Assembly (NCBI RefSeq): GCF_030369635.1
Contig: NZ_CP128474.1
Span: 2,976,001 to 3,040,000 of the forward strand
Length of the DNA: 64,000 nt
Direction: 5' to 3'
From: Microbacterium arborescens
GTDB taxonomy: Bacteria; Actinomycetota; Actinomycetes; Actinomycetales; Microbacteriaceae
The notes below the pieces were generated by a model. The model was not told the origin of the DNA. It ran no database searches and worked only from the letters and a program-made list of their open reading frames with translations. Shown piece after piece: positions 1 through 64,000 of this stretch; position 1 is the stretch's first letter, and each line of letters begins with the position of its first letter. A program made the translations under genes and the position numbers.

Positions 1-1446
1 GTTCGCCTCGACGCGGAACTCGCGCTTCATGCGGTCGACGAGGATGTCGAGGTGCAGCTCGCCCATGCCCTTGATGACGGTCTGACCCGTCTCGGGGTTG
101 AGCTCGGTGCGGAACGTCGGGTCCTCTTCGGCGAGCTTCTGGATGGCGACACCCAGCTTCTCCTGGTCGGCCTTGGTCTTCGGCTCGATCGCGACCTCGA
201 TGACGGGCTCGGGGAACGTCATCGACTCGAGGACGACGGGCTCCGCCGGGTCGGCCAGGGTGTCACCGGTGGTGGTGTCCTTCAGGCCGATGACGGCGTA
301 GATGTTGCCCGCGGTGAGCGAGTCGACCGGGTTCTCCTTGTTGGCGTGCATCTGGAAGATCTTCCCGATGCGCTCCTTCTTGCCCTTGGTCGAGTTGATG
401 ACCTGCGCGCCCGAGTCGAGGTGACCCGAGTACACGCGGACGTAGGTGAGGCGACCGAAGAACGGGTGCACGGCGACCTTGAACGCCAGCGCCGCGAACG
501 GGTCGTTGGCGTCGGGGTGACGCTCGATGATCTTCTCTTCGTCCTTCGGGTCGTGCGCCTCGATGGCGGGCACGTCGAGGGGCGAGGGGAGGAAGTCGAC
601 GACCGCGTCGAGCATGGGCTGCACACCGCGGTTCTTGAACGCCGAGCCGCAGAGCACGGGGTACAGGTCGCCCGCGACGGTGAGCTTGCGGATCGCGCCC
701 TTGATCTCGGCGACGGTCAGCTCTTCACCGCCGAAGAACTTCTCGAGCAGCGCGTCGTCGGACTCGGCGACGGTCTCGAGGAGCCGCTGGCGGTACTCGG
801 CGGCCTTGTCGGCGAGGTCGGCCGGGATCTCCTGGATCTCGTACTTCGCGCCCATGGTCACGTCACCCTTGGCGTCGCCGGGCCAGACCAGCGCGCGCAT
901 CTCGACGAGGTCGATGACGCCCACGAAGTCGTTCTCGGCGCCGATCGGGAGCTGCAGCACGAGCGGCTTGGCACCCAGGCGGCTGACGATGGTGTCGACG
1001 GTGAAGTAGAAGTCGGCGCCCAGCTTGTCCATCTTGTTGACGAAGCAGATGCGGGGGACGTCGTACTTGTCGGCCTGACGCCAGACGGTCTCGGACTGGG
1101 GCTCGACGCCCTCCTTGCCGTCGAAGACCGCCACCGCGCCGTCGAGGACGCGCAGCGAACGCTCGACCTCGACCGTGAAGTCGACGTGGCCGGGGGTGTC
1201 GATGATGTTGATCTGGTTCTTGTTCCAGAAGCAGGTCACGGCGGCAGACGTGATCGTGATGCCGCGCTCCTTCTCCTGCTCCATCCAGTCGGTGGTCGAG
1301 GCGCCGTCGTGCGTCTCGCCGAGCTTGTGGTTGACGCCCGTGTAGAACAGGATGCGCTCGGTCGTCGTCGTCTTGCCGGCATCGATGTGCGCCATGATGC
1401 CGATATTGCGGACCTTGTTGAGGTCGGTGAGCACTTCTTGTGCCAC
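1..1446 (-). CDS. fusA: Elongation factor G, N-terminal 482 codons (3' end outside window)
   Basis: EF-G is the GTPase that drives ribosomal translocation and, with RRF, ribosome recycling. The reverse strand encodes the classical translational GTPase motifs: the P-loop AHIDAGKTT near residues 16-24, DTPGHVD near residue 80 and NKMD near residue 135. A GTG start at 1446 is chosen because AGGAA lies about 8 bases upstream and it gives the usual EF-G N-terminus before the P-loop. The family is about 700 residues long, so roughly the last third lies beyond the left edge. It is the third gene of the str operon, 69 bases after rpsG. Nothing looks abnormal in the visible part. Identification is certain; only the exact start has slight doubt. 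Confidence 0.97.
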
Positions 1447-1515
1447 GGGCTGTTCCTTACGTTTGGTCGGGAGCGCCGGCCGGGGAGGTTCCCCCGGCCG
1501 GCACCGAGAAGCTGT

Positions 1516-1986
1516 TTACCAGCGGTAGTGCGCGAAGGCGCGGTTCGACTCGGCCATCTTGTGGGTGTCTTCGCGGCGCTTGACCGCGGCACCGAGGCCG
1601 TTCGAGGCGTCGAGGATCTCGTTCTGCAGGCGCTCGGTCATCGTCTTCTCACGACGGCCCTTGGCGTACGAGACGAGCCAGCGCAGCGCGAGCGTGTTCG
1701 CGCGGTGCGGCTTGACCTCGACGGGCACCTGGTAGGTCGAGCCACCGACGCGGCGGCTCTTGACCTCGAGGGTCGGACGGACGTTGTCGAGCGCCTTTTT
1801 CAGCGTCGCGACGGCGTCCTGGCCGTTCTTGGCCTCGACACCCTTGAGCGCGGTGTAGACGATCGACTCGGCGATGGACTTCTTGCCGTCGACGAGGATC
1901 TTGTTGACGAGCTGCGTGACGATCGGAGCACCGTAGACCGGGTCGTTGACGACGACGCGGCGGGGCGCGGGTCCCTTACGAGGCAT
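1516..1986 (-). CDS. rpsG: 30S ribosomal protein S7
   Basis: This 156-residue protein begins [10 protein letters not shown] and ends YRW, the size and termini expected for bacterial S7. S7 nucleates assembly of the 30S head by binding the 3' major domain of 16S rRNA and lies near the exit site. The gene sits 5 bases downstream of rpsL and upstream of fusA on the same strand, the conserved str operon order. In other bacteria S7 is the translational autoregulator of this operon by binding the rpsL-rpsG spacer; here that spacer is only 5 bases, so the classical E. coli-type site cannot be present in the same form. The ATG start is unambiguous. Confidence 0.98.
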
Positions 1987-1991
1987 CTAAC

Positions 1992-2360
1992 TCAACCCTT
2001 CTTCGCGCCGTAGCGGCTGCGAGCCTGCTTACGGTTCTTGACGGCCTGGGTGTCGAGCGCACCGCGGACGATCTTGTAACGGACACCGGGGAGGTCCTTC
2101 ACACGACCACCGCGGACGAGCACGAGCGAGTGCTCCTGCAGGTTGTGGCCCTCGCCGGGGATGTAGGCGGTGACCTCGGTGCCGTTGCGGAGCTTGACAC
2201 GTGCGACCTTGCGCATGGCCGAGTTCGGCTTCTTGGGCGTGGTCGTGTACACGCGGGTGCAGACACCCGCCTGCTGGGGGTTCGCCTTCAGAGCGGGCGC
2301 CTTGGTCTTGGTGACCTTCGGCGAGCGACCCTTGCGAACCAACTGCTGAATGGTTGGCAC
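1992..2360 (-). CDS. rpsL: 30S ribosomal protein S12
   Basis: S12 lies at the decoding centre and controls translational accuracy. The 122-residue product starts [11 protein letters not shown] after a GTG initiator at 2360, which is preceded by AAGGAGAG with normal spacing; the longer open frame starting at 2408 adds residues absent from the family. The streptomycin-determining loop reads TTPKKPNSA and the second one [11 protein letters not shown], so both lysines linked to susceptibility are wild type. It is the first gene of the str operon and is preceded by a leader of roughly 200 bases from the promoter assigned near 2565-2593. Confidence 0.98.
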
Positions 2361-2564
2361 GTTCTCTCCTTGTAGTGCTGCACGGTGACAGCGTCGTGGT
2401 TTCACCACAGATCCACCGGCGCGTCACGAATGCTGCGTTTTCGAAGGGTGGATATGCCGTGGGGGCGTCCTGTTCGCAGGACGATCCCGATTCGCGTGCT
2501 CCGCCTCGACCTGACCATCGGACCGAGGCACGACGCAGGGCGCGCACGAGCGCACACCCGATCA

Positions 2565-2593
2565 ATGATACGCCTCTGCGGCGAGGCGGGCAA
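2565..2593 (-). promoter_or_regulatory. Putative str operon promoter with inverted repeat in the spacer
   Basis: Read on the minus strand, TTGCCC (2588-2593), a 17-base spacer and TATCAT (2565-2570) form a good housekeeping promoter. It would start RNA near 2558 and give an rpsL leader of about 200 bases. The spacer contains CGCCTC/GAGGCG arms (2571-2576 and 2583-2588) that could act as an operator or as a hairpin ending the FHA-protein transcript. A second hairpin, CGTCCT/AGGACG (2466-2471, 2478-2483), lies in the leader. Start site not measured; inferred from sequence. Confidence 0.55.
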
Positions 2594-2621
2594 ACGCCGA
2601 CGGATGCCGGTGGTATCGGTC

Positions 2622-4364
2622 TCAGGCTCCGGGCCGCTCGATACGCAGTTCCGCGTCGCCCAGGAGGAAACGCTCGCCCGCCGGAGCGTCGGATCCGGGC
2701 TCGAGCTCGATCTCGGTTCCGAGGAAGTTGGTGAGGACGACGCCGTTCGTCGAATGGAGGTCGGTGATGTGCCACAGCCCCGACCGCAGCTCCAGTCGCG
2801 CGTGCGTCTTGGACACCGTGCGCGTGCTGTCCTCGATGGCGACGAGCTGGGCACGGGGATATTCCGGGTCGGGCGCGGGCTGACGTCCGACGATGGCGAC
2901 GTCGCCGGTCAGCGGCGCGATCTCGCCGTCGGGCAGCACCAGCTGCCAGTAGACCCGGCGGCGCGCCACGACGACGGTGTGGTCGATGTCGCCGTCGTCG
3001 GGCCCTTCTGCCCGGCGGAGCTGTGCGGGCACCGCCGCCTCCGCCGTCCGCGGTGCGCCGGCCGCGGGAGCGCTCGCGACAGCGGAGACCTCGTCGGACA
3101 GCTCGGGGAACTCATCGGGGGTCCGCGCGAATGCGCGGCGGGCGATCGGCGTGGCGGGAACGGCATCCCACGTCCGGCGTCCCGCGCCGAGACCGGAGGC
3201 GGCGTCGGGATCGGCGAACGAGGGCACCACCCCGGGGCGGTCGGATGCCGCGCGCGACGGGAACGGCGACGGCGAGATCGCCGAGACGTCGTCGATCTCC
3301 GACGGCCAGCGGGCGTCGTCCGAGCCGTCGTCGTCAGCGTCTGAGCTTTCCGACGCGACGTCGGCGGGCTCCGGGCGAGTCTCAGCCGCCGGCGCCGGCT
3401 CGCGGAGGATCGGCTCGCGCGCCTCCCGCGGTGCCGGCTCGGAGAACGCGGGCCTGCGGTCGGGCTGCGGCTCGTCGACCGGGGCGCCCTCGGTGGACGC
3501 GACCGGCGAATCGCGCTCGGCGGAAGCGGATGCCGCGGCCCGCGGCTCGACTGCGGGCGCGGGCTCCGACCCGGGCGCGAGCTGGGGCTCGCGCTCGCGC
3601 TCGGGCTCGGGCTCGGGCTCGACAGCAGCAGCATCGCCCGCGAACGGTACGACCGCGGCAGCCGGTGCGGTCGTAGGCGTCGAGAGGTCGGCGGCGGGCT
3701 CCGGAACGGCGGCGGGCTCCGGAACGGCGGCGGGGGCGAAGGGCGACGGCGGCGCCCACGGCGAAGGTTGCAGGCCTGTCGGCGTCTCCTCGCGCTCGGC
3801 GACAGCTTCGCCGCTGGCGGCCAGCGGCTCGGGGCTGAAGTGCCGCGCGGACAGCGTCGGGGTGGCGAGCGTCGGCGGCGCCGTGGGCTCCGGAGCGCGA
3901 GGCGACCGCATCTGCGGGTCGTCCTGCTCCGACTCGGACAGCGGCGGGGTGAAGACCCAGGGCGGCGGCGTGACCTCGGCGGTGCGCTCCTGGCGCCAAC
4001 GGGCGGGCCCGAGTCCCAGGATGCTCGCCCACACGACGAAGAGCAGAGCGGCGAGCACCGTCATGCCGGGCCCGACGCCGAAGCCCCGTCCGATGCGGTT
4101 CGCGGAGATCACCAGCAGCACGTAGACCACGAGGGGACCGGCCACGGGGAAGAGGCCGATGAGCACGAGCCACGGGCTGAACCCGGCGATGCGCAGCACC
4201 ACGGCGATGTTCAGCACGGGCACCCACCCCTGCCACGGCTCCTCGTCGGTCTTGCGGAACAGGCCGGCCAGCGCGAGCGCTGTCCAGACGTACAAGACCG
4301 CACCCAGCACCGTCGAGAGAACGACGAGGAGGATGAGGAGCGATTCGTTGGCGGAGGTGGTCAT
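2622..4364 (-). CDS. Membrane protein with DUF5684-like N-terminus and C-terminal FHA domain
   Basis: The 580-residue protein has about four hydrophobic segments in its first 125 residues (for example LLILLVVLSTVLGAVLYVW and a stretch around VLAALLFVVWASILGLG). These are followed by about 330 residues of proline-, alanine- and glutamate-rich linker, then a forkhead-associated domain in the last 100 residues. The FHA hallmarks are visible: IVGRQ, S-x-x-H (VSKTHARLEL) and the TDLHSTNG turn. FHA domains bind phosphothreonine, so in actinobacteria such proteins usually link Ser/Thr kinases to membrane events; the partner is unknown. The linker contains an exact tandem duplication encoding VPEPAA twice and a PEPEPERERE run, typical of repeat slippage. 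It lies 40 bases after an unknown gene on the same strand, so they may be co-transcribed. Confidence 0.8.
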   Translation of the reverse strand: MTTSANESLLILLVVLSTVLGAVLYVWTALALAGLFRKTDEEPWQGWVPVLNIAVVLRIAGFSPWLVLIGLFPVAGPLVVYVLLVISANRIGRGFGVGPGMTVLAALLFVVWASILGLGPARWRQERTAEVTPPPWVFTPPLSESEQDDPQMRSPRAPEPTAPPTLATPTLSARHFSPEPLAASGEAVAEREETPTGLQPSPWAPPSPFAPAAVPEPAAVPEPAADLSTPTTAPAAAVVPFAGDAAAVEPEPEPEREREPQLAPGSEPAPAVEPRAAASASAERDSPVASTEGAPVDEPQPDRRPAFSEPAPREAREPILREPAPAAETRPEPADVASESSDADDDGSDDARWPSEIDDVSAISPSPFPSRAASDRPGVVPSFADPDAASGLGAGRRTWDAVPATPIARRAFARTPDEFPELSDEVSAVASAPAAGAPRTAEAAVPAQLRRAEGPDDGDIDHTVVVARRRVYWQLVLPDGEIAPLTGDVAIVGRQPAPDPEYPRAQLVAIEDSTRTVSKTHARLELRSGLWHITDLHSTNGVVLTNFLGTEIELEPGSDAPAGERFLLGDAELRIERPGA

Positions 4365-4404
4365 CGCATCCCACGATAGGGCCAGCGGCGCTCGACCACC
4401 GTCG

Positions 4405-5067
4405 TCACACCGCGCCGCCGCGATCGGGGCCCGGTTCGAAGGGAGCGTCGAGTGACCGGGTGAGCTCGGCGAGCATCGCCTCGATCTGCGGTTCCACATG
4501 CTGCGCCACGGCCGCCTGAACGCGGAGCCGGTGGTGCAGGAGCACCGCGCACACCTCGCGCCCGATCATGTTCGCGTAGTCGTCGGCGAGACCCACCTCT
4601 TGACGCAGGGCCGCCTTGGCCTCGCTGCTGAGCGGCGGGAGATCGGGCACCGCCTGGTCGGATTCCTGAGCCAGCCCCGAGATCGTGAAGAGGAACGGCG
4701 CTCCAGCCACCGGATCGGGGTCGAGCGGCAGACCTTCGAACTCGGGCTCGAGGCCCTCTGCCGGACGATAGCTGCGTGCCCGGTTGCGCGCGGCCTGCTG
4801 ATCGAGCTCGGCCTGCAGCATCGGCAGGTTGCGCGAGGTGTACTCCGCGACGGCGGCATCCACGATGGACTTCATGCGCGTGGACAGACCGTGCTGCACC
4901 CCGTGGGGAACGTCGGATCCGAGACCGACCGCCGACAGGACGGGCGAGCCGATGCACCGCCGACAGGGAGCGACCCGACCGCGGTGCGTTGCCGGCTGCC
5001 AGCGCGGCAGCCAACGCAGCCAGGCATCCACCGCCTGGCTGACCTGGGTCTCGATCGACCGCTCCAC
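4405..5067 (-). CDS. Conserved hypothetical protein, CxxC-containing
   Basis: I do not recognise the family of this 220-residue protein. It has no signal peptide or membrane segment. Near the N-terminus there is a CRRC pair (residues about 35-38), which could bind zinc or be redox active. The rest is acidic and helical, with many Glu, Leu and Ala, including segments around 'DAAVAEYTSRNLPMLQAEL' and a Leu-rich C-terminal third that may form coiled coil. The GTG start at 5067 is supported by the hexamer GACAAT placed exactly 6 bases upstream, the spacing seen at leaderless genes throughout the window. It is followed on the same strand by the FHA membrane protein and preceded by two membrane proteins. 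Confidence 0.7.
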   Translation of the reverse strand: MERSIETQVSQAVDAWLRWLPRWQPATHRGRVAPCRRCIGSPVLSAVGLGSDVPHGVQHGLSTRMKSIVDAAVAEYTSRNLPMLQAELDQQAARNRARSYRPAEGLEPEFEGLPLDPDPVAGAPFLFTISGLAQESDQAVPDLPPLSSEAKAALRQEVGLADDYANMIGREVCAVLLHHRLRVQAAVAQHVEPQIEAMLAELTRSLDAPFEPGPDRGGAV

Positions 5068-5112
5068 GGGCCTATTGTCGCCGATCCGGGCCGATGACGC
5101 GGGGATTTCGCG

Positions 5113-5586
5113 TCATTCGTCCTCATCGCGTTCCCAGGCCCACCGCGGCGGCGTCGCCCGCGTGCGAACCAGGGCTACCGCCGACCACCCCGCTGTCGCC
5201 GCGGCGATGACGAGGAGCACGCCGAACCACGACACCGCGAAGCCGCCGGCCGCCGCGAGGGCGCGGGCCGCGTCGACCCCCACGAACAGGGCCGATCCGA
5301 CGAGCCCGACGAGGTATCCCAACAGCGACACGACCCCCGTCAGGGCCGCGATCGCATACGACGGCCGTGCCGCGCGCAGCGTGCTGGCGAGGACCGCTGC
5401 GACCGCGACGACCGCACCGGCGAACCCGACAGCGCCGGGGACCGGTCCGAGGCCACGGACGGCGACGACATCCTGCCCCGTCGCGAGGCTCAGGATGCCG
5501 AGGCCGCAGATGGCGAGCGCCCCGAAGCCCACGACCGCGAAAGCGGTGGCGAGCCCGGGGCGCATTCCGCCGGAGGGGGTGGACAT
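5113..5586 (-). CDS. Small four-helix membrane protein, function unknown
   Basis: The 157-residue product has four clear hydrophobic segments, roughly residues 12-33, 45-65, 78-105 and 120-142, and a charged cytoplasmic tail ending in an Arg-Trp-Glu-rich stretch (WAWERDEDE). No enzymatic motif is visible. Its ATG shares one base with the TGA stop of the preceding gene (TGATG), a strong sign of translational coupling, so the two membrane proteins probably act together. I cannot name a family; an accessory subunit or envelope protein specific to actinobacteria is most likely. Confidence 0.75.
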   Translation of the reverse strand: MSTPSGGMRPGLATAFAVVGFGALAICGLGILSLATGQDVVAVRGLGPVPGAVGFAGAVVAVAAVLASTLRAARPSYAIAALTGVVSLLGYLVGLVGSALFVGVDAARALAAAGGFAVSWFGVLLVIAAATAGWSAVALVRTRATPPRWAWERDEDE

Positions 5587-6686
5587 CAGTAGCGGTGCAG
5601 CTGCGGCCCCGCCTCGAGGGTGCGCTCGTACTCGCGCTGCGCCTCGGCGTTGATCTCGGTGACGCGGCGACCGCGGGCGGCGACCCAGGCGCCGAACCAG
5701 ATCGTCAGCTCGCGACCGGCGACCAGAGCCACCAGCGCTAGGGGCGCGAATGCCTGCTCGCCGACGATCGTGAGCGCCTGGCTGGGCGCGATCGTCCAGA
5801 ACGGGGCCTGGAAGAGCTGTCCGGCGATGTGACCCGCGTAGGACGCGAGACCCACCAGCAGGCCGAGGAGGACCCAGAGACCCCACCGTCCGCGATTGAT
5901 GAACGCGCCCAGGATCCAGAACGCCAGGAAGAACACCGCGACGGGTACCCAGAACCACCACGAGGTGGCGGCTGCCAGAGCCTGGTCGGCGATGTTGGCG
6001 GTCGTGACCTCACCGCGCACGGCATCGATCCCCAGCGCCGCACCCAGGTAGATCAGCGCGAAGGCGATGGCGGCCAGGAGACCGATGGCGCCGGCCGCAC
6101 CGCGGTTGCCACGCGGGGTGGGCGCCTCGGGCGCCTGCACGAAGATGGGCTGCGGGCTCGGCGCGGCGGTCGCCGGGGTCTCGGCGACGGGCTCGCTCGC
6201 GCTCACCGTGCTCGCCCGATCGGCCTCGTCGGCACGGTAGGCGCGCGTCGCGGTATCGCTCGTGGCGGCTGCGCCGGCGGCGGCAGCGGTGCCGGAGGCA
6301 GCATCGGTGGTGGATGCCGCGGCATCCGGGTCTCCGGTGGTCGCGGTGTCCGCGTCGCGCGGGGAGTCCCACTCGCTGGGCGAGTTCCAGCTGTCGGAGG
6401 TCGCGGACGAGCCGACGGTGTCGGTGCGCTCGTCGTGCGAAGCGGCATCGATCCGGGCGGCATCCGCCGCAGCGGTCGTGCCGTCGGACGCGGGGCGCTC
6501 CGTGTCGTCAGCGGTCGCGGACCGCTCCGGGAGGTTGCCGGAGCCAGAGTATGCGGCGTCCCAGTCGTCGACCGAGACCGCACCGCGCGACGCCTCGGCG
6601 TCGGCGAGCCCTGCCCGGGCACTGCCCACGACGTCGTCCACCGGCTGCGGCTCGTCGACCGGCTCGCCGTACTTGGGGTCGCTCAT
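5586..6686 (-). CDS. Membrane protein with long acidic, low-complexity N-terminal region
   Basis: This 366-residue protein has two halves. Residues 1-190 are hydrophilic, rich in Ala, Asp, Ser and Thr, with no predicted fold and short repeated blocks such as AAASTTDAASG. Residues 195-366 carry four or five hydrophobic segments, ending in a charged tail (EYERTLEAGPQLHRY). The ATG at 6686 has a GAGGAG Shine-Dalgarno site 8 bases away, unlike many neighbours, which look leaderless. The stop overlaps the start of the next membrane gene by one base. The division resembles actinobacterial envelope proteins with an intrinsically disordered cytoplasmic domain; no function can be assigned. Confidence 0.75.
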   Translation of the reverse strand: MSDPKYGEPVDEPQPVDDVVGSARAGLADAEASRGAVSVDDWDAAYSGSGNLPERSATADDTERPASDGTTAAADAARIDAASHDERTDTVGSSATSDSWNSPSEWDSPRDADTATTGDPDAAASTTDAASGTAAAAGAAATSDTATRAYRADEADRASTVSASEPVAETPATAAPSPQPIFVQAPEAPTPRGNRGAAGAIGLLAAIAFALIYLGAALGIDAVRGEVTTANIADQALAAATSWWFWVPVAVFFLAFWILGAFINRGRWGLWVLLGLLVGLASYAGHIAGQLFQAPFWTIAPSQALTIVGEQAFAPLALVALVAGRELTIWFGAWVAARGRRVTEINAEAQREYERTLEAGPQLHRY

Positions 6687-6785
6687 GCGATGTGCTCCTC
6701 ACGCGGTGGCCGGTGCCGCCGCAGAGGCGAGGATATCCCGGCGACGGGGGCGCGCCGCGCAGGCGTGCCGACGTGTCTGCGCACC

Positions 6786-6809
6786 CGTCCGCAGGTGCGG
6801 ACGTATCGT
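6786..6809 (+). promoter_or_regulatory. Putative leaderless promoter with adjacent inverted repeat
   Basis: TATCGT (6804-6809) ends 6 bases before the ATG at 6816, suggesting the transcript starts at the start codon. Directly upstream is a 7-base inverted repeat, CGTCCGC-N4-GCGGACG (6786-6803), in the -35 position and within the divergent spacer shared with the minus-strand gene at 6686. A repressor or activator site for one or both genes is possible; there is no recognisable -35. Confidence 0.4.
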
Positions 6810-6815
6810 CGTCCC

Positions 6816-7463
6816 ATGACCTCGCGCGCCCTCCCCCGCCTCGCGCCCGCCGCGGTAGTCCTCGCGGTCGCGCTGCTCGCGGGCTGCGCGCCCGAACCCG
6901 GCACCGGCGCGGCCGCGACCCCGGGTGCGACCACGCCGGTCGACGCCGTCACCCCGACGCCCGCGATGACGGTATCGGCCGAGGCGGGCGGGCCGCCGCC
7001 GGCGGCATCCGGTTCGGTGGTGTCGACCACCGTGCTCCCCCGCGACTGCGCCGGCATCCTCGGCGCACCCGCCCGGACCGCGCTCGCATCCGTGCCGCTG
7101 AACGACCCGGCCTTCGGCGAGAGCGGACTCCGGGCCGACGGGTCGCTGCGCTGCGTCTGGGCTGACCCCGCCGCCGACACCGCCAAGATCGAGACGACCA
7201 TCGGCTACGCCGAGCGCAATCCCGTGATCGACTTCTTCAACGAGCTCACCGGCATCGGCTTCACCTGCTACGAACCGGCCGGAGGCGTGCGCTGCGAGAA
7301 GACCTGGCAGAACGCGCGCTACCCCGTCACAGACGGACGGACGCTGTTCTTCCGCGACGGCGTGCTGATCGACACCCAGTTCTCGCACCTCGCGCCCGAG
7401 GGCTACACGACGGGCATCATCGCGTCGCTCTGGCCCGCCGGCGCCGCGACGCCCGCGCCCTGA
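6816..7463 (+). CDS. Secreted lipoprotein, function unknown
   Basis: The 215-residue protein starts with a lipoprotein signal: a short basic stretch, a hydrophobic core (VVLAVALLAG) and the lipobox LLAGC with the modified cysteine at about residue 25. An Ala/Thr/Pro-rich tether of about 50 residues follows, then a compact domain with spaced cysteines (CAGIL, CVW, GFTCYE, CEKTW) that could form two disulfides outside the membrane. The ATG is placed 6 bases after a TATCGT hexamer, so the mRNA is probably leaderless. Its stop codon abuts the stop of the convergent gene, and that neighbour has a similar cysteine pattern, so the two may be distant homologues. Function unknown. Confidence 0.8.
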   Translation: MTSRALPRLAPAAVVLAVALLAGCAPEPGTGAAATPGATTPVDAVTPTPAMTVSAEAGGPPPAASGSVVSTTVLPRDCAGILGAPARTALASVPLNDPAFGESGLRADGSLRCVWADPAADTAKIETTIGYAERNPVIDFFNELTGIGFTCYEPAGGVRCEKTWQNARYPVTDGRTLFFRDGVLIDTQFSHLAPEGYTTGIIASLWPAGAATPAP

Positions 7464-8048
7464 TCAGCGGGACGGGGCGAAGACCGCGTTGCCGACGCGG
7501 CTCGCGTACTGCTCGGGATGCCACACCGACTGAGACGTCGAAACCCAGTGCCCCTCTCCCGCCTCGATCGTCTCGACGAGGTCGCCGTCAGTGCGCGAGC
7601 AGAGCGTGCGCACGCCGCTCTCATCGCACGTGAAGCCCTGAGCGGGCAGCGCGGATGCCGCGATCGAACCGGCATCCGTTCCCACCGATCCGACCGTCGT
7701 CGAGATCGACCCGGCATCCGAGGTCCACGCGCACGTGAAACGGACCTCGGGAGCAAGAGCCTCGACGAGGGCTGTCGCGGTCGAGACGGGGGCGTCCTGC
7801 GTCTGCTCGAGCTGGGCGCCGGGCGAGTACTGCAGCGTCACCCACAGCGCCTCCGGGTACAGCTCGCGGCACTGCTGCGGGCCATCGGCGGCCGCGGCGG
7901 CGGCACCCTCGTCGGCGCCTGCGCCGAGCATCCCCATGCCCGTCGTGACGAGCGGGACGGTCAGGAACGCGAGCACCCCGATCACGCCGGCGCAGAAGAC
8001 GCCGACGATCCAGGCGAAGACGACGTTCCGACCCCCGATGCGTGCCAC
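7464..8048 (-). CDS. Membrane-anchored extracytoplasmic protein with cysteine pairs
   Basis: The 194-residue product has one N-terminal membrane segment (about residues 8-38, with VFAWIVGVFCAGVIGVLAFL), an Ala-rich stalk and an outer domain containing CRELY, FTCAW, GFTCDES and TLCSR. The order and spacing of 'C...W', 'GF-C' and a final C resembles the convergent lipoprotein, which suggests common ancestry by divergent copying; this is by eye only. The GTG start at 8048 lies 6 bases after TAGCGT (8055-8060), so it is probably leaderless. Its stop (7464-7466) directly abuts that of the convergent gene, leaving no room for a terminator. Confidence 0.75.
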   Translation of the reverse strand: MARIGGRNVVFAWIVGVFCAGVIGVLAFLTVPLVTTGMGMLGAGADEGAAAAAADGPQQCRELYPEALWVTLQYSPGAQLEQTQDAPVSTATALVEALAPEVRFTCAWTSDAGSISTTVGSVGTDAGSIAASALPAQGFTCDESGVRTLCSRTDGDLVETIEAGEGHWVSTSQSVWHPEQYASRVGNAVFAPSR

Positions 8049-8094
8049 CTCTCCACGCTAATCCGGAGGAGTGCGCTCACGCCGACCGACACGA

Positions 8095-8127
8095 CGAAGG
8101 GCCCCGGGACATGCCCGGGGCCCTTCG
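8095..8127 (-). terminator. Hairpin terminator of the rpoBC operon
   Basis: A perfect 14-base stem (8095-8108 paired with 8114-8127) with a 5-base loop starts 17 bases beyond the rpoC stop codon. It lacks a U-run, as is usual in high-GC actinobacteria. It lies between rpoC and the promoter of the same-strand gene at 8048, so it should insulate that gene from rpoBC transcription. Confidence 0.8.
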
Positions 8128-8143
8128 CAGGATCAGCGATCGA

Positions 8144-12016
<3,873 letters not shown>

Positions 12017-12057
12017 TGATTCTCCTGTGTCGGAATTCTGTTCGTTGCCTGGCCGGA

Positions 12058-15552
<3,495 letters not shown>

Positions 15553-15711
15553 GGGGATTACCTCCGTGGCCCGGGTGGGGCCGGTTCCTTGTCGTCAGGT
15601 GGAGTGCTCCCGGTCCGAGCTCGCGCGTCTCACGCCGTCGGACGGGCGGAATCGCGCAGAGCACAAGCCGACCACCATATGAGGGCAAGGGGGACGGGAG
15701 CGCAACTACCA

Positions 15712-15740
15712 ACTATAGGCGGCGCGACGCGCCATGTCCA
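15712..15740 (-). promoter_or_regulatory. rpoB: Putative rpoB promoter
   Basis: On the minus strand TGGACA (15735-15740), exactly 17 bases, then TATAGT (15712-15717) is close to consensus for the housekeeping sigma factor. Transcription would start near 15705, giving an rpoB leader of about 150 bases. This fits the strong constitutive expression needed for RNA polymerase. The spacer contains the palindrome GGCGCG-ACGC-GCC, whose significance is unclear. Confidence 0.65.
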
Positions 15741-15749
15741 GCACAATCC

Positions 15750-15778
15750 TTGACGACCCCCGGATGCTGCGGTATAAA
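15750..15778 (+). promoter_or_regulatory. Near-consensus plus-strand promoter reading antisense into a lipoprotein gene
   Basis: TTGACG (15750-15755), a 17-base spacer and TATAAA (15773-15778) form the closest match to the sigma-70 consensus I see in the window. It points right, back to back with the rpoB promoter, and the expected start near 15785 lies only 16 bases before the 3' end of the minus-strand lipoprotein gene. No plus-strand gene follows, so the product would be antisense or non-coding RNA, possibly ending at the hairpin near 16458-16490. Confidence 0.5.
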
Positions 15779-15800
15779 TGCGCGCCACCCGGGACGATGG

Positions 15801-16406
15801 TCACTCCCAGGCCCAGCTGGACAGCACGATCTCGGCCAGTCGACGGCGGTCTTCCTCGGCGGTGTCGGCGGGCGAGGCGATGGTGATGACGAACGTCTGC
15901 TCGTCGCGCGTGGCGTAGTACTGATCGATGAGGGTCGGGGCGCCGCCCTGCTCGAGGGTCGCGACCAGATGCGCCGATTCGCTGCCGGCGATGTCGACGC
16001 GGTCCTCCAACGACACGTCGGTGGCACCCACCGCCTCGAGGCTCGCGGCGCCGTCGGCTTCGACGTCACCGGGGGTGATGACGCCAGGTGAGACGACGAC
16101 CGTGATGTATCGGCCCTCGGCGTCGGCGGACTCCGAGACGAAGACGTCGACCTGCCCTCCCGTCGGGTCCTGGTCGGGCACGGCCCACCCGCGGGGCACG
16201 GTGAAGCTGTACCCGCTCCCCCGCACCGTCTCGCCGGGCTCGTCTTCGACCGATGAGGTCGCGGTGGGTGCCGGTGTCGCGGGCGCCGAGCTGACCGGCG
16301 ACGAACCGTCGGGTCGGTCAGCCCCCGGCTGCGCATCGCACGCCGCGAGCAGCAGCGTCGCCGACACGAGGGCGACGGCCATCGGGGCGATCCGGGAGCG
16401 CGTCAT
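15801..16406 (-). CDS. Lipoprotein, tandem paralogue (downstream copy)
   Basis: The 201-residue protein has a lipoprotein signal (LVSATLLLAAC, cysteine at about residue 23), a Ser/Pro/Thr tether and a folded domain of about 140 residues. That domain aligns by eye with the next gene: both contain G-x-GYSF-x-VP-x-GWAVP, DVFV, VVxSP, GATDV, ESAH, and end in SSWAW or ASWAW. The pattern resembles actinobacterial PsbP-like or stress-protein-fold lipoproteins, but I cannot assign a function. The ATG is 7 bases after TAGCGT (16414-16419), so it is probably leaderless. The same promoter arrangement, including an upstream TGTCAAG, occurs at its paralogue. A strong promoter reads the opposite strand from its 3' end. 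Confidence 0.85.
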   Translation of the reverse strand: MTRSRIAPMAVALVSATLLLAACDAQPGADRPDGSSPVSSAPATPAPTATSSVEDEPGETVRGSGYSFTVPRGWAVPDQDPTGGQVDVFVSESADAEGRYITVVVSPGVITPGDVEADGAASLEAVGATDVSLEDRVDIAGSESAHLVATLEQGGAPTLIDQYYATRDEQTFVITIASPADTAEEDRRRLAEIVLSSWAWE

Positions 16407-16413
16407 GCCTCAC

Positions 16414-16452
16414 ACGCTAGGCGAATCGGCAGCGCGAGCACTCCCCTTGACA
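16414..16452 (-). promoter_or_regulatory. Leaderless promoter with upstream TGTCAAG element
   Basis: TAGCGT (16414-16419) ends 7 bases before the ATG. TGTCAAG (minus strand, 16446-16452) lies 26 bases upstream of that hexamer. The paralogous gene has the same two elements with identical 26-base and 7-base spacings, so they are likely functional; the role of TGTCAAG (operator or activator site) is unknown. Confidence 0.5.
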
Positions 16453-16457
16453 CGAGA

Positions 16458-16490
16458 GCACGCCGCCCGCTGCAGAAGCGGGCGGCGTGC
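16458..16490 (-). terminator. Hairpin terminator between the two paralogous lipoprotein genes
   Basis: A perfect 13-base stem (16458-16470 with 16478-16490) and a 7-base loop lie 17 bases after the stop of the upstream lipoprotein gene. It has no U-run. It would separate the two paralogues into independent units and could also stop plus-strand antisense RNA. Confidence 0.75.
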
Positions 16491-16506
16491 TGCCGAGGTG
16501 CGAGGA

Positions 16507-17148
16507 TCAGGCCCACGCCCACGAAGCGAGGACCGAGTCGTAGACGGCCGCACGGTCGGCTTCCGAGACCTCGGGGCTGAACGAGAAGGTCACGACGTAG
16601 GTGCGGTCGCCGTCGGACGCGTAGAACTGGTCGACGTTGTACGTCGCGCCCTGCTGCGTGACCGACGCGGTGATGTGCGCGGACTCGCCGCCGGCGATCA
16701 CCGTGCGGGGCGCGACGGCGACGTCGGTCGCGCCGGCCTGGGTCTCCAGCTGCTCGACGCCGTCCTTCTCGATCTGCTCCGGCGTCACGGTCTGACCCTC
16801 CGGCGAGAGGACGACGTTGACGTTGTCGGCGAAGGCGGCCGTGGGGTCGGACAGATCGGCGACGAAGACGTCGAGCCTCTCGGTACCCGGCACCGCCTGC
16901 TCGGGGACTGCCCAGCCCTCCGGCACGGAGAAGCTGTAGCCCGTTCCGGTGATGGTCTCGCCCGACGCGGGCGCGACATCCGGGGCGCTCGCGGCGGGAG
17001 CGGACGACGAAGTCGAGGACGAGGGTGCGGGCGACGCGCCGGCGTCCCCCGACGCGGCGGTGTCGTCCGCCTGCCCGCCGCAACCGGCGAGGAGGAGCGC
17101 CGCGGAGACGAGCAGCGCGGCCGATGTGGTGGTCTTGGTGCGGATCAT
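16507..17148 (-). CDS. Lipoprotein, tandem paralogue (upstream copy)
   Basis: The 213-residue lipoprotein has the signal peptide and lipobox LLLAGC (cysteine near residue 22), a Ser/Ala/Pro tether of about 45 residues, and a C-terminal domain homologous to the next gene downstream (shared GYSF, GWAVP, DVFV, GATDV, ESAH, SWAW). The two are a tandem duplication with moderate divergence, and each keeps its own promoter and terminator, which points to retained but possibly specialised functions at the outer face of the membrane. The ATG lies 7 bases after TAGCGT (17156-17161), so it is probably leaderless. Function unknown. Confidence 0.85.
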   Translation of the reverse strand: MIRTKTTTSAALLVSAALLLAGCGGQADDTAASGDAGASPAPSSSTSSSAPAASAPDVAPASGETITGTGYSFSVPEGWAVPEQAVPGTERLDVFVADLSDPTAAFADNVNVVLSPEGQTVTPEQIEKDGVEQLETQAGATDVAVAPRTVIAGGESAHITASVTQQGATYNVDQFYASDGDRTYVVTFSFSPEVSEADRAAVYDSVLASWAWA

Positions 17149-17155
17149 GGTCTCG

Positions 17156-17194
17156 ACGCTAGGCGAACCGGCCCGAGTCCACCGGCTCTTGACA
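17156..17194 (-). promoter_or_regulatory. Leaderless promoter with upstream TGTCAAG element (paralogue copy)
   Basis: TAGCGT at 17156-17161 ends 7 bases before the ATG, and TGTCAAG (minus strand, 17188-17194) lies 26 bases further upstream, matching the promoter of the downstream paralogue. The intervening sequences differ, which makes the conservation of both words and distances notable. Confidence 0.5.
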
Positions 17195-17211
17195 GGGGGA
17201 GTTCTCCCCCT
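17194..17211 (-). terminator. Short hairpin after pxpBC
   Basis: AGGGGGA (17194-17200) pairs with TCCCCCT (17205-17211) around a GTTC tetraloop, 7 bases beyond the pxpBC stop. It is a plausible terminator for the 5-oxoprolinase operon, although the stem is short and lacks a U-run. It touches the upstream element of the lipoprotein promoter. Confidence 0.45.
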
Positions 17212-17218
17212 TGACGGA

Positions 17219-18964
17219 TCAGCGATCGTCGGCGGGGCCCTCGCCCCGCATCGTCGGGCGCAGTCGCACACGGTCTCCCGGACGGGCCTGTGCGAGACGA
17301 GCCAGACCGGCCGGTGTCACGACGCCCACGACGGGGTATCCGCCGGTCACCGGGGCATCCACACCGAACACGACCGGATGCCCCGCGGGCGGGACCTGGA
17401 TCGCCCCCGGCACCATCCCCTCGCTGGGCAGCTCGTCGTCGCGCCGCCGGTCGAGACGCGGGCCCTCGAGGCGGATGCCCACCCGGTCCGCCGCCGCGGA
17501 CACGATCCAGGTCTCGCCTGCGAGGCGGCGCCGAGACTCCGACGTGAGCCAGTCCGACCGCGGACCGGGCATGACGGGGATGTCGAGCGGAACCGCATCC
17601 GTTCCGGCGGGCGGCGGCCCCCACGGATGCAGCGGCAGAACGGGAACCGGCCCGGCGACGTCGTCGCCGACGGGAACGACATCCCCCTCTCGCAGCGGCG
17701 CCGGCCCGAGCCCGGCCAGCGTGTCGGTCGATCGCGAGCCCGCGACCGGCGCGACGTCCCACCCTCCGCGAACGGCGAGGTAGGCGCGGGAACCGGCGAG
17801 GAAACCGTCGAGCCTCAGCTCCGCTCCCGTCGGCCATCGGTGCACGACGAACGGGTCGCCCACGCGTCCGTCGATCACGACCGGCGCCCACGCTCCCGTC
17901 ACGACCACGGTCAGATCGCGCTCCGCCACCGCTCGCAGCCCGCCGACGGCGACCTCGATGGCGGCGGCCCCCTCGCGGTTGCCCAGCAGCCGGTTCGCGA
18001 GCGCCCATGCGGCGGGGTCGGCGGCGCCTGCCGCGCCGATGCCGTCCGCAGCCCGTCCCGGACGGCCGCCATCCTGGAACGTGCTCTGCAGGCCCGGCGC
18101 GATGACGCGGACGCCGCGCGGAGCCGCGGGTGCTGTGCGTCCCGGCGGTTCTGGCGCCGTCGCCGTTGCCGGTCCGTTCGCCGGCTCGGTCGCCGGCTCC
18201 GTCGCCGGAGGCCGGGCGGGGGCCGGCGGGGCCGCGGGGGCCGGGAACAGCCGCGTCACCACGTCGAGAGTCGGCCGCGTCGCGGCATCCGGAGTCGGCG
18301 AATCGGACTGCGCCGCATCCGAACCCGCGGCATCCGAACTCGCGACGCGGCTGCGCATCGGGTCGAAGCGCACGGCCGTGCCCGGGACGAGGAGTGCGGG
18401 GCGATCGGCATCCGCGTTGAACAGCGGCGCGTCCGTCGTGCCGATGAGCTGCCATCCGCCCGGCGACTCGCGCGGATACGCTCCTGAGAACACACCGGCC
18501 AGACCGACCGAGCCGGCGGCGACGCGCGTGCGCGGCGACGGCCGACGCGGGATGTCGAGATCCCAGCCCGCGCCGACCAGATAGCCGAACCCGGGGGCGA
18601 AGCCCGTGAATGCGACCGTCCAGTCGGTCCCGGCATGGCGGGCGGCGAGCGCCTCGGTGCTGGATCCGAGCAGCGCGGCGAGATCGGCGAGGTCGGCCCC
18701 GTCGTAGCGGATCGGCAACGTCACGGACGCGGAGGCGGATGCCGGCGGCGCCGCCGACGTCACAGCCGACGAGACCCAGGCCCGGACCGCCGCCGGTCGC
18801 AGCACGGCCGGATCGACCCGGACGAGAACCGTCGCGGCCGCGGGCACGATGTCGACCACCCCCGGCGGCGGCGCGGCCGTCAGCCTCGCGTGCAGCGCCA
18901 TCGCCGCCGCAAGATCCGACACCTCGACGAGCACCGCGTCGTGGCCCATCGGCAGCATCCTCAT
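17219..18964 (-). CDS. 5-oxoprolinase subunits B and C fused (PxpB-PxpC)
   Basis: The 581-residue protein joins two domains normally made by separate genes. Residues 1-210 are PxpB/KipI-like, with the FTGFAPGFGYLVG signature near residue 115. Residues about 290-575 are PxpC/KipA-like, beginning GLQSTFQDGGRPG and ending near RVRLRPT. Between them is an Ala/Pro/Thr-rich linker of about 70 residues. With PxpA this complex hydrolyses 5-oxoproline (pyroglutamate) to glutamate using ATP. It lies 73 bases after pxpA on the same strand. The first ATG (18964) is chosen because a GAGG lies 9 bases upstream; ATGs three and six codons in are alternatives. Older names include allophanate hydrolase subunits and urea amidolyase-like proteins; the presence of PxpA favours 5-oxoprolinase. 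Confidence 0.88.
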   Translation of the reverse strand: MRMLPMGHDAVLVEVSDLAAAMALHARLTAAPPPGVVDIVPAAATVLVRVDPAVLRPAAVRAWVSSAVTSAAPPASASASVTLPIRYDGADLADLAALLGSSTEALAARHAGTDWTVAFTGFAPGFGYLVGAGWDLDIPRRPSPRTRVAAGSVGLAGVFSGAYPRESPGGWQLIGTTDAPLFNADADRPALLVPGTAVRFDPMRSRVASSDAAGSDAAQSDSPTPDAATRPTLDVVTRLFPAPAAPPAPARPPATEPATEPANGPATATAPEPPGRTAPAAPRGVRVIAPGLQSTFQDGGRPGRAADGIGAAGAADPAAWALANRLLGNREGAAAIEVAVGGLRAVAERDLTVVVTGAWAPVVIDGRVGDPFVVHRWPTGAELRLDGFLAGSRAYLAVRGGWDVAPVAGSRSTDTLAGLGPAPLREGDVVPVGDDVAGPVPVLPLHPWGPPPAGTDAVPLDIPVMPGPRSDWLTSESRRRLAGETWIVSAAADRVGIRLEGPRLDRRRDDELPSEGMVPGAIQVPPAGHPVVFGVDAPVTGGYPVVGVVTPAGLARLAQARPGDRVRLRPTMRGEGPADDR

Positions 18965-19037
18965 CGCGGCATCCTCGATCCGGCGCCGTGTCGGGGACCT
19001 CGCCCCAGCAGGCAGGATGGCGGCTCGGACACGACCG

Positions 19038-19784
19038 TCACCACGGCGAGCGCACCACGATCCCGGCGGCGTCGAGCGCTGACCTCACCGCGCGAGCCAT
19101 CGCAACGGCACCGGGGGAATCGCCGTGCACGCACAGTGACGCCGCCTCGCTGCGCACGACCTCTCCCGAGACCGCGACGACTTCCCCCTGCGTCGCCAAG
19201 CGGAGCGCACGTTCGGCGACGACGTCCGGATCGTCGAGCAGCGCGCCGGGAGCTCCGCGCGGCACGAGCGAGCCGTCGGCGCGATAGCCGCGGTCGAGGA
19301 AGGCCTCGAGATGGAACGGCAGCCCCGCATCCGACGCCGCCGACACGATCGCACCCCCGAGCCCCAGCAGCGGAACCGCGCGGCCGAGCTGTACCGACAG
19401 ATCCGCGACCGCCGCGGCGACGGCTCGCGCGGTCGCCGCATCCTCGCTCGCCGCGTGATAGAGCGCCCCGTGCGGCTTGACGTACCGCACGTCGGCACCG
19501 GCGGCGGCGAGGGCGTGCAACTGACCGAGCACCTGCGCGCGCAGCAGATCGGGCTCGACCGCGACCCGGACCCGCCCGAAACCCGCCCGGTCGAGATAGG
19601 AGGGGTGGGCACCGACCGCGACCCGGGCGGCGGCGGCCCCGGCCACGGCGGTGCGCATCGACGAGGCGTCGCCCGCGTGACCGCCGCAGGCGATCGACGC
19701 GCTCGACACGAGGGCGAACATCGCGGTGTCGTCGGCCGTCGGGACGCCGTCGACCGTCTCGCCCAGGTCCGCGTTGAGGTCCAT
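19038..19784 (-). CDS. pxpA: 5-oxoprolinase subunit A (LamB/YcsF family)
   Basis: The 248-residue protein begins MDLNADLGE, the hallmark of LamB/YcsF proteins, and contains SASIACGGHAGD (near residue 30), HPSYLDRAGFGR, KPHGALYH and LCVHGD near the C-terminus. These Asp, His and Glu residues line the metal-like active site that completes ATP-dependent pyroglutamate hydrolysis. It is first in a two-gene unit with the fused pxpBC. The ATG lies 6 bases after TAGCGT (19791-19796), so the operon mRNA is probably leaderless. The neighbouring peptide importer could supply N-terminal pyroglutamate residues, but that link is only suggested by position. Confidence 0.92.
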   Translation of the reverse strand: MDLNADLGETVDGVPTADDTAMFALVSSASIACGGHAGDASSMRTAVAGAAAARVAVGAHPSYLDRAGFGRVRVAVEPDLLRAQVLGQLHALAAAGADVRYVKPHGALYHAASEDAATARAVAAAVADLSVQLGRAVPLLGLGGAIVSAASDAGLPFHLEAFLDRGYRADGSLVPRGAPGALLDDPDVVAERALRLATQGEVVAVSGEVVRSEAASLCVHGDSPGAVAMARAVRSALDAAGIVVRSPW

Positions 19785-19827
19785 GGGTCAACGCTAGCCC
19801 GCGGCCCGGGCGGGCACCGCGGCTCGC

Positions 19828-19880
19828 CGTGCCGTGCCGTGCCCGTGCCCGTGCCGTGCCCGTGCCGCGCCGTGCCGTGC
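19828..19880. repeat. GTGCC/CGTGCC simple sequence repeat
   Basis: About ten units of GTGCC or GTGCCC follow one another with small variations. Such tracts change length by slippage, so this site may vary between strains. It starts about 44 bases upstream of the pxpA start, just behind its promoter. Confidence 0.7.
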
Positions 19881-20052
19881 ACAGGCTGACCGACGCCCGA
19901 ACCCGGCTCGAGGCCCGCCCCGGTACACCCAACCTGATCGCGGCACGCCCGCCGCAGGCCCGCCGGGCCTGCACCCGTCACGACGGCTGTGCCGTTAACA
20001 GGCTGAACAGCCGCACCGCCCCCGCGAACGGCGTCCCCGCGGCAGCCAGCCT

Positions 20053-20172
20053 GTCCGCGGCACGAGCGCGCGGTCCGCGGCACGAGCGCCCTGTCCGCGG
20101 CACGAGCGCCCGGTCCGCGGCACGAGAGCGCGCGGTCCGCGGCACGAGCGCGCCCGGTCCGCGAGACGACGG
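20053..20172. repeat. Tandem repeat of a 20-22-bp unit starting GTCCGCGGCACGAG
   Basis: Five full units start at 20053, 20073, 20093, 20113 and 20135 (lengths 20, 20, 20, 22, 22), followed by a degenerate sixth (GTCCGCGAGACGAC). Each has the palindrome CCGCGG and a variable tail of GCGC/GCCC. The repeat ends 74 bases before the start of the importer ATPase gene, so it may serve as a set of protein-binding sites, or it may simply be a variable minisatellite. Confidence 0.85.
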
Positions 20173-20177
20173 GCCAG

Positions 20178-20195
20178 CGTTACGTCGATGTAACG
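20178..20195. promoter_or_regulatory. Putative operator CGTTAC-N6-GTAACG upstream of importer ATPase
   Basis: A perfect 6-base inverted repeat centred 60 bases before the ATG. Its right part, ACGTCGATGTAACG (20182-20195), matches 12 of 14 bases with ACATCGATGTAATG upstream of the binding-protein gene of the same importer (25756-25769, minus strand), in the same orientation relative to the gene. Confidence 0.5.
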
Positions 20196-20245
20196 GGTGG
20201 GCCCGACACGGTGCGCTCGGGGCCGCGGGCGGGCAGGATGGGCCA

Positions 20246-21937
20246 ATGGCAGACTCCTCCACTCCCCTGCTGCGGGTGAGCGACATGGCCGTCGACTTCC
20301 GCACGCTCGAGGGCCCGGTGCACGCGGTCGAGGGCGTCGACCTCGAGATCTCGGCGGGTGAGACCGTCGCGATCGTGGGCGAGTCCGGCTCGGGAAAGTC
20401 GACGACGGCGATGGCCGTGATCGGACTCCTCCCGGGCAACGGGCGCGTCGTGCGCGGCAGCATCCGCCTCGACGGCGAGGAGCTCGTGGGCGCGCCCGAG
20501 AGCACGCTTCGCCGCATCCGCGGCGGGTCGATCGGACTCGTGCCGCAGGACCCGATGTCCAACCTCAACCCGGTCTCGAAGATCGGCACCCAGGTCGCCG
20601 AGACGCTGCTCGCTCACGGCCTCGCCACGTCGAAGGACGTCGACGCCAAGGTCATCGAGACCCTCGCCGCGGCCGGGCTGCCGGATGCCGCCGAACGCGC
20701 CAAGCAGTACCCGCACGAGTTCTCGGGCGGGATGCGGCAGCGCGCGCTCATCGCGATCGGGCTGGCCTGCAACCCGCGGCTGCTCATCGCCGACGAGCCC
20801 ACGAGCGCCCTCGACGTCACGGTGCAGAAGACGATCCTCGATCAGCTCGGGCGGATGACGGGTGAGCTGGGCACCTCCGTCCTGCTCATCACCCACGACC
20901 TCGGCCTCGCCGCGGAGCGCGCCGCGCGCGTCGTCGTGATGCATCGCGGCCGGATCGTCGAGCAGGGTCCGGCCCGCCAGATCCTCGAGGATCCGCAGCA
21001 GCCCTACACGCAGGCCCTGGTGAAGGCGGCGCCCTCGGTCGCGGCGGTGCGCCTGCGGCCGGAGGCCTACCGCGCGACGCCCCCACCGGCTGCCGTCACC
21101 GACCCCGCGGCATCCGGAGCATCGGCCCCGGCGGACACAGCAGCACGCCGCGATCACATCGTCGAGATCGAGAACCTCACGAAGCTCTACAAGATCCGCG
21201 GTCGCAAGGATGACTTCGCCGCGGTCAGCGACGTCTCACTCGCCATCCCGCGCGGTGAGACGGTTGCCATCGTCGGCGAATCCGGGTCGGGCAAGACGAC
21301 GACGGCGCGGATGCTGCTGAAGGTGATCGAACCGACATCGGGAACGATCCGTTTCGAGGGGCAGGATGTCGCGGGCCTGAAGGGCGCGCAGCTGCGCGAG
21401 TTCCGGCAGAAGGTGCAGCCGATCTTCCAGGACCCGTACTCGTCGCTGAACCCCATGTTCACGATCGAGCGGATCGTCGCCGAGCCGCTGGAGTTCTACA
21501 AGCGCGGCACCGCGAGAGACCGCGCCGCGCGCGTGCGGAAGCTGCTCGACGACGTCGCCCTGCCGCAGACGATGCTGCGCCGGTACCCCTCCGAGCTCTC
21601 GGGCGGGCAGCGTCAGCGCGTCGCGATCGCACGCGCCCTCGCGCTGAACCCCGAGCTGATCGTGTGCGACGAGCCGGTGTCGGCCCTCGACGTCCTCGTT
21701 CAGGATCAGATCCTCACGCTGCTGCGCGACCTGCAGGGCGAGTACGGGTTGAGCTACCTCTTCATCTCGCACGACCTCGCCGTCGTGCGTCTGATCTCGG
21801 ACTACGTCTGCGTCATGAAGGACGGCGCCCTCGTCGAGGCCGCCTCGAGCGAAGAGATCTTCACCAATCCGCGCGACCCCTACACGCGGCGGCTGCTGTC
21901 GTCGATCCCGGGCAACGAGCTCGACATCGCCTCCTGA
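20246..21937 (+). CDS. Peptide/nickel-type ABC importer, fused double ATPase (DppD-DppF type)
   Basis: The 563-residue protein contains two complete ABC cassettes that in many bacteria are separate DppD/OppD and DppF/OppF proteins. Cassette 1 has Walker A GESGSGKST (residues 45-53), signature FSGGMRQR and Walker B LLIADEPTSALD. Cassette 2, after a linker at about residues 270-310, has GESGSGKTT, LSGGQRQR and LIVCDEPVSALD. Typical oligopeptide-loop motifs YTQALV and YTRRLLSSIPG follow each cassette. It energises uptake by the two permeases, but the gene is on the opposite strand and convergent with them, only 16 bases apart at the stops. The ATG lies 6 bases after CAGGAT, consistent with leaderless initiation. 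Substrate is probably di- or oligopeptides, not proven. Confidence 0.92.
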   Translation: MADSSTPLLRVSDMAVDFRTLEGPVHAVEGVDLEISAGETVAIVGESGSGKSTTAMAVIGLLPGNGRVVRGSIRLDGEELVGAPESTLRRIRGGSIGLVPQDPMSNLNPVSKIGTQVAETLLAHGLATSKDVDAKVIETLAAAGLPDAAERAKQYPHEFSGGMRQRALIAIGLACNPRLLIADEPTSALDVTVQKTILDQLGRMTGELGTSVLLITHDLGLAAERAARVVVMHRGRIVEQGPARQILEDPQQPYTQALVKAAPSVAAVRLRPEAYRATPPPAAVTDPAASGASAPADTAARRDHIVEIENLTKLYKIRGRKDDFAAVSDVSLAIPRGETVAIVGESGSGKTTTARMLLKVIEPTSGTIRFEGQDVAGLKGAQLREFRQKVQPIFQDPYSSLNPMFTIERIVAEPLEFYKRGTARDRAARVRKLLDDVALPQTMLRRYPSELSGGQRQRVAIARALALNPELIVCDEPVSALDVLVQDQILTLLRDLQGEYGLSYLFISHDLAVVRLISDYVCVMKDGALVEAASSEEIFTNPRDPYTRRLLSSIPGNELDIAS

Positions 21938-21953
21938 GCCACCGGCCAGCAGG

Positions 21954-22907
21954 TCAGCGGGCGCGGGTGCGCGGGTCCATGGCCTCGCGCAGCGATTCGC
22001 CGAGCAGCGTGAAGCCGAGCGCGGTGATCATGATGCACAGGCCCGGGAGGAATGCGAGCCACGGCGCGATCGCGAGCTCGTTCTGCGCGTAAGTGAGCAT
22101 GCGGCCCCACTCGGCGGTGGCCGCTCCCCCGCCGCCGAGGCCGAGGAACGACAGCGCCGCGGCGTCGATGACGGCGGTTGCGAGGGTGAGCGTCCCCTGG
22201 ACGATGACGGGCCCGAGGCTGTTGGGCAGCACGTGGCTCATCGTGATCTTGCCCCGGCCGAGGCCGAGGGTCTGCGCCGAGAGGATGTAGTCGGCGCTGC
22301 GCTGCTGCAGCATCGAGGCCCGCAGCAGGCGCGCGAAGATCGGCACCTGCGAGGCTCCGATCGCGATCATGATCGCGAGCTGCGACTGACCGAGGATCGC
22401 CGCGATCGAGACGGCCAGCAGCAGGTTGGGAACCGACAGGAGGATGTCGACGAAGCGCATGACGACGGTGTCGACCCAGCCCCCGAACATGCCGGCGATC
22501 AAGCCCAGGAGCATGCCGCCGGCGAGACCGAACGCGGTCGAGATCACTCCGATGAGCAGTGAGGCCCGCGCTCCCCAGATGAGCTTCGACAGCACGTCGC
22601 CGCCGAAGCGGTCGAGGCCGAGCGGGAAGCCCGCGATCTCGCCGGGACCGGGGATGCGGGTGGGGGTGACCTCCCGCGCGCCGGGGAGGGCCGTCTCGGG
22701 GTAGGGGGCGAGCCACGGCGCGAGGATCGCCACGAGGAGGAAGACCAGCACGATGGCGGCGCCGATCCAGGCCACGGGGTTTCGCCGGAGGCGGGCGAAG
22801 ACGTCGCGCCAGAACCCGCCGCCGGCGCGGGCCTCGAGCACCTCGTGCTCGGCGACGGCCGTGGCGGGTCCGTCGCCGGGGGCGGGCGGGAGCGCGTTGG
22901 TGCTCAT
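21954..22907 (-). CDS. ABC importer permease, DppC/OppC type
   Basis: The 317-residue membrane protein has an N-terminal cytoplasmic stretch, a first membrane segment at about residues 47-68 (IGAAIVLVFLLVAILAPWLA), a periplasmic loop and five further segments. The binding-protein-dependent transport signature (the EAA loop that touches the ATPase) is visible as GASQVPIFARLLRASML. Its ATG overlaps the stop of the DppB-type gene by 4 bases (ATGA), so both permeases are translated coupled and form a heterodimer. It is the last gene of the binding protein-DppB-DppC unit and meets the ATPase gene tail to tail. Confidence 0.9.
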   Translation of the reverse strand: MSTNALPPAPGDGPATAVAEHEVLEARAGGGFWRDVFARLRRNPVAWIGAAIVLVFLLVAILAPWLAPYPETALPGAREVTPTRIPGPGEIAGFPLGLDRFGGDVLSKLIWGARASLLIGVISTAFGLAGGMLLGLIAGMFGGWVDTVVMRFVDILLSVPNLLLAVSIAAILGQSQLAIMIAIGASQVPIFARLLRASMLQQRSADYILSAQTLGLGRGKITMSHVLPNSLGPVIVQGTLTLATAVIDAAALSFLGLGGGGAATAEWGRMLTYAQNELAIAPWLAFLPGLCIMITALGFTLLGESLREAMDPRTRAR

Positions 22908-23908
22908 GAGACCCTCACTCTCGGATCGATCAGGCTGTACGAGACATCGACGATGAGGTTGATGAGCGCGTAGATGACGGCGATGAACAGGATGAACCCC
23001 TGCAGCACCGGGAAGTCGCGGGCGCTGATCGCCCGGGCGAGGAACGAGCCGATCCCGGGGAAGGCGAACACCGTCTCGGTGAGGATCGCTCCGGCCAGCA
23101 GCAGTCCGACCTGCAGGCCGACGGTGGTGGCGACCGGCAGCATGGCGTTGCGCAGGATGAAGCGGCCGCGGAGCGTCCGGCGGGCGATGCCCTTGGCCCG
23201 GCCGGTGCGCACGTAGTCGGAGTTCTGCACCTCGAGCACCGAGGCGCGGGTGATGCGGACGATGATCGCGAGCGGGATCGTCCCCAGCGCCAGCGCCGGG
23301 AGGATGAGGTGGAGGACGGCGTCCCATGCGGCGTCGAACTCTCCCGTGAGGAGGCCGTCGAGCACATAGAAGTTCGTGTAGTGGGTCGCATCGATGCGCG
23401 GGTCCTGGCGGCCGTCGGACGGCAGCCAGCCGAGCTGAACGGCGAAGACGTACTTGAGGATGAAGGCCAGGAAGAACACCGGGATCGTGACGCCCACGAG
23501 ACTCAGGACGACAGCGAGGTGGTCGCTGATCCTGCCGTGGTGTCGGGCCGCGAGATACCCGAGGGGGATGCCGATGCCGACGGCGAAGATGAGCGCCGCG
23601 ATCGAGAGCTCGACGGTCGCCGGGAAGCGCCGGAGGAACTCCTCGACGACGGGGCGCCCGGTCTCGATCGACGACCCGAAGTCGCCGGTGAGCAGCCGAC
23701 CCATATAGGTGGCGTACTGCTCGAGGATCGGCCGGTTGAAGCCGTACAGCTCGTTGATGCGGGCGATCGCGTCGGGGGTCGCCTTCTCGCCGAGGAGGGC
23801 GACGGCGGGGCCGCCGGGCAGGGCGCGCACCCAGAGGAAGAGGAGGATGCTGAGCCCGAGGAGCGTGGGGATCAGCAGAAGCAGCCGTTGGCCGATGGTT
23901 CGCAGCAA
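22904..23908 (-). CDS. ABC importer permease, DppB/OppB type
   Basis: The 334-residue protein has the DppB/OppB topology: a first hydrophobic helix (RLLLLIPTLLGLSILLFLWV), a long outer loop ending near residue 95, and five more helices. The EAA-type loop reads IVRITRASVLEVQNSDYVRTGRAKG in two parts, with the conserved Gly of the ATPase-contact motif. The initiator is TTG at 23908; no ATG is nearby in frame and GAAAG lies upstream, so this start is likely but not certain. It follows the binding-protein gene after 81 bases that hold a strong hairpin, which probably lowers permease expression. Confidence 0.88.
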   Translation of the reverse strand: MLRTIGQRLLLLIPTLLGLSILLFLWVRALPGGPAVALLGEKATPDAIARINELYGFNRPILEQYATYMGRLLTGDFGSSIETGRPVVEEFLRRFPATVELSIAALIFAVGIGIPLGYLAARHHGRISDHLAVVLSLVGVTIPVFFLAFILKYVFAVQLGWLPSDGRQDPRIDATHYTNFYVLDGLLTGEFDAAWDAVLHLILPALALGTIPLAIIVRITRASVLEVQNSDYVRTGRAKGIARRTLRGRFILRNAMLPVATTVGLQVGLLLAGAILTETVFAFPGIGSFLARAISARDFPVLQGFILFIAVIYALINLIVDVSYSLIDPRVRVS

Positions 23909-23932
23909 CGCGGAATCTTTCGGTCGAGGAGT

Positions 23933-23971
23933 GCGGGGCGGGCTCGCGCCCGAGGCGGTCGCCCGCCCCGC
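23933..23971 (-). terminator. Hairpin between binding protein and permease genes (attenuator or mRNA stabiliser)
   Basis: GCGGGGCGGGC (23933-23943) pairs perfectly with GCCCGCCCCGC (23961-23971) over an 11-base stem with a 17-base loop. It lies just after the binding-protein stop. In many ABC import operons such a hairpin protects the upstream mRNA and partly stops transcription, so that binding protein exceeds permease. Confidence 0.6.
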
Positions 23972-23989
23972 GGGGTCAGCGGTTCGTCG

Positions 23990-25663
23990 TCACTCGGTCA
24001 GGACGATGTCCGTGAACACCTCGTCGTTGACCGGGCTGGCCGGGTAGCTCTCGACGCGCGGGTCGAATGCGAGCGTCGGGGCCGGGTGAGCCAGGGGCAC
24101 GCCGGGGATGAACTCGGCGACCTGCTCGTTGATCTGCTCGTAGAGCGCGGTCTGCTCCTCGAGGTTCGGCACGCCGCGTGCGGCGTTCAGGGCCGCGAAC
24201 AGCTCCGGGTTGTCGAAGCCCCACTCGGCCGAGGGCGCACCGAAGAACACGCCGACGAAGTTGTCGGTGTCGTTGTAGTCGCCCGTCCAGCCCAGGAGGT
24301 GGATGCCGTGGTCGGCGGTGCCCGTGATCTTGTCGAGGTAGTCGGGGCTCCAGGCATCCGTCTGCGGCGTCAGCTGCACACCGACGTCGGTCAGCTGCGT
24401 CGAGATGACGGTGGCGATCTGCTCGGGGTCGGGCATGTAGGGGCGCGAGACGTTGACCGGGTAGTTGAAGGTCAGCGTCAGCGGGTTGGCCTCGGTGTAG
24501 CCGGCCTCCGCGAGCAGGGCCTTGGCCTTCTCGGGGTCGTAGTCGTACGTCGTGACGTCGGGGTTGTAGCCGTTGACGGTGTCGGGCATGAACTGCGTCG
24601 CGACCTCGGTGCCCTCGGGGAGCACCTGCGAGATGAGCGCCTCCTTGTCGATCGCGTGAGAGAGCGCCTCGCGGACGCGCACATCCTGCAGCTCGGGCTG
24701 CGCCTGGTTGAAGGCGAGGTAGAGGATCGTGAACGGGGGACGCGAGACCATCGTGAAGCCGGCCTCTTCGAGCGCGGCGGTGTCGGCGGGGCCGACGAGG
24801 TCGTAGCCGTCGATCGATCCGGCTTCGAGGGCCTGACGGCGCGCGGTGGGGTCGTCGATGACGCGGAAGATGATCTTGTTCACCTGTCCCGAATCGCCCC
24901 AGTAGTCGTCGTAGGCCGAGAGCGTGAGCTCCTCGCCCGGCGACCACTCGTCGAACTTGTAGGGGCCGGTGCCCGTCGGGTGTCCGGCACCGTACTCCGA
25001 CAGCGAGGGGGCCTCTTCGGTGCCGCCGATCTCGTCGGCACCGTACTCCTCGAGCGCGGTCGGGCTCTGCATCGCGAAGGCGGGGAGCGAGAGGGCGGGG
25101 ATGAAGCCGGCGAAGGGCTGCTTCAGCTGCACCGTCGCCTCGAGGTCGGAGCCGGCGGTGCAGGAGTCGAACACCGCGGTGTCGGGGGTCTCGACGTAGC
25201 CGCGGAAGAGCTTGCCGTAGTAGTACGACAGAGCCTCGCTGGCTGCCAGGCCGGTCCAGTTGTACCAGCGGTCGAAGTTCGCGCACACCGCTTCGGCGTT
25301 GAACGGCGTGCCGTCGTGGAAGGTCACGCCCTCCTTCAGCTGGAAGGTGTGGGTCAGTCCGTCGTCGGACGACTCCCAGCTCTCGGCGAGCAGGGGCGCG
25401 GGGTCGGCGGTTCCGGGCTCGGTGCCGACGAGGCCCTCGAAGATCTGGCGTGAGACGCGGAAGGTCTCACCGTCCTGCGCGAAGGCGGGGTCGAGGCTGG
25501 CCGGGTCTGCGGAGGCGGCGAAGACGAAGGTGCCGTCGACGTCGGTCGCGGCATCCGTCTCACCGTCCCCTCCGCGCTGGCTGGTGCACGCCGAGAGGGC
25601 GAGGGCGCCGATGGCGACCGCTGCCAGTCCCGCGAGCGCGCGCTTGCGAGGAGTCGAGAGCAT
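23990..25663 (-). CDS. Peptide/nickel-type ABC substrate-binding lipoprotein (SBP family 5)
   Basis: The 557-residue protein has a lipoprotein signal with lipobox LSAC (cysteine near residue 25) followed by TSQRGG. Typical family 5 features follow: ADPASLDP near residue 55, IFEGLVG, PLLAESW with DGLTHTFQLKEGVTFHDG, and GTGPYKF near residue 230. Length fits the family. This protein captures the substrate outside the membrane and delivers it to the two permeases. The ATG at 25663 has AAAGGGA upstream. The promoter region carries a TATAGG -10 and a palindromic motif shared with the ATPase gene. The substrate could be peptides, nickel or glutathione-like compounds. Confidence 0.92.
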   Translation of the reverse strand: MLSTPRKRALAGLAAVAIGALALSACTSQRGGDGETDAATDVDGTFVFAASADPASLDPAFAQDGETFRVSRQIFEGLVGTEPGTADPAPLLAESWESSDDGLTHTFQLKEGVTFHDGTPFNAEAVCANFDRWYNWTGLAASEALSYYYGKLFRGYVETPDTAVFDSCTAGSDLEATVQLKQPFAGFIPALSLPAFAMQSPTALEEYGADEIGGTEEAPSLSEYGAGHPTGTGPYKFDEWSPGEELTLSAYDDYWGDSGQVNKIIFRVIDDPTARRQALEAGSIDGYDLVGPADTAALEEAGFTMVSRPPFTILYLAFNQAQPELQDVRVREALSHAIDKEALISQVLPEGTEVATQFMPDTVNGYNPDVTTYDYDPEKAKALLAEAGYTEANPLTLTFNYPVNVSRPYMPDPEQIATVISTQLTDVGVQLTPQTDAWSPDYLDKITGTADHGIHLLGWTGDYNDTDNFVGVFFGAPSAEWGFDNPELFAALNAARGVPNLEEQTALYEQINEQVAEFIPGVPLAHPAPTLAFDPRVESYPASPVNDEVFTDIVLTE

Positions 25664-25730
25664 GGGGGTGTCCCTTTCTGAGGTCCGGAGCGGGCCCACC
25701 GCGGCGCGCTCCGAGGTAATTGGGTCCGAA

Positions 25731-25769
25731 CCTATACGGGCAGGAGGGTCGAAGTCATTACATCGATGT
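25731..25769 (-). promoter_or_regulatory. Binding-protein promoter with putative operator
   Basis: TATAGG (25731-25736, minus strand) is a plausible -10. ACATCGATGTAATG (25756-25769, minus strand) covers the -35 position and includes the palindrome ACATCGATGT. The same word with two changes lies before the ATPase gene, so a common regulator could coordinate the two transcription units of the importer. Confidence 0.5.
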
Positions 25770-25836
25770 CTCGATCGTGTTTCGACTGCGCAGACCGGCT
25801 CGCACCGGTGGCGACGCGTGCCGCTAGCGTTGAGGA

Positions 25837-26700
25837 ATGGCACGAGCGCGCGTCGAGGAACCCGGTCCGCAGGCACGCCTGTCAGACGGCACGATCGCTC
25901 GTATCGTGCCCTCTTCGTTCACGTCCGGCTTCGAGCTCGACGTCGATGGAACGCCCCAGTCGCACGTCGACCTCGACGATCCGACACACCTGCACTTCGA
26001 GTACATCGCCCGGATGGCGGCTGTCATCGACCGTCTGCGGATGCCGGGACAGCCGCTCACCGCGGTCCATCTGGGCGCCGGTGCACTGACGCTTCCCCGA
26101 TACATCGCCCACACCCGGCCGGGATCGCGCCAGCAGGTGATCGAGCTCGAACAGCCGCTGGTCGACCTCGTCCGCGAGGCTCTGCCCCTTCCCCGAGGCG
26201 CGCAGGTGCGCGTGCGCATCGGAGATGCCCGCACCGTCGCCGAGAAGCTCCCCCCGGGCCTGACCGGCGCCGCCGACCTCGTCGTCTCCGACGTCTTCGC
26301 GGGAGCGCAGACCCCCGCCCACCTGACGACGGTGGAGTACTACCGCTCGCTCGCACGACTGCTCGCACCGGACGGTGTGCTGCTGGTCAACGTCGCCGAC
26401 GGCGCGGGACTGGCGTTCGCCCGGCGCCAGGTGGCGACGGTGCGCGAGGTCCTCCCCGAGGTGCTGCTGCTCGCCGAGGTGCAGCTGCTGAAGGGGCGAC
26501 GATTCGGCAACATCGTGATCGCGGCGTCGGCTGCCCCGCTGCCCTCGGAGTGGTTGCCGCGCCTGATGGCGGCCGGGCCGTTTCCCGCGAAGGTCGCGCA
26601 GGGCGCGGAGATCGACGAGTTCGCCCGCGGAGCCCGGGTGGCGACGGACGCCGACGCGACCCCGTCGCCGAAGCCGTCGGCATCCGTGTTCGAACGCTGA
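25837..26700 (+). CDS. Spermidine synthase-like SAM-binding protein
   Basis: The 287-residue protein has the SAM-binding core of the spermidine synthase superfamily: AVHLGAGALTLPRYI (residues 76-90), an acidic residue ending strand 2 (QQVIELEQPL), and DLVVSDVFAG near residue 150. It lacks the N-terminal beta-hairpin domain of true SpeE and has a short Ser/Pro tail, so actual aminopropyl transfer is not certain. Actinobacteria have many such SpeE-like proteins of unknown substrate. The ATG follows TAGCGT (25825-25830) by 6 bases, a leaderless arrangement. It is divergent from the peptide-binding-protein gene. Confidence 0.8.
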   Translation: MARARVEEPGPQARLSDGTIARIVPSSFTSGFELDVDGTPQSHVDLDDPTHLHFEYIARMAAVIDRLRMPGQPLTAVHLGAGALTLPRYIAHTRPGSRQQVIELEQPLVDLVREALPLPRGAQVRVRIGDARTVAEKLPPGLTGAADLVVSDVFAGAQTPAHLTTVEYYRSLARLLAPDGVLLVNVADGAGLAFARRQVATVREVLPEVLLLAEVQLLKGRRFGNIVIAASAAPLPSEWLPRLMAAGPFPAKVAQGAEIDEFARGARVATDADATPSPKPSASVFER

Positions 26701-26773
26701 CCGGCGCGGCGGGCGGGCGCTTCGGCGCCTTTCGACGAGACTGGGATCCACCGTTCTCGAGTCGCGGAGGTGG

Positions 26774-27307
26774 ATGACGGTGGGCTACATCCTCGGGTAC
26801 GACCCGGACACGCTGCGGGAGATCGTCGACCCGGAGCAGTGCGCACAGCGCCTGGCTGAGATCGGCGAGCAGCGCAGCCTGCCCGCGCTCCTCGAGCGCG
26901 TCTGGCTGCTGAAGGTGCTCGATCGGCTCGACGAGGCTCTCGTCCTCGCCGAGCAGGCGGTGCGAGTGGCGCGCATGGCGGGGACCCGCAAAGACCTGCT
27001 GCGCGCCCGTGTGCTGCACGCGACGATCCTGCAGAATCGCGGGGCGTTCGCCGCGGCGATCCAGGAGCTGACGACGTGCGCGGAGGAAGCGGAGGGCCAG
27101 AACTGGCCCCTGCTCGCCGCCTTCGCCTACCAGCACCGCGGCAAGGTGTCGTACGACGCGGAGGAGTACTCCGACGCTCGCACCGACTTCAAGCGTGCCC
27201 TGTTCCTCCGCCAGGAGGGCGGCGCCCCCGAGGAGCAGCTCGAGTCGACCCTGCTCGCCGTCGACGCCGCTGAGCGGCGCCGTTCGCGCTCGATCGTCGC
27301 CAGCTGA
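26774..27307 (+). CDS. TPR-like repeat protein
   Basis: The 177-residue protein is almost all helical and contains three degenerate tetratricopeptide-like units (around residues 40-75, 80-112 and 115-150, with patterns such as LDEALVLAEQAVRVA, RGAFAAAIQELTTCA and EYSDARTDFKRALFL). It has no signal peptide, so it is a cytoplasmic protein-protein interaction module. The ATG at 26774 is only 3 bases from GGAGG; the GTG two codons later has better spacing and could be the real start. It lies 73 bases after the SAM-binding gene. No partner can be named. Confidence 0.75.
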   Translation: MTVGYILGYDPDTLREIVDPEQCAQRLAEIGEQRSLPALLERVWLLKVLDRLDEALVLAEQAVRVARMAGTRKDLLRARVLHATILQNRGAFAAAIQELTTCAEEAEGQNWPLLAAFAYQHRGKVSYDAEEYSDARTDFKRALFLRQEGGAPEEQLESTLLAVDAAERRRSRSIVAS

Positions 27308-27350
27308 GCGCCGCCGTCCGCTGTCTCACCCCGCGCGTAACGTCCACCGC

Positions 27351-27839
27351 ATGAGTGATCTCGATCGGGTCCGGGTCTGGGCCGAGGCGCTGATCGCGGC
27401 GCACCTCGACGACTCCTGGACGTTCCGGTTCGACAACGCCAAGCGTCGCGCGGGCCAGTGCGACTACACGCGCCGGCGCATCAGCGTCTCGCGATACCTC
27501 GCAGCCCGGTTCGACGACGACGAGAACCACCAGACACTGCTGCACGAGGTCGCCCACGCGATCGCCGGCCCGGCCGCCGGCCACGGTCGCGACTGGCTCC
27601 GTACGGCGCGCGAGCTCGGCTATGTCGGCGGCACGACCCATCGCGGTGAGACGGCCGTCGAGCTGGCGCCATGGGTGGGCCAGTGCCCCGCCGGCCATGT
27701 GGCCTACCGCCACCGCCGTCCCACGCGGGCGGCGTCATGCCGGATGTGCGCATCGTCATACGACGAGCGCCATCTGTTCCGGTGGGTTCGCCGCGAGATC
27801 TCCCCGGCGGACCGACGCGCAGCCGCGACCCCGCGCTGA
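27351..27839 (+). CDS. SprT-like zinc metalloprotease domain protein
   Basis: The 162-residue protein has the SprT/SPRTN-type HExxH site: HEVAHAIAG near residue 64, with a following HGRDW whose His could be the third ligand. A C-terminal zinc ribbon is suggested by CPAGH and CRMC. Family members include SPRTN, which degrades DNA-protein crosslinks; bacterial versions are mostly uncharacterised. The ATG lies 7 bases after TAACGT (27338-27343), consistent with a leaderless message. It is convergent with the ComB-like gene, with a palindromic element between them. Confidence 0.82.
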   Translation: MSDLDRVRVWAEALIAAHLDDSWTFRFDNAKRRAGQCDYTRRRISVSRYLAARFDDDENHQTLLHEVAHAIAGPAAGHGRDWLRTARELGYVGGTTHRGETAVELAPWVGQCPAGHVAYRHRRPTRAASCRMCASSYDERHLFRWVRREISPADRRAAATPR

Positions 27840-27849
27840 CGGCTGCACG

Positions 27850-27891
27850 AACTCCTCGATTCGGGCTCGTTTCGCGACGTTCTCGAGGAGT
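27850..27891. repeat. Palindromic element between convergent genes
   Basis: AACTCCTCGA (27850-27859) pairs with TCGAGGAGT (27883-27891) around 23 bases. It sits between two convergent stops and could end both transcripts. The outer word AACTCCTC followed by a T-T-C-G-G-G stretch is also found in the element inside the ABC-F gene (46226-46301), so this may be a member of a dispersed repeat family. Confidence 0.55.
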
Positions 27892-27896
27892 CGGCG

Positions 27897-28544
27897 TCAG
27901 GCGGCCGTGAAGACACCGCCGCGGAGCACCGGCGCCATCGCATCGGCCCCGATCTGCGCCGCCGCGAGCACGTCGGCGCGCAGCCCACGCTCGAGGAGCT
28001 CCTGCCCCGAGCCGCTCGCCGTGAGCAGGTGCCGCACCGCGCCGCCGAGGCCGCGGAACGACTCGCACGCCGCGGCCGCTTCCGGCGAGGTGTGGTCGAT
28101 GCCGAGGCGCGAGAGGGCGTCGACGACCGCTCCCGCACCGAGCAGGTCTTCGACGGCGAAACGCAGCTCGGGCTCCTCGCCCGGCCCGGCGAGCTCGCCC
28201 GCGGCGATCACGGCGATACTCGTGCGGGCTCCGCGGCGCTGCTGCTCCGCGAGGACGGCGGCCGCGACCGCGCCGGCGTTGCGCAGGCAGCCGAGCAGCA
28301 CGAGCGCATCGGATGCCGCCCCGGCGATCATCGCGCCGTTGCGCGAGACGGCGCGCGCGGCGTCGTCGAGCACGACGCGCTCCCCCGCGGCGACGCGGGC
28401 CGAGACGGTCGACGAGAAGCGCAGCACATCGACGACGACCACGACATCCGCGGGGGCCACGCGGCGAAGGCCCGCGATGCCCCAGTCGAGACGCACCTGG
28501 TAGCGGGACTGGTCGAACGGCGAGGATGCTGCGGGCAACGGCAT
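27897..28544 (-). CDS. ComB-family 2-phosphosulfolactate phosphatase-like protein
   Basis: The 215-residue protein matches the ComB family: VVVVDVLRFSSTVS near residue 40 (the Asp-Val-Leu-Arg motif), RNGAMI and VLLGCLRNAGAVA, and acidic metal-binding residues. In methanogens ComB makes (R)-3-sulfolactate for coenzyme M; actinobacteria lack that pathway, so the substrate here is probably different, and the name describes only the fold. The ATG follows TAGGCT (28551-28556) by 6 bases. It is divergent from the SRPBCC-like gene. Confidence 0.8.
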   Translation of the reverse strand: MPLPAASSPFDQSRYQVRLDWGIAGLRRVAPADVVVVVDVLRFSSTVSARVAAGERVVLDDAARAVSRNGAMIAGAASDALVLLGCLRNAGAVAAAVLAEQQRRGARTSIAVIAAGELAGPGEEPELRFAVEDLLGAGAVVDALSRLGIDHTSPEAAAACESFRGLGGAVRHLLTASGSGQELLERGLRADVLAAAQIGADAMAPVLRGGVFTAA

Positions 28545-28576
28545 CCGATCAGCCTACGACGGGGCAGACTGGGCTC

Positions 28577-29107
28577 ATGCGCATCCTCCAGAAGCTCGTG
28601 CTCGACTGCGACGCCGACGCCGCCTGGCGTGCCCTCCACTCGCCGCGCGCGCTCGCCGAGCTGTACGCACCGCTCATGGGGCTCGAGCCCCTCGCCGCCG
28701 AGGGGATGCCGACCTCGCTCGAACCGGGGGCGGACGTGCCGGTCCAGCTGTCGGCGCTGGGCATGCCGGTCGGGCGTCAGCTGATCCACGTGTCGGACCG
28801 TGCGGTCGAAGAGCACCGGCCCGGAGAGACGGATGCCTCGACCGTGCGGATCCTGCGTGACAGCGGCATCCCCCTCACCGGCCCGCTCTCGGTGCTCGAC
28901 GTCTGGGACCACCAGATGGCGGTCTCGCCGGCACCCGGCGACCCCACCCGCACGCTGTGGCGCGAGCGCCTCGTGATCGGGGGCCTCGCCGCGCCGGCGC
29001 TGTGGCCGATGCTCTGGGCGACCTGGCAGTGGCGATCGACGCGCCTGCGGCAGGTCGCGCCGACCTGGGCCTACGACCCCGAGCCCGAGCCCGATCCCGC
29101 GTCGTGA
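28577..29107 (+). CDS. SRPBCC-like (START-fold) protein
   Basis: The 176-residue protein starts with a strand-helix pattern typical of the polyketide-cyclase/SRPBCC fold (LVLDCDADAAWRALHSPRALAELYAPLMG), followed by alternating strands and a long C-terminal helix around WPMLWATWQWRSTRLRQ. These proteins enclose a cavity for hydrophobic ligands; no specific ligand can be inferred. The ATG is 6 bases after CAGACT (28565-28570). The GNAT gene starts with GTGA overlapping its stop by 4 bases, so the two are coupled. Confidence 0.7.
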   Translation: MRILQKLVLDCDADAAWRALHSPRALAELYAPLMGLEPLAAEGMPTSLEPGADVPVQLSALGMPVGRQLIHVSDRAVEEHRPGETDASTVRILRDSGIPLTGPLSVLDVWDHQMAVSPAPGDPTRTLWRERLVIGGLAAPALWPMLWATWQWRSTRLRQVAPTWAYDPEPEPDPAS

Positions 29108-29649
29108 CCGCCGTCGCCGTGCGGCGGGCCGTTCCCGCCGATGCTGCGGCGATCGCGCGCGTGCACGTCGTCGGCTGGCACGAGGCCTACACCGGCCGGA
29201 TGCCGCAGAGCATCCTCGACCGCCTCGATCTCGATCGTCTGACGCGCGTACGGGGTGAACTGCTCGGCCACGAGCAGCGGCTCGACGAGCGACAGTCGGC
29301 GGTGCCGGCCGGCACGGAACGCACGCACGACCTCGGCCGCACATGGGTCGCCGTGATCTCCGGCACGATCGTCGGTTTCGCCGTCAGCGGCTCGTCCCGC
29401 GACGACCCTCCCGCTGCACCGCTCGAGCTGTATGCGATCTACGTCCTCGCCGCCCACTACGGCACCGGCGCGGGGCAGGCGCTGCTGGATGCCGCTCTGG
29501 GCGACGAGCCCGCGTCGCTCTGGGTGCTCGCCGACAACCCGCGTGCCCGCGCGTTCTACGCCCGCAACGGATTCCGCCCCGACGGCGCCGTGAAGGACGA
29601 CACCAGCTGGGGCGAGACCATCAGCGAGGTCCGGCTCGTCCGCCGATGA
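29104..29649 (+). CDS. GNAT-family N-acetyltransferase
   Basis: The 181-residue protein has a GNAT core: AVRRAVPADAAAIARVHV at the start, YAIYVLAAHYGTGAGQALLDA (motif A, the acetyl-CoA pyrophosphate loop, GTGAG) around residues 113-135, and NPRARAFYARNGF (motif B) near residue 150. A GTG start at 29104 overlaps the SRPBCC-like gene by 4 bases and removes an unrelated upstream extension. The acceptor is unknown; proteins with the RVHVxGWHEAY motif often modify small amines or peptides. The last codons lie inside a strong hairpin shared with the convergent ABC permease gene. Confidence 0.88.
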   Translation: MTAVAVRRAVPADAAAIARVHVVGWHEAYTGRMPQSILDRLDLDRLTRVRGELLGHEQRLDERQSAVPAGTERTHDLGRTWVAVISGTIVGFAVSGSSRDDPPAAPLELYAIYVLAAHYGTGAGQALLDAALGDEPASLWVLADNPRARAFYARNGFRPDGAVKDDTSWGETISEVRLVRR

Positions 29650-29665
29650 GGGACGAGCCGGACCT
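29627..29665. terminator. Bidirectional hairpin terminator overlapping GNAT 3' end
   Basis: A perfect 15-base stem (29627-29641 with 29651-29665) with a 9-base loop spans the last codons and stop of the GNAT gene and precedes the convergent permease stop by 19 bases. It can serve both strands. Confidence 0.8.
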
Positions 29666-29683
29666 GCCGGAGCGTGAGCCGCG

Positions 29684-31174
29684 TCACTCGGCGAGTGCCT
29701 CCACGGGCGAGACGCGGGTCGCGAGACGGGTGGGCACGACGGCGGCCACGAGGGTGAGCACGGCGGTGGCCACGACGATCCCGGCGACGGTGAGCCACGG
29801 GATGCCCGGAAGCACGAAGGTGGGGGCGAGCCACAGCGGCGGCACCCGCACCGACCCGAGCAGCGACTGCGCCGCCGCCCAGCCGTAGGCGATGCCGAGA
29901 AGCAGGCCGAACACGACCGAGGTGATCGTGATGTGCGCCGCCTCGAACAGCACCATCGAGCGGATCTGACGTCCGGTCAGGCCGAGGGCGCGCAGCAGCC
30001 CGAGCTCGCGGGTGCGCTGGACCACGCCGATCGTGAGCAGGTTGACGAGACCGACGGCCGCGATCACCGCCGACACCCCGACGAGAGCCATCATGACCGC
30101 GCTGAACGTGTCGAGCAGACGGGCCATCTCGCCCGACACCTCGCCACCGCCCGAGGCGGCCATGACGCCCTTGACCGACTCCGAGGCGACGGCGAACATC
30201 GTCACGAGCGTGACGCCCATGACGACGCCGATCGCCATGCGGCTCGATCGCTCCGGGTAGCGCAGCGCGTTCTCGGCTGCGAGCCGCGCCGACGCCGAAC
30301 GGCCGAAGAGCCGACCGGTCAGTCGGAGCAGCGGCGGCATGACGAGTGCGGCGCCCAGGCTCAGTCCGGTGAACGAGGCGAGACCTCCGAAGAACGCGAC
30401 GACCACGCCGAGGGGTGTGGTGAAGCCGGCGAGGATGCCGAGAGCGAGCAGCACCGCGCCGACGCCGAACAACGACACCGCGGCGACGCGGCGGCGCGTA
30501 CGGCCCGCGGCCTCTTCCGCCGTGCGCGGCGCGGACCCCGCGAGGGCAGCGAGGGGCGTGACCTCGAGCACGCGACGCGACCCGGACCACGCGGCGATCC
30601 AGGTCGTCAGCGCTACGACGAATGCCGGCGCCAGCAGCACGGGCTGCACGACGTTGTAGTCGACGTCGAGCCCCCACGCCCGTGCGGCGATCTGCTGGAG
30701 ACCGAGCGCTCCGGCGGTTCCGCCGACCAGCCCGAGCACGGCGCCGATCGCGCCGACGACGAGGCCCTGCCGCGCGATCCGCGACCGCTGCGACCGCGCC
30801 GACGCGCCGATGAGGCGCATCAGGGCGATCTGACGGGTGCGACCCGCCACGATCGTGGCGAACGTGTTGGCCGTGACGATCGCGGCGACGTACATCGCCA
30901 CCGCGACCAGCAGCACGCTGAGGATCGCCACGACGATGACGATGGTCTCTCCACCCGAGAGGAACGGGTCGGCCATGAGCCACGCGCCGATCAGCCCGGT
31001 GACGGCGACCAGCAGCACGCCGAATCCGCCCGAGATCGCGGCGACGAGCACCGAGGCGCCCATCCCCCGCTCGCGCAGCCACGCCCAACGTCCGGAGGCC
31101 GGGGCCGCCGAACCCGACCCGGGCCGCATCCGCGCCGACGAGGATGCCGCGCGCGCCGCGGTCACGGCGGTCAT
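29684..31174 (-). CDS. FtsX/MacB-type ABC transporter permease
   Basis: The 496-residue protein contains two FtsX-like modules: helices at about residues 42-65, 75-100, 130-160 and 175-195, then a second set after residue 235 with an outer loop near 330-350, and three helices at the C-terminus. Motifs such as GRTRQIALMRLIGAS and QRTRELGLLRALGLTGRQIRSMV are the cytoplasmic helices seen in LolC/MacB/BceB-like exporters, and it ends with the usual SPVEALAE. Start ATG overlaps the ATPase stop (ATGA). With the ATPase it forms a mechanotransmission-type ABC system for envelope stress, lipid or antibiotic handling. It lacks a long outer domain, so it is not a typical MacB. Confidence 0.88.
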   Translation of the reverse strand: MTAVTAARAASSSARMRPGSGSAAPASGRWAWLRERGMGASVLVAAISGGFGVLLVAVTGLIGAWLMADPFLSGGETIVIVVAILSVLLVAVAMYVAAIVTANTFATIVAGRTRQIALMRLIGASARSQRSRIARQGLVVGAIGAVLGLVGGTAGALGLQQIAARAWGLDVDYNVVQPVLLAPAFVVALTTWIAAWSGSRRVLEVTPLAALAGSAPRTAEEAAGRTRRRVAAVSLFGVGAVLLALGILAGFTTPLGVVVAFFGGLASFTGLSLGAALVMPPLLRLTGRLFGRSASARLAAENALRYPERSSRMAIGVVMGVTLVTMFAVASESVKGVMAASGGGEVSGEMARLLDTFSAVMMALVGVSAVIAAVGLVNLLTIGVVQRTRELGLLRALGLTGRQIRSMVLFEAAHITITSVVFGLLLGIAYGWAAAQSLLGSVRVPPLWLAPTFVLPGIPWLTVAGIVVATAVLTLVAAVVPTRLATRVSPVEALAE

Positions 31175-31932
31175 GCCGACACCTCGGCGGCGAGCATGTG
31201 GGCCGAGATCTGCTCGGCGCTCTGGCTGGGCTTGTCGGCCACGATGCGGCCGTCGCCGAGGAAGATCACCCGATCGGCGTGCGAAGCGGCGACGGGGTCG
31301 TGCGTCACCATCGCGATGGACTGACCGTGCTCGCGGCTCGCCGTCGCGAGCAGGGCGAGCACCTCACGACCCGACCGCGAGTCGAGGTTGCCGGTCGGCT
31401 CGTCGGCGAAGACGAGGTCGGGCGCCGTCGCGAGGGCACGGGCGATCGCGACGCGCTGCTGCTGGCCACCCGACAGCTCATGCGGACGGTGCCGCAGCCG
31501 CGCGCCGAGCCCGAGGGAATCGACCAGCCCGTCGATGCGCGAACGTTCGAGGGCCGACGGCGACCGCCCGTCGAGCTCGAACGGCAGCGTGATGTTGCCG
31601 ATGACGTCGAGGGTGGGCACGAGATTGAACGACTGGAACACGAAGCCGACGCGGCGCCGCCGCAGGATCGTCAGATCGAGGTCGGAGAGGCCCGAGATCT
31701 CGGTGTCGCCGATCCACGCGCGACCCGTTGTCGGGGCGTCGAGCCCGGCCATGATGTGCATCAGGGTCGATTTGCCCGAGCCGGATGGGCCCATGATGGC
31801 GGTGAACTCGCCACGGCGGATGCCCACCGAGACGCCGTCGAGCGCACGGACGCCCGATTCGCCGGCGCCGTAGGTCTTGGAGAGGTTCTGGACCCGGGCG
31901 GCGAGGCCGAGGTCGGTGGTCGAGATCTGCAT
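31171..31932 (-). CDS. ABC transporter ATP-binding protein (MacB/LolD type)
   Basis: The 253-residue ATPase has Walker [10 protein letters not shown] (residues 48-56), signature LSGGQQQR, Walker [14 protein letters not shown] and the D-loop. The TGNLDSRSG sequence is the mark of LolD/MacB/FtsE ATPases. The start is placed at 31932 because TAGCGT (31940-31945) ends 7 bases before this ATG, the leaderless pattern common here; ATGs 12 and 27 codons further upstream would put the promoter inside the coding region. It pairs with the coupled FtsX-type permease and lies downstream of a two-component system on the same strand, from which it is separated by a hairpin and its own promoter. Confidence 0.9.
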
Positions 31933-31939
31933 GTCTCCG

Positions 31940-31986
31940 ACGCTACGAAGCGTCGCGTCCGCCGACATCGGTCCACCGTCGCGGAC
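31940..31986 (-). promoter_or_regulatory. Leaderless promoter with inverted repeat, possible response-regulator site
   Basis: TAGCGT (31940-31945) serves the ABC ATPase. GTCCGC (31957-31962) and GCGGAC (31981-31986) form an inverted repeat flanking the -35 region. The neighbouring NarL-type regulator would be an obvious candidate to bind it. Confidence 0.4.
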
Positions 31987-31997
31987 ACGTACATCTT

Positions 31998-32017
31998 GCG
32001 GATGATCCCTCATCCGC
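31998..32017 (-). terminator. Hairpin after response-regulator gene
   Basis: GCGGATGA (31998-32005) pairs perfectly with TCATCCGC (32010-32017) around a TCCC tetraloop, 10 bases past the response-regulator stop. It likely ends or attenuates the kinase-regulator transcript before the ABC transporter promoter. Confidence 0.55.
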
Positions 32018-32026
32018 CCGCGAGGG

Positions 32027-32683
32027 TCAGGCGAGCCCGTGCTCGAACGCGAAGACGACCAGCTGCACGCGATCGCGCAGGGAGAGCTTCGCCAGGATCC
32101 GGCTGATGTGGGTCTTCACGGTGGCCTCGGAGAGGAACTCGCGCTGTGCGATCTCGGCGTTGGAGAGCCCCCGGGCCGCTAGAGCGAAGATCTCCCGCTC
32201 ACGGTCGGTCAGCTCGGCGAACGCGGCCGGCACGGCCTTCTGCGCGGGGGCCGAGAACGTCGCGAACAGTTCCCGCGTCGCCGCGGCCGCGATGACCGAC
32301 GACCCCGAATGCACCGTGCGGATCGCGGCGAGGAGGAACTCGGGGTCGGCGTCCTTGAGCAAGAACCCGCTCGCGCCCTGACGGATCGCCCGCGCCGCCG
32401 CCTCGTCGAGGTCGAAGGTGGTCAGCATCACGATGCGCGGCGGAGCGCCATCGAAGACCGGATCGTCGAGCAGCTGAGCGGTCGCGGTCAGGCCGTCCAT
32501 CACCGGCATCCGGATATCCATGAGAACGACGTCGGGACGTGTCTCGCGGATGATGCCGATCGCCTCTGCGCCGTCCGACGCCTCGCCGACGACCTCGAGA
32601 TCGGGCTGTGAGGCGACCACCATGCGGATGCCGGCGCGGAAGAGCGCCTGGTCGTCGACGAGGACGACCCGGATCGCACTCAC
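32027..32683 (-). CDS. NarL/LuxR-family response regulator
   Basis: The 218-residue regulator has a receiver domain (acidic pocket DD at residues 10-11, phosphorylation site D56 in VVLMDIRMP, conserved T near 88 and K near 108) and a C-terminal LuxR-type helix-turn-helix (TDREREIFALAARGLSNAEIA, then ATVKTHISRIL). It is the partner of the preceding histidine kinase, whose stop overlaps its ATG by 4 bases. Position next to an FtsX-type ABC transporter suggests that this system controls the transporter, as in envelope-stress or cell-wall-antibiotic sensing modules; the signal is unknown. Confidence 0.93.
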   Translation of the reverse strand: MSAIRVVLVDDQALFRAGIRMVVASQPDLEVVGEASDGAEAIGIIRETRPDVVLMDIRMPVMDGLTATAQLLDDPVFDGAPPRIVMLTTFDLDEAAARAIRQGASGFLLKDADPEFLLAAIRTVHSGSSVIAAAATRELFATFSAPAQKAVPAAFAELTDREREIFALAARGLSNAEIAQREFLSEATVKTHISRILAKLSLRDRVQLVVFAFEHGLA

Positions 32684-33876
32684 GCGGTGCCGCCGATGGG
32701 CAGGGTCGCCGCCACGACGAATGCGCCGTCGCGGGGGCCCACTTCGATGGTGCCGCCGATGAGCTGAGCGCGTTCGCGCATGCCGATGAGGCCGTGACCG
32801 CCCGTGCGCACCGGGCCCGTGACCTCACTCACCGGCGAGAGCGGGTTGCTCACACGGACCTCCACGCGGTCGGACAGCCAGGACAGGGACACCTCCACGG
32901 TACCGCCCGCGCCGTGCCGCATCGCGTTCGTCAAGGCTTCCTGCAGAATCCGGTACACCGCGATCTGCACCGCCGCGGGCGGCTCGCCCGGCGGTGCGGG
33001 GTCGACGTCGACGCGCAGGTCGAGACCGGCAGCGCGCACCTGCGCGTAGAGCACCTCCAGCTCCGCGACGGTCGGCTGGGGACCCTCGCCCTCACTGTGG
33101 CGCAGCTGGGTCAGCAGCATCCGCACGTCCGAGAGGGCGGAACGGGCCGTCGACGAGATCGTCTGAAGCGAGGTGGCAGCGGCATCCGGATCCGCCGCCG
33201 CGGCATAGCGAGCCCCGTCGGCCTGGGCGATGACGACCGCGAGCGAATGGGCGACGACGTCGTGCATGTCGCGCGCGATGCGGTTGCGCTCGAACTCCGC
33301 CGTCGCGCGTTCCTCGGCCTTCCGCTGGGCCTCGGCATTGCCGCGGGCACGCAGCCCGACGCGGACGAGTGCGCCCACGGTCCACGCCAGGAGCAGGCCG
33401 AAGACGGCCGCGACGAAGAGCATCGTGCCGGTGACGAGGAAGTACACCAGCTCATCACCCGCTGTCGTGACCGAGTACGCCGCAGTCGGGATGAGCAGGT
33501 AGATGGTGATGGCCAGCGCGCCCCCGATGGAGGACGCGAATCCGAGCCAGAAGATCCGGTTCGTGCCGTACGCCGCGCAGGTGTAGAGCACCGCGAAGAT
33601 GGCGATGTCGACCGGCAGGGGAGGCAGCTGCGCCAGCATCTGCAGGATCGCACCGACCCACGCCAGCGTCAGCGCGAGCGGCGGCGAGAGGCGACGCAGC
33701 GCGACCGCAGCGCCGAACGGGACGACCAGAAGCATCGCGACGACCGCTGACACCCGGTCGTTGGGGATGCCGACACCCACGACGCCCACCCACGTGAACA
33801 GCAGCATGAGCGCCGCGAAGGCGACAGCCACCGAGATGTCGACGGAGAGCTGATAGCGGCGGAGCGGACGGAACAC
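32680..33876 (-). CDS. Sensor histidine kinase (HisKA_3 type)
   Basis: The 398-residue kinase has about six membrane helices in the first 170 residues with short loops and no large outer sensor domain. A dimerisation domain follows with the phospho-acceptor His205 in ERNRIARDMHDVVAHSL, and an ATPase domain with LQEALTNAMRHG (N box) and GGHGLIGMRERA (G box). This is the NarX/DesK-like class that pairs with NarL-type regulators. The GTG start lies 6 bases after TACCGT (33883-33888), so it appears leaderless. Small-loop kinases of this kind commonly sense membrane or cell-wall perturbation, often through an adjacent ABC transporter. Confidence 0.92.
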   Translation of the reverse strand: MFRPLRRYQLSVDISVAVAFAALMLLFTWVGVVGVGIPNDRVSAVVAMLLVVPFGAAVALRRLSPPLALTLAWVGAILQMLAQLPPLPVDIAIFAVLYTCAAYGTNRIFWLGFASSIGGALAITIYLLIPTAAYSVTTAGDELVYFLVTGTMLFVAAVFGLLLAWTVGALVRVGLRARGNAEAQRKAEERATAEFERNRIARDMHDVVAHSLAVVIAQADGARYAAAADPDAAATSLQTISSTARSALSDVRMLLTQLRHSEGEGPQPTVAELEVLYAQVRAAGLDLRVDVDPAPPGEPPAAVQIAVYRILQEALTNAMRHGAGGTVEVSLSWLSDRVEVRVSNPLSPVSEVTGPVRTGGHGLIGMRERAQLIGGTIEVGPRDGAFVVAATLPIGGTA

Positions 33877-33948
33877 GCTACGACGGTACGCGAGCGCCGC
33901 GGGCGCGGCATCCCTCTGACGATGTATCCGCGGGCAACGCCATCCGCC

Positions 33949-34950
33949 TCAGCGCGCGTACACGCGCAGGCCGCCCGGGATCGCGCGCAGCCGGAGCCGG
34001 TAGTCGCCGGCGGGAGTCTCGGTGAGCTCGCCGTCGTGCGCGAACACCGGCGTCGCGCCGCCGGGCCGGACCGTCACCTCGATCTCCGCCACGACGGCTC
34101 GCTCGAGATCGGATGCCGGCGGCATGAGACGCAGTGCGCGCATCACCGCGAGGGTACGACGACCGAACGCCAGCGAGGTCACCGCCCGCAGCCGCGTGCC
34201 CCGGGCATGGTGGAGCCGGACATCGAGCACCGCCTCGTCGAGGCTCGCGCGCCGCATCATCGCGATGCGACGCGGGTCGTTGCGGCCGAGCCCCGCGAAG
34301 ACCGACCAGACGACCGCCCGGCGGCCGTCGCGCACGATCGTGATGCGGTGGGCGCCGTGGATCTCGCGCCACGCCGCGACCGCGCCGCCCCACCATTTGC
34401 CGAGACTCGTGCGCTTCTCGCGTTCGGCGAGGAGCTCGGGGTAGGAGCCGAGCGACACCGCGTTGAGGACCGTCACGGGATCGCCGTCGTCGATGACCGC
34501 CTCGGCGACCACGACGCGGCGGACCGTCCCGGCCGCATAGGCGTCGAGGGCGGCATCGACCGTGTCGAGGCCCGCCGCGCGCGCGAAGTGATTGAAGGTG
34601 CCGCCGGGCAGCACGAGCAGCGTCAGGTCATGACGGCGCGCGAGGTGAGCGGCGCGCGAGACGGATCCGTCGCCGCCGAGGACGGCGAGCACCGTGGGCG
34701 CATCGGCGGCTGACACGGCCGATGCGACGATGTCGTCCATCGACGAGTCGCCCAGGCTCTCGATCCGCGCCTGCGGCAGTCGCCGCCGGATCTCGGGCAG
34801 GGGGTCGGGGCGGACCACCGACGTTCCCGCTCGCGCGTTCGTGATCAGCAGCAGGCCGCGCCCGTCGGAAGCGTCGGCGGTGGAGCCGGACGCGGCGGGT
34901 GACGGTGCGGCGGGGGCGACGGGGTGGTCGGCGGGGTGGTCGGCGGGCAT
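33949..34950 (-). CDS. Diacylglycerol kinase-like lipid kinase (DAGK catalytic domain)
   Basis: The 333-residue protein has the DAGK catalytic domain: LGGDGSVSR (GGDG at residues 92-95), LPGGTFNHFA near 114-123, and LNAVSLGSYP. Bacterial members such as DgkB and YegS phosphorylate diacylglycerol or related lipids to recycle them into phospholipid synthesis. Residues 1-30 are an Ala/Pro/His/Asp-rich tail of low complexity that may not be needed. The ATG follows TAGCGT (34957-34962) by 6 bases. It is divergent from soxR across a spacer containing a palindromic element. The exact lipid substrate is unknown. Confidence 0.87.
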   Translation of the reverse strand: MPADHPADHPVAPAAPSPAASGSTADASDGRGLLLITNARAGTSVVRPDPLPEIRRRLPQARIESLGDSSMDDIVASAVSAADAPTVLAVLGGDGSVSRAAHLARRHDLTLLVLPGGTFNHFARAAGLDTVDAALDAYAAGTVRRVVVAEAVIDDGDPVTVLNAVSLGSYPELLAEREKRTSLGKWWGGAVAAWREIHGAHRITIVRDGRRAVVWSVFAGLGRNDPRRIAMMRRASLDEAVLDVRLHHARGTRLRAVTSLAFGRRTLAVMRALRLMPPASDLERAVVAEIEVTVRPGGATPVFAHDGELTETPAGDYRLRLRAIPGGLRVYAR

Positions 34951-35028
34951 GGTGCGACGCTAACGCCGCGGGCGCACACCCGCGACAGCTTGACAGTGCC
35001 GGCCCGACCCGGCGGTGACGGCAGACGC

Positions 35029-35116
35029 CGATACAACCGTCGGGCGCTCGGTGCTGATGTGGCGCGGACGGCCGCCCGCGATGACACCAGCCCCACCGGT
35101 CCGACCGATGTATCGG
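35029..35116. repeat. Inverted-repeat element with GATACA-ACCGTCGG arms upstream of soxR
   Basis: CCGATACAACCGTCGG (35028-35043) and CCGACCGATGTATCGG (35101-35116) are inverted repeats with 14 of 16 positions matching, 57 bases apart. Near-identical arms occur at 55878-55936. The right arm overlaps the expected -35 of soxR, whose TAGAGT hexamer begins 8 bases later, so the element may also influence soxR expression. Confidence 0.5.
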
Positions 35117-35136
35117 CGCGTCGTAGAGTCGCAGGC

Positions 35137-35622
35137 GTGATGCGGTCCAATGATCTCCTGAGCATCGGCGAGGTGAGTGCTCGAACCGGTGTGTCCGTGT
35201 CGGCGCTGCACTTCTACGAGCGGCACGGGCTCATCACCTCGACTCGCTCGGCGGGCAATCAGCGCCGGTTCAGTCGCCACATGCTGCGGCGCATCTCCCT
35301 CATCCTCGTCGCGAAGCGCCTCGGCATCCCGCTCGCCGAGGTCGCCGACGCCTTCGCTTCTCTCCCCGCCGAGGCCGAGCCCAGCAGTGATGACTGGAAA
35401 CGGGTGTCGCGGGCGTGGAAGATCCGCCTCGAGGAACGGCGCGCGGCCATCGAGTCGCTCGAACGCGAGCTCGTGGGATGCATCGGATGCGGCTGTCTCT
35501 CGATGCGGTCGTGCGATCTGCTGAACCCCGGTGACGCGCTGAGCGCGGAGGGCAGCGGACCGCGTCGTGTCGCGCCCGCGCTCCGGCACGTGCTCGACGA
35601 CGACGCGGCCGCTCCGTCATGA
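35137..35622 (+). CDS. soxR: Redox-sensing transcriptional regulator SoxR
   Basis: The 161-residue MerR-family protein has an N-terminal winged HTH (IGEVSARTGVSVSALHFYERHGLI), a dimerisation helix, and the four cysteines of the [2Fe-2S] cluster, C115, C118, C120 and C126, spaced C-x2-C-x-C-x5-C exactly as in SoxR. SoxR is activated when redox-cycling compounds oxidise the cluster. A GTG at 35137 directly precedes the ATG; TAGAGT (35124-35129) is 7 bases from the GTG, so a leaderless start there is likely. The gene is convergent with a split transketolase and shares its last six bases with it. A canonical SoxR box sits in the transketolase promoter. Confidence 0.95.
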   Translation: MMRSNDLLSIGEVSARTGVSVSALHFYERHGLITSTRSAGNQRRFSRHMLRRISLILVAKRLGIPLAEVADAFASLPAEAEPSSDDWKRVSRAWKIRLEERRAAIESLERELVGCIGCGCLSMRSCDLLNPGDALSAEGSGPRRVAPALRHVLDDDAAAPS

Positions 35623-36489
35623 GAGCCGGTCGAGGCGCCGCCTGATCCCCGACGCATCGAGGCCGTGCAGCCGCGCGTGGTCGGACGCAGTGCCGTATCG
35701 GCGCTGCTCTCCCACCCCGACACCGATGTGCTCGATGCGGATGCCGCTGCCGCCGACGGCCGCGCCGACCGCGGCGGCGGTCGTTCCCTCGAGGAAGGGT
35801 TCGAGCACCACGACCCGGTCGAACCCGGCGCTCAGCTCGCGCAGACCGTCACGGTCGAGCGGCACCGGCGTCGCGGTGTAGGCGACCGCGTGCCCCGTGC
35901 CGGCCGTCGCTTCGAGCGCGGCGTCGAGCAGTGGGCCGATGGCCAGCACGAGGACACCCGATCCCCCGCGCACGGGGTGGATCCGCCCGTCGGTCGGGAA
36001 GGCCGTCCGGTTCTCCTGCGTCGAGAGCCGGATGTACTGACGGTCGTCGGAGGTGGCCGCCGCCCGGATCAGCGCCTCGACCTCGTCGGGATGCCCCGGC
36101 GTGTGCAGCCGCCACCCCGGCAGAGTGCCGAGCAGGGCGATGTCGCCGGGGCACTGGTGCGTGCGCCCTTCGGCTGCGGCGTCGTAGCTCGCACCGATCG
36201 ATACGAGCACCGCCCCGAGATCCTGGTGCGACAGATCGAGCTTGATCTGCTCGAAGGGCCGCTCGACGAGGAACGGGGCGTAGGTGTGCACGAACGGGCG
36301 GAGCCCGGCGAGCGAGAGCCCGGCCGCGACGCCGATCATCGCCTGCTCGCGGATCCCGACGTTGACGACGCGGTCGGCGGCGGCGGTGCCCGCGGCGAGA
36401 TCGATCGGCCCGATGTCGGCGAGGACGAGAGCCGCACGTTCGTCGGTCGCCAGCAGATCGGACATCGTGGTGGAGAAGCGCGCGCGCAT
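35617..36489 (-). CDS. Transketolase, C-terminal subunit (split form)
   Basis: The 290-residue protein covers the pyrimidine-binding and C-terminal domains of a transketolase: LVLADIG, RVVNVGIREQAMIGVAAGLSLAG (with the catalytic Glu of REQ), the HTYAPFL loop and a final Rossmann-like domain. It is the partner of the upstream N-terminal half, whose stop overlaps its ATG by one base (TGATG), so the two halves are made in equal amounts. It is probably a C-P5/transketolase-like heteromer transferring two-carbon units with thiamine diphosphate. Its final Ser-stop codons lie in the palindrome TCATGA, which is also the Ser-stop of soxR on the other strand. Confidence 0.9.
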   Translation of the reverse strand: MRARFSTTMSDLLATDERAALVLADIGPIDLAAGTAAADRVVNVGIREQAMIGVAAGLSLAGLRPFVHTYAPFLVERPFEQIKLDLSHQDLGAVLVSIGASYDAAAEGRTHQCPGDIALLGTLPGWRLHTPGHPDEVEALIRAAATSDDRQYIRLSTQENRTAFPTDGRIHPVRGGSGVLVLAIGPLLDAALEATAGTGHAVAYTATPVPLDRDGLRELSAGFDRVVVLEPFLEGTTAAAVGAAVGGSGIRIEHIGVGVGEQRRYGTASDHARLHGLDASGIRRRLDRLS

Positions 36490-37184
36490 CAGGATCCCTT
36501 CGCAGCGGTATGGACGACGGTGACGCGCGGCATCGCGCCGCCCGCCTCGAGGGCCGCGGCGAGCGCGGCGTGATCGCGTGAGTCGACCTCGGCGGCATCC
36601 CACCCCTCCACCGCGAACCGCCGCGCGACCCCGCCGGGCCATCCGAGGGATGCCGAGGCGTTGTCGATGACGATGCAGTGCAGCCGCGCGAGAGCGAGGC
36701 GTCCGGCGACGGCGATCGCCTCGTGGTTGCTGCCCTCGTCGAGCTCGGCGTCGCCGATCAGGACGAACACGCGTCCGCCCGCACCCGCGATGTCGAGGCC
36801 GCGGGCGAGGCCGACCGCGATCGGCAGACCGTGCCCGAGCGAGCCGGACGAGATCTCCACGGCGGGAATGAGCACGCGGTCGGGATGGTGGCCGAGGGGC
36901 GAGTCGACGCCCGCCAGGTCATCGAGCCATGCGTCGGGCACCAGGCCCCGGGCAGCGAGCACGGCGTAGTACGAGGCGGGACCGTGGCCTTTCGACAGCA
37001 GGAAGCGGTCGCCGGCCTCGGGGCGCAGCACCCGATCGTGCAGCACCCAGAGGGCGTCGAGGGTCGAGTGCGCCGCGGCGCTGTGCTTCTCGTCGCCGGT
37101 CACTCGTGCGAGGCGGTCGAGCACGGCGGCGGGCAGCCGCTCGGTGAAGGAGTCGACGTGGGGGTCGGGGTCGGTTCGGATCAT
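36489..37184 (-). CDS. Transketolase, N-terminal (TPP-binding) subunit
   Basis: The 231-residue protein is the diphosphate-binding half of a split transketolase. It contains HSAAAHSTLDALWVLHD, the LSKGHGPASYYAVLA segment with catalytic His residues, LGHGLPIAVGLARG, and GDAELDEGSNHEA with the following N that binds the Mg-TPP. The usual GDG triplet is GDA here, a small deviation. It lies in front of and is coupled to the C-terminal half. The ATG lies 7 bases after TAGCGT, in a promoter with a SoxR box, which suggests the enzyme is induced by redox-active drugs, perhaps to increase pentose-phosphate flux and NADPH; this is inference. Confidence 0.9.
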   Translation of the reverse strand: MIRTDPDPHVDSFTERLPAAVLDRLARVTGDEKHSAAAHSTLDALWVLHDRVLRPEAGDRFLLSKGHGPASYYAVLAARGLVPDAWLDDLAGVDSPLGHHPDRVLIPAVEISSGSLGHGLPIAVGLARGLDIAGAGGRVFVLIGDAELDEGSNHEAIAVAGRLALARLHCIVIDNASASLGWPGGVARRFAVEGWDAAEVDSRDHAALAAALEAGGAMPRVTVVHTAAKGS

Positions 37185-37191
37185 GTCTCGA

Positions 37192-37222
37192 ACGCTAAAA
37201 CCTCAAGCTCGATTGAGGTCAA
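37192..37222 (-). promoter_or_regulatory. SoxR-type promoter with SoxR box in a 19-bp spacer
   Basis: On the minus strand TTGACC (37217-37222) and TAGCGT (37192-37197) are separated by 19 bases, the over-long spacing typical of MerR-family-controlled promoters. The palindrome CCTCAATCGAGCTTGAGG (37201-37218) is 18 bases long and matches the SoxR box form CCTCAAG-N4-CTTGAGG with one arm mismatch (CTTGAGG becomes ATTGAGG when read on the plus strand). The predicted start is one base before the ATG. A soxR gene is 1.6 kb away. Confidence 0.85.
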
Positions 37223-37334
37223 GCGGCCGCTGCCCGACTCCGCCGTCGCCGAAAGCCCGGCGGCCGGTTAGGCTGACGCCACCTGTCCACCGCTCCCGCG
37301 CGGGAGCCGTACCTCGTAGATCGGAGGTTCCCCC

Positions 37335-38822
37335 ATGTCCATCGCACAGACGCACCCCACCCCCGGTGCCGCCAAGACGATCATCGGCGAGCCCGAGGTC
37401 GTCGAGGACGGCGGCGCGGTCGACGCCCTGAGCATCGCGCTCGCCGACGGCGTCGAGCACGACCCGGCGTGGATCGCGCTGCGCGACGCCGCGACGGCGC
37501 TGCACGAGCTGCAGGCCGCCGACGGCTCCGTGCCCGACGCGGACGACCACGAGACGGCACGCCGCCACGTCGCGGCGATCACCGACGCGATCGGCCGACT
37601 CGCCCCGAGGTTCCCTCACGATGCCGACTACCTGGCGGCGTCGATCCGGGACTTCGACAGATGGGCGGGGTCCGATCATCCGGACGGCGCGGCTTCGACG
37701 GAGGGGGCATTCGGCGTGCCCGATTTCCTCGACTCGCTCGTGGCCTTCCAGCCGCAGCTCCACCGCGTCGACGGCATCCGCCACCTCGTCGTCTTCCCGA
37801 TGTACACGCAGAACGGATCGCGGAACCGTCATGTCGAGGCGCTCCTGGTCGAGACGATCTGGCCCGAGGCGATCGCGCGACTCGAGACGATGTACCCCAA
37901 CCGGCTCTTCGTCTCGTTGCGACTGCTCGACTTCACGCCCGGATACGACACCGACTCGGCCGTGCTGTTCCCCGAGACCGTCGCCATGCGCGAGATCCCG
38001 CCGTTCACGTGGGGGGCGATCTTCCAGGACCGCGAGGCGGCCCGCTATCGCCGCGTCGTGCGTGCCGCGTCCGAGATCACGAAGCTCGACCTGCCCGCCG
38101 AGGCGGCGGAGATGCTCGACGACCAGGCGCTCACCGAACGGGCGTTCGTGATGTGGGACCTCATCCACGACCGCACCCACATGCGCGGCGATCTGCCCTT
38201 CGACCCGTTCATGATCAAACAGCGGATGCCGTTCTTCCTGTACTCCCTCGAAGAGCTGAGATGCGATCTGACGGCGTTCCGCGAATGCGTCGCGCTCGAC
38301 CGGCGGCTGAGCGCCGAGACGGATCTCGACCCGGTCGACGCCGAGCTGCTGCGTCTGTCGCGGCTCGTGCAGTACGCCGTGATCTTCGACCGGATCTTCC
38401 GGTTCGCGATCACCGGATCGCGCGTGCGCAACTACGACGGGCTCGGCGGTCAGCTGCTGTTCGCCTGGCTGCACCGTCGCGGCGTGCTGCACTGGACCGA
38501 CACCGCACTCGCCTTCGAATGGAGTGAGGTGCCGGATGCCGTCGTCGCCCTGGGCGATGCGATCGACCGGCTCTACTGGGAGTCGATCGACCGGCCGAAG
38601 ACCGCGCACTGGCTGGCGGCGTACGACCTCGTGCGCTCGGTCCTCGAACCGCATCCCGCGTCGGTGTGGGCGCGCGGCCTGCCCGACGACGTCCTCGCGG
38701 GCCCGCCGAAGGGGTACACCGATGCCGTGCTGGACGACGAGTTCCCGCTGTCGATGTTCTACGAGGCGCTCGAGAAGAAGATGCGCGACGTGATCGCCTC
38801 CACCCGCGGCATCCGCGGCTGA
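37335..38822 (+). CDS. DUF6421 family protein
   Basis: This 495-residue soluble protein matches the actinobacterial DUF6421 family, recognised by long conserved stretches such as DGIRHLVVFPMYTQNGS (near residue 155), FTPGYDTDSAVLFPET, DLIHDRTHMRGDLPFDPF near 280 and RNYDGLGGQLLFAWLH near 370. The histidines in DLIHDRTH suggest a metal-dependent function, but none has been established to my knowledge. Start ATG has GGAGG 8 bases upstream. A TAGGCT hexamer at 37269-37274 could be its -10, giving a short leader. It is divergent from the SoxR-box promoter, so effects of SoxR on this gene should be considered. Confidence 0.85.
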   Translation: MSIAQTHPTPGAAKTIIGEPEVVEDGGAVDALSIALADGVEHDPAWIALRDAATALHELQAADGSVPDADDHETARRHVAAITDAIGRLAPRFPHDADYLAASIRDFDRWAGSDHPDGAASTEGAFGVPDFLDSLVAFQPQLHRVDGIRHLVVFPMYTQNGSRNRHVEALLVETIWPEAIARLETMYPNRLFVSLRLLDFTPGYDTDSAVLFPETVAMREIPPFTWGAIFQDREAARYRRVVRAASEITKLDLPAEAAEMLDDQALTERAFVMWDLIHDRTHMRGDLPFDPFMIKQRMPFFLYSLEELRCDLTAFRECVALDRRLSAETDLDPVDAELLRLSRLVQYAVIFDRIFRFAITGSRVRNYDGLGGQLLFAWLHRRGVLHWTDTALAFEWSEVPDAVVALGDAIDRLYWESIDRPKTAHWLAAYDLVRSVLEPHPASVWARGLPDDVLAGPPKGYTDAVLDDEFPLSMFYEALEKKMRDVIASTRGIRG

Positions 38823-38903
38823 CCAGCACCTGCTCCGCGGCTCGCGGATCCACCGGACACCGGCGGATTCGCGGGCCGCGGACTCGTGAGAAAGGATGAG
38901 GTC

Positions 38904-39971
38904 ATGACCTCCCTGCACGACACGTCGGTGCGCGGTTTCGCGTCCGACAACTACTCCGGCATCCACCCGGAGGTCCTCGCGGCCATCACCGCCGCCAACG
39001 ACGGCCACCAGACCGCCTACGGGTCGGACGTGTACACCGCCCGCCTGCAGGAACTCGTCGGCGAGCACTTCGGCGACGGTGCAGAGGCCTTTCCGGTCTT
39101 CAACGGCACAGGCGCGAACGTCGCGGCCCTGCAGTCGATGCTGCCGCGCTGGGGCGCTGTGATCGCCGCGTCGACCGCGCACATCAACGTCGACGAGGGC
39201 GGGGCGCCCGAGCGCGTCGGCGGGATCAAGATCCTGAACGTCCCCGCCGACGACGGAAAGCTCACCCCCGAGCTCATCGACCGCGAGGCGTGGGGCTGGG
39301 GAGACGAGCACCGCGCGCAGCCGCTCGTGGTCTCGATCACCCAGTCGACCGAGCTCGGCACGCTGTACACGCCCGACGAGCTGCGGACGATCGCCGACCA
39401 CGTGCACGAACGCGGGATGCGGCTGCATATGGATGGCGCGCGCATCGCCAACGCCGCCGCAGCCTTGGGCCTGCCGCTGCGCGCCATCACGCGCGATGTC
39501 GGCGTCGATGTGCTCAGCTTCGGCGGCACGAAGAACGGCGCGATGCTCGGTGAGGCGATCGTCGTGCTCGACTCCGCGGCATCCGAGGGGCTGACCTACC
39601 TGCGCAAGCTCAACATGCAGCTGTCGTCGAAGATGCGCTTCGTCTCGGCACAGCTCGTCGCGCTGCTCGAGAACGACCTCTGGCGTCGCAACGCCGAGCA
39701 CGCGAACGGGATGGCGCAGCGCCTGCGCTCTGCCGTCGAGGCAGGGCTCGCCGATGGTTCAGTGCGGGGTGTGGAGTTCACGCAGCCGACGCAGGCCAAC
39801 GGCGTGTTCGCGGTGCTGCCCGAGGGCGTCGCCGACCGGCTGCGCGAGTCGTTCCGCTTCTACGATTGGGACGAGGCCCGCCGGGAGGTGCGCTGGATGT
39901 GCTCGTTCGACACGTCGGCATCCGACGTCGACGCGTTCGTCGCCGAGCTGGCGCGCCTCACGACCGAGTGA
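38904..39971 (+). CDS. Threonine aldolase-like PLP enzyme (beta-eliminating lyase family)
   Basis: The 355-residue fold-type I PLP protein has SDNYSGIHPEVLAAI at the start, FPVFNGTGANVAAL, the PLP-stabilising Asp177 in LHMDGARIANA, and the Schiff-base Lys210 in SFGGTKNGAM. These match low-specificity L-threonine aldolases, which cleave threonine/allo-threonine to glycine and acetaldehyde. ATG at 38904 is chosen over an in-frame GTG six codons upstream because AAAGGATGAGG precedes it. A strong hairpin follows 32 bases after the stop. Alternative activities such as beta-hydroxy-amino-acid lyase are possible. Confidence 0.9.
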   Translation: MTSLHDTSVRGFASDNYSGIHPEVLAAITAANDGHQTAYGSDVYTARLQELVGEHFGDGAEAFPVFNGTGANVAALQSMLPRWGAVIAASTAHINVDEGGAPERVGGIKILNVPADDGKLTPELIDREAWGWGDEHRAQPLVVSITQSTELGTLYTPDELRTIADHVHERGMRLHMDGARIANAAAALGLPLRAITRDVGVDVLSFGGTKNGAMLGEAIVVLDSAASEGLTYLRKLNMQLSSKMRFVSAQLVALLENDLWRRNAEHANGMAQRLRSAVEAGLADGSVRGVEFTQPTQANGVFAVLPEGVADRLRESFRFYDWDEARREVRWMCSFDTSASDVDAFVAELARLTTE

Positions 39972-40003
39972 CCACCGACTGACACGCGGCGCGACGCGCG
40001 ACA

Positions 40004-40039
40004 GAGAGCCGCGGCGGAATCGATCCGACCGCGGCTCTC
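40004..40039. terminator. Bidirectional hairpin terminator
   Basis: GAGAGCCGCGG (40004-40014) pairs perfectly with CCGCGGCTCTC (40029-40039) over 11 bases with a 14-base loop. It lies between the convergent threonine aldolase and VOC genes. Confidence 0.8.
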
Positions 40040-40045
40040 GTGCGT

Positions 40046-40501
40046 TCACGCGGCGGTGACGCTGAAGCTCCACGTGACGCCGAACCGGTCGGTGAGCATG
40101 CCGAAGCCGGCGCTCCACGCAGATGCCGCGAGCGGCTCGACGATGACGGCATCCGCGGCGAGCGCGTCCCACGGGCCGCGGAGTTCGTCGAGGCTTTCGG
40201 AACCGACCGAGACGAAGAACGCCTGATCGGTGAGGGTGGCGTTGTCGCGGCGGTGCGTCGAGCCGCCGCCGGCGATGGACCCCTCAGCGCTGCCCGGGAT
40301 GTCGTACGCCATGACGCGGAAGCCGTTGCTGCCGGCGACGAGCCCGAAGACGACGGCATCCGCGCCGGGCAGACCTGCGGGCATACCGACCTCGGCATAG
40401 GTGGTGATGGCGACGTGGCCGTCGAACGCGGCGCCGTAGAACTCGAGCGCCTGGCGGGCGTCGCCGCGGAAGTTGAGGTGGGGGGTGGTCTGAATGGTCA
40501 T
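40046..40501 (-). CDS. VOC/PhnB-like protein
   Basis: The 151-residue protein begins with PHLNFRGDARQALEFY, the signature of PhnB-like members of the vicinal oxygen chelate superfamily, followed by VFGLVAGSNGFRVMAYD and ending in GFGMLTDRFGVTWSF. Such proteins form dimeric beta-alpha-beta barrels that bind metals or small molecules; many are described only as 3-demethylubiquinone methyltransferase-like. ATG has AGGAG about 6 bases upstream. It is divergent from a WYL-domain regulator, which is a frequent gene pair and suggests direct control. Confidence 0.85.
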   Translation of the reverse strand: MTIQTTPHLNFRGDARQALEFYGAAFDGHVAITTYAEVGMPAGLPGADAVVFGLVAGSNGFRVMAYDIPGSAEGSIAGGGSTHRRDNATLTDQAFFVSVGSESLDELRGPWDALAADAVIVEPLAASAWSAGFGMLTDRFGVTWSFSVTAA

Positions 40502-40574
40502 TGCTGCTCCTGGGAAAGGGCCGGCCCGATCGGCTCGACGACCTCACCCTGACAGCCCTTCCGGTCAGTTTCTG

Positions 40575-40588
40575 TCCGCAATGACGGA
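40575..40588. promoter_or_regulatory. Possible operator TCCG-N6-CGGA
   Basis: A short inverted repeat within the 99-bp divergent spacer between the VOC gene and its WYL regulator. It is the only symmetrical site there apart from weak repeats of CTGACA/GGTCAG, so autoregulation could act here. The arms are only four bases long, hence low confidence. Confidence 0.25.
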
Positions 40589-40600
40589 TACGGTGAGGCG

Positions 40601-41575
40601 ATGACGACGACCTCGCGACTGCTGACCCTGCTGTCGCTCCTGCAGGCCCGCCGCGACTGGCCGGGCGCGGTGCTGGCCTCGCGTCTGGGAGTGAGCGACC
40701 GCACGGTGCGCCGCGACGTCGAGCGTCTGCGCGAGATGGGATACCGCATCCAGGCGACGACGGGCCTCGACGGCGGGTACCGGCTGGAGTCCGGCAGCGA
40801 GCTGCCGCCACTCCTGTTCGACGAGGACCAGACCATCGCCGTAGCCCTCGCCCTGCGGACGGCACCCGTGCTGGGCGCAGGGATCGGCGAGGCCGCCGCG
40901 CGGGCGCTCACGACGATCCGGCAGGTCATGCCCTCGAGACTCCGGCACCGCCTCGACGCCCTGACCCCGACCGTCGTGGCCCGCCCGGGGGATGCCGCCG
41001 TCGCAGACGTCTCGCTCGAGGTTCTGTCGACTCTCGCGAACGCCATCCGCGACGGACTGACCCTGCGGTTCGACTACGGCGAGGCGCGCGATGCGGATGC
41101 CGTCGGATCCACGCCGGCCCGACGCGCGGAGCCGCATCATCTCGTGGCGTCGTGCGGCCGCTGGTACCTGGTCGCGTGGGACCTCGACCGAGACGACTGG
41201 CGCCTGTACCGGGTGGACCGCATCCGGCCGCGCACACCGCTCGGCGCCGGCTTCGCGCGACGCACCGTACCCGGCGGCGACGTCGACGCGTTCGTGTCGG
41301 CACGCTTCCGCGGGTCGGACTCGGGCACGTGGCCCTGTCGCGGCTCCGTCATGCTGCACCTGCCGGCATCCGCTGTCATGCCCTTCGCCGGTGACGGCAC
41401 CGTCACGCCGCTCGACGACGGGCACTGTCGGCTTGAGGCCGGGTCGTGGTCGTGGACCGCGCTCGCGGCCTCGTTCGGGCGGTTCGACGCCGAGCTCGAG
41501 GTCGTCGGTCCCCCCGAGCTCGCCGACGCGTTCGCCCTCCTCGCCGCCCGCTACGCCCGCGCGTCCCCCGCCTGA
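40601..41575 (+). CDS. YafY-type transcriptional regulator with WYL domain
   Basis: The 324-residue protein has an N-terminal HTH (LLTLLSLLQARRDWPGAVLASRLGVSDRTVRRDVERLREMG), a helical connector, and the WYL ligand-binding domain with the eponymous RWYLVAWD near residue 190, followed by LYRVDRIRP. WYL proteins bind nucleic-acid or nucleotide-like ligands and often control DNA-repair, defence or detoxification genes. ATG has GGTGAGG close upstream. Divergence from the VOC protein makes that gene its most likely target. Confidence 0.92.
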   Translation: MTTTSRLLTLLSLLQARRDWPGAVLASRLGVSDRTVRRDVERLREMGYRIQATTGLDGGYRLESGSELPPLLFDEDQTIAVALALRTAPVLGAGIGEAAARALTTIRQVMPSRLRHRLDALTPTVVARPGDAAVADVSLEVLSTLANAIRDGLTLRFDYGEARDADAVGSTPARRAEPHHLVASCGRWYLVAWDLDRDDWRLYRVDRIRPRTPLGAGFARRTVPGGDVDAFVSARFRGSDSGTWPCRGSVMLHLPASAVMPFAGDGTVTPLDDGHCRLEAGSWSWTALAASFGRFDAELEVVGPPELADAFALLAARYARASPA

Positions 41576-41592
41576 CCGCCGGGGCGCGGGGG

Positions 41593-43512
41593 TCAGGCGC
41601 CGGCGAGCCAGGCCCGGTAAGCGTCGAACGAGTACGGGCGACCGAGGAAGTCGGCGACGAGGTCGGCCGCGTCACGGCTGCCGCCCGGCTCGAGGATGCG
41701 CTCGCGATAGCGGGTCGCGACGGAGGGATCCATCAGGTCGTCGCCGAACGCCGAGAGCAGGTCGCGGGCGATGACGAGGCTCCACTGGTACGTGTAGTAG
41801 CAGGCGCCGTATCCGGTGAGATGCCCGAAGCCGGCGTACGTGTGTCCGTTCGGCAGTGGGTGCACGGGCGACGACGCGCGGTACCAACCCTCGACCGCGG
41901 CCTGCAGGTCGCTCGGCCGTTCGACGTGCAGCCCGTACGAGACGTTGGCGTGGCCGAGCTGACGGGTCACCTCGAGGGCGCGGCCGAAGGCGTCGGCCAC
42001 CCGCATCCGCTCGACCAGGTCGGCCGGGATCGCCTCGCCGTCGGCGTTGCGCGCGAACGTCGCCAGCACGCCGGCGTCCCAGGCCCATTCCTCGAGCAGC
42101 TGGCTCGGCGCCTCGACGAAGTCCCACTCCGTCTCGATGCCGCTGAAGTCGGCCCAGACCGCATCGGCGCCGCCGAGGATGCCGTGGACGAGGTGGCCGA
42201 ACTCGTGGAAGAACGTCACGACCTGGTCGTGCTCGAGCAGTCCGCGCGAGAAGTTGCACAGCAGCACGCCCTCCGGGAGCGAACGTCCCGCGATGCCGGG
42301 CGCGAGGTTGAAGCACGCCGCGTGGTTGTACTTGCCTTCGCGCGGGTGGAGGTCGAGGTGGATCCGGCCGAGCCGGCGATCGCCGCGGACGACGTCGTAG
42401 CTGCGGACGTCCGCGTGCCAGGCTCCCGCATCGACGGGGACGTAGGTGACGTCGAGCAGTCGCGCGGTGACGTCGAGCACACCCGCCAGCACGTTGTCGA
42501 AGGCGAAGTACGCGCGCACGGCTTGGGCGTCGACGGCGTACTCCTCACGCTTGAGCGCGCTGAGGAGGTACCAGAGGTCGGCCGAGGTGACCGCATCGGC
42601 GTCGGGCTCGTCGACGCGCAGCCGCGCGAGCAGGCGGTCGTACTCGGCCGCGGCGGCCTCGCGGGTCGCCGCATCGATGTCATCGAGGAACGAGCGGATG
42701 GCGGCGCTCGAGCCGATCATGCGCGTCTCGGTCTCGTAGTCGGCCCAGTCGCCGTAGCCCAGCAGCTCGGCGCGCTCGGCGCGAACCGCGAGCAGCTCCC
42801 CGAGCACGGGATCGTTGTCGGGCCAGGCCAGGTCGTTGTACACCGACAGCAGCGCCGTGCGCGTCGAGCGGCGCACCGCGAACTCGCGCACGGGCATGAG
42901 GTCGGTGTACTCGGTCGTGAGGGTGATGAGGCCCTCGTCGTCGACCGGGTGAGCGTCGATGAAGTCCTGGGGCAGCCCCTCCAGCGCCTCGGCGGGGAGC
43001 TTCAGCTCGCGCCGGCCGTCGCGGATGTTGCGCGAGAACTGGAGCGACAGCTCGGTGTCACGCTCGGCGAGCGCCCGCAGCCGGTCGCGTGTCGCCTCGT
43101 CGCGGTCGACGCCGCCCCGGCGGAAGTCGCGCTGGATGTGTGCCAGCAGACGGCGGGCGGTGGCGTCGAGCCCGTCGGTGGCCAGCCCGTCGAACACGGC
43201 GAACAGCGCGGGGTCGAGCGCCCGCTGCGAGAGGAGCGCGTCGATCGCCTGCACGCGCGCCTCGGCCGCGGCCCGAACATCGGCGTCGGGGTGCGACTCG
43301 CTCAGCAGCGACGCCTCGGATGCCGCCTCGGCGACGGCGATCGACGCCTCGTTCCACAGCTGCAGACGGGCCAGCGGCGACAGCTCGTGCCCCGCGATCA
43401 GCTGGGCGTCGATCTCGCGGACGCGGGCGATGCGGGCATCCGGGCGCTCGGCGGCGAACGCGAGCCATCCGGCGTGGTCGGCGGGGAAGGCGAGGGGCTG
43501 CGGATCGGTCAT
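41593..43512 (-). CDS. M3-family oligopeptidase (thimet-like zinc peptidase)
   Basis: The 639-residue cytoplasmic peptidase has the M3 active site H436-E-F-G-H440 in FFHEFGHLVHG, with the third zinc ligand Glu in GIETEWDFVEAPSQ 25 residues later, and the substrate-binding Tyr/Gly segments GYGACYYTYQW near residue 590. Family members (OpdA, Dcp, thimet oligopeptidase) degrade peptides of about 5-20 residues. Length is slightly below the usual 650-700. ATG follows TAGGCT (43519-43524) by 6 bases, indicating a leaderless mRNA. No signal peptide is seen. Confidence 0.93.
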   Translation of the reverse strand: MTDPQPLAFPADHAGWLAFAAERPDARIARVREIDAQLIAGHELSPLARLQLWNEASIAVAEAASEASLLSESHPDADVRAAAEARVQAIDALLSQRALDPALFAVFDGLATDGLDATARRLLAHIQRDFRRGGVDRDEATRDRLRALAERDTELSLQFSRNIRDGRRELKLPAEALEGLPQDFIDAHPVDDEGLITLTTEYTDLMPVREFAVRRSTRTALLSVYNDLAWPDNDPVLGELLAVRAERAELLGYGDWADYETETRMIGSSAAIRSFLDDIDAATREAAAAEYDRLLARLRVDEPDADAVTSADLWYLLSALKREEYAVDAQAVRAYFAFDNVLAGVLDVTARLLDVTYVPVDAGAWHADVRSYDVVRGDRRLGRIHLDLHPREGKYNHAACFNLAPGIAGRSLPEGVLLCNFSRGLLEHDQVVTFFHEFGHLVHGILGGADAVWADFSGIETEWDFVEAPSQLLEEWAWDAGVLATFARNADGEAIPADLVERMRVADAFGRALEVTRQLGHANVSYGLHVERPSDLQAAVEGWYRASSPVHPLPNGHTYAGFGHLTGYGACYYTYQWSLVIARDLLSAFGDDLMDPSVATRYRERILEPGGSRDAADLVADFLGRPYSFDAYRAWLAGA

Positions 43513-43538
43513 GCCCCGAGCCTACGCAGGCTCGGTCC

Positions 43539-44150
43539 TCAGCGGAGCGCGCCCACCGAGGCGAGCGCGAGTCGGATGAGGGTGCCCCGACCGCCTTCCA
43601 TCTCGGCGGCGAGGGCATCGGATGCCGCTTCGGCGGGGTCGAGCCAGGTGACCTCGAGCGCGTCCTGACGGGGCTCGCAGGTACCCGTGACCGGCACGAC
43701 GAAGGCGAGCGACACGGCGTGCTGGCGGTCATCGTGGAACGGACTGACGCCGGGGATCGGGAAGTACTCGGCGACGGTGAAGGGCGTGGGCGATGCCGGC
43801 AGGAGCGGGAAGGCCATGGGCCCGAGGTCGTTCTCGACGTGACGGAATAGCGCGTCGCGGATCGTCTCGCCGTAGCGCACGCGACCCGAGACGATCGTGC
43901 GCGTCATCTCGCCGACCGGGGTGGCCCGCAGCAGGATGCCGACCTGGGTCACGGCGCCGAGACCGTCGGTGCGCACCGGCACCGCCTCGACGTAGAGCAT
44001 CGGCAGACGGCGGCGCGCCTCGGTGAGCTCGACATCGCTGAGCCAGGCCGGGTTCGTGGCTCCGCCGCCCGGGGCTCCGCGCAGCGGGTCGGCCGGGAGC
44101 GACGACTCGCCGCGCTCGTCGGGATCGGGATCGGGGGTGCGCACGGCCAT
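43539..44150 (-). CDS. DUF4916 (Nudix-like fold) protein
   Basis: The 203-residue protein matches the actinobacterial DUF4916 family: NPAWLSDVELTEARRRLPMLYVEAVPVR near residues 35-62, then GRVRYGETIRDALFRHVENDLGPMA, which resembles a Nudix box but lacks its REUXEE catalytic glutamates. A hydrolase activity is therefore doubtful. The first 30 residues are Asp/Pro-rich and likely disordered. The ATG is 6 bases after TATACA (44157-44162), the clearest -10 among the small genes. It is divergent from the alpha/beta hydrolase. Confidence 0.82.
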   Translation of the reverse strand: MAVRTPDPDPDERGESSLPADPLRGAPGGGATNPAWLSDVELTEARRRLPMLYVEAVPVRTDGLGAVTQVGILLRATPVGEMTRTIVSGRVRYGETIRDALFRHVENDLGPMAFPLLPASPTPFTVAEYFPIPGVSPFHDDRQHAVSLAFVVPVTGTCEPRQDALEVTWLDPAEAASDALAAEMEGGRGTLIRLALASVGALR

Positions 44151-44207
44151 GCCTCATGTATACCAATGACCCCCGGCGGTGTCGGAGGAGGCTGGCAGGA
44201 TGGTCGC

Positions 44208-44861
44208 ATGTCGTCCGTTCCGGCTCTCGATTCCGCGGCCGTGCGCTGGTCGGCCGCTCCCGCCGAGCGTGCCGGGCGGCCCCTGCTGGTGATGATGCAC
44301 GGCTATGGCTCAGACGAGAACGACCTGTTCGCCCTCGCACCGCATCTCCCCGCCGAGTACGTCGTGGCCGCGGTGCGCGCTCCGCTCACCCCACCCTTCC
44401 CGACGCCGGGGTGGTCGTGGTATCCGATCGAGGGCCTGAACGGTCGCGATCCGCAGGCGGCGACGGCATCCGCCCGCGCACTGACCGAGTGGATCGACGC
44501 GGAGCGGGGCGACGCGGCATCCGTCGGACTGCTCGGGTTCTCGCAGGGCGGGCTCATGGCGCTCGAGGCGCTCCGGCTCCGTCCGCACGATTACGCCTTC
44601 GCGGTGAATCTGTCGGGCTACGCCAATCCCGGCGACCTCGACACCGACGCCGAGCTCGCCCAACGGCGCCCACCCGTGTTCTGGGGCCGCGGCGCCCTCG
44701 ACGACGTCATCCCGCCTGCGCTCGTCGCCATCACCGCGCAGTGGCTGCCCGGCCGGGTCGACCTGAGCGGGCGCGTCTACCCCGACCTCGGGCATGCCGT
44801 CTCGGCCGAAGAGCTGCGAGATGTCGCGACCTTCCTGCACAAGCAGCTCCCGTCGGCGTAG
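44208..44861 (+). CDS. Alpha/beta hydrolase (phospholipase/carboxylesterase family)
   Basis: The 217-residue protein is a small alpha/beta hydrolase with the oxyanion strand LLVMMHGYGSDENDLFAL (residues about 27-44), nucleophile Ser in GLLGFSQGGLMALEAL near residue 113, catalytic Asp in GALDDVIPP and His in LGHAVSAEEL. It matches the carboxylesterase 2/phospholipase family, which hydrolyses short acyl esters. The ATG is 6 bases after CAGGAT (44196-44201). Its stop TAG forms part of a TAGACT hexamer that could be the promoter of the downstream leader/ABC-F unit. Confidence 0.9.
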   Translation: MSSVPALDSAAVRWSAAPAERAGRPLLVMMHGYGSDENDLFALAPHLPAEYVVAAVRAPLTPPFPTPGWSWYPIEGLNGRDPQAATASARALTEWIDAERGDAASVGLLGFSQGGLMALEALRLRPHDYAFAVNLSGYANPGDLDTDAELAQRRPPVFWGRGALDDVIPPALVAITAQWLPGRVDLSGRVYPDLGHAVSAEELRDVATFLHKQLPSA

Positions 44862-44999
44862 ACTTCCCGGGCCCCTGTCCCGAGTGTGAGGAACGACCGT
44901 TGATCGGTTTCGACGCGACCGCGCTGTGATCCCGCGCTGATCCGTCGACCCTTCGGGCGTCCGACCAGGCCAGCGCATTCTTCGATTTCCGCGCTGGCC
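44859..44999 (+). promoter_or_regulatory. Possible attenuation leader of ABC-F gene (promoter, leader ORF, hairpin)
   Basis: Three elements are arranged in order. TAGACT (44859-44864) may be a -10. A 10-codon ORF starts at TTG 44900, with AGGA seven bases upstream, and encodes MIGFDATAL before a TGA at 44927. A 9-base stem, GGCCAGCGC/GCGCTGGCC (44968-44976 with 44991-44999), follows, 78 bases before the ABC-F start. Antibiotic-responsive ABC-F genes are often controlled by such leaders; here it is inference. Confidence 0.4.
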
Positions 45000-45076
45000 G
45001 CCGGACCGTTCCGCCCCGGTCGGGGTGTCTTCGGTGTCGGTCGCGCCCGCGCCCGACGACATCCGAGGAGGCAGTC

Positions 45077-46747
45077 ATGCCCCATCCCGCACCCGCGGTC
45101 GTCCTCGACCGCATCACCCTCATCCACCCCGACGGCACCCCTGCCGTGCTCGACGTATCGGGAACCTTCGGCGCCGCACGCACCGGCCTCGTCGGCCGCA
45201 ACGGCTCGGGCAAGACCACGCTGCTGCGGCTGATCGCAGGCGAGCTCATACCGACATCGGGCTCGGTCACCACGTCGGGGCGGGTCGAGCTGCTGCCGCA
45301 GCGCCTGACACTCGACGTCGAGCGGCGGGTCGCCGACCTGCTCGGCGTCGCCGCCGTCGTCGATGCCGTCCGCGCCGTCGAGTCGGGAGACGTCGACCCT
45401 CGCCATTTCGACACGATCGGCGATGACTGGGACGCCGAGGCTCGAGCTGTCGCCGCGCTGACGGCGGCCGGCCTGCCGCCCGGGGCTCTGGACCGCCGCA
45501 TCGGCGAGCTCTCGGGCGGTGAGGCCGTGCTCGCCGCGCTCGTCGGAGTGCGACTGCGCGGCGCCGAGATCGCGCTGCTCGACGAACCCACGAACAACCT
45601 CGATCGCGACGCGCGCGAGCGGGTCGGCGAGCTCGTGCGTGGGTGGCGGGGTGCGCTCGTCGTCGTCAGCCACGACACGACCCTGCTCGAGCTGATGGAC
45701 GACACCGCCGAGCTCTACGGCTCCGAGCTCGACGTGTTCGGGGGTCCGTACTCGCAGTGGCGGACGTGGCGCGACACCGAGCAGGCGGCTGCGCGGGCGG
45801 CCGAGACCACCGCGGCCGCGACTCTCCGACGCGAGCGCCGGGACCGGGTCGAGACCGAGACGAAGCTCGCCCGGCGGGCTGGGATGGGAGCCAAGGCACA
45901 GCGGGAGAAGCGCGTGCCCGGGATCATCTCCGGCAACCGCGCATCGGCCGCGCAGGTGTCGGCGGGTCGCGCGCGCGGCGAGGCGTCTGATCGCGAGGCG
46001 GCGGCCCGGTCGGCCCTGGATGCGGCGGGCCGGCGGGTCCGCGACGACGACACCGTGCGGATCGACCTGCCCGACCCGGGTGTCGCGGCGGGCCGGCGCC
46101 TCGCGACGATCGGCGACGGTGAGCGCTCGTGGATCGTGCAGGGGCCCGAACGGGTGGCGCTCGTCGGCCCCAACGGCGCGGGGAAGACGACCCTGCTCGA
46201 GGCGCTGGTGCGGTCGGCGAGCGCTAATTCCTCAGAATCCGACGCTCCTGCGCCCCCTCACCCCGGCGGCGGCCCGCCGGATGGCCCGGAAATGAGGAGT
46301 TGCGGCACGGCCGCCGCGCACACCGATCGCGTCGGATACCTCTCGCAGCGGATCGACGGCCTGCGGGATGAGGCGACGGTGCTCGACAGCGTGCGGGAGG
46401 CTGCGCCCGCGGCCACCGACGTCGAGCTGCGCAATCGCCTGGCGCGGTTCCTGCTGCGCGGCGACACCGTGCTGCGGCCCGTTGCGGCGCTGTCGGGCGG
46501 TGAGCGGTTCCGGCTGGCGCTGGCGTGCGCGCTCCTGGCGGATCCCCCGCCGCAGCTGCTCGTCCTCGACGAGCCGACGAACAACCTCGACCTCGACACG
46601 GTCGATCAGCTGGTGCAGGCGCTGTCCGCGTACCGCGGGGCGGTGCTCGTCGTCAGCCACGACGACGGCTTCCTCTCGCGCTTCGCACCCGGCCTGACGC
46701 TCGAGCTGCGTGACGGCCGGCTCAGCGAGGTCTCGCCCTCGTCGTGA
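45077..46747 (+). CDS. ABC-F family ATPase
   Basis: The 556-residue protein has two soluble ABC cassettes and no membrane segments: Walker A1 GRNGSGKTT (residues 40-48), signature LSGGEAVLA, Walker B IALLDEPTNNLD; Walker A2 GPNGAGKTT near residue 365, LSGGERFRLA and LLVLDEPTNNLD. The two are joined by a charged linker near 230-310 (the P-site tRNA interaction motif region). ABC-F proteins act on the ribosome as translation factors or antibiotic-protection proteins. ATG has GAGGAGG upstream. Unusually, just after Walker A2 there is an insertion of about 30 residues (Ser, Pro, Gly-rich) that coincides with a palindromic DNA element. Which antibiotic, if any, is involved cannot be told. Confidence 0.9.
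   Translation: MPHPAPAVVLDRITLIHPDGTPAVLDVSGTFGAARTGLVGRNGSGKTTLLRLIAGELIPTSGSVTTSGRVELLPQRLTLDVERRVADLLGVAAVVDAVRAVESGDVDPRHFDTIGDDWDAEARAVAALTAAGLPPGALDRRIGELSGGEAVLAALVGVRLRGAEIALLDEPTNNLDRDARERVGELVRGWRGALVVVSHDTTLLELMDDTAELYGSELDVFGGPYSQWRTWRDTEQAAARAAETTAAATLRRERRDRVETETKLARRAGMGAKAQREKRVPGIISGNRASAAQVSAGRARGEASDREAAARSALDAAGRRVRDDDTVRIDLPDPGVAAGRRLATIGDGERSWIVQGPERVALVGPNGAGKTTLLEALVRSASANSSESDAPAPPHPGGGPPDGPEMRSCGTAAAHTDRVGYLSQRIDGLRDEATVLDSVREAAPAATDVELRNRLARFLLRGDTVLRPVAALSGGERFRLALACALLADPPPQLLVLDEPTNNLDLDTVDQLVQALSAYRGAVLVVSHDDGFLSRFAPGLTLELRDGRLSEVSPSS
46226..46301. repeat. Palindromic element inside the ABC-F coding sequence
   Basis: AATTCCTCA (46226-46234) and TGAGGAGTT (46293-46301) are near-perfect inverted arms, and the centre holds a second hairpin CCGGCGG/CCGCCGG (46263-46269 with 46274-46280). 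The reading frame stays open through it and yields a proline/glycine-rich insert between conserved ABC-F motifs. The arm AACTCCTC-A-TTTCCGGG resembles the element at 27850-27891. Confidence 0.6.
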
Positions 46748-46749
46748 GC

Positions 46750-46862
46750 CGAGGTCCCCGGTGCCCGTGGGGGTCGAGGTCCCCGTTGGGCCGGGCCGAC
46801 AACAACGAGGTCCCCGTTGGGCCGGGAATGCCCGTCCTGTTCCCGGCCCAAGTGGGACCTCG
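46750..46862. repeat. GAGGTCCCCGTTGGGCC direct repeats ending in an inverted copy (REP-like)
   Basis: A 21-bp unit occurs twice exactly (46775-46795 and 46806-46826), preceded by a partial copy at about 46750, and once inverted with two mismatches (46842-46862). The last direct and the inverted copy form a 21-base hairpin with a 15-base loop, which probably ends ABC-F transcription before lhr. The arrangement is typical of REP/BIME-like intergenic repeats. Confidence 0.75.
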
Positions 46863-46863
46863 C

Positions 46864-46892
46864 GGGGCGGGGCGGGGCGGGGCGGGGGCGGG
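46864..46892 (+). other. G-quadruplex-prone G-tract
   Basis: Six runs of three to five G separated by single C on the plus strand, immediately after the hairpin repeat and about 65 bases before the lhr start. Four-tetrad G-quadruplexes with one-base loops are expected to be very stable on the coding strand. Function unknown. Confidence 0.6.
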
Positions 46893-46958
46893 CTGGCATG
46901 GCGGATGCCGCGGGCGCAAGACCGCGCCGATGTCGGAGGTCCGCGCGAAGATGAAGGC

Positions 46959-49900
46959 ATGGCCGATGTGCTCGCCCGATTCTCCGCGCCCACCGCGGAC
47001 TGGTTCCGTGGCGCGTTCTCGAAACCGACCTCGGCACAGGCCGGCGCGTGGGATGCCATCTCCGCCGGCAAGCACGCCCTCGTGGTCGCCCCGACCGGCT
47101 CGGGCAAGACCCTGTCGGCGTTCCTCTGGGCGATCGACCGGATCTTCCGCGACAAGGCGGCGGCCGGCCCCGTCGACGACAAGCCGGCGAAACGCCGCAG
47201 ACCGGATGCCGCGCCGGCCGACACCCGCGTGCTCTACATCTCGCCGTTGAAGGCGCTCGGCGTCGACGTCGAGCGCAACCTGCGCTCCCCTCTCGTCGGC
47301 ATCGGCCAGTCGGCGCGTCGGCTCGGGCAGACGGTGCCGGAGGTGACCGTCGGAGTGCGTTCCGGCGACACCTCCTCGTCCGATCGGCGCGCGCTCGTCG
47401 CCCGGCCGCCCGACATCCTCATCACGACCCCCGAGTCGCTCTATCTGATGCTCACGTCGCAGGCCTCCGAGACACTGCGCGGCGTGCACACCGTCATCGT
47501 CGACGAAGTGCATGCGGTGGCGGCGACGAAGCGCGGCGCGCATCTGGCCGTGAGCCTCGAACGCCTCGACGCGCTCCTCGACAAGCCGGCTCAACGCATC
47601 GGCCTCTCGGCCACCGTGCGCCCGATCGACGAGGTGGCACGCTTCCTCGGCGGCGCGGCTCCCGTCGAGATCGTCGCTCCGCGGGCCACCAAGGCGTTCG
47701 ACCTCAACGTCGTCGTGCCCATCCCCGACATGCTGCATCCGCCGGCTCCTCCGGGCGCCGAAGAGGCGGGCGCCCCACGCGGTCGCGATGACGATGACGA
47801 CGATGACGACGGTGACGACGGTGACGACGGTGACGGCGCCTGGTACCGCGCGCCGCAGGCGACGGAGGTCACCGGATCGGTGTGGCCCCACGTCGAGGAG
47901 GCGATCGTCGACCGCATCCTGCAGCACCGCTCGACGATCGTGTTCTCGAACTCGCGGCGCCTCGCCGAACGCCTCACCGGACGCCTCAACGAGATCTACA
48001 CCGAGCGTCTCGGAGGTGAGCTCCCCGAGCCCACCGTTCCCGCGGGCATGATGGCGCAGGCCGGCGCCTCCGCCGGCGCTGAGCCCGTGCTGGCGAAGGC
48101 CCACCACGGCTCGGTCTCGAAAGAGCAGCGCGCCCAGGTCGAGGACGAGCTGAAGTCGGGTGTGCTCCGCTGCGTCGTCGCGACCTCGAGCCTCGAGCTC
48201 GGCATCGACATGGGCGCCGTCGATCTCGTCATCCAGGTCGAGGCGCCGCCGTCCGCGGCATCCGGCCTGCAGCGCGTCGGTCGGGCCGGTCACCAGGTCG
48301 GCGAGGTCAGCCGGGCGGCCCTCTTCCCGAAGCACCGGGGCGACGTCCTGCACACGGCGGTCGTCACCGAGCGGATGCTGGCGGGCAAGATCGAGGCGAT
48401 CGCGGTGCCGCAGAACCCCCTCGACATCCTCGCCCAGCAGACGATCGCCGCATGCGCGACCGGCACGATCGAGGTCGAGGCCTGGTTCGAGACGGTCCGG
48501 CGCAGCGCCCCGTTCCGCACGCTCCCCCGCTCGGCCTACGAGGCGACGCTCGACCTGCTGGCCGGCCGCTTCCCGTCCGACGAGTTCGCCGAGTTGCGGC
48601 CGCGACTGGTGTGGGATCGCGACCAGGGCACGCTCACCGGCCGCCCCGGCGCACAGCGCATCGCGGTCACGAGCGGCGGCACGATCCCCGATCGTGGCCT
48701 GTTCGGGGTCTTCGTCGCCGGCGAGAGCCGCAACGCCCGCGTCGGCGAGCTCGACGAGGAGATGGTCTACGAGTCACGAGTCAACGACGTCTTCACCCTC
48801 GGCACGACGAGCTGGCGCATCGTGGAGATCACCCACGACCGGGTCAACGTCGTGCCCGCGTTCGGCCAACCGGGCAAGCTCCCCTTCTGGCACGGCGACG
48901 GCCTGGGGCGTCCGGCCGAGCTCGGCGAGGCACTGGGGAAGTTCAGCCGAGAGGTGTCGGCTGCCGGCCCCGAGAAGGCAACCGAACGGCTGCGCGAATC
49001 GGGGCTCGACGACTACGCGATCGAGAACCTCCTCGCCCACCTCGCCGAGCAGCGCGAGGCGACCGGCAGCCTGCCGACGGACCGCACCCTCACGGTCGAG
49101 CGCTCGCGCGACGAGGTCGGCGACTGGCGCGTCATCCTCCATTCCCCGTACGGCATGCACGTCCACGCACCCTGGGCGCTGGCGGTCAACGCGCGCATCC
49201 GCGAGCGTCTGGGCGTCGAGGGTGCGGCCGTCGCGAGCGACGACGGCATCATCGCGCGGGTGCCGGATGCCGCGGCCGAGCCGCCCGGTGCCGACCTCTT
49301 CGTGTTCGACGCCGACGAGCTCGAGCAGATCGTCACCGACGAGGTCGGCGGTTCGGCTCTGTTCGCTTCGCGCTTCCGCGAATGCGCGGCGCGCGCCCTG
49401 CTGCTGCCGAGACTCAACCCGAACAAGCGCGCGCCGCTGTGGCAGCAGCGGCAGCGCTCGGCTCAGCTGCTCGAGGTGGCCCGCCGGCATCCGTCGTTCC
49501 CGATCATCCTCGAGACCCTTCGCGAGGTGCTGCAGGACGTGTACGACCTGCCGGCCCTGCTGCGCATCACCCGCAGCATCGCCGACCGCCGCATCCGCCT
49601 CGTCGAGACGACGACGTCGCAGCCCTCGCCCTACGCCCGCGATCTGCTCTTCGGCTACGTCGGCGCGTTCATGTACGAGGGCGATTCTCCGCTCGCCGAA
49701 CGCCGCGCCGCTGCCCTCTCGGTCGACCCGGCGCTGCTGTCAGAACTGCTCGGCAAGGTCGAGATGCGCGAGCTGCTCGATCCCGACGTCATCGCCCAGT
49801 TCGAGCGTGAGGCGCAGCGCCTCGCCCCGGATCGTCGCGCGCGGGGGGTCGAGGGGGTCGCCGACCTGCTCCGCCTGCTGGGGCCACTCGACGCCGAAGA

Positions 49901-51779
49901 GATCGCAGCCCGGCTCGAAGAGTCCACCGGCGCAGCGGAGGGGATCGGGACAGCAGAGGACACGAAGGCCGCGCCCGCTCCTCCGGTCGGCGATGCTCCT
50001 CCCCCACGGCGGGTCGCCGAGGCGGCCGAGCTGCTCCAGCAGCTCGTGACCGCCCGTCGGGCGATACCCGTCACGATCGCGGGCGTGCAGCGCACCGCGG
50101 CGATCGAGGATGCCGGGCGCCTGCGCGACGCGCTGGGCGCCGCCCTCCCCGTGGGTATCCCCACCGCGTTCCTCGAGCCGGTCGTCGACCCCCTCGCCGA
50201 CCTCGTCGCGCGCCACGCCCGCACTCACGGGCCGTTCCGCACCGCCGACGTCGCGATGCGGCTCGGCATCGGCAGCGCCGTCGCGCGTCAGACGCTGCAG
50301 CGCCTCGAGTCGCAGGGACGCATCGCGAGCGGCTACTTCCTGCCCGAGTCGACCGGCTCCGAGGCCGACGACCTCGAATGGTGCGACTCGGAGGTGCTGC
50401 GGCGACTCCGGATGCGGTCGCTGGCCGCGATCCGCGGCAGCGTCGAGCCGGTCTCTCCCGAGGCGTTCGCTCGATTCCTGCCCGTCTGGCAGCACGTCAC
50501 CCGGCCTCTCGAGGGCGTCGACGGCGTCGCCGCCGTGATCGAGCAGCTCGCGGGCGTCCCGATCCCCGCGAGCGCCTGGGAGTCGCTCGTCCTCCCCTCT
50601 CGCGTGCGTGACTACGCCCCCGGGATGCTCGACGAGCTGACGGCGACGGGCGAGGTGGTGTGGTCGGGGCACGGCACCCTGCCGGGGCGAGACGGCTGGA
50701 TCGCGCTCCACCCCGCCGACATGGCTCCGCTCACCCTCGCGCTGGCCGACGCAGATTCCGAGATCGACGAGTCGGCGACCTCGGGCGACCTCGACGTGCG
50801 CATCCTCGAGGCTCTCGCCGTCGGCGGCGGCTGGTTCGCGGGACAGCTCGTCGCCGCCGTCGGCGCCCCCAACGAGCAGAGCGTGCTCGACGCGCTGTGG
50901 CGCCTCGCGTGGGCCGGTCGCCTGACCAACGACACGTTCACACCGGTCCGCTCGCTCCTGTCGGGCGGCTCGCAAGCGCATCGGAGCGCCCGTCGCACGC
51001 CCCGGTCCCGCCTGTACCGGGGCACGCCGCTGGCACGCCCCACGACGACGCCTGCGGCGCCGCGCCCGTCGACCCTCGGCGGCCGATGGTCGCTGCTCCC
51101 CGCGGTCGAGCCCGATCCGTCGCTCCGCGTCACGGCCTCCGCCGGACTGCTGCTCGACCGCTATGGCGTCGTCACACGAGGCAGCGTGCAGTCCGAGGGC
51201 GTGCCCGGCGGTTTCGCGCAGGTGTACCGTGTGCTCGCCGGCTTCGAAGAGGCGGGCCATTGCCGCCGCGGCTACGTCATCGAGACGCTCGGCGCCGCGC
51301 AGTTCGCGGCATCCGTGACCGTCGACCGGCTGCGCGAGTTCGCAGCCCTGCCCGACCCGCCGCCGCGCCGCGCCGTGACGCTCGCCGCCACCGACCCGGC
51401 GAATCCGTACGGGGCAGCCCTCGGCTGGCCGGCGCTCGAGGGCGTCTCGCACCGCCCCGGGCGGAAGGCGGGTGGCGTGGTCGTCCTCGTCGACGGTGCG
51501 CTCGTGCTCTACCTCGAACGCGGCGGGCGCTCTGCGCTCGCGTTCACCGACGACGAAGAGGTGCTCACCGCGGCTGCGGCAGACCTCGTGAGAACCGCTC
51601 AGGCGCGGCGACTCGACACCCTGACCGTCGAGCAGGTCAACGGCGAGTTCGTCTACAACACCCCGACGGGCCGGGCACTGCGCGCGGGAGGTTTCGTCGA
51701 GTCGTCTCGCGGGCTGACCCTGCGGCGGCTGACCGCGGGCTCGCGGACGGCGATGTCGGGGAGCACCGAGCGTGCCTGA
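46959..51779 (+). CDS. lhr: Lhr-type ATP-dependent helicase
   Basis: The 1606-residue protein is a full-length Lhr: Walker A APTGSGKT (residues 44-51), IVDEVHAV (motif II, DEVH), RecA2 motifs ATSSLELGIDMG and QRVGRAGHQ, and a long C-terminal region with winged-helix and beta-barrel-like domains (1500 residues or more is usual). Lhr is a 3'-5' DNA helicase linked to DNA repair; some relatives excise lesions together with glycosylases. It overlaps a Nei-type glycosylase gene by 8 bases. GAAGAT ends 6 bases before the ATG (leaderless pattern). The RecA1-RecA2 connection carries an acidic tract of eight Asp plus DDG repeats (residues 277-293) encoded by repeated GAC/GAT triplets. Confidence 0.95.
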   Translation: MADVLARFSAPTADWFRGAFSKPTSAQAGAWDAISAGKHALVVAPTGSGKTLSAFLWAIDRIFRDKAAAGPVDDKPAKRRRPDAAPADTRVLYISPLKALGVDVERNLRSPLVGIGQSARRLGQTVPEVTVGVRSGDTSSSDRRALVARPPDILITTPESLYLMLTSQASETLRGVHTVIVDEVHAVAATKRGAHLAVSLERLDALLDKPAQRIGLSATVRPIDEVARFLGGAAPVEIVAPRATKAFDLNVVVPIPDMLHPPAPPGAEEAGAPRGRDDDDDDDDGDDGDDGDGAWYRAPQATEVTGSVWPHVEEAIVDRILQHRSTIVFSNSRRLAERLTGRLNEIYTERLGGELPEPTVPAGMMAQAGASAGAEPVLAKAHHGSVSKEQRAQVEDELKSGVLRCVVATSSLELGIDMGAVDLVIQVEAPPSAASGLQRVGRAGHQVGEVSRAALFPKHRGDVLHTAVVTERMLAGKIEAIAVPQNPLDILAQQTIAACATGTIEVEAWFETVRRSAPFRTLPRSAYEATLDLLAGRFPSDEFAELRPRLVWDRDQGTLTGRPGAQRIAVTSGGTIPDRGLFGVFVAGESRNARVGELDEEMVYESRVNDVFTLGTTSWRIVEITHDRVNVVPAFGQPGKLPFWHGDGLGRPAELGEALGKFSREVSAAGPEKATERLRESGLDDYAIENLLAHLAEQREATGSLPTDRTLTVERSRDEVGDWRVILHSPYGMHVHAPWALAVNARIRERLGVEGAAVASDDGIIARVPDAAAEPPGADLFVFDADELEQIVTDEVGGSALFASRFRECAARALLLPRLNPNKRAPLWQQRQRSAQLLEVARRHPSFPIILETLREVLQDVYDLPALLRITRSIADRRIRLVETTTSQPSPYARDLLFGYVGAFMYEGDSPLAERRAAALSVDPALLSELLGKVEMRELLDPDVIAQFEREAQRLAPDRRARGVEGVADLLRLLGPLDAEEIAARLEESTGAAEGIGTAEDTKAAPAPPVGDAPPPRRVAEAAELLQQLVTARRAIPVTIAGVQRTAAIEDAGRLRDALGAALPVGIPTAFLEPVVDPLADLVARHARTHGPFRTADVAMRLGIGSAVARQTLQRLESQGRIASGYFLPESTGSEADDLEWCDSEVLRRLRMRSLAAIRGSVEPVSPEAFARFLPVWQHVTRPLEGVDGVAAVIEQLAGVPIPASAWESLVLPSRVRDYAPGMLDELTATGEVVWSGHGTLPGRDGWIALHPADMAPLTLALADADSEIDESATSGDLDVRILEALAVGGGWFAGQLVAAVGAPNEQSVLDALWRLAWAGRLTNDTFTPVRSLLSGGSQAHRSARRTPRSRLYRGTPLARPTTTPAAPRPSTLGGRWSLLPAVEPDPSLRVTASAGLLLDRYGVVTRGSVQSEGVPGGFAQVYRVLAGFEEAGHCRRGYVIETLGAAQFAASVTVDRLREFAALPDPPPRRAVTLAATDPANPYGAALGWPALEGVSHRPGRKAGGVVVLVDGALVLYLERGGRSALAFTDDEEVLTAAAADLVRTAQARRLDTLTVEQVNGEFVYNTPTGRALRAGGFVESSRGLTLRRLTAGSRTAMSGSTERA

Positions 51780-52545
51780 GGGCGACACAGTCTTCCGCGC
51801 CGCGCGCAAGCTGGGCGAGGCCCTCGTCGGGCAGGAGGTCACCCGTTTCGACATCCGTGTTCCCGGCAGCGCGACGGCCGATCTGCGCGGTGAGACCGTC
51901 TCGTCGTCGATCGCGCGCGGCAAGCATCTGCTGCTGCGCCTGGGATCGTACAGCCTGCACTCGCATCTGAAGATGGAGGGACGCTGGCACGTCTACCGTC
52001 ACGGTGAGCGCTGGCGGGCACCCGCGTTCCAGGCGCGTGCGATCGTCGGGACGCGCGACCGAGACGCCGTCGGCTTCGAGCTCGCGATGGTCGAAGTGCT
52101 GCCGACCGCCGACGAAGACCGTCTCGTCGGCCACCTCGGGCCCGACCTGCTCGGTCCCGACTGGGATCTCGACGAGGCCGTGCGGCGCGTGAGCTCGGAC
52201 TCGCGAGCGGCTCACGTCGCCCTGCTCGATCAGCGCAACGTCGCCGGCTTCGGCAACGTCTACGCGAACGAGCTGCTGTTCGTGCGCGGCATCCTCCCCA
52301 CGACCCCCGCCACCGAGATCGACGCCGCCAGCGTGCTCGAGACCGGCTACCGGATGATCCACGCGAACCGCGACCGCGCGGCACGCACCTTCACCGGCAA
52401 CGACCGCCCCGGGCAGCGGATGTGGGTCTACGGGCGCGAGAACAAGCCGTGCCGGCGATGCGGGACACTCATCCGGGCCGACGAGATCGGGGCTCTGCCC
52501 ACGAGCGAGCGCAACGTCTTCTGGTGCCCGCGCTGCCAGAGCTGA
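51772..52545 (+). CDS. Fpg/Nei-family DNA glycosylase/AP lyase
   Basis: The 257-residue protein begins (after the initiator) PEGDTVFRAAR, so Pro2 and Glu3, the catalytic residues of Fpg/Nei enzymes, are exposed after Met removal. It has the helix-two-turn-helix segment around LDQRNVAGFGNVYANELLF and a C-terminal zinc finger with CRRC and CPRC. These enzymes remove oxidised bases. The GTG start at 51772 overlaps the last codons of lhr by 8 bases, which is a common arrangement in actinobacteria and suggests joint action in oxidative lesion repair. The PEGDT start points to the Nei subgroup more than MutM. Confidence 0.94.
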   Translation: MPEGDTVFRAARKLGEALVGQEVTRFDIRVPGSATADLRGETVSSSIARGKHLLLRLGSYSLHSHLKMEGRWHVYRHGERWRAPAFQARAIVGTRDRDAVGFELAMVEVLPTADEDRLVGHLGPDLLGPDWDLDEAVRRVSSDSRAAHVALLDQRNVAGFGNVYANELLFVRGILPTTPATEIDAASVLETGYRMIHANRDRAARTFTGNDRPGQRMWVYGRENKPCRRCGTLIRADEIGALPTSERNVFWCPRCQS

Positions 52546-52589
52546 GCCCACCGGAGCCCACCGGAGCCCGCCCCCGGCGGGACCAGCGC

Positions 52590-53237
52590 TCAGCGGCCGA
52601 TGTAGCGACCGGGCCGGTGGTTCAGCACGAGGACGACACTCAGCACGACCGCGCCGGCGGCGCTGAGCAGCACGGCCGGCCAGGCGAGCACCAGCAGCGC
52701 GGAGGCGATGATCACGACGTCGAAGATCATCTGCGTCCATCCCGCGCTGAAGCCGGCGCGCTCCTGCAGGACGAGGGCGATGATGTTGACCCCGCCGAGG
52801 CTCGATCGGTGCCGGAACAGGATCAGCAGACCGACGCCGGCGAGCAGGTTGCCACCCAGGGTGCCGTAGATCGGTTCGATGCTCGCGAACTGCAGCAGGT
52901 GCTGGTGGACGAAGGTGAACGCCGACACGAGACCGATCGACACGAAGGTGCGGATCGTGAACGACACCCCCTTCTTCCACAGTGCCAGCGCCGCGAACGG
53001 CGCGTTCACGACCGCGAACAGCACCGGGAACGACCATCCCGTCGCGTAACCGAGGAGGAGCGCGAGGCCGGCTGTGCCCCCGGTCACCGAGCCCGACGAC
53101 TGCAGCAGGTACAGACCGAGGGATGCCACGAAAGTGCCCGTCACGATGCCGAGCAGGTCCTCCGCGCGGGTGTGACGTGTCAGCGCGGCCTCGAAGACGA
53201 GGGAGGGTCCGGTCGAGGGTGCGCGAGTAGGCTCCAC
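52590..53237 (-). CDS. YitT-family membrane protein
   Basis: The 215-residue protein has about five to six membrane segments and the YitT/DUF161 sequence SGSVTGGTAGLALLLGYATG near residues 48-67, followed by LGGNLLAGVGLLILFRHRSSLGGVNIIALVLQ. YitT proteins are integral membrane proteins of unsettled function (some may move organic acids or ions). The GTG start at 53237 follows GAGGAT (53244-53249) by 6 bases. It is convergent with the Nei-type gene. The DUF2179 domain often found at the C-terminus of YitT proteins is absent. Confidence 0.87.
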   Translation of the reverse strand: MEPTRAPSTGPSLVFEAALTRHTRAEDLLGIVTGTFVASLGLYLLQSSGSVTGGTAGLALLLGYATGWSFPVLFAVVNAPFAALALWKKGVSFTIRTFVSIGLVSAFTFVHQHLLQFASIEPIYGTLGGNLLAGVGLLILFRHRSSLGGVNIIALVLQERAGFSAGWTQMIFDVVIIASALLVLAWPAVLLSAAGAVVLSVVLVLNHRPGRYIGR

Positions 53238-53467
53238 CCGCCCATCCTCGCAAACGACAGGGGCGCGGTCATCATCCGGCGCGAGCCGGGCATGTTATCG
53301 CGCCGACGTCACCTCGCACACCCCTTCGACCTCGGCGGCGGAACGTCGCACGCTTGTTCCAGCAAACCGGTCGGGCCGCCGCTCCGAATGATTCTTGGGA
53401 ATGAAAACGCGGATCGTGGGGTTGTTTCCAGTACTCAGTACCGGAACCGGAACTGTCGGAGGGGATC

Positions 53468-53875
53468 GTGGGCAAGAACTACATCGACATCGAGAACGAC
53501 CGTGGAGAGACGCTGCGTTACCGCAAGCACGCGAACGGTCGAGGCTTGATCGCGAACGGGGCCAAGGTGCACCCGACAGCGCTCGTCGAAGCAGGCGCCT
53601 ACGTCGAACCCGGTGTGCAGGTCGCGGCGGGCGCTCACATCGGCCGCGGCGTATGGATCGAGCGCGAAGCGGTCATCGGCCCCAACGCCGAGATCGCGCC
53701 GCACGCGCACGTCGGATCCGGCGCGGCCATCGGCCCGCGGGCGAAGATCGGCATCCGCGCCTTCATCGGGGCGCACGCGCACGTCGCGGGCGGGTCTCTC
53801 ATCGGTGACGACGAGAACATCGCCGACGGCGAGCACGTGGCGACGGACCAGCGCGGGCTCCGCCTGGCGGCGTGA
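53468..53875 (+). CDS. Small left-handed beta-helix (hexapeptide-repeat) protein
   Basis: The 135-residue protein consists of an N-terminal segment (YIDIENDRGETLRYRK) and about nine imperfect hexapeptide repeats between residues 30 and 115 (patterns such as VHPTALVEAGAYVEPGVQ, HIGRGVWIE, HAHVGSGAAIGPRAKIG), the left-handed beta-helix of hexapeptide acyltransferases. It lacks a recognisable active-site loop or donor-binding C-terminal extension, and is shorter than acyltransferases, so it is probably a scaffold or truncated relative. GTG start has GGAGGGG upstream. The 230-bp upstream spacer contains GTAC-TCA-GTAC and a CCGGAACCGGAAC repeat, possible control sites. Confidence 0.75.
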   Translation: MGKNYIDIENDRGETLRYRKHANGRGLIANGAKVHPTALVEAGAYVEPGVQVAAGAHIGRGVWIEREAVIGPNAEIAPHAHVGSGAAIGPRAKIGIRAFIGAHAHVAGGSLIGDDENIADGEHVATDQRGLRLAA

Positions 53876-53950
53876 TCTGACGACGTTCGCCTCCGCCGGC
53901 GCCGGACGCTCGACCGTTCGGCTGCCGCGAACCCGGGATACGCTTCACGC

Positions 53951-54715
53951 ATGACACCCGGACGCCCCTCGGGCCGCCCCGCGCGCAGCGGCGGCCGCGG
54001 CACCGGCGCACCCGGACGCCGTGGCGCTCCCTCCCCCGGCCGGCGCGCCGGAAGCGGCAGCACGGGGGACCGGACGGTGCCGCCGCGCCGTGAACCGGGA
54101 ACCGCACGCCCCGACACCGCTGCTCTCGGGTCGTTCCGCCTCGGGGCTGCTCCGGGCGCCACGCCGGGCAAGTGGATCGACGTGTGGAAACAGCGGATGC
54201 CGGGCAACCCGATCGACCTCGTCACGGTCGGATTCGACGACCAGGCCGCCGCTCTCGCGGACGGCGACGTCGACGCTGCCCTCGTCCGGCTTCCGATCGA
54301 CCGCTCCGGGTTGAGCGTCATTCCGCTCTACGACGAGACGACGGTCGTCGTGTGCGGCGCCGACTCGTCGCTCACTGCCGCCGACGAACTGACCCTCGCC
54401 GATCTCGTCGGCGAGGTCGTGATCGTGCCCGCTGACGATCCCCTGGGACTCGAGGTGCCTGGCGCCGTCGCCCCCGCCTTCCCCGCCCTCGCGACGACGG
54501 AAGATGCGGTCGCCACGGCCGCCACGGGCGTCGGCATCGTGCTCGTGCCGATGTCACTCGCGCGGCTGCACCATCGCAAAGACACGGCCTTCCGCCCCGT
54601 CGTCGATGCGCCGACCTCGACGATTGCGCTCGCGTGGCAGACGGAAGCGACCACGCCTCTCGTCGAGACCTTCATCGGGATCGTCCGCGGCCGCACCGCG
54701 AACTCGTCGCGTTGA
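53951..54715 (+). CDS. LysR-type substrate-binding domain protein without HTH
   Basis: The 254-residue protein starts with about 55 residues of Arg/Gly/Pro-rich, probably disordered sequence, then a LysR-type periplasmic-binding-like effector domain: GSFRLGAAPGATPGKWIDVWKQRMPG, an interior of alternating strands and helices, and a C-terminal helix near TPLVETFIGIV. The usual N-terminal winged HTH is absent and no HTH is encoded upstream in another frame. The ATG lies 6 bases after TACGCT (53939-53944). It may be a ligand-sensing or interacting protein evolved from a regulator; the DNA-binding ability is not evident. Confidence 0.75.
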   Translation: MTPGRPSGRPARSGGRGTGAPGRRGAPSPGRRAGSGSTGDRTVPPRREPGTARPDTAALGSFRLGAAPGATPGKWIDVWKQRMPGNPIDLVTVGFDDQAAALADGDVDAALVRLPIDRSGLSVIPLYDETTVVVCGADSSLTAADELTLADLVGEVVIVPADDPLGLEVPGAVAPAFPALATTEDAVATAATGVGIVLVPMSLARLHHRKDTAFRPVVDAPTSTIALAWQTEATTPLVETFIGIVRGRTANSSR

Positions 54716-54767
54716 ATCCGTCGCCCTGACGGACGCCGACGCGGTCCGGGTCGATCCACGCCGGGAG

Positions 54768-55067
54768 TCACGCTCCGTGCAGCCGCCGCTCGCCGTCGGG
54801 GATCGCCCCCGGCACCGGAGTGCGTGTCAGCAGAGTGACGGCGTCGATCGGATCGTCGGCCGCGACGGCATCCGGATCCGCCTCGAGCTCGACGACGACT
54901 GGGACCGGCAGCCGCATCGACGCCCGCGCCTCGCGTGCCCGCGCCTCGATGCCGGATGCGTCGGCGGGGCGGCGCACCCGCCAGCCCCGAGACGCCGCGG
55001 CCGCATCGAGCCGATCGAGCACCCCGCTGATCCCGGTCGGGTCGGTGACGATCACACGCGCTGTCAT
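54768..55067 (-). CDS. Hypothetical protein
   Basis: The product is about 99 residues long if it begins at the ATG 55067, or 104 from the GTG at 55082. I do not recognise it. It contains an alternation of strands and helices (TARVIVTDPTGISGVLDRLDAAAASRGW) that could be a small alpha/beta domain, no signal peptide and no cysteines. Shine-Dalgarno evidence is weak for both starts. It is flanked by the LysR-like gene in convergent orientation and the GATase gene in divergent orientation. It is retained mainly because codon third positions are strongly GC in this frame. Confidence 0.55.
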   Translation of the reverse strand: MTARVIVTDPTGISGVLDRLDAAAASRGWRVRRPADASGIEARAREARASMRLPVPVVVELEADPDAVAADDPIDAVTLLTRTPVPGAIPDGERRLHGA

Positions 55068-55142
55068 CGGGCCATTGTGCACCTCTCGTCACGGAAGGTC
55101 ATCCCCGCCGGGCGGCGTCGACGCGGCCCCTAGACTTTCGGC

Positions 55143-55868
55143 ATGGCCCCGCTCGTGTACGTCTGCGTGCGCCCGCAGCAGACGGCCGCCGAGGCCGAGT
55201 ACGCCTCGTTCAAGACCGCCATGGGTCTCGACGAGTCCGCGCTCGAGCGCATCGACCTGACCCGCGACGCCCTGCCCGCTGACGCGTTCACGCGCTGGCG
55301 CGGCTTCGTCGTCGGCGGCAGCCCGTTCAACGCCACCGACGATCCCGGTGCGAAGCCGGAGGGACAGTTGCGGCTGGAGGCCGACCTCGCCCGGATCGCC
55401 GAGGCCGCGGCATCCGCTCAGACGGCTGCGCTGTTCACCTGCTTCGGCATCGGCGTGGCGACCACGCACCTCGGCGGCACGATCTCGCGCGACTTCCCGG
55501 AAGACACCGGGCCGACCGAGGTGACGCTGACGGATGCCGGACGGGCCGACCCGCTGCTCGGCTCGCTCTCCCCCACCTTCACGGCGCTCACGGCGCACAA
55601 GGAGGGCACCGAGACGCTTCCGGCCGGAGCGGTGCTGCTCGCGACGAACGACGAGTGCCCGGTGCAGGCCTACCGGGTGGGCGATCGCCTGTACGCGACG
55701 CAGTTCCACCCCGAGCCGACCCCGCGGGACTTCACGGAGCGCATGACGGTCTACCGCAACGACGGCTACTTCGATGCCGACGATTACGATCGCGTCGCGG
55801 CTCGGGTGCTCGCGGCCCCCGTGACCGAGCCGAGCCGCCTCCTCGCCGCCTTCGCCGCCACGTTCTGA
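55143..55868 (+). CDS. Class I glutamine amidotransferase-like protein
   Basis: The 241-residue protein has a GATase fold: FVVGGSPFN near residue 56, the nucleophile elbow FTCFGIG with C100, and the catalytic pair H189/E191 in TQFHPEPT. It resembles stand-alone GuaA-like amidotransferases that act on a separate synthetase or hydrolyse gamma-glutamyl compounds. The usual Gln after the elbow is replaced (CFGIGVAT), so glutamine binding may differ. The ATG is 6 bases after TAGACT (55131-55136). An inverted-repeat element follows the stop by 10 bases. Confidence 0.85.
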   Translation: MAPLVYVCVRPQQTAAEAEYASFKTAMGLDESALERIDLTRDALPADAFTRWRGFVVGGSPFNATDDPGAKPEGQLRLEADLARIAEAAASAQTAALFTCFGIGVATTHLGGTISRDFPEDTGPTEVTLTDAGRADPLLGSLSPTFTALTAHKEGTETLPAGAVLLATNDECPVQAYRVGDRLYATQFHPEPTPRDFTERMTVYRNDGYFDADDYDRVAARVLAAPVTEPSRLLAAFAATF

Positions 55869-55877
55869 CGCCGAGCG

Positions 55878-55936
55878 CGATACATCCGTCGGATCGACGG
55901 TGCGTGTGTGGCCTTGCGACGCCGACGGTTGTATCA
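55878..55936. repeat. Inverted-repeat element with GATACAT-CCGTCG arms
   Basis: GATACATCCGTCG (55879-55891) and CGACGGTTGTATC (55923-55935) form arms matching at 12 of 13 positions across a 31-base interval, and the left arm contains a second small palindrome CCGTCG-GAT-CGACGG. The right arm, read on the other strand, equals the arm upstream of soxR (GATACAACCGTCGG). It lies after the GATase stop and could act as a terminator. Confidence 0.55.
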
Positions 55937-56047
55937 CCATCGCGCAAACATCACGTTTCGGTAACGCTCTGAGCATCTCTCGTCAGATCGGACCGGCCAC
56001 GAGGTCTCGCCATCGGGCGCGCATCCGGCCCGGACGAAGGAGACGTC

Positions 56048-56659
56048 GTGACCACGATCACCGCCGCGGTTCGCGGACCAGACATGACCGCTGTTCGATG
56101 CGACGGCGGGACGCTGTTCGTGTTCTCGGATGACGCGGCGTTCTGGCTCCTCGCACACCTGACCCCCGCGCTCGCCGACCTGGAGGACCGCTCGTCCCAC
56201 CCGCCCGTCGCGACGGCCGCCGACCGGCTGGCGGATTTCGCGGTCGCGGTCCGGCAGCGCCTCGACAGCACGCCGCTGGGAGCACCCACCGCCGCGCGAC
56301 TACGGGCAGCTCGCCGGTCGGTTCAGACGCAGACGGATCACCTGGGCGCGGAGCTCGCCCGCCGCAAGCCGCGCGGTCCACGTGGACCATTCGTCGAGCA
56401 GCACGGGTCGGTGAAGGAGTTCCTCGATGCGCAGTACCCCACCCTCGTCGACATCGCAGCGCTGTCGCGCTCGCAATCGCGATGGAACGAGGCAGGCGTC
56501 GTCGACGAGGCCTACCGCCTGTGCGCGGCGATCATCTGCCGTTCGAACCTTCTCGCGCAGCTCAGCGTCCACCCACCGGCGCAGCTGAACCGGGCCTACG
56601 CACGAGCGCTGCGATCGTTGGGGCTGTGGGCGATACATTCGTCGCATCCGCGGGGCTGA
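56048..56659 (+). CDS. Hypothetical protein, no recognised family
   Basis: The 203-residue product starts at a GTG preceded by GAAGGAGA, a good Shine-Dalgarno site. It is helical, with an N-terminal beta segment (TAVRCDGGTLFVFSDDAAFWLL) and a basic middle part (LRAARRSVQTQTDHLGAELARRKPRGPRGP). A C-terminal segment LSVHPPAQLNRAYARALRSLGLWAIHSS follows, in which one hydrophobic helix is present. I find no catalytic motif. The gene lies between an inverted-repeat element and a related word (CGATACATTCGTCGCATC at 56631-56648) in its own 3' end. It may be a lineage-specific or recently acquired gene. Confidence 0.65.
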   Translation: MTTITAAVRGPDMTAVRCDGGTLFVFSDDAAFWLLAHLTPALADLEDRSSHPPVATAADRLADFAVAVRQRLDSTPLGAPTAARLRAARRSVQTQTDHLGAELARRKPRGPRGPFVEQHGSVKEFLDAQYPTLVDIAALSRSQSRWNEAGVVDEAYRLCAAIICRSNLLAQLSVHPPAQLNRAYARALRSLGLWAIHSSHPRG

Positions 56660-56680
56660 AGCCGCCTGGCGCGCCGGCTG

Positions 56681-57532
56681 TCAGGCCGTGCGCGGTCGGC
56701 GCAGGATGCCGCGGTGCTCGCGGCCGTTCGAGCGCCAGGCCGTGACGGCTGCCGCAGCCACCACCACGACGATGACCGCGACGGCGGCGACGGCGACCGG
56801 GGTCGAGTGGGGCTGATCGGTCGTCCGGGCGATCGCGACCCATGCCAGACCCCACGACAGCGCGATGATGGGCGACGGCCGGCCACGCGAGAAGGCGGCG
56901 ATGCCGACGCCGACCGCGGCGACGACCACGAGCACGGCCACACCCCACACGTCCGCCTGCGCTCCCCACGACTCGGGCACCGTCCGGCTGAGCCACGCGG
57001 TCACGTTGGCGACCGTGGCCAGCGACACCCACCCGAGGTGGAGGCCCACCGTGGCGTCCATCAGCAGCCGGTCGCCGGCCGACCGGGGCCGCGACAGCAC
57101 GAGCAGCCGGAACGTCCATCCGAGAGCGGCGAGCAGCGCGACGATCGCGACGACCGTGAGCGGCAGCGTCGTGAACTGCGCCGCGAGCAGCCATCCCCCG
57201 TTGAGGACGGCCGTCAACGCGATCCACCACCCCACGAGCCGCTGCCGGTCGCGCGAGCGCTGCGCGGGCAACGCCTGCCAGACCGTGTAGCCGATCATGA
57301 AGAGGTAGATGACGGACCAGATGCTGAAGGCCTGCGTCCCCGGGGCGAGCACCGTCGAGTCGGCGTCGAGCGCACCGCCCTGCAGGTCGCGCACGTTCGT
57401 CCCGCCGAACAGGCCCGTGCCGACCATCGCCGCGATGATCATGAAGACGACGGCCGAGATGACCGCGATCTGCCGAACGAGGTCGGACGGCTGCCGCGGA
57501 GACCGTGCGGCGTGGTGGGCTGTGGTGCTCAT
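56681..57532 (-). CDS. TspO/MBR-like tryptophan-rich membrane protein
   Basis: The 283-residue protein has about seven membrane segments. The core (residues 60-210) shows features of TspO-like proteins: FSIWSVIYLFMIGYTVWQAL, GWWIALTAVLNGGWLLAAQF, LGLHLGWVSLATVANVTAWL, rich in Trp, Asn and Gly. TspO family members bind porphyrins or tetrapyrroles and influence stress signalling. This one is longer than classical TspO (about 160 residues) owing to additional C-terminal helices, as in other actinobacterial members. ATG follows TACCGT (57539-57544) by 6 bases. Function not certain. Confidence 0.8.
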   Translation of the reverse strand: MSTTAHHAARSPRQPSDLVRQIAVISAVVFMIIAAMVGTGLFGGTNVRDLQGGALDADSTVLAPGTQAFSIWSVIYLFMIGYTVWQALPAQRSRDRQRLVGWWIALTAVLNGGWLLAAQFTTLPLTVVAIVALLAALGWTFRLLVLSRPRSAGDRLLMDATVGLHLGWVSLATVANVTAWLSRTVPESWGAQADVWGVAVLVVVAAVGVGIAAFSRGRPSPIIALSWGLAWVAIARTTDQPHSTPVAVAAVAVIVVVVAAAAVTAWRSNGREHRGILRRPRTA

Positions 57533-57563
57533 CACCCCACGGTAGATCCGGCGCCGCCCTCGG

Positions 57564-59300
57564 TCATCCGCTTGACAGATCCGGCCCCACGATGGCGGCG
57601 GAGTTCGGCTCCACGACGAGCATCTCGTCGACGATCCGACCCGGCCGCGTCTCGAGCCAGACCGTATCACCGCGCAGCTCGACCCGCCACGGCTCGCGCG
57701 AGAGGTTCGCCAGCACGCGTGCGCGGCCGCGCTGCAGGTCGTAGAGCCGGCCGCCCTCACCCTCCGACGCCCCGGCACCGCGCGCGGTGAAGCGGGGATC
57801 GGTCAGGTCGGGGACCGAACGACGCAGCCGGCCCAACTCGCGGTACAGAGACAGCAGGCGCGCGTGATCGCCCTCGTGCGCCTCGGTCCAGTCGAGTTTC
57901 GACCGCAGGAAGGTGGCCGGGTCGTTGGGATCGGGCACGAGGTCTTCGTCCCAGCCCATCTCGGCGAATTCCTGCTTGCGGCCGGCCGCGGTCGCTTCGG
58001 CGAGTTCGGGCTCGGGGTGCGATGTGAAGAACTGCCACGGCGTGGACGCTCCCCACTCCTCGCCCATGAACAGCATCGGAGTGCCCGGCGCCGTGAGCGT
58101 GAGGACGGCGGCGACCGCGAGCCGATCGGCATCCAGCGTCGCCGAGAGCCGGTCGCCCGCGGCGCGGTTGCCGATCTGGTCGTGATCCTGCGCGAACGTC
58201 ACGAGCCGCCACGACGGCGATTCCGGCGGCAGCGGACGACCGTGATCGCGGCCCCGGAACGAAGAGTAGGTGCCGTCGTGGAAGAAGCCCGCGTTCCAGG
58301 TCTTCGGCAGGGCGTCGAGCGCGTCGAAGTCGGCGTAGTAGCCGACCGTCTCGCCCGTGAGCGCGACGTGCACGGAGTGGTGCCAGTCGTCCGACCACTG
58401 CGCCGTCATCCCGTGGCCGCCCGCCTCGCGCGGCAGGATCATGACGGGATCGTTCATGTCGCTCTCTGCGATGAGCGTCAGGGGGCGCCCGAGGTGAGTG
58501 CTGAGCGCGTCGACCCGGTCGGAGATCTCGCCGAGGATGTGCAGCGGGCTGTCGTCGTCGTGCAGGGCGTGCACGGCGTCGAGCCGCAGTCCGTCGACGT
58601 GGAAGTCGCGCAGCCACATCTCGGCGTTGCCGATGATGTACTCGCGAACGGCATCCTCATCGAGGTTGACGCTGTCGCCCCACGTGTTGCGACGGCCGTC
58701 GCGCAGGTACGGGCCGTACTCGGGCAGGTAGTTGCCGGAGGGACCGAGGTGATTGTAGACGACATCCTGGATGACGGCGAGCCCGGCCGCGTGCGCGGCG
58801 TCGACGAACCGGCGGTAGGCCTCCGGCCCGCCGTAGCTCTCCTGCACCGCGTACCAGAGCACCCCGTCGTAGCCCCAGTTGTGGGTGCCGTTGAACGCGT
58901 TGACCGGCAGCAGCTCGACGTGGGTCACACCGAGCTCGACGAGATGGTCGAGCCGGCCGATGGCGGCGTCGAGCGTGCCGGAGCTGGTGAAGGTGCCGAT
59001 GTGCAGCTCGTAGATGATGCCGCCGGCGAGCGGCCGACCGGTCCAGCCGTGGTCCGTCCACGCGAACGACGACGGATCGTCGACCGCGGAGAGGCCGTGC
59101 ACACCGTCGGGCTGCCGCCGCGAGCGCGGGTCGGGGCGCGCGTCGTCACCGTCGCCGAGCACGAAGCCGTAGCGGTCGCCCGGCGCGAGCTCGACGTCGG
59201 CCGACCACCAGCCGTCGACCGAGCGCGAGAGCTCGACGTCCGCGGCATCCGGTCGTCGGAGCCTCACCCGGTCGGGGCGCGGGGCCCACACCTCGATCAT
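57564..59300 (-). CDS. treZ: Malto-oligosyltrehalose trehalohydrolase
   Basis: The 578-residue GH13 enzyme releases free trehalose from the end of maltooligosyltrehalose. Regions I-IV are visible: DVVYNHLGP (residues 179-187), [10 protein letters not shown] with nucleophile D241, LIAESDMND with acid/base E279, and [11 protein letters not shown] near 370. Before them lies the N-terminal carbohydrate-binding (CBM48-like) domain with [12 protein letters not shown]. Length and motifs fit TreZ. The ATG overlaps the treY stop by 4 bases. It is the last gene of the glgX-treY-treZ operon, the TreYZ route from glycogen to trehalose, an osmo- and desiccation protectant. Confidence 0.95.
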
Positions 59301-61732
59301 GCGTTCTCCCCTTCGGCGGAATGACGGTCGGCGGTCGGATGCTGGGCGGTCGGATGCTCCGCGGCGAGGAGCGCGACGGGATAGGTGTCGAGAAGATCGG
59401 CCAGCCGCACGGCGCCGCCGTCCCATGCACGGCCGGTCAGCTGGTCGACGTGACGCCCGGGCGGAACCATCACGACCGTGTCGCCCCACCCTCCGCGCGC
59501 GGCGAGGCCCACGGGCAGGCGTGTGGCGACGCTGACGGCGCCGCCGCGGTCGAATGCGACGGCGTGATCGGCGGCGGGGCCGACGACGGGCAGCGGCGCG
59601 TAGCGCGTGAACAGCTCGGGGCGATCGCGGCGCAGACGCAGCGCGCGCGAGACGACGAGCAGCTTCACCGCTCCCGAGTCGTCGATCTCGGGATGCCATC
59701 CACCGTCGAGCTTCGCCAGCAGCGCGCGGCGCTCGGTGAAGTCGACGTCGCGACGGTTGTCGGGGTCGACCAGAGACAGGTCCCACAGCTCGGTGCCTTG
59801 ATAGACGTCCGGCACCCCCGGCGCGGTCAGCTGCAGCAGCTTGGCGGCGAGCGAGTTCGATCGGCCGGGCATGGTCAGCTCGCCGACGACTTCTTCGACG
59901 ACCGCGCGGGCCTCGCCCGAGGTCGCGGCGTCGACGAGCGAGGCGGTGCGCGCCTCGGCATCCTCGTCGGGGTCGGTCCAGGTCGTGACGATGCCGCCCT
60001 CGCGCGACGCCTTCTCCGCGTAGTCGCGCAGCCGGTCGGGCGATGCGGGCCAGGCGCCCACGATCGCCTGCCAGAGCAGGTCGTCCAGGCGCCCGTCGCC
60101 GGTGGACGCGATCGCCCGCAGACGTCCGAGCGCGTCGCGCCAGCGGTCGGGCACCTCGGCGATGACCGACAGCCGGGCCCGGACGTCCTCGCTGCGCTTG
60201 GTGTCGTGTGTGCTCAGCGCCGTCAGGGCCTGCGGCCACATCGCCTGCCGCTGCGCCTGCGCGCGGTGGAAGCCGGCGACGTCGAGCGCGAAGACGCCCG
60301 GATCGCCGCCCACCTCGGTGAGCGTGCCGAGACGGGGGTAGCGGTAGAACGCGCTGTCTTCGACGCCCTTGGCCATGACCGGGCCGGTGGTCTGCCCGAA
60401 CCGGCGGCTCAGCTCGGTGTCGCCGGCGGTCACCAGCGGGGCGAGGACCGCGATGGCGTCGGCGAGATCGGGACGGGATGCGGATGCCGCGGCCACCGCC
60501 TCCGCGACGAGCTCGTCGCCGACCGGCGGGTACACGCGATACACCGAGAAGCTCGTCAGGAGCTCGGCGAACGCGTCGCGGGCGACATCCGCTCCGAGCT
60601 CGTTCCGCAGGTCGTCGGGCAGGCAGCGGACGAGCCGGCCCACCTCGGCGGCCTGCAACGTGTCGGCGACCGCACGCTTGGCCTCGCGAACGATCTCGTC
60701 GTACGACGCCGGAGCATCCGCCGAGCGCAGTGACGCGTCGAGATCGTCGAGCCGGCTCTCCCCGGCGGGGTCGATGAGCACGCGGTCGATCTCGGCCATC
60801 GCGTCGTAGCCGGTCGTGCCGGCTGTCGCCCACCACGCCGGAAGCTGCTCAGGATGATCGGTCGCAGCGTGCTCGAGGATCTTCTCGACGACGACGTACG
60901 CGCCGCCGGTGGCCTCGGCGAGCTGCTCGAGATATCCGCCCGGGTCGGCGAGACCGTCGGGGTGGTCGATGCGCAGGCCGTCGGCCAGACCCTCGCGCAG
61001 CCAGCGGAGGATCTCGGCGTGGCTCGCCTCGAAGACCTCAGGCAATTCGACCCGCACACCCGCGAGCGTGTTCACGGCGAAGAAGCGCCGGTAGTTCAGC
61101 TCGCTCGCGTCATCGCGCCAGAACGCGGCGCGCCAGTGCTGGGCCGCCAGGACGGCATCCACCGTCGCGGGGTCGGTCGTCGCCGCCGCGGGGGCGGTGC
61201 CGTCTGCCAGCGGCAGCACGTGGTCGTAGTAGCGGGCGACGCCCTGGGCGCCGTGCGCCTCATCGGCCGTGACCGGCGCGACCTCGATCTCGCCCGCGGC
61301 GACGGCCTCGCGGAGCGTGGAGCCGAGGATCGGCAGACCGACCTTGCCCCCGCCGTGCTCCCAGTCGATGTCGAACGCGTCGGCGTGCGCCGACCCCCGG
61401 CCGTGCCGGAGGACGTCCCACCACCACGGGTTCTCGGCGGGCACCGCGACACCCTGATGGTTCGGCACGATGTCGACGAGCACGCCGAGTCCGGCATCCC
61501 GAGCAGCCGCCGAGAAGCGCGCCAGCCCCTCGGGGCCGCCGCGGCGCGGATCGACCGTCGTCGGGTCGACGACGTCGTACCCGTGGTCCGACCCCTCTGC
61601 CGCTGCGAGCAACGGCGAGAGGTAGGCCCAGTCGACGCCGAGGTCGCGAAGGTAGTCGGTGATGCCCGCCGTGGCTCCGAGGTCGAACGCCGGTCGGATC
61701 TGCAGCCGGTATGTCGAGATCGGGGCGGTCAT
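59297..61732 (-). CDS. treY: Malto-oligosyltrehalose synthase
   Basis: The 811-residue GH13 enzyme isomerises the terminal alpha-1,4 linkage of maltooligosaccharides to an alpha-1,1 (trehalose) linkage. It has an intact N-terminal [18 protein letters not shown], region I VDIVPNHQ (86-93), region [15 protein letters not shown] with nucleophile D256, region III VVEKIL with E283, and the C-terminal DFTERRALL segment. Length fits TreY (700-830). The ATG overlaps the glgX stop by 4 bases (ATGA), and its own stop overlaps treZ in the same way, so all three are translated in step. Confidence 0.96.
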
Positions 61733-63942
61733 CGGCCGGGCAGCTCCGGGGTCGGCGCCTCGGCGGGGATGATGTCGATCGGCGTCGTGTAGGCCGCGAG
61801 TGACGCGGCGACCGAGTGATCGGCCTCGGCCTCGGGCTCGACGTACTCGCCGAGCACGACGAGCGACTTGGCACGCACCTGCAGCGCGTTGCCGCCCGCG
61901 AGCGGGTCGGTCCCCACGAGTTCGCCGCTCGTGTCGATCAGCACTTCCCACCGGTCGGCGTACTGGTCGGAGGGGACGGTGAACTCCACTTCGTCGTCGC
62001 CGGCGTTGAACAGCACGAAGAAGTGGTCGTCGGAGATGTCCTCGCCACGACGATCGCGCTCGCGGATGCCGTCGCCGTTGAGGAAGACGCCGACCGCGCG
62101 CCCGAACCCGGAGTCCCAGTCCTCGGGCTGCATCGCGGTGCCGTCGGGTCGCAGCCACATGATGTCGGGCACCGGAGCGCCCTCTTCGCGCCGCACCGGA
62201 CGCCCGTCGAAGAACCGGCTGCGCCGGAACGTCGGGTGCAGCCGGCGCAGACGCGCGAGGGCTGCGGTGAACTCGATGAGCGGCTGGTCGACCTGATCCC
62301 AATGGATCCACGTCAGCTCGTTGTCCTGCGCGTAACCGTTGTTGTTGCCCTGCTGCGTGCGACCGAGCTCATCACCGTGGCAGATCATCGGCACGCCCTG
62401 GCTGAGGAGCAGCGTCGCGAGGAAGTTGCGCTGCTGGCGGGCACGCATCGTCAGGACGTGCGGGTCGTCGGTGGGTCCTTCGACGCCCATGTTGTAGGAG
62501 CGGTTGTGCGACTCGCCGTCGTTGCCGTCCTCGCCGTTGGCGTCGTTGTGCTTCTCGTTGTACGACACGAGGTCGCGCAGGGTGAAGCCGTCGTGTGCCG
62601 TGACGAAGTTGATGGATGCCACGGGCCAGCGGCCGTCGTGCTCGTAGAGGTCGGCCGAGCCGGTGAGACGCGAGGCGAACTCGCCGAGCGTCGAGGCCTC
62701 GCCCCGCCAGAAGTCGCGGACCGTGTCGCGGTACTTGCCGTTCCACTCCGTCCACTGCGGCGGGAAGTTGCCGACCTGGTAGCCGCCGGGACCGATGTCC
62801 CACGGCTCGGCGATGAGCTTGACCTGCGACACGATCGGATCCTGCTGCACGAGCTCGAAGAAGGCCGACAGCCGGTCGACGTCATAGAACTCTCGCGCGA
62901 GGGTCGCGGCGAGGTCGAAGCGGAAGCCGTCGACATGCATCTCGGTCACCCAGTAGCGCAGCGAGTCCATGATCAGCTGCAGCGCGTGCGGGTTGCCGAC
63001 GTTCAGGCTGTTGCCGGTGCCGGTGTAGTCGGTGTAGTAACGCTTGTCGTCGTCTTCCAGGCGGTAGTAGGCCTCGTTGTCGATGCCGCGCATCGACAGG
63101 GTCGGCCCCATGTGGTTGCCCTCGGCGGTGTGGTTGTAGACGACGTCGAGGATGACCTCGATACCGGCCGCATGCAGCGCCTTGACCATCGCCTTGAACT
63201 CCTGCACCTGCTGACCATGGTCACCCGTGGCCGAGTAGGTGTTCTGGGGCGCGAAGAACGCGATGGTGTTGTAGCCCCAGTAGTTCGACAGCCCCTTCTC
63301 CTGCAGCGTGGAGTCGTTGACGAACTGGTGCACCGGCATCAGCTCGATCGCCGTGATTCCGATCTTCTTGAGGTGCTCGATGACGGCAGGGTGCGCGAGC
63401 CCGGCGTACGTTCCGCGGATGTCCTCGGGGATGTCGGGATGCAGCTGGGTCAGGCCCTTGACGTGCGCCTCGTAGATCACGCTCTCGGCGTACGGGATCT
63501 TCGGCTGACGGTCGCCCGCCCAGTCGAAGAACGGGTTGACGACGACACCCTTCATCATGTGCGCGGCCGAGTCCTCGTCGTTGAACGAGTCGGGCTCGCC
63601 GAAGTTGTAGCCGAAGACCGGCTGCCCCCAATCGATCTGACCCTCGACGGCCTTGGCGTACGGGTCGAGCAGCAGCTTGCTCGGGTTGAACCGCTTGCCG
63701 TCGGCCGGGTCGTTCGGACCATGCACGCGATATCCGTAGCGCTGACCCGGCTGCACGTTGGGCAGATAGGCGTGCCAGACGAAGGCGTCGACGTCACGCA
63801 GCTCGACGCACGTCTCGGTGCCGTCCTCATCGAAGAGGCACAGCTCCACCTTGTCGGCTCCTTCGCTGAAGAGAGCGAAGTTCGTTCCGTTACCGTCGTA
63901 CGTCGCTCCGAGCGGATACGCGGAACCCGGCCATGCCTGCAT
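61729..63942 (-). CDS. glgX: Glycogen debranching enzyme (GlgX/TreX)
   Basis: The 737-residue isoamylase-type debranching enzyme hydrolyses alpha-1,6 links of glycogen to supply linear chains for TreY. It has the N-terminal CBM48 domain (GATYDGNGTNFALFSEGADKVELCLFD), region I DVVYNHTAEG (266-275), region II GFRFDLAATL with nucleophile D343, region III LIAEPWDIGPGGYQVG with E379, and the final domain typical of GlgX. The ATG at 63942 has GGGGAGA 6-8 bases upstream; a longer frame beginning at 63969 lacks support. As the first gene of the trehalose operon it may be called treX. Confidence 0.95.
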   Translation of the reverse strand: MQAWPGSAYPLGATYDGNGTNFALFSEGADKVELCLFDEDGTETCVELRDVDAFVWHAYLPNVQPGQRYGYRVHGPNDPADGKRFNPSKLLLDPYAKAVEGQIDWGQPVFGYNFGEPDSFNDEDSAAHMMKGVVVNPFFDWAGDRQPKIPYAESVIYEAHVKGLTQLHPDIPEDIRGTYAGLAHPAVIEHLKKIGITAIELMPVHQFVNDSTLQEKGLSNYWGYNTIAFFAPQNTYSATGDHGQQVQEFKAMVKALHAAGIEVILDVVYNHTAEGNHMGPTLSMRGIDNEAYYRLEDDDKRYYTDYTGTGNSLNVGNPHALQLIMDSLRYWVTEMHVDGFRFDLAATLAREFYDVDRLSAFFELVQQDPIVSQVKLIAEPWDIGPGGYQVGNFPPQWTEWNGKYRDTVRDFWRGEASTLGEFASRLTGSADLYEHDGRWPVASINFVTAHDGFTLRDLVSYNEKHNDANGEDGNDGESHNRSYNMGVEGPTDDPHVLTMRARQQRNFLATLLLSQGVPMICHGDELGRTQQGNNNGYAQDNELTWIHWDQVDQPLIEFTAALARLRRLHPTFRRSRFFDGRPVRREEGAPVPDIMWLRPDGTAMQPEDWDSGFGRAVGVFLNGDGIRERDRRGEDISDDHFFVLFNAGDDEVEFTVPSDQYADRWEVLIDTSGELVGTDPLAGGNALQVRAKSLVVLGEYVEPEAEADHSVAASLAAYTTPIDIIPAEAPTPELPGR

Positions 63943-64000
63943 GTGTTCTCCCCTGTTCGTGAGGCTCACACTACTCAGCCGGAATCACACGACCCGGTGC
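63943..64000. other. Upstream part of glgX-treYZ operon leader
   Basis: Only 58 bases upstream of glgX are present. They contain the Shine-Dalgarno site and a possible TAGTGT hexamer, with no convincing -35. The operon promoter may lie beyond the right edge. Confidence 0.4.

Follow-up and report, generated by a model that had tools for sequence, protein, structure and literature searches.

SoxR control of tktN, the first gene of a split transketolase pair in Microbacterium arborescens, is strongly supported by sequence evidence, and the encoded enzyme is of the type of Rif15, whose published acceptor is the naphthoquinone rifamycin S (PMC6002545). The analysis covers a 64,000-nucleotide stretch of the genome, here called the window, which holds tktN, tktC and soxR (Table 1). 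The tktN stop and the tktC start share one base (TGATG), and soxR is convergent with tktC, their gene ends overlapping by 6 bp.

Table 1. Features of the tktN-tktC-soxR region, in window coordinates
Feature	Position	Strand	Basis
tktN, 231-aa N-terminal (ThDP-binding) subunit, Rif15-type	36489..37184	minus	Pfam PF00456 (Transketolase_N)
tktC, 290-aa C-terminal (pyrimidine-binding) subunit	35617..36489	minus	Pfam PF02779 (Transket_pyr)
soxR, 160 aa, C-x2-C-x-C-x5-C motif	35140..35622	plus	TIGR01950, start ATG 35140
-35 hexamer TTGACC of the tktN promoter	37217..37222	minus	direct sequence reading
-10 hexamer TAGCGT	37192..37197	minus	direct sequence reading
Predicted SoxR operator, 18-bp palindrome CCTCAATCGAGCTTGAGG	37201..37218	minus	sequence, genome-wide scan, conservation
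DUF6421-family gene, divergent from tktN	37335-38822		783 bits

A predicted SoxR operator in the tktN promoter

SoxR, like other MerR-family regulators, activates promoters with an over-long spacer, the DNA being distorted when its [2Fe-2S] cluster is oxidised. In the tktN promoter the -35 and -10 hexamers are 19 nt apart (37216-37198, minus strand), and 7 nt, TCGAGAC, lie between the -10 hexamer and the tktN ATG at 37184 on the same strand. The promoter had been predicted earlier as TTGACC, a 19-base spacer and TAGCGT on the minus strand, which is correct to the base. The accompanying claim of an 18-bp SoxR box with CCTCAA/TTGAGG arms in SoxR-type promoter geometry is borne out, as the arms match at 12/12 bases, the spacer is over-long and the palindrome reaches the -35 hexamer. 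Its placement in the spacer stands in part: most of the palindrome lies inside the 19 nt, but it begins with the CC that closes the -35 hexamer and so extends partly outside.

The pattern CCTCAAN6TTGAGG occurs once in the window with 0 mismatches; at up to 3 mismatches there are 8 occurrences versus 11.3 expected by chance, which is noise. Genome-wide, one match is obtained at up to 1 mismatch, and the reversed control pattern also gives one. The longer pattern TTGACCTCAAN6TTGAGGT, at up to 3 mismatches, finds the tktN promoter only (control, 0). Among 299 genomes of the host family, 60 contain an exact CCTCAAN6TTGAGG, versus 18, a count made by eye, that match the reversed control. Because the control also matches in those 18 genomes, the exact pattern alone is no proof, and the case for a SoxR site is carried by position and conservation.

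Conservation of the operator and promoter

A tktN scan of named genomes confirmed at least 445 relatives. The 80 best were retained and comprise two other Microbacterium, three Chloroflexota metagenome-assembled genomes (MAGs; one titled Dehalococcoidia) and 75 Streptomyces loci. The palindrome was scored in 178 nt around the start of the tktN match. It is present upstream of tktN, with at least 10/12 arm bases, in 76 of these best 80 of at least 445 loci; the chance level for such a score is 15/14,910 random windows drawn from the same loci. The remaining four (L067, L103, L106 and L117) keep the TTGA with diverged arms. By direct reading, TTGA precedes the palindrome in 80/80 loci (best 80 of at least 445), with L133 showing CTTGACTTCAAG. 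The promoter consensus over the best 80 of the at least 445 relatives is TTGACCTCAAG-N4-CTTGAGG-TTGCACGAT-N7-ATGAC. Occurrence of the box at the same site in close relatives, named as a check in the original prediction, is seen in both Microbacterium loci, L061 with 12/12 and L062 with 11/12 arm bases.

The enzyme also recurs in a family designated f7, which is probably Micromonosporaceae because the protein nearest to the G502 query that carries a name is from Micromonospora sp. NBC_00421 (95%). Matches at E ≤ 1e-45 were found in 183 of 250 f7 genomes, and 50 loci were compared, the 30 best and 20 hand-picked lower-ranked ones, including two Rif15 copies (L166 and L167). In 45 of the 48 non-rif loci the operator has at least 5/7 paired positions, with L192, L194 and L204 falling short; at L211 the counted site is off the promoter and a full operator lies elsewhere in the locus. 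The f7 arms are mostly GTTGAAG/CTTCAAC or GTTCAAG/CTTGAAC. Since the start codon lies 6-7 nt past the -10 in most related loci (63 of the best 80 of at least 445, and 43/48 in f7), the tktN transcript is predicted to be leaderless, which its sequence makes probable.

The divergent DUF6421-family gene was considered as the SoxR target and rejected. The -35/-10 arrangement fits the minus strand only; the four bases ahead of the palindrome on the plus strand are AAAA. Moreover, the gene adjoins tktN in just the two other Microbacterium among the best 80 of at least 445 relatives.

SoxR and its linkage to the enzyme

The soxR product scores 184.9 bits against TIGR01950 (cut-off 116.9) and 151 bits against Escherichia coli SoxR (2zhg), and all four cluster cysteines are present (CIGCGCLSMRSC). 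An intact soxR 1.6 kb away had been reported in the original prediction; the gene is 1.58 kb from the operator, with a complete motif and a score above the model cut-off. The genome yields six matches to the SoxR model at E ≤ 0.001, of which the product of the window's soxR alone scores above the cut-off and the other five fall short of it.

A soxR with the cysteine motif adjoins the pair in nine of the best 80 of at least 445 loci: both Microbacterium, five Streptomyces and two Chloroflexota, where L116 and L117 are the MAGs with SoxR beside the enzyme. At L071 just the C-terminal half of SoxR is in frame, and in the Microbacteriaceae genome G049 SoxR is also beside the enzyme. The linkage is nearly complete in f7, where 47 of the 48 non-rif loci carry the same two genes beside a divergently oriented soxR that has the four-cysteine motif.

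SoxR scores above the cut-off in 7/7 genomes with a SoxR-linked enzyme and in 0/6 with a deeper, unlinked relative, four of these six genomes being under 90% complete. SoxR is also found in three of five same-genus genomes (G106, G164, G215, G258 and G296) that lack a close tktN/tktC copy (best E 7e-24), and therefore its presence alone says little; the absence of a close copy from all five marks the locus as accessory in the genus. Short split transketolases of a deeper group (L157-L161), from elsewhere in the phylum, have no box, and their genomes have no SoxR above the cut-off.

The operator arms appear to vary with the regulator. Among 64 loci with soxR, classified by an H or R residue in SoxR (4 loci are without the residue motif), 7/7 H-type proteins pair with CCTCAA arms versus 2/53 R-type proteins, counts that are uncorrected for kinship; the SoxR of the window is H-type. 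This pairing suggests direct recognition of the operator by SoxR. Across L168-L215, the f7 operators drift to GTTGAAG/CTTCAAC, apparently in step with the replacement of H by R in the helix-turn-helix region of SoxR, and this drift constitutes a natural specificity series.

Other SoxR-type promoters of the family and window neighbours

In G058, a Microbacteriaceae genome, an Fe/Mn superoxide dismutase gene (Pfam Sod_Fe; L051 867-1463) is directly preceded by an exact SoxR box with TTGA and TTTTAGCGT. The same locus holds soxR, and this is a different SoxR target within the family. Further Microbacteriaceae SoxR-box promoters (L033, L040-L042, L046, L052, L053 and L055-L060) lie ahead of flavin reductases, MFS transporters, a ferredoxin-like gene and soxR itself; six of these targets were scanned and the others grouped by BLAST or by eye. 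Elsewhere in the window, 32027-33876 and 29684-32013 encode a LuxR-type response regulator and a histidine kinase, beside genes that by eye look like ABC transporter genes.

The encoded enzyme and the housekeeping transketolase

The best PDB sequence matches of the split pair are 6yak and 6yaj (95.5 and 80.5 bits), the split transketolase of Carboxydothermus hydrogenoformans. That enzyme is likewise two-chained, but its N-chain has 309 residues versus the 231 of tktN, of which residues 56-175 alone align. A PHROGs search with both subunits gave no match.

The C-terminal KGxG..WH segment, which in transketolase structures contributes the active-site histidine (His263 in yeast) close to ThDP and the donor, is missing from tktN. 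It is present in 27 of 28 classical split N-subunits (the exception is L030) versus 0/95 short ones (92 distinct). Its loss could open a channel for a bulky acceptor.

These features bear on the possibility that SoxR induces a spare, ordinary transketolase, which would raise non-oxidative pentose-phosphate flux or replace a superoxide-damaged housekeeping enzyme. There are precedents in E. coli, in which superoxide damages transketolase and resistant isozymes are swapped in under SoxRS. In keeping with such a role, the ThDP motifs are conserved in both tktN and tktC, and the donors of Rif15 include pentose-phosphate intermediates (PMC6002545). However, the genome already encodes a separate, full-length transketolase (765 bits, G000 C1:1302849-1304873), and the split genes reach 55.8 and 24.1 bits against the canonical bacterial model TIGR00232, far under its cut-off of 682.25. 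The distribution of the KGxG..WH segment also sets short N-subunits apart from classical ones, and Rif15, the nearest characterised relative, uses a quinone. An ordinary transketolase is thus unlikely, and the separate enzyme, the low TIGR00232 scores and the missing segment likewise disfavour the earlier suggestion of pentose-phosphate flux for NADPH.

Kinship with Rif15

To place the enzyme relative to Rif15, we used the Rif15 copies of two genomes, G502 and G829. In G502, tktN and tktC share their region with five ORFs of 1,807-5,260 aa, of which two were searched and are both type I polyketide synthases, the other three being judged by eye. The region also encodes a NAT-type protein (amide synthase), a ROK-type kinase, an AHBA synthase scoring 766 bits against 1b9h, a type II dehydroquinase and a LuxR-type regulator, and a methyltransferase gene stands directly ahead of tktN. 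These genes mark the region as a rifamycin-type cluster, in which the position of the transketolase identifies it as Rif15. Relatives recorded as Amycolatopsis share 75-81% identity with the G502 N-subunit. G829 has the same order of LuxR, methyltransferase, tktN and tktC, at 80-90% identity.

The tktN product shares 63% identity with G502 Rif15a, and tktC scores 282 bits against its Rif15b counterpart. Over both subunits, identity to Rif15 is 54%, versus 28-33% to three classical split transketolases. Rif15a/Rif15b and the window pair are alike in having two subunit genes, a short N-subunit without KGxG..WH and the ThDP motifs. This kinship lends support to the unusual substrate that the original prediction had raised as its other option.

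In trees, Rif15 and the SoxR-linked enzymes form one group on a separate branch from the classical split transketolases. With 99, 85 and 101 taxa, Rif15 always falls among the SoxR-linked enzymes, although its neighbours differ. Placement of Rif15 outside the SoxR-linked set was not rejected with 85 taxa (AU p = 0.084, fast search) and was rejected with 101 taxa (AU p = 0.0023; L156 unconstrained), a tree whose deep nodes are weak (44-55). The larger set includes 16 loci from other families, obtained in a class-wide scan with the Rif15 N-subunit in which 17 of 394 genomes, G502 included, reached E ≤ 1e-85. All 16 have TTGA and an 18-bp box-like sequence just before the ATG, with at least 5/7 pairs in 14/16 and a divergent soxR in 8/16. 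Ten of these loci are together sister to Rif15 (support 88; 100 with L227). Because it is nested in the SoxR-linked set and an outside placement is rejected, Rif15 would most simply descend from a SoxR-controlled enzyme.

Neither Rif15 copy (L166, L167) has a SoxR box or soxR at its locus, and the window genes differ from these cluster copies in standing under a predicted SoxR promoter. Both rif genomes also hold a separate SoxR-linked copy (L155 and L212). A second Rif15-type pair without a SoxR box occurs in G645 (L156 6234-7922), in a stretch that also has a luciferase-like monooxygenase gene; the other copy in G645 is boxed.

The retention of a SoxR-linked copy in both rif genomes, beside cluster copies without box and soxR, speaks against a biosynthetic role for the window enzyme, in which it would decorate an endogenous quinone product and SoxR would tie its expression to this product, not to detoxification. 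Rif15 is itself biosynthetic (PMC6002545), and Streptomyces coelicolor SoxR responds to the endogenous quinone actinorhodin (PMC4146615), both of which are consistent with such a role. A third operon gene that would name a pathway was sought and rejected: beyond tktN and tktC, no neighbour cluster recurs in more than 43 of the best 80 of at least 445 loci, as judged by recurrence. Taken with the rif copies, this makes a biosynthetic role distinctly unlikely.

Another MerR-family protein binding the palindrome, with SoxR a bystander, is very improbable: five further matches to the SoxR model and the arm drift in f7 would allow for it, but those matches fall below the cut-off that the window's soxR alone passes, and the kinship-uncorrected pairing of SoxR types with operator arms points to SoxR.

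A proposed route from SoxR to quinones

The preferred reading is that redox-cycling compounds oxidise SoxR, which switches on the enzyme, and that quinones are then capped or reduced at the expense of ketose phosphates; we regard this as more probable than not. Rif15 transfers a C2 ketol unit from fructose-6-phosphate, xylulose-5-phosphate, ribulose-5-phosphate, sedoheptulose-7-phosphate or dihydroxyacetone to rifamycin S, yielding the re-aromatised ester rifamycin L, which its authors state may hydrolyse to the hydroquinone (PMC6002545). Taken with the response of S. coelicolor SoxR to actinorhodin (PMC4146615), this chemistry suggests that a SoxR-induced, Rif15-type enzyme would most simply be quinone-capping or quinone-reducing, and by analogy we infer a quinone as the substrate of TktNC.

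In the uninduced state, SoxR would sit on the 19-bp spacer and the leaderless tktNC mRNA would barely be made. By the SoxR/MerR mechanism, oxidation of the [2Fe-2S] cluster by a redox-cycling compound would lead SoxR to distort the DNA and turn the promoter on. The two subunits would assemble a Rif15-type ThDP enzyme that takes a C2 ketol from xylulose-5-phosphate, fructose-6-phosphate or sedoheptulose-7-phosphate. This unit would attack the quinone carbonyl, a step in print for Rif15 with rifamycin S, and re-aromatisation would give a hydroquinone glycolate ester, incapable of redox cycling until hydrolysed. Ketose phosphates would thus pay for the capping or two-electron reduction of quinones.

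Several points count against quinone capping. The substrate is deduced from a relative that is 54% identical. Rif15 turns over slowly (kcat 0.022 per min), with a large ansamycin as its known acceptor (PMC6002545). For the Salinispora counterpart, a role as a sugar transketolase in making AHBA has been discussed (PMC4551226).

Relation to known SoxR targets

Strictly, a transketolase is not the new kind of SoxR target that the original prediction took it for: Streptomyces avermitilis SAV_1623, a putative transketolase, was listed with a conserved SoxR site in 2014 (PMC4146615, Table 4 footnote). It shares with tktN both the transketolase identity and a SoxR site in the promoter region, which for SAV_1623 is a prediction given in that footnote. 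SAV_1623 likely belongs to the Rif15-type subfamily. The same source reports a potential SoxR box upstream of ~13% of Streptomyces soxR genes, and describes S. coelicolor SoxR as driving redox enzymes and a transporter. The window resembles the SoxR regulons of S. coelicolor and Pseudomonas aeruginosa, in which SoxR activates a few genes for handling redox-active quinones or phenazines. It differs in that the only site found in its genome would drive a ThDP carboligase, unlike the oxidoreductases, monooxygenases and transporters described in PMC4146615.

Among the matches listed from the open-licence literature, PMC4146615 alone connects SoxR with a transketolase, and there is no follow-up of SAV_1623; the term "split transketolase" is absent from the open-licence literature searched. 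The SoxR-transketolase target is thus known as a prediction, and the link to Rif15 and the divergent soxR module are unreported among those matches.

Implications

How SoxR functions beyond the enteric bacteria is still under study. The present data delineate a module of two to three genes that is conserved across several actinobacterial families and in some Chloroflexota, and the proposed route would link SoxR to a type of enzyme whose quinone chemistry has been demonstrated. We tentatively suggest, at somewhat less than even likelihood, that the module is a widespread SoxR-controlled defence, often with soxR adjoining, in which central sugar phosphates are spent through ThDP chemistry on capping or reducing toxic quinones, and that Rif15 was recruited from such a defence enzyme and lost its SoxR control. 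This would explain the origin of the odd rifamycin transketolase. If true, ketose phosphates, and not NAD(P)H, would stop quinone redox cycling, which would be a new detoxification reaction.
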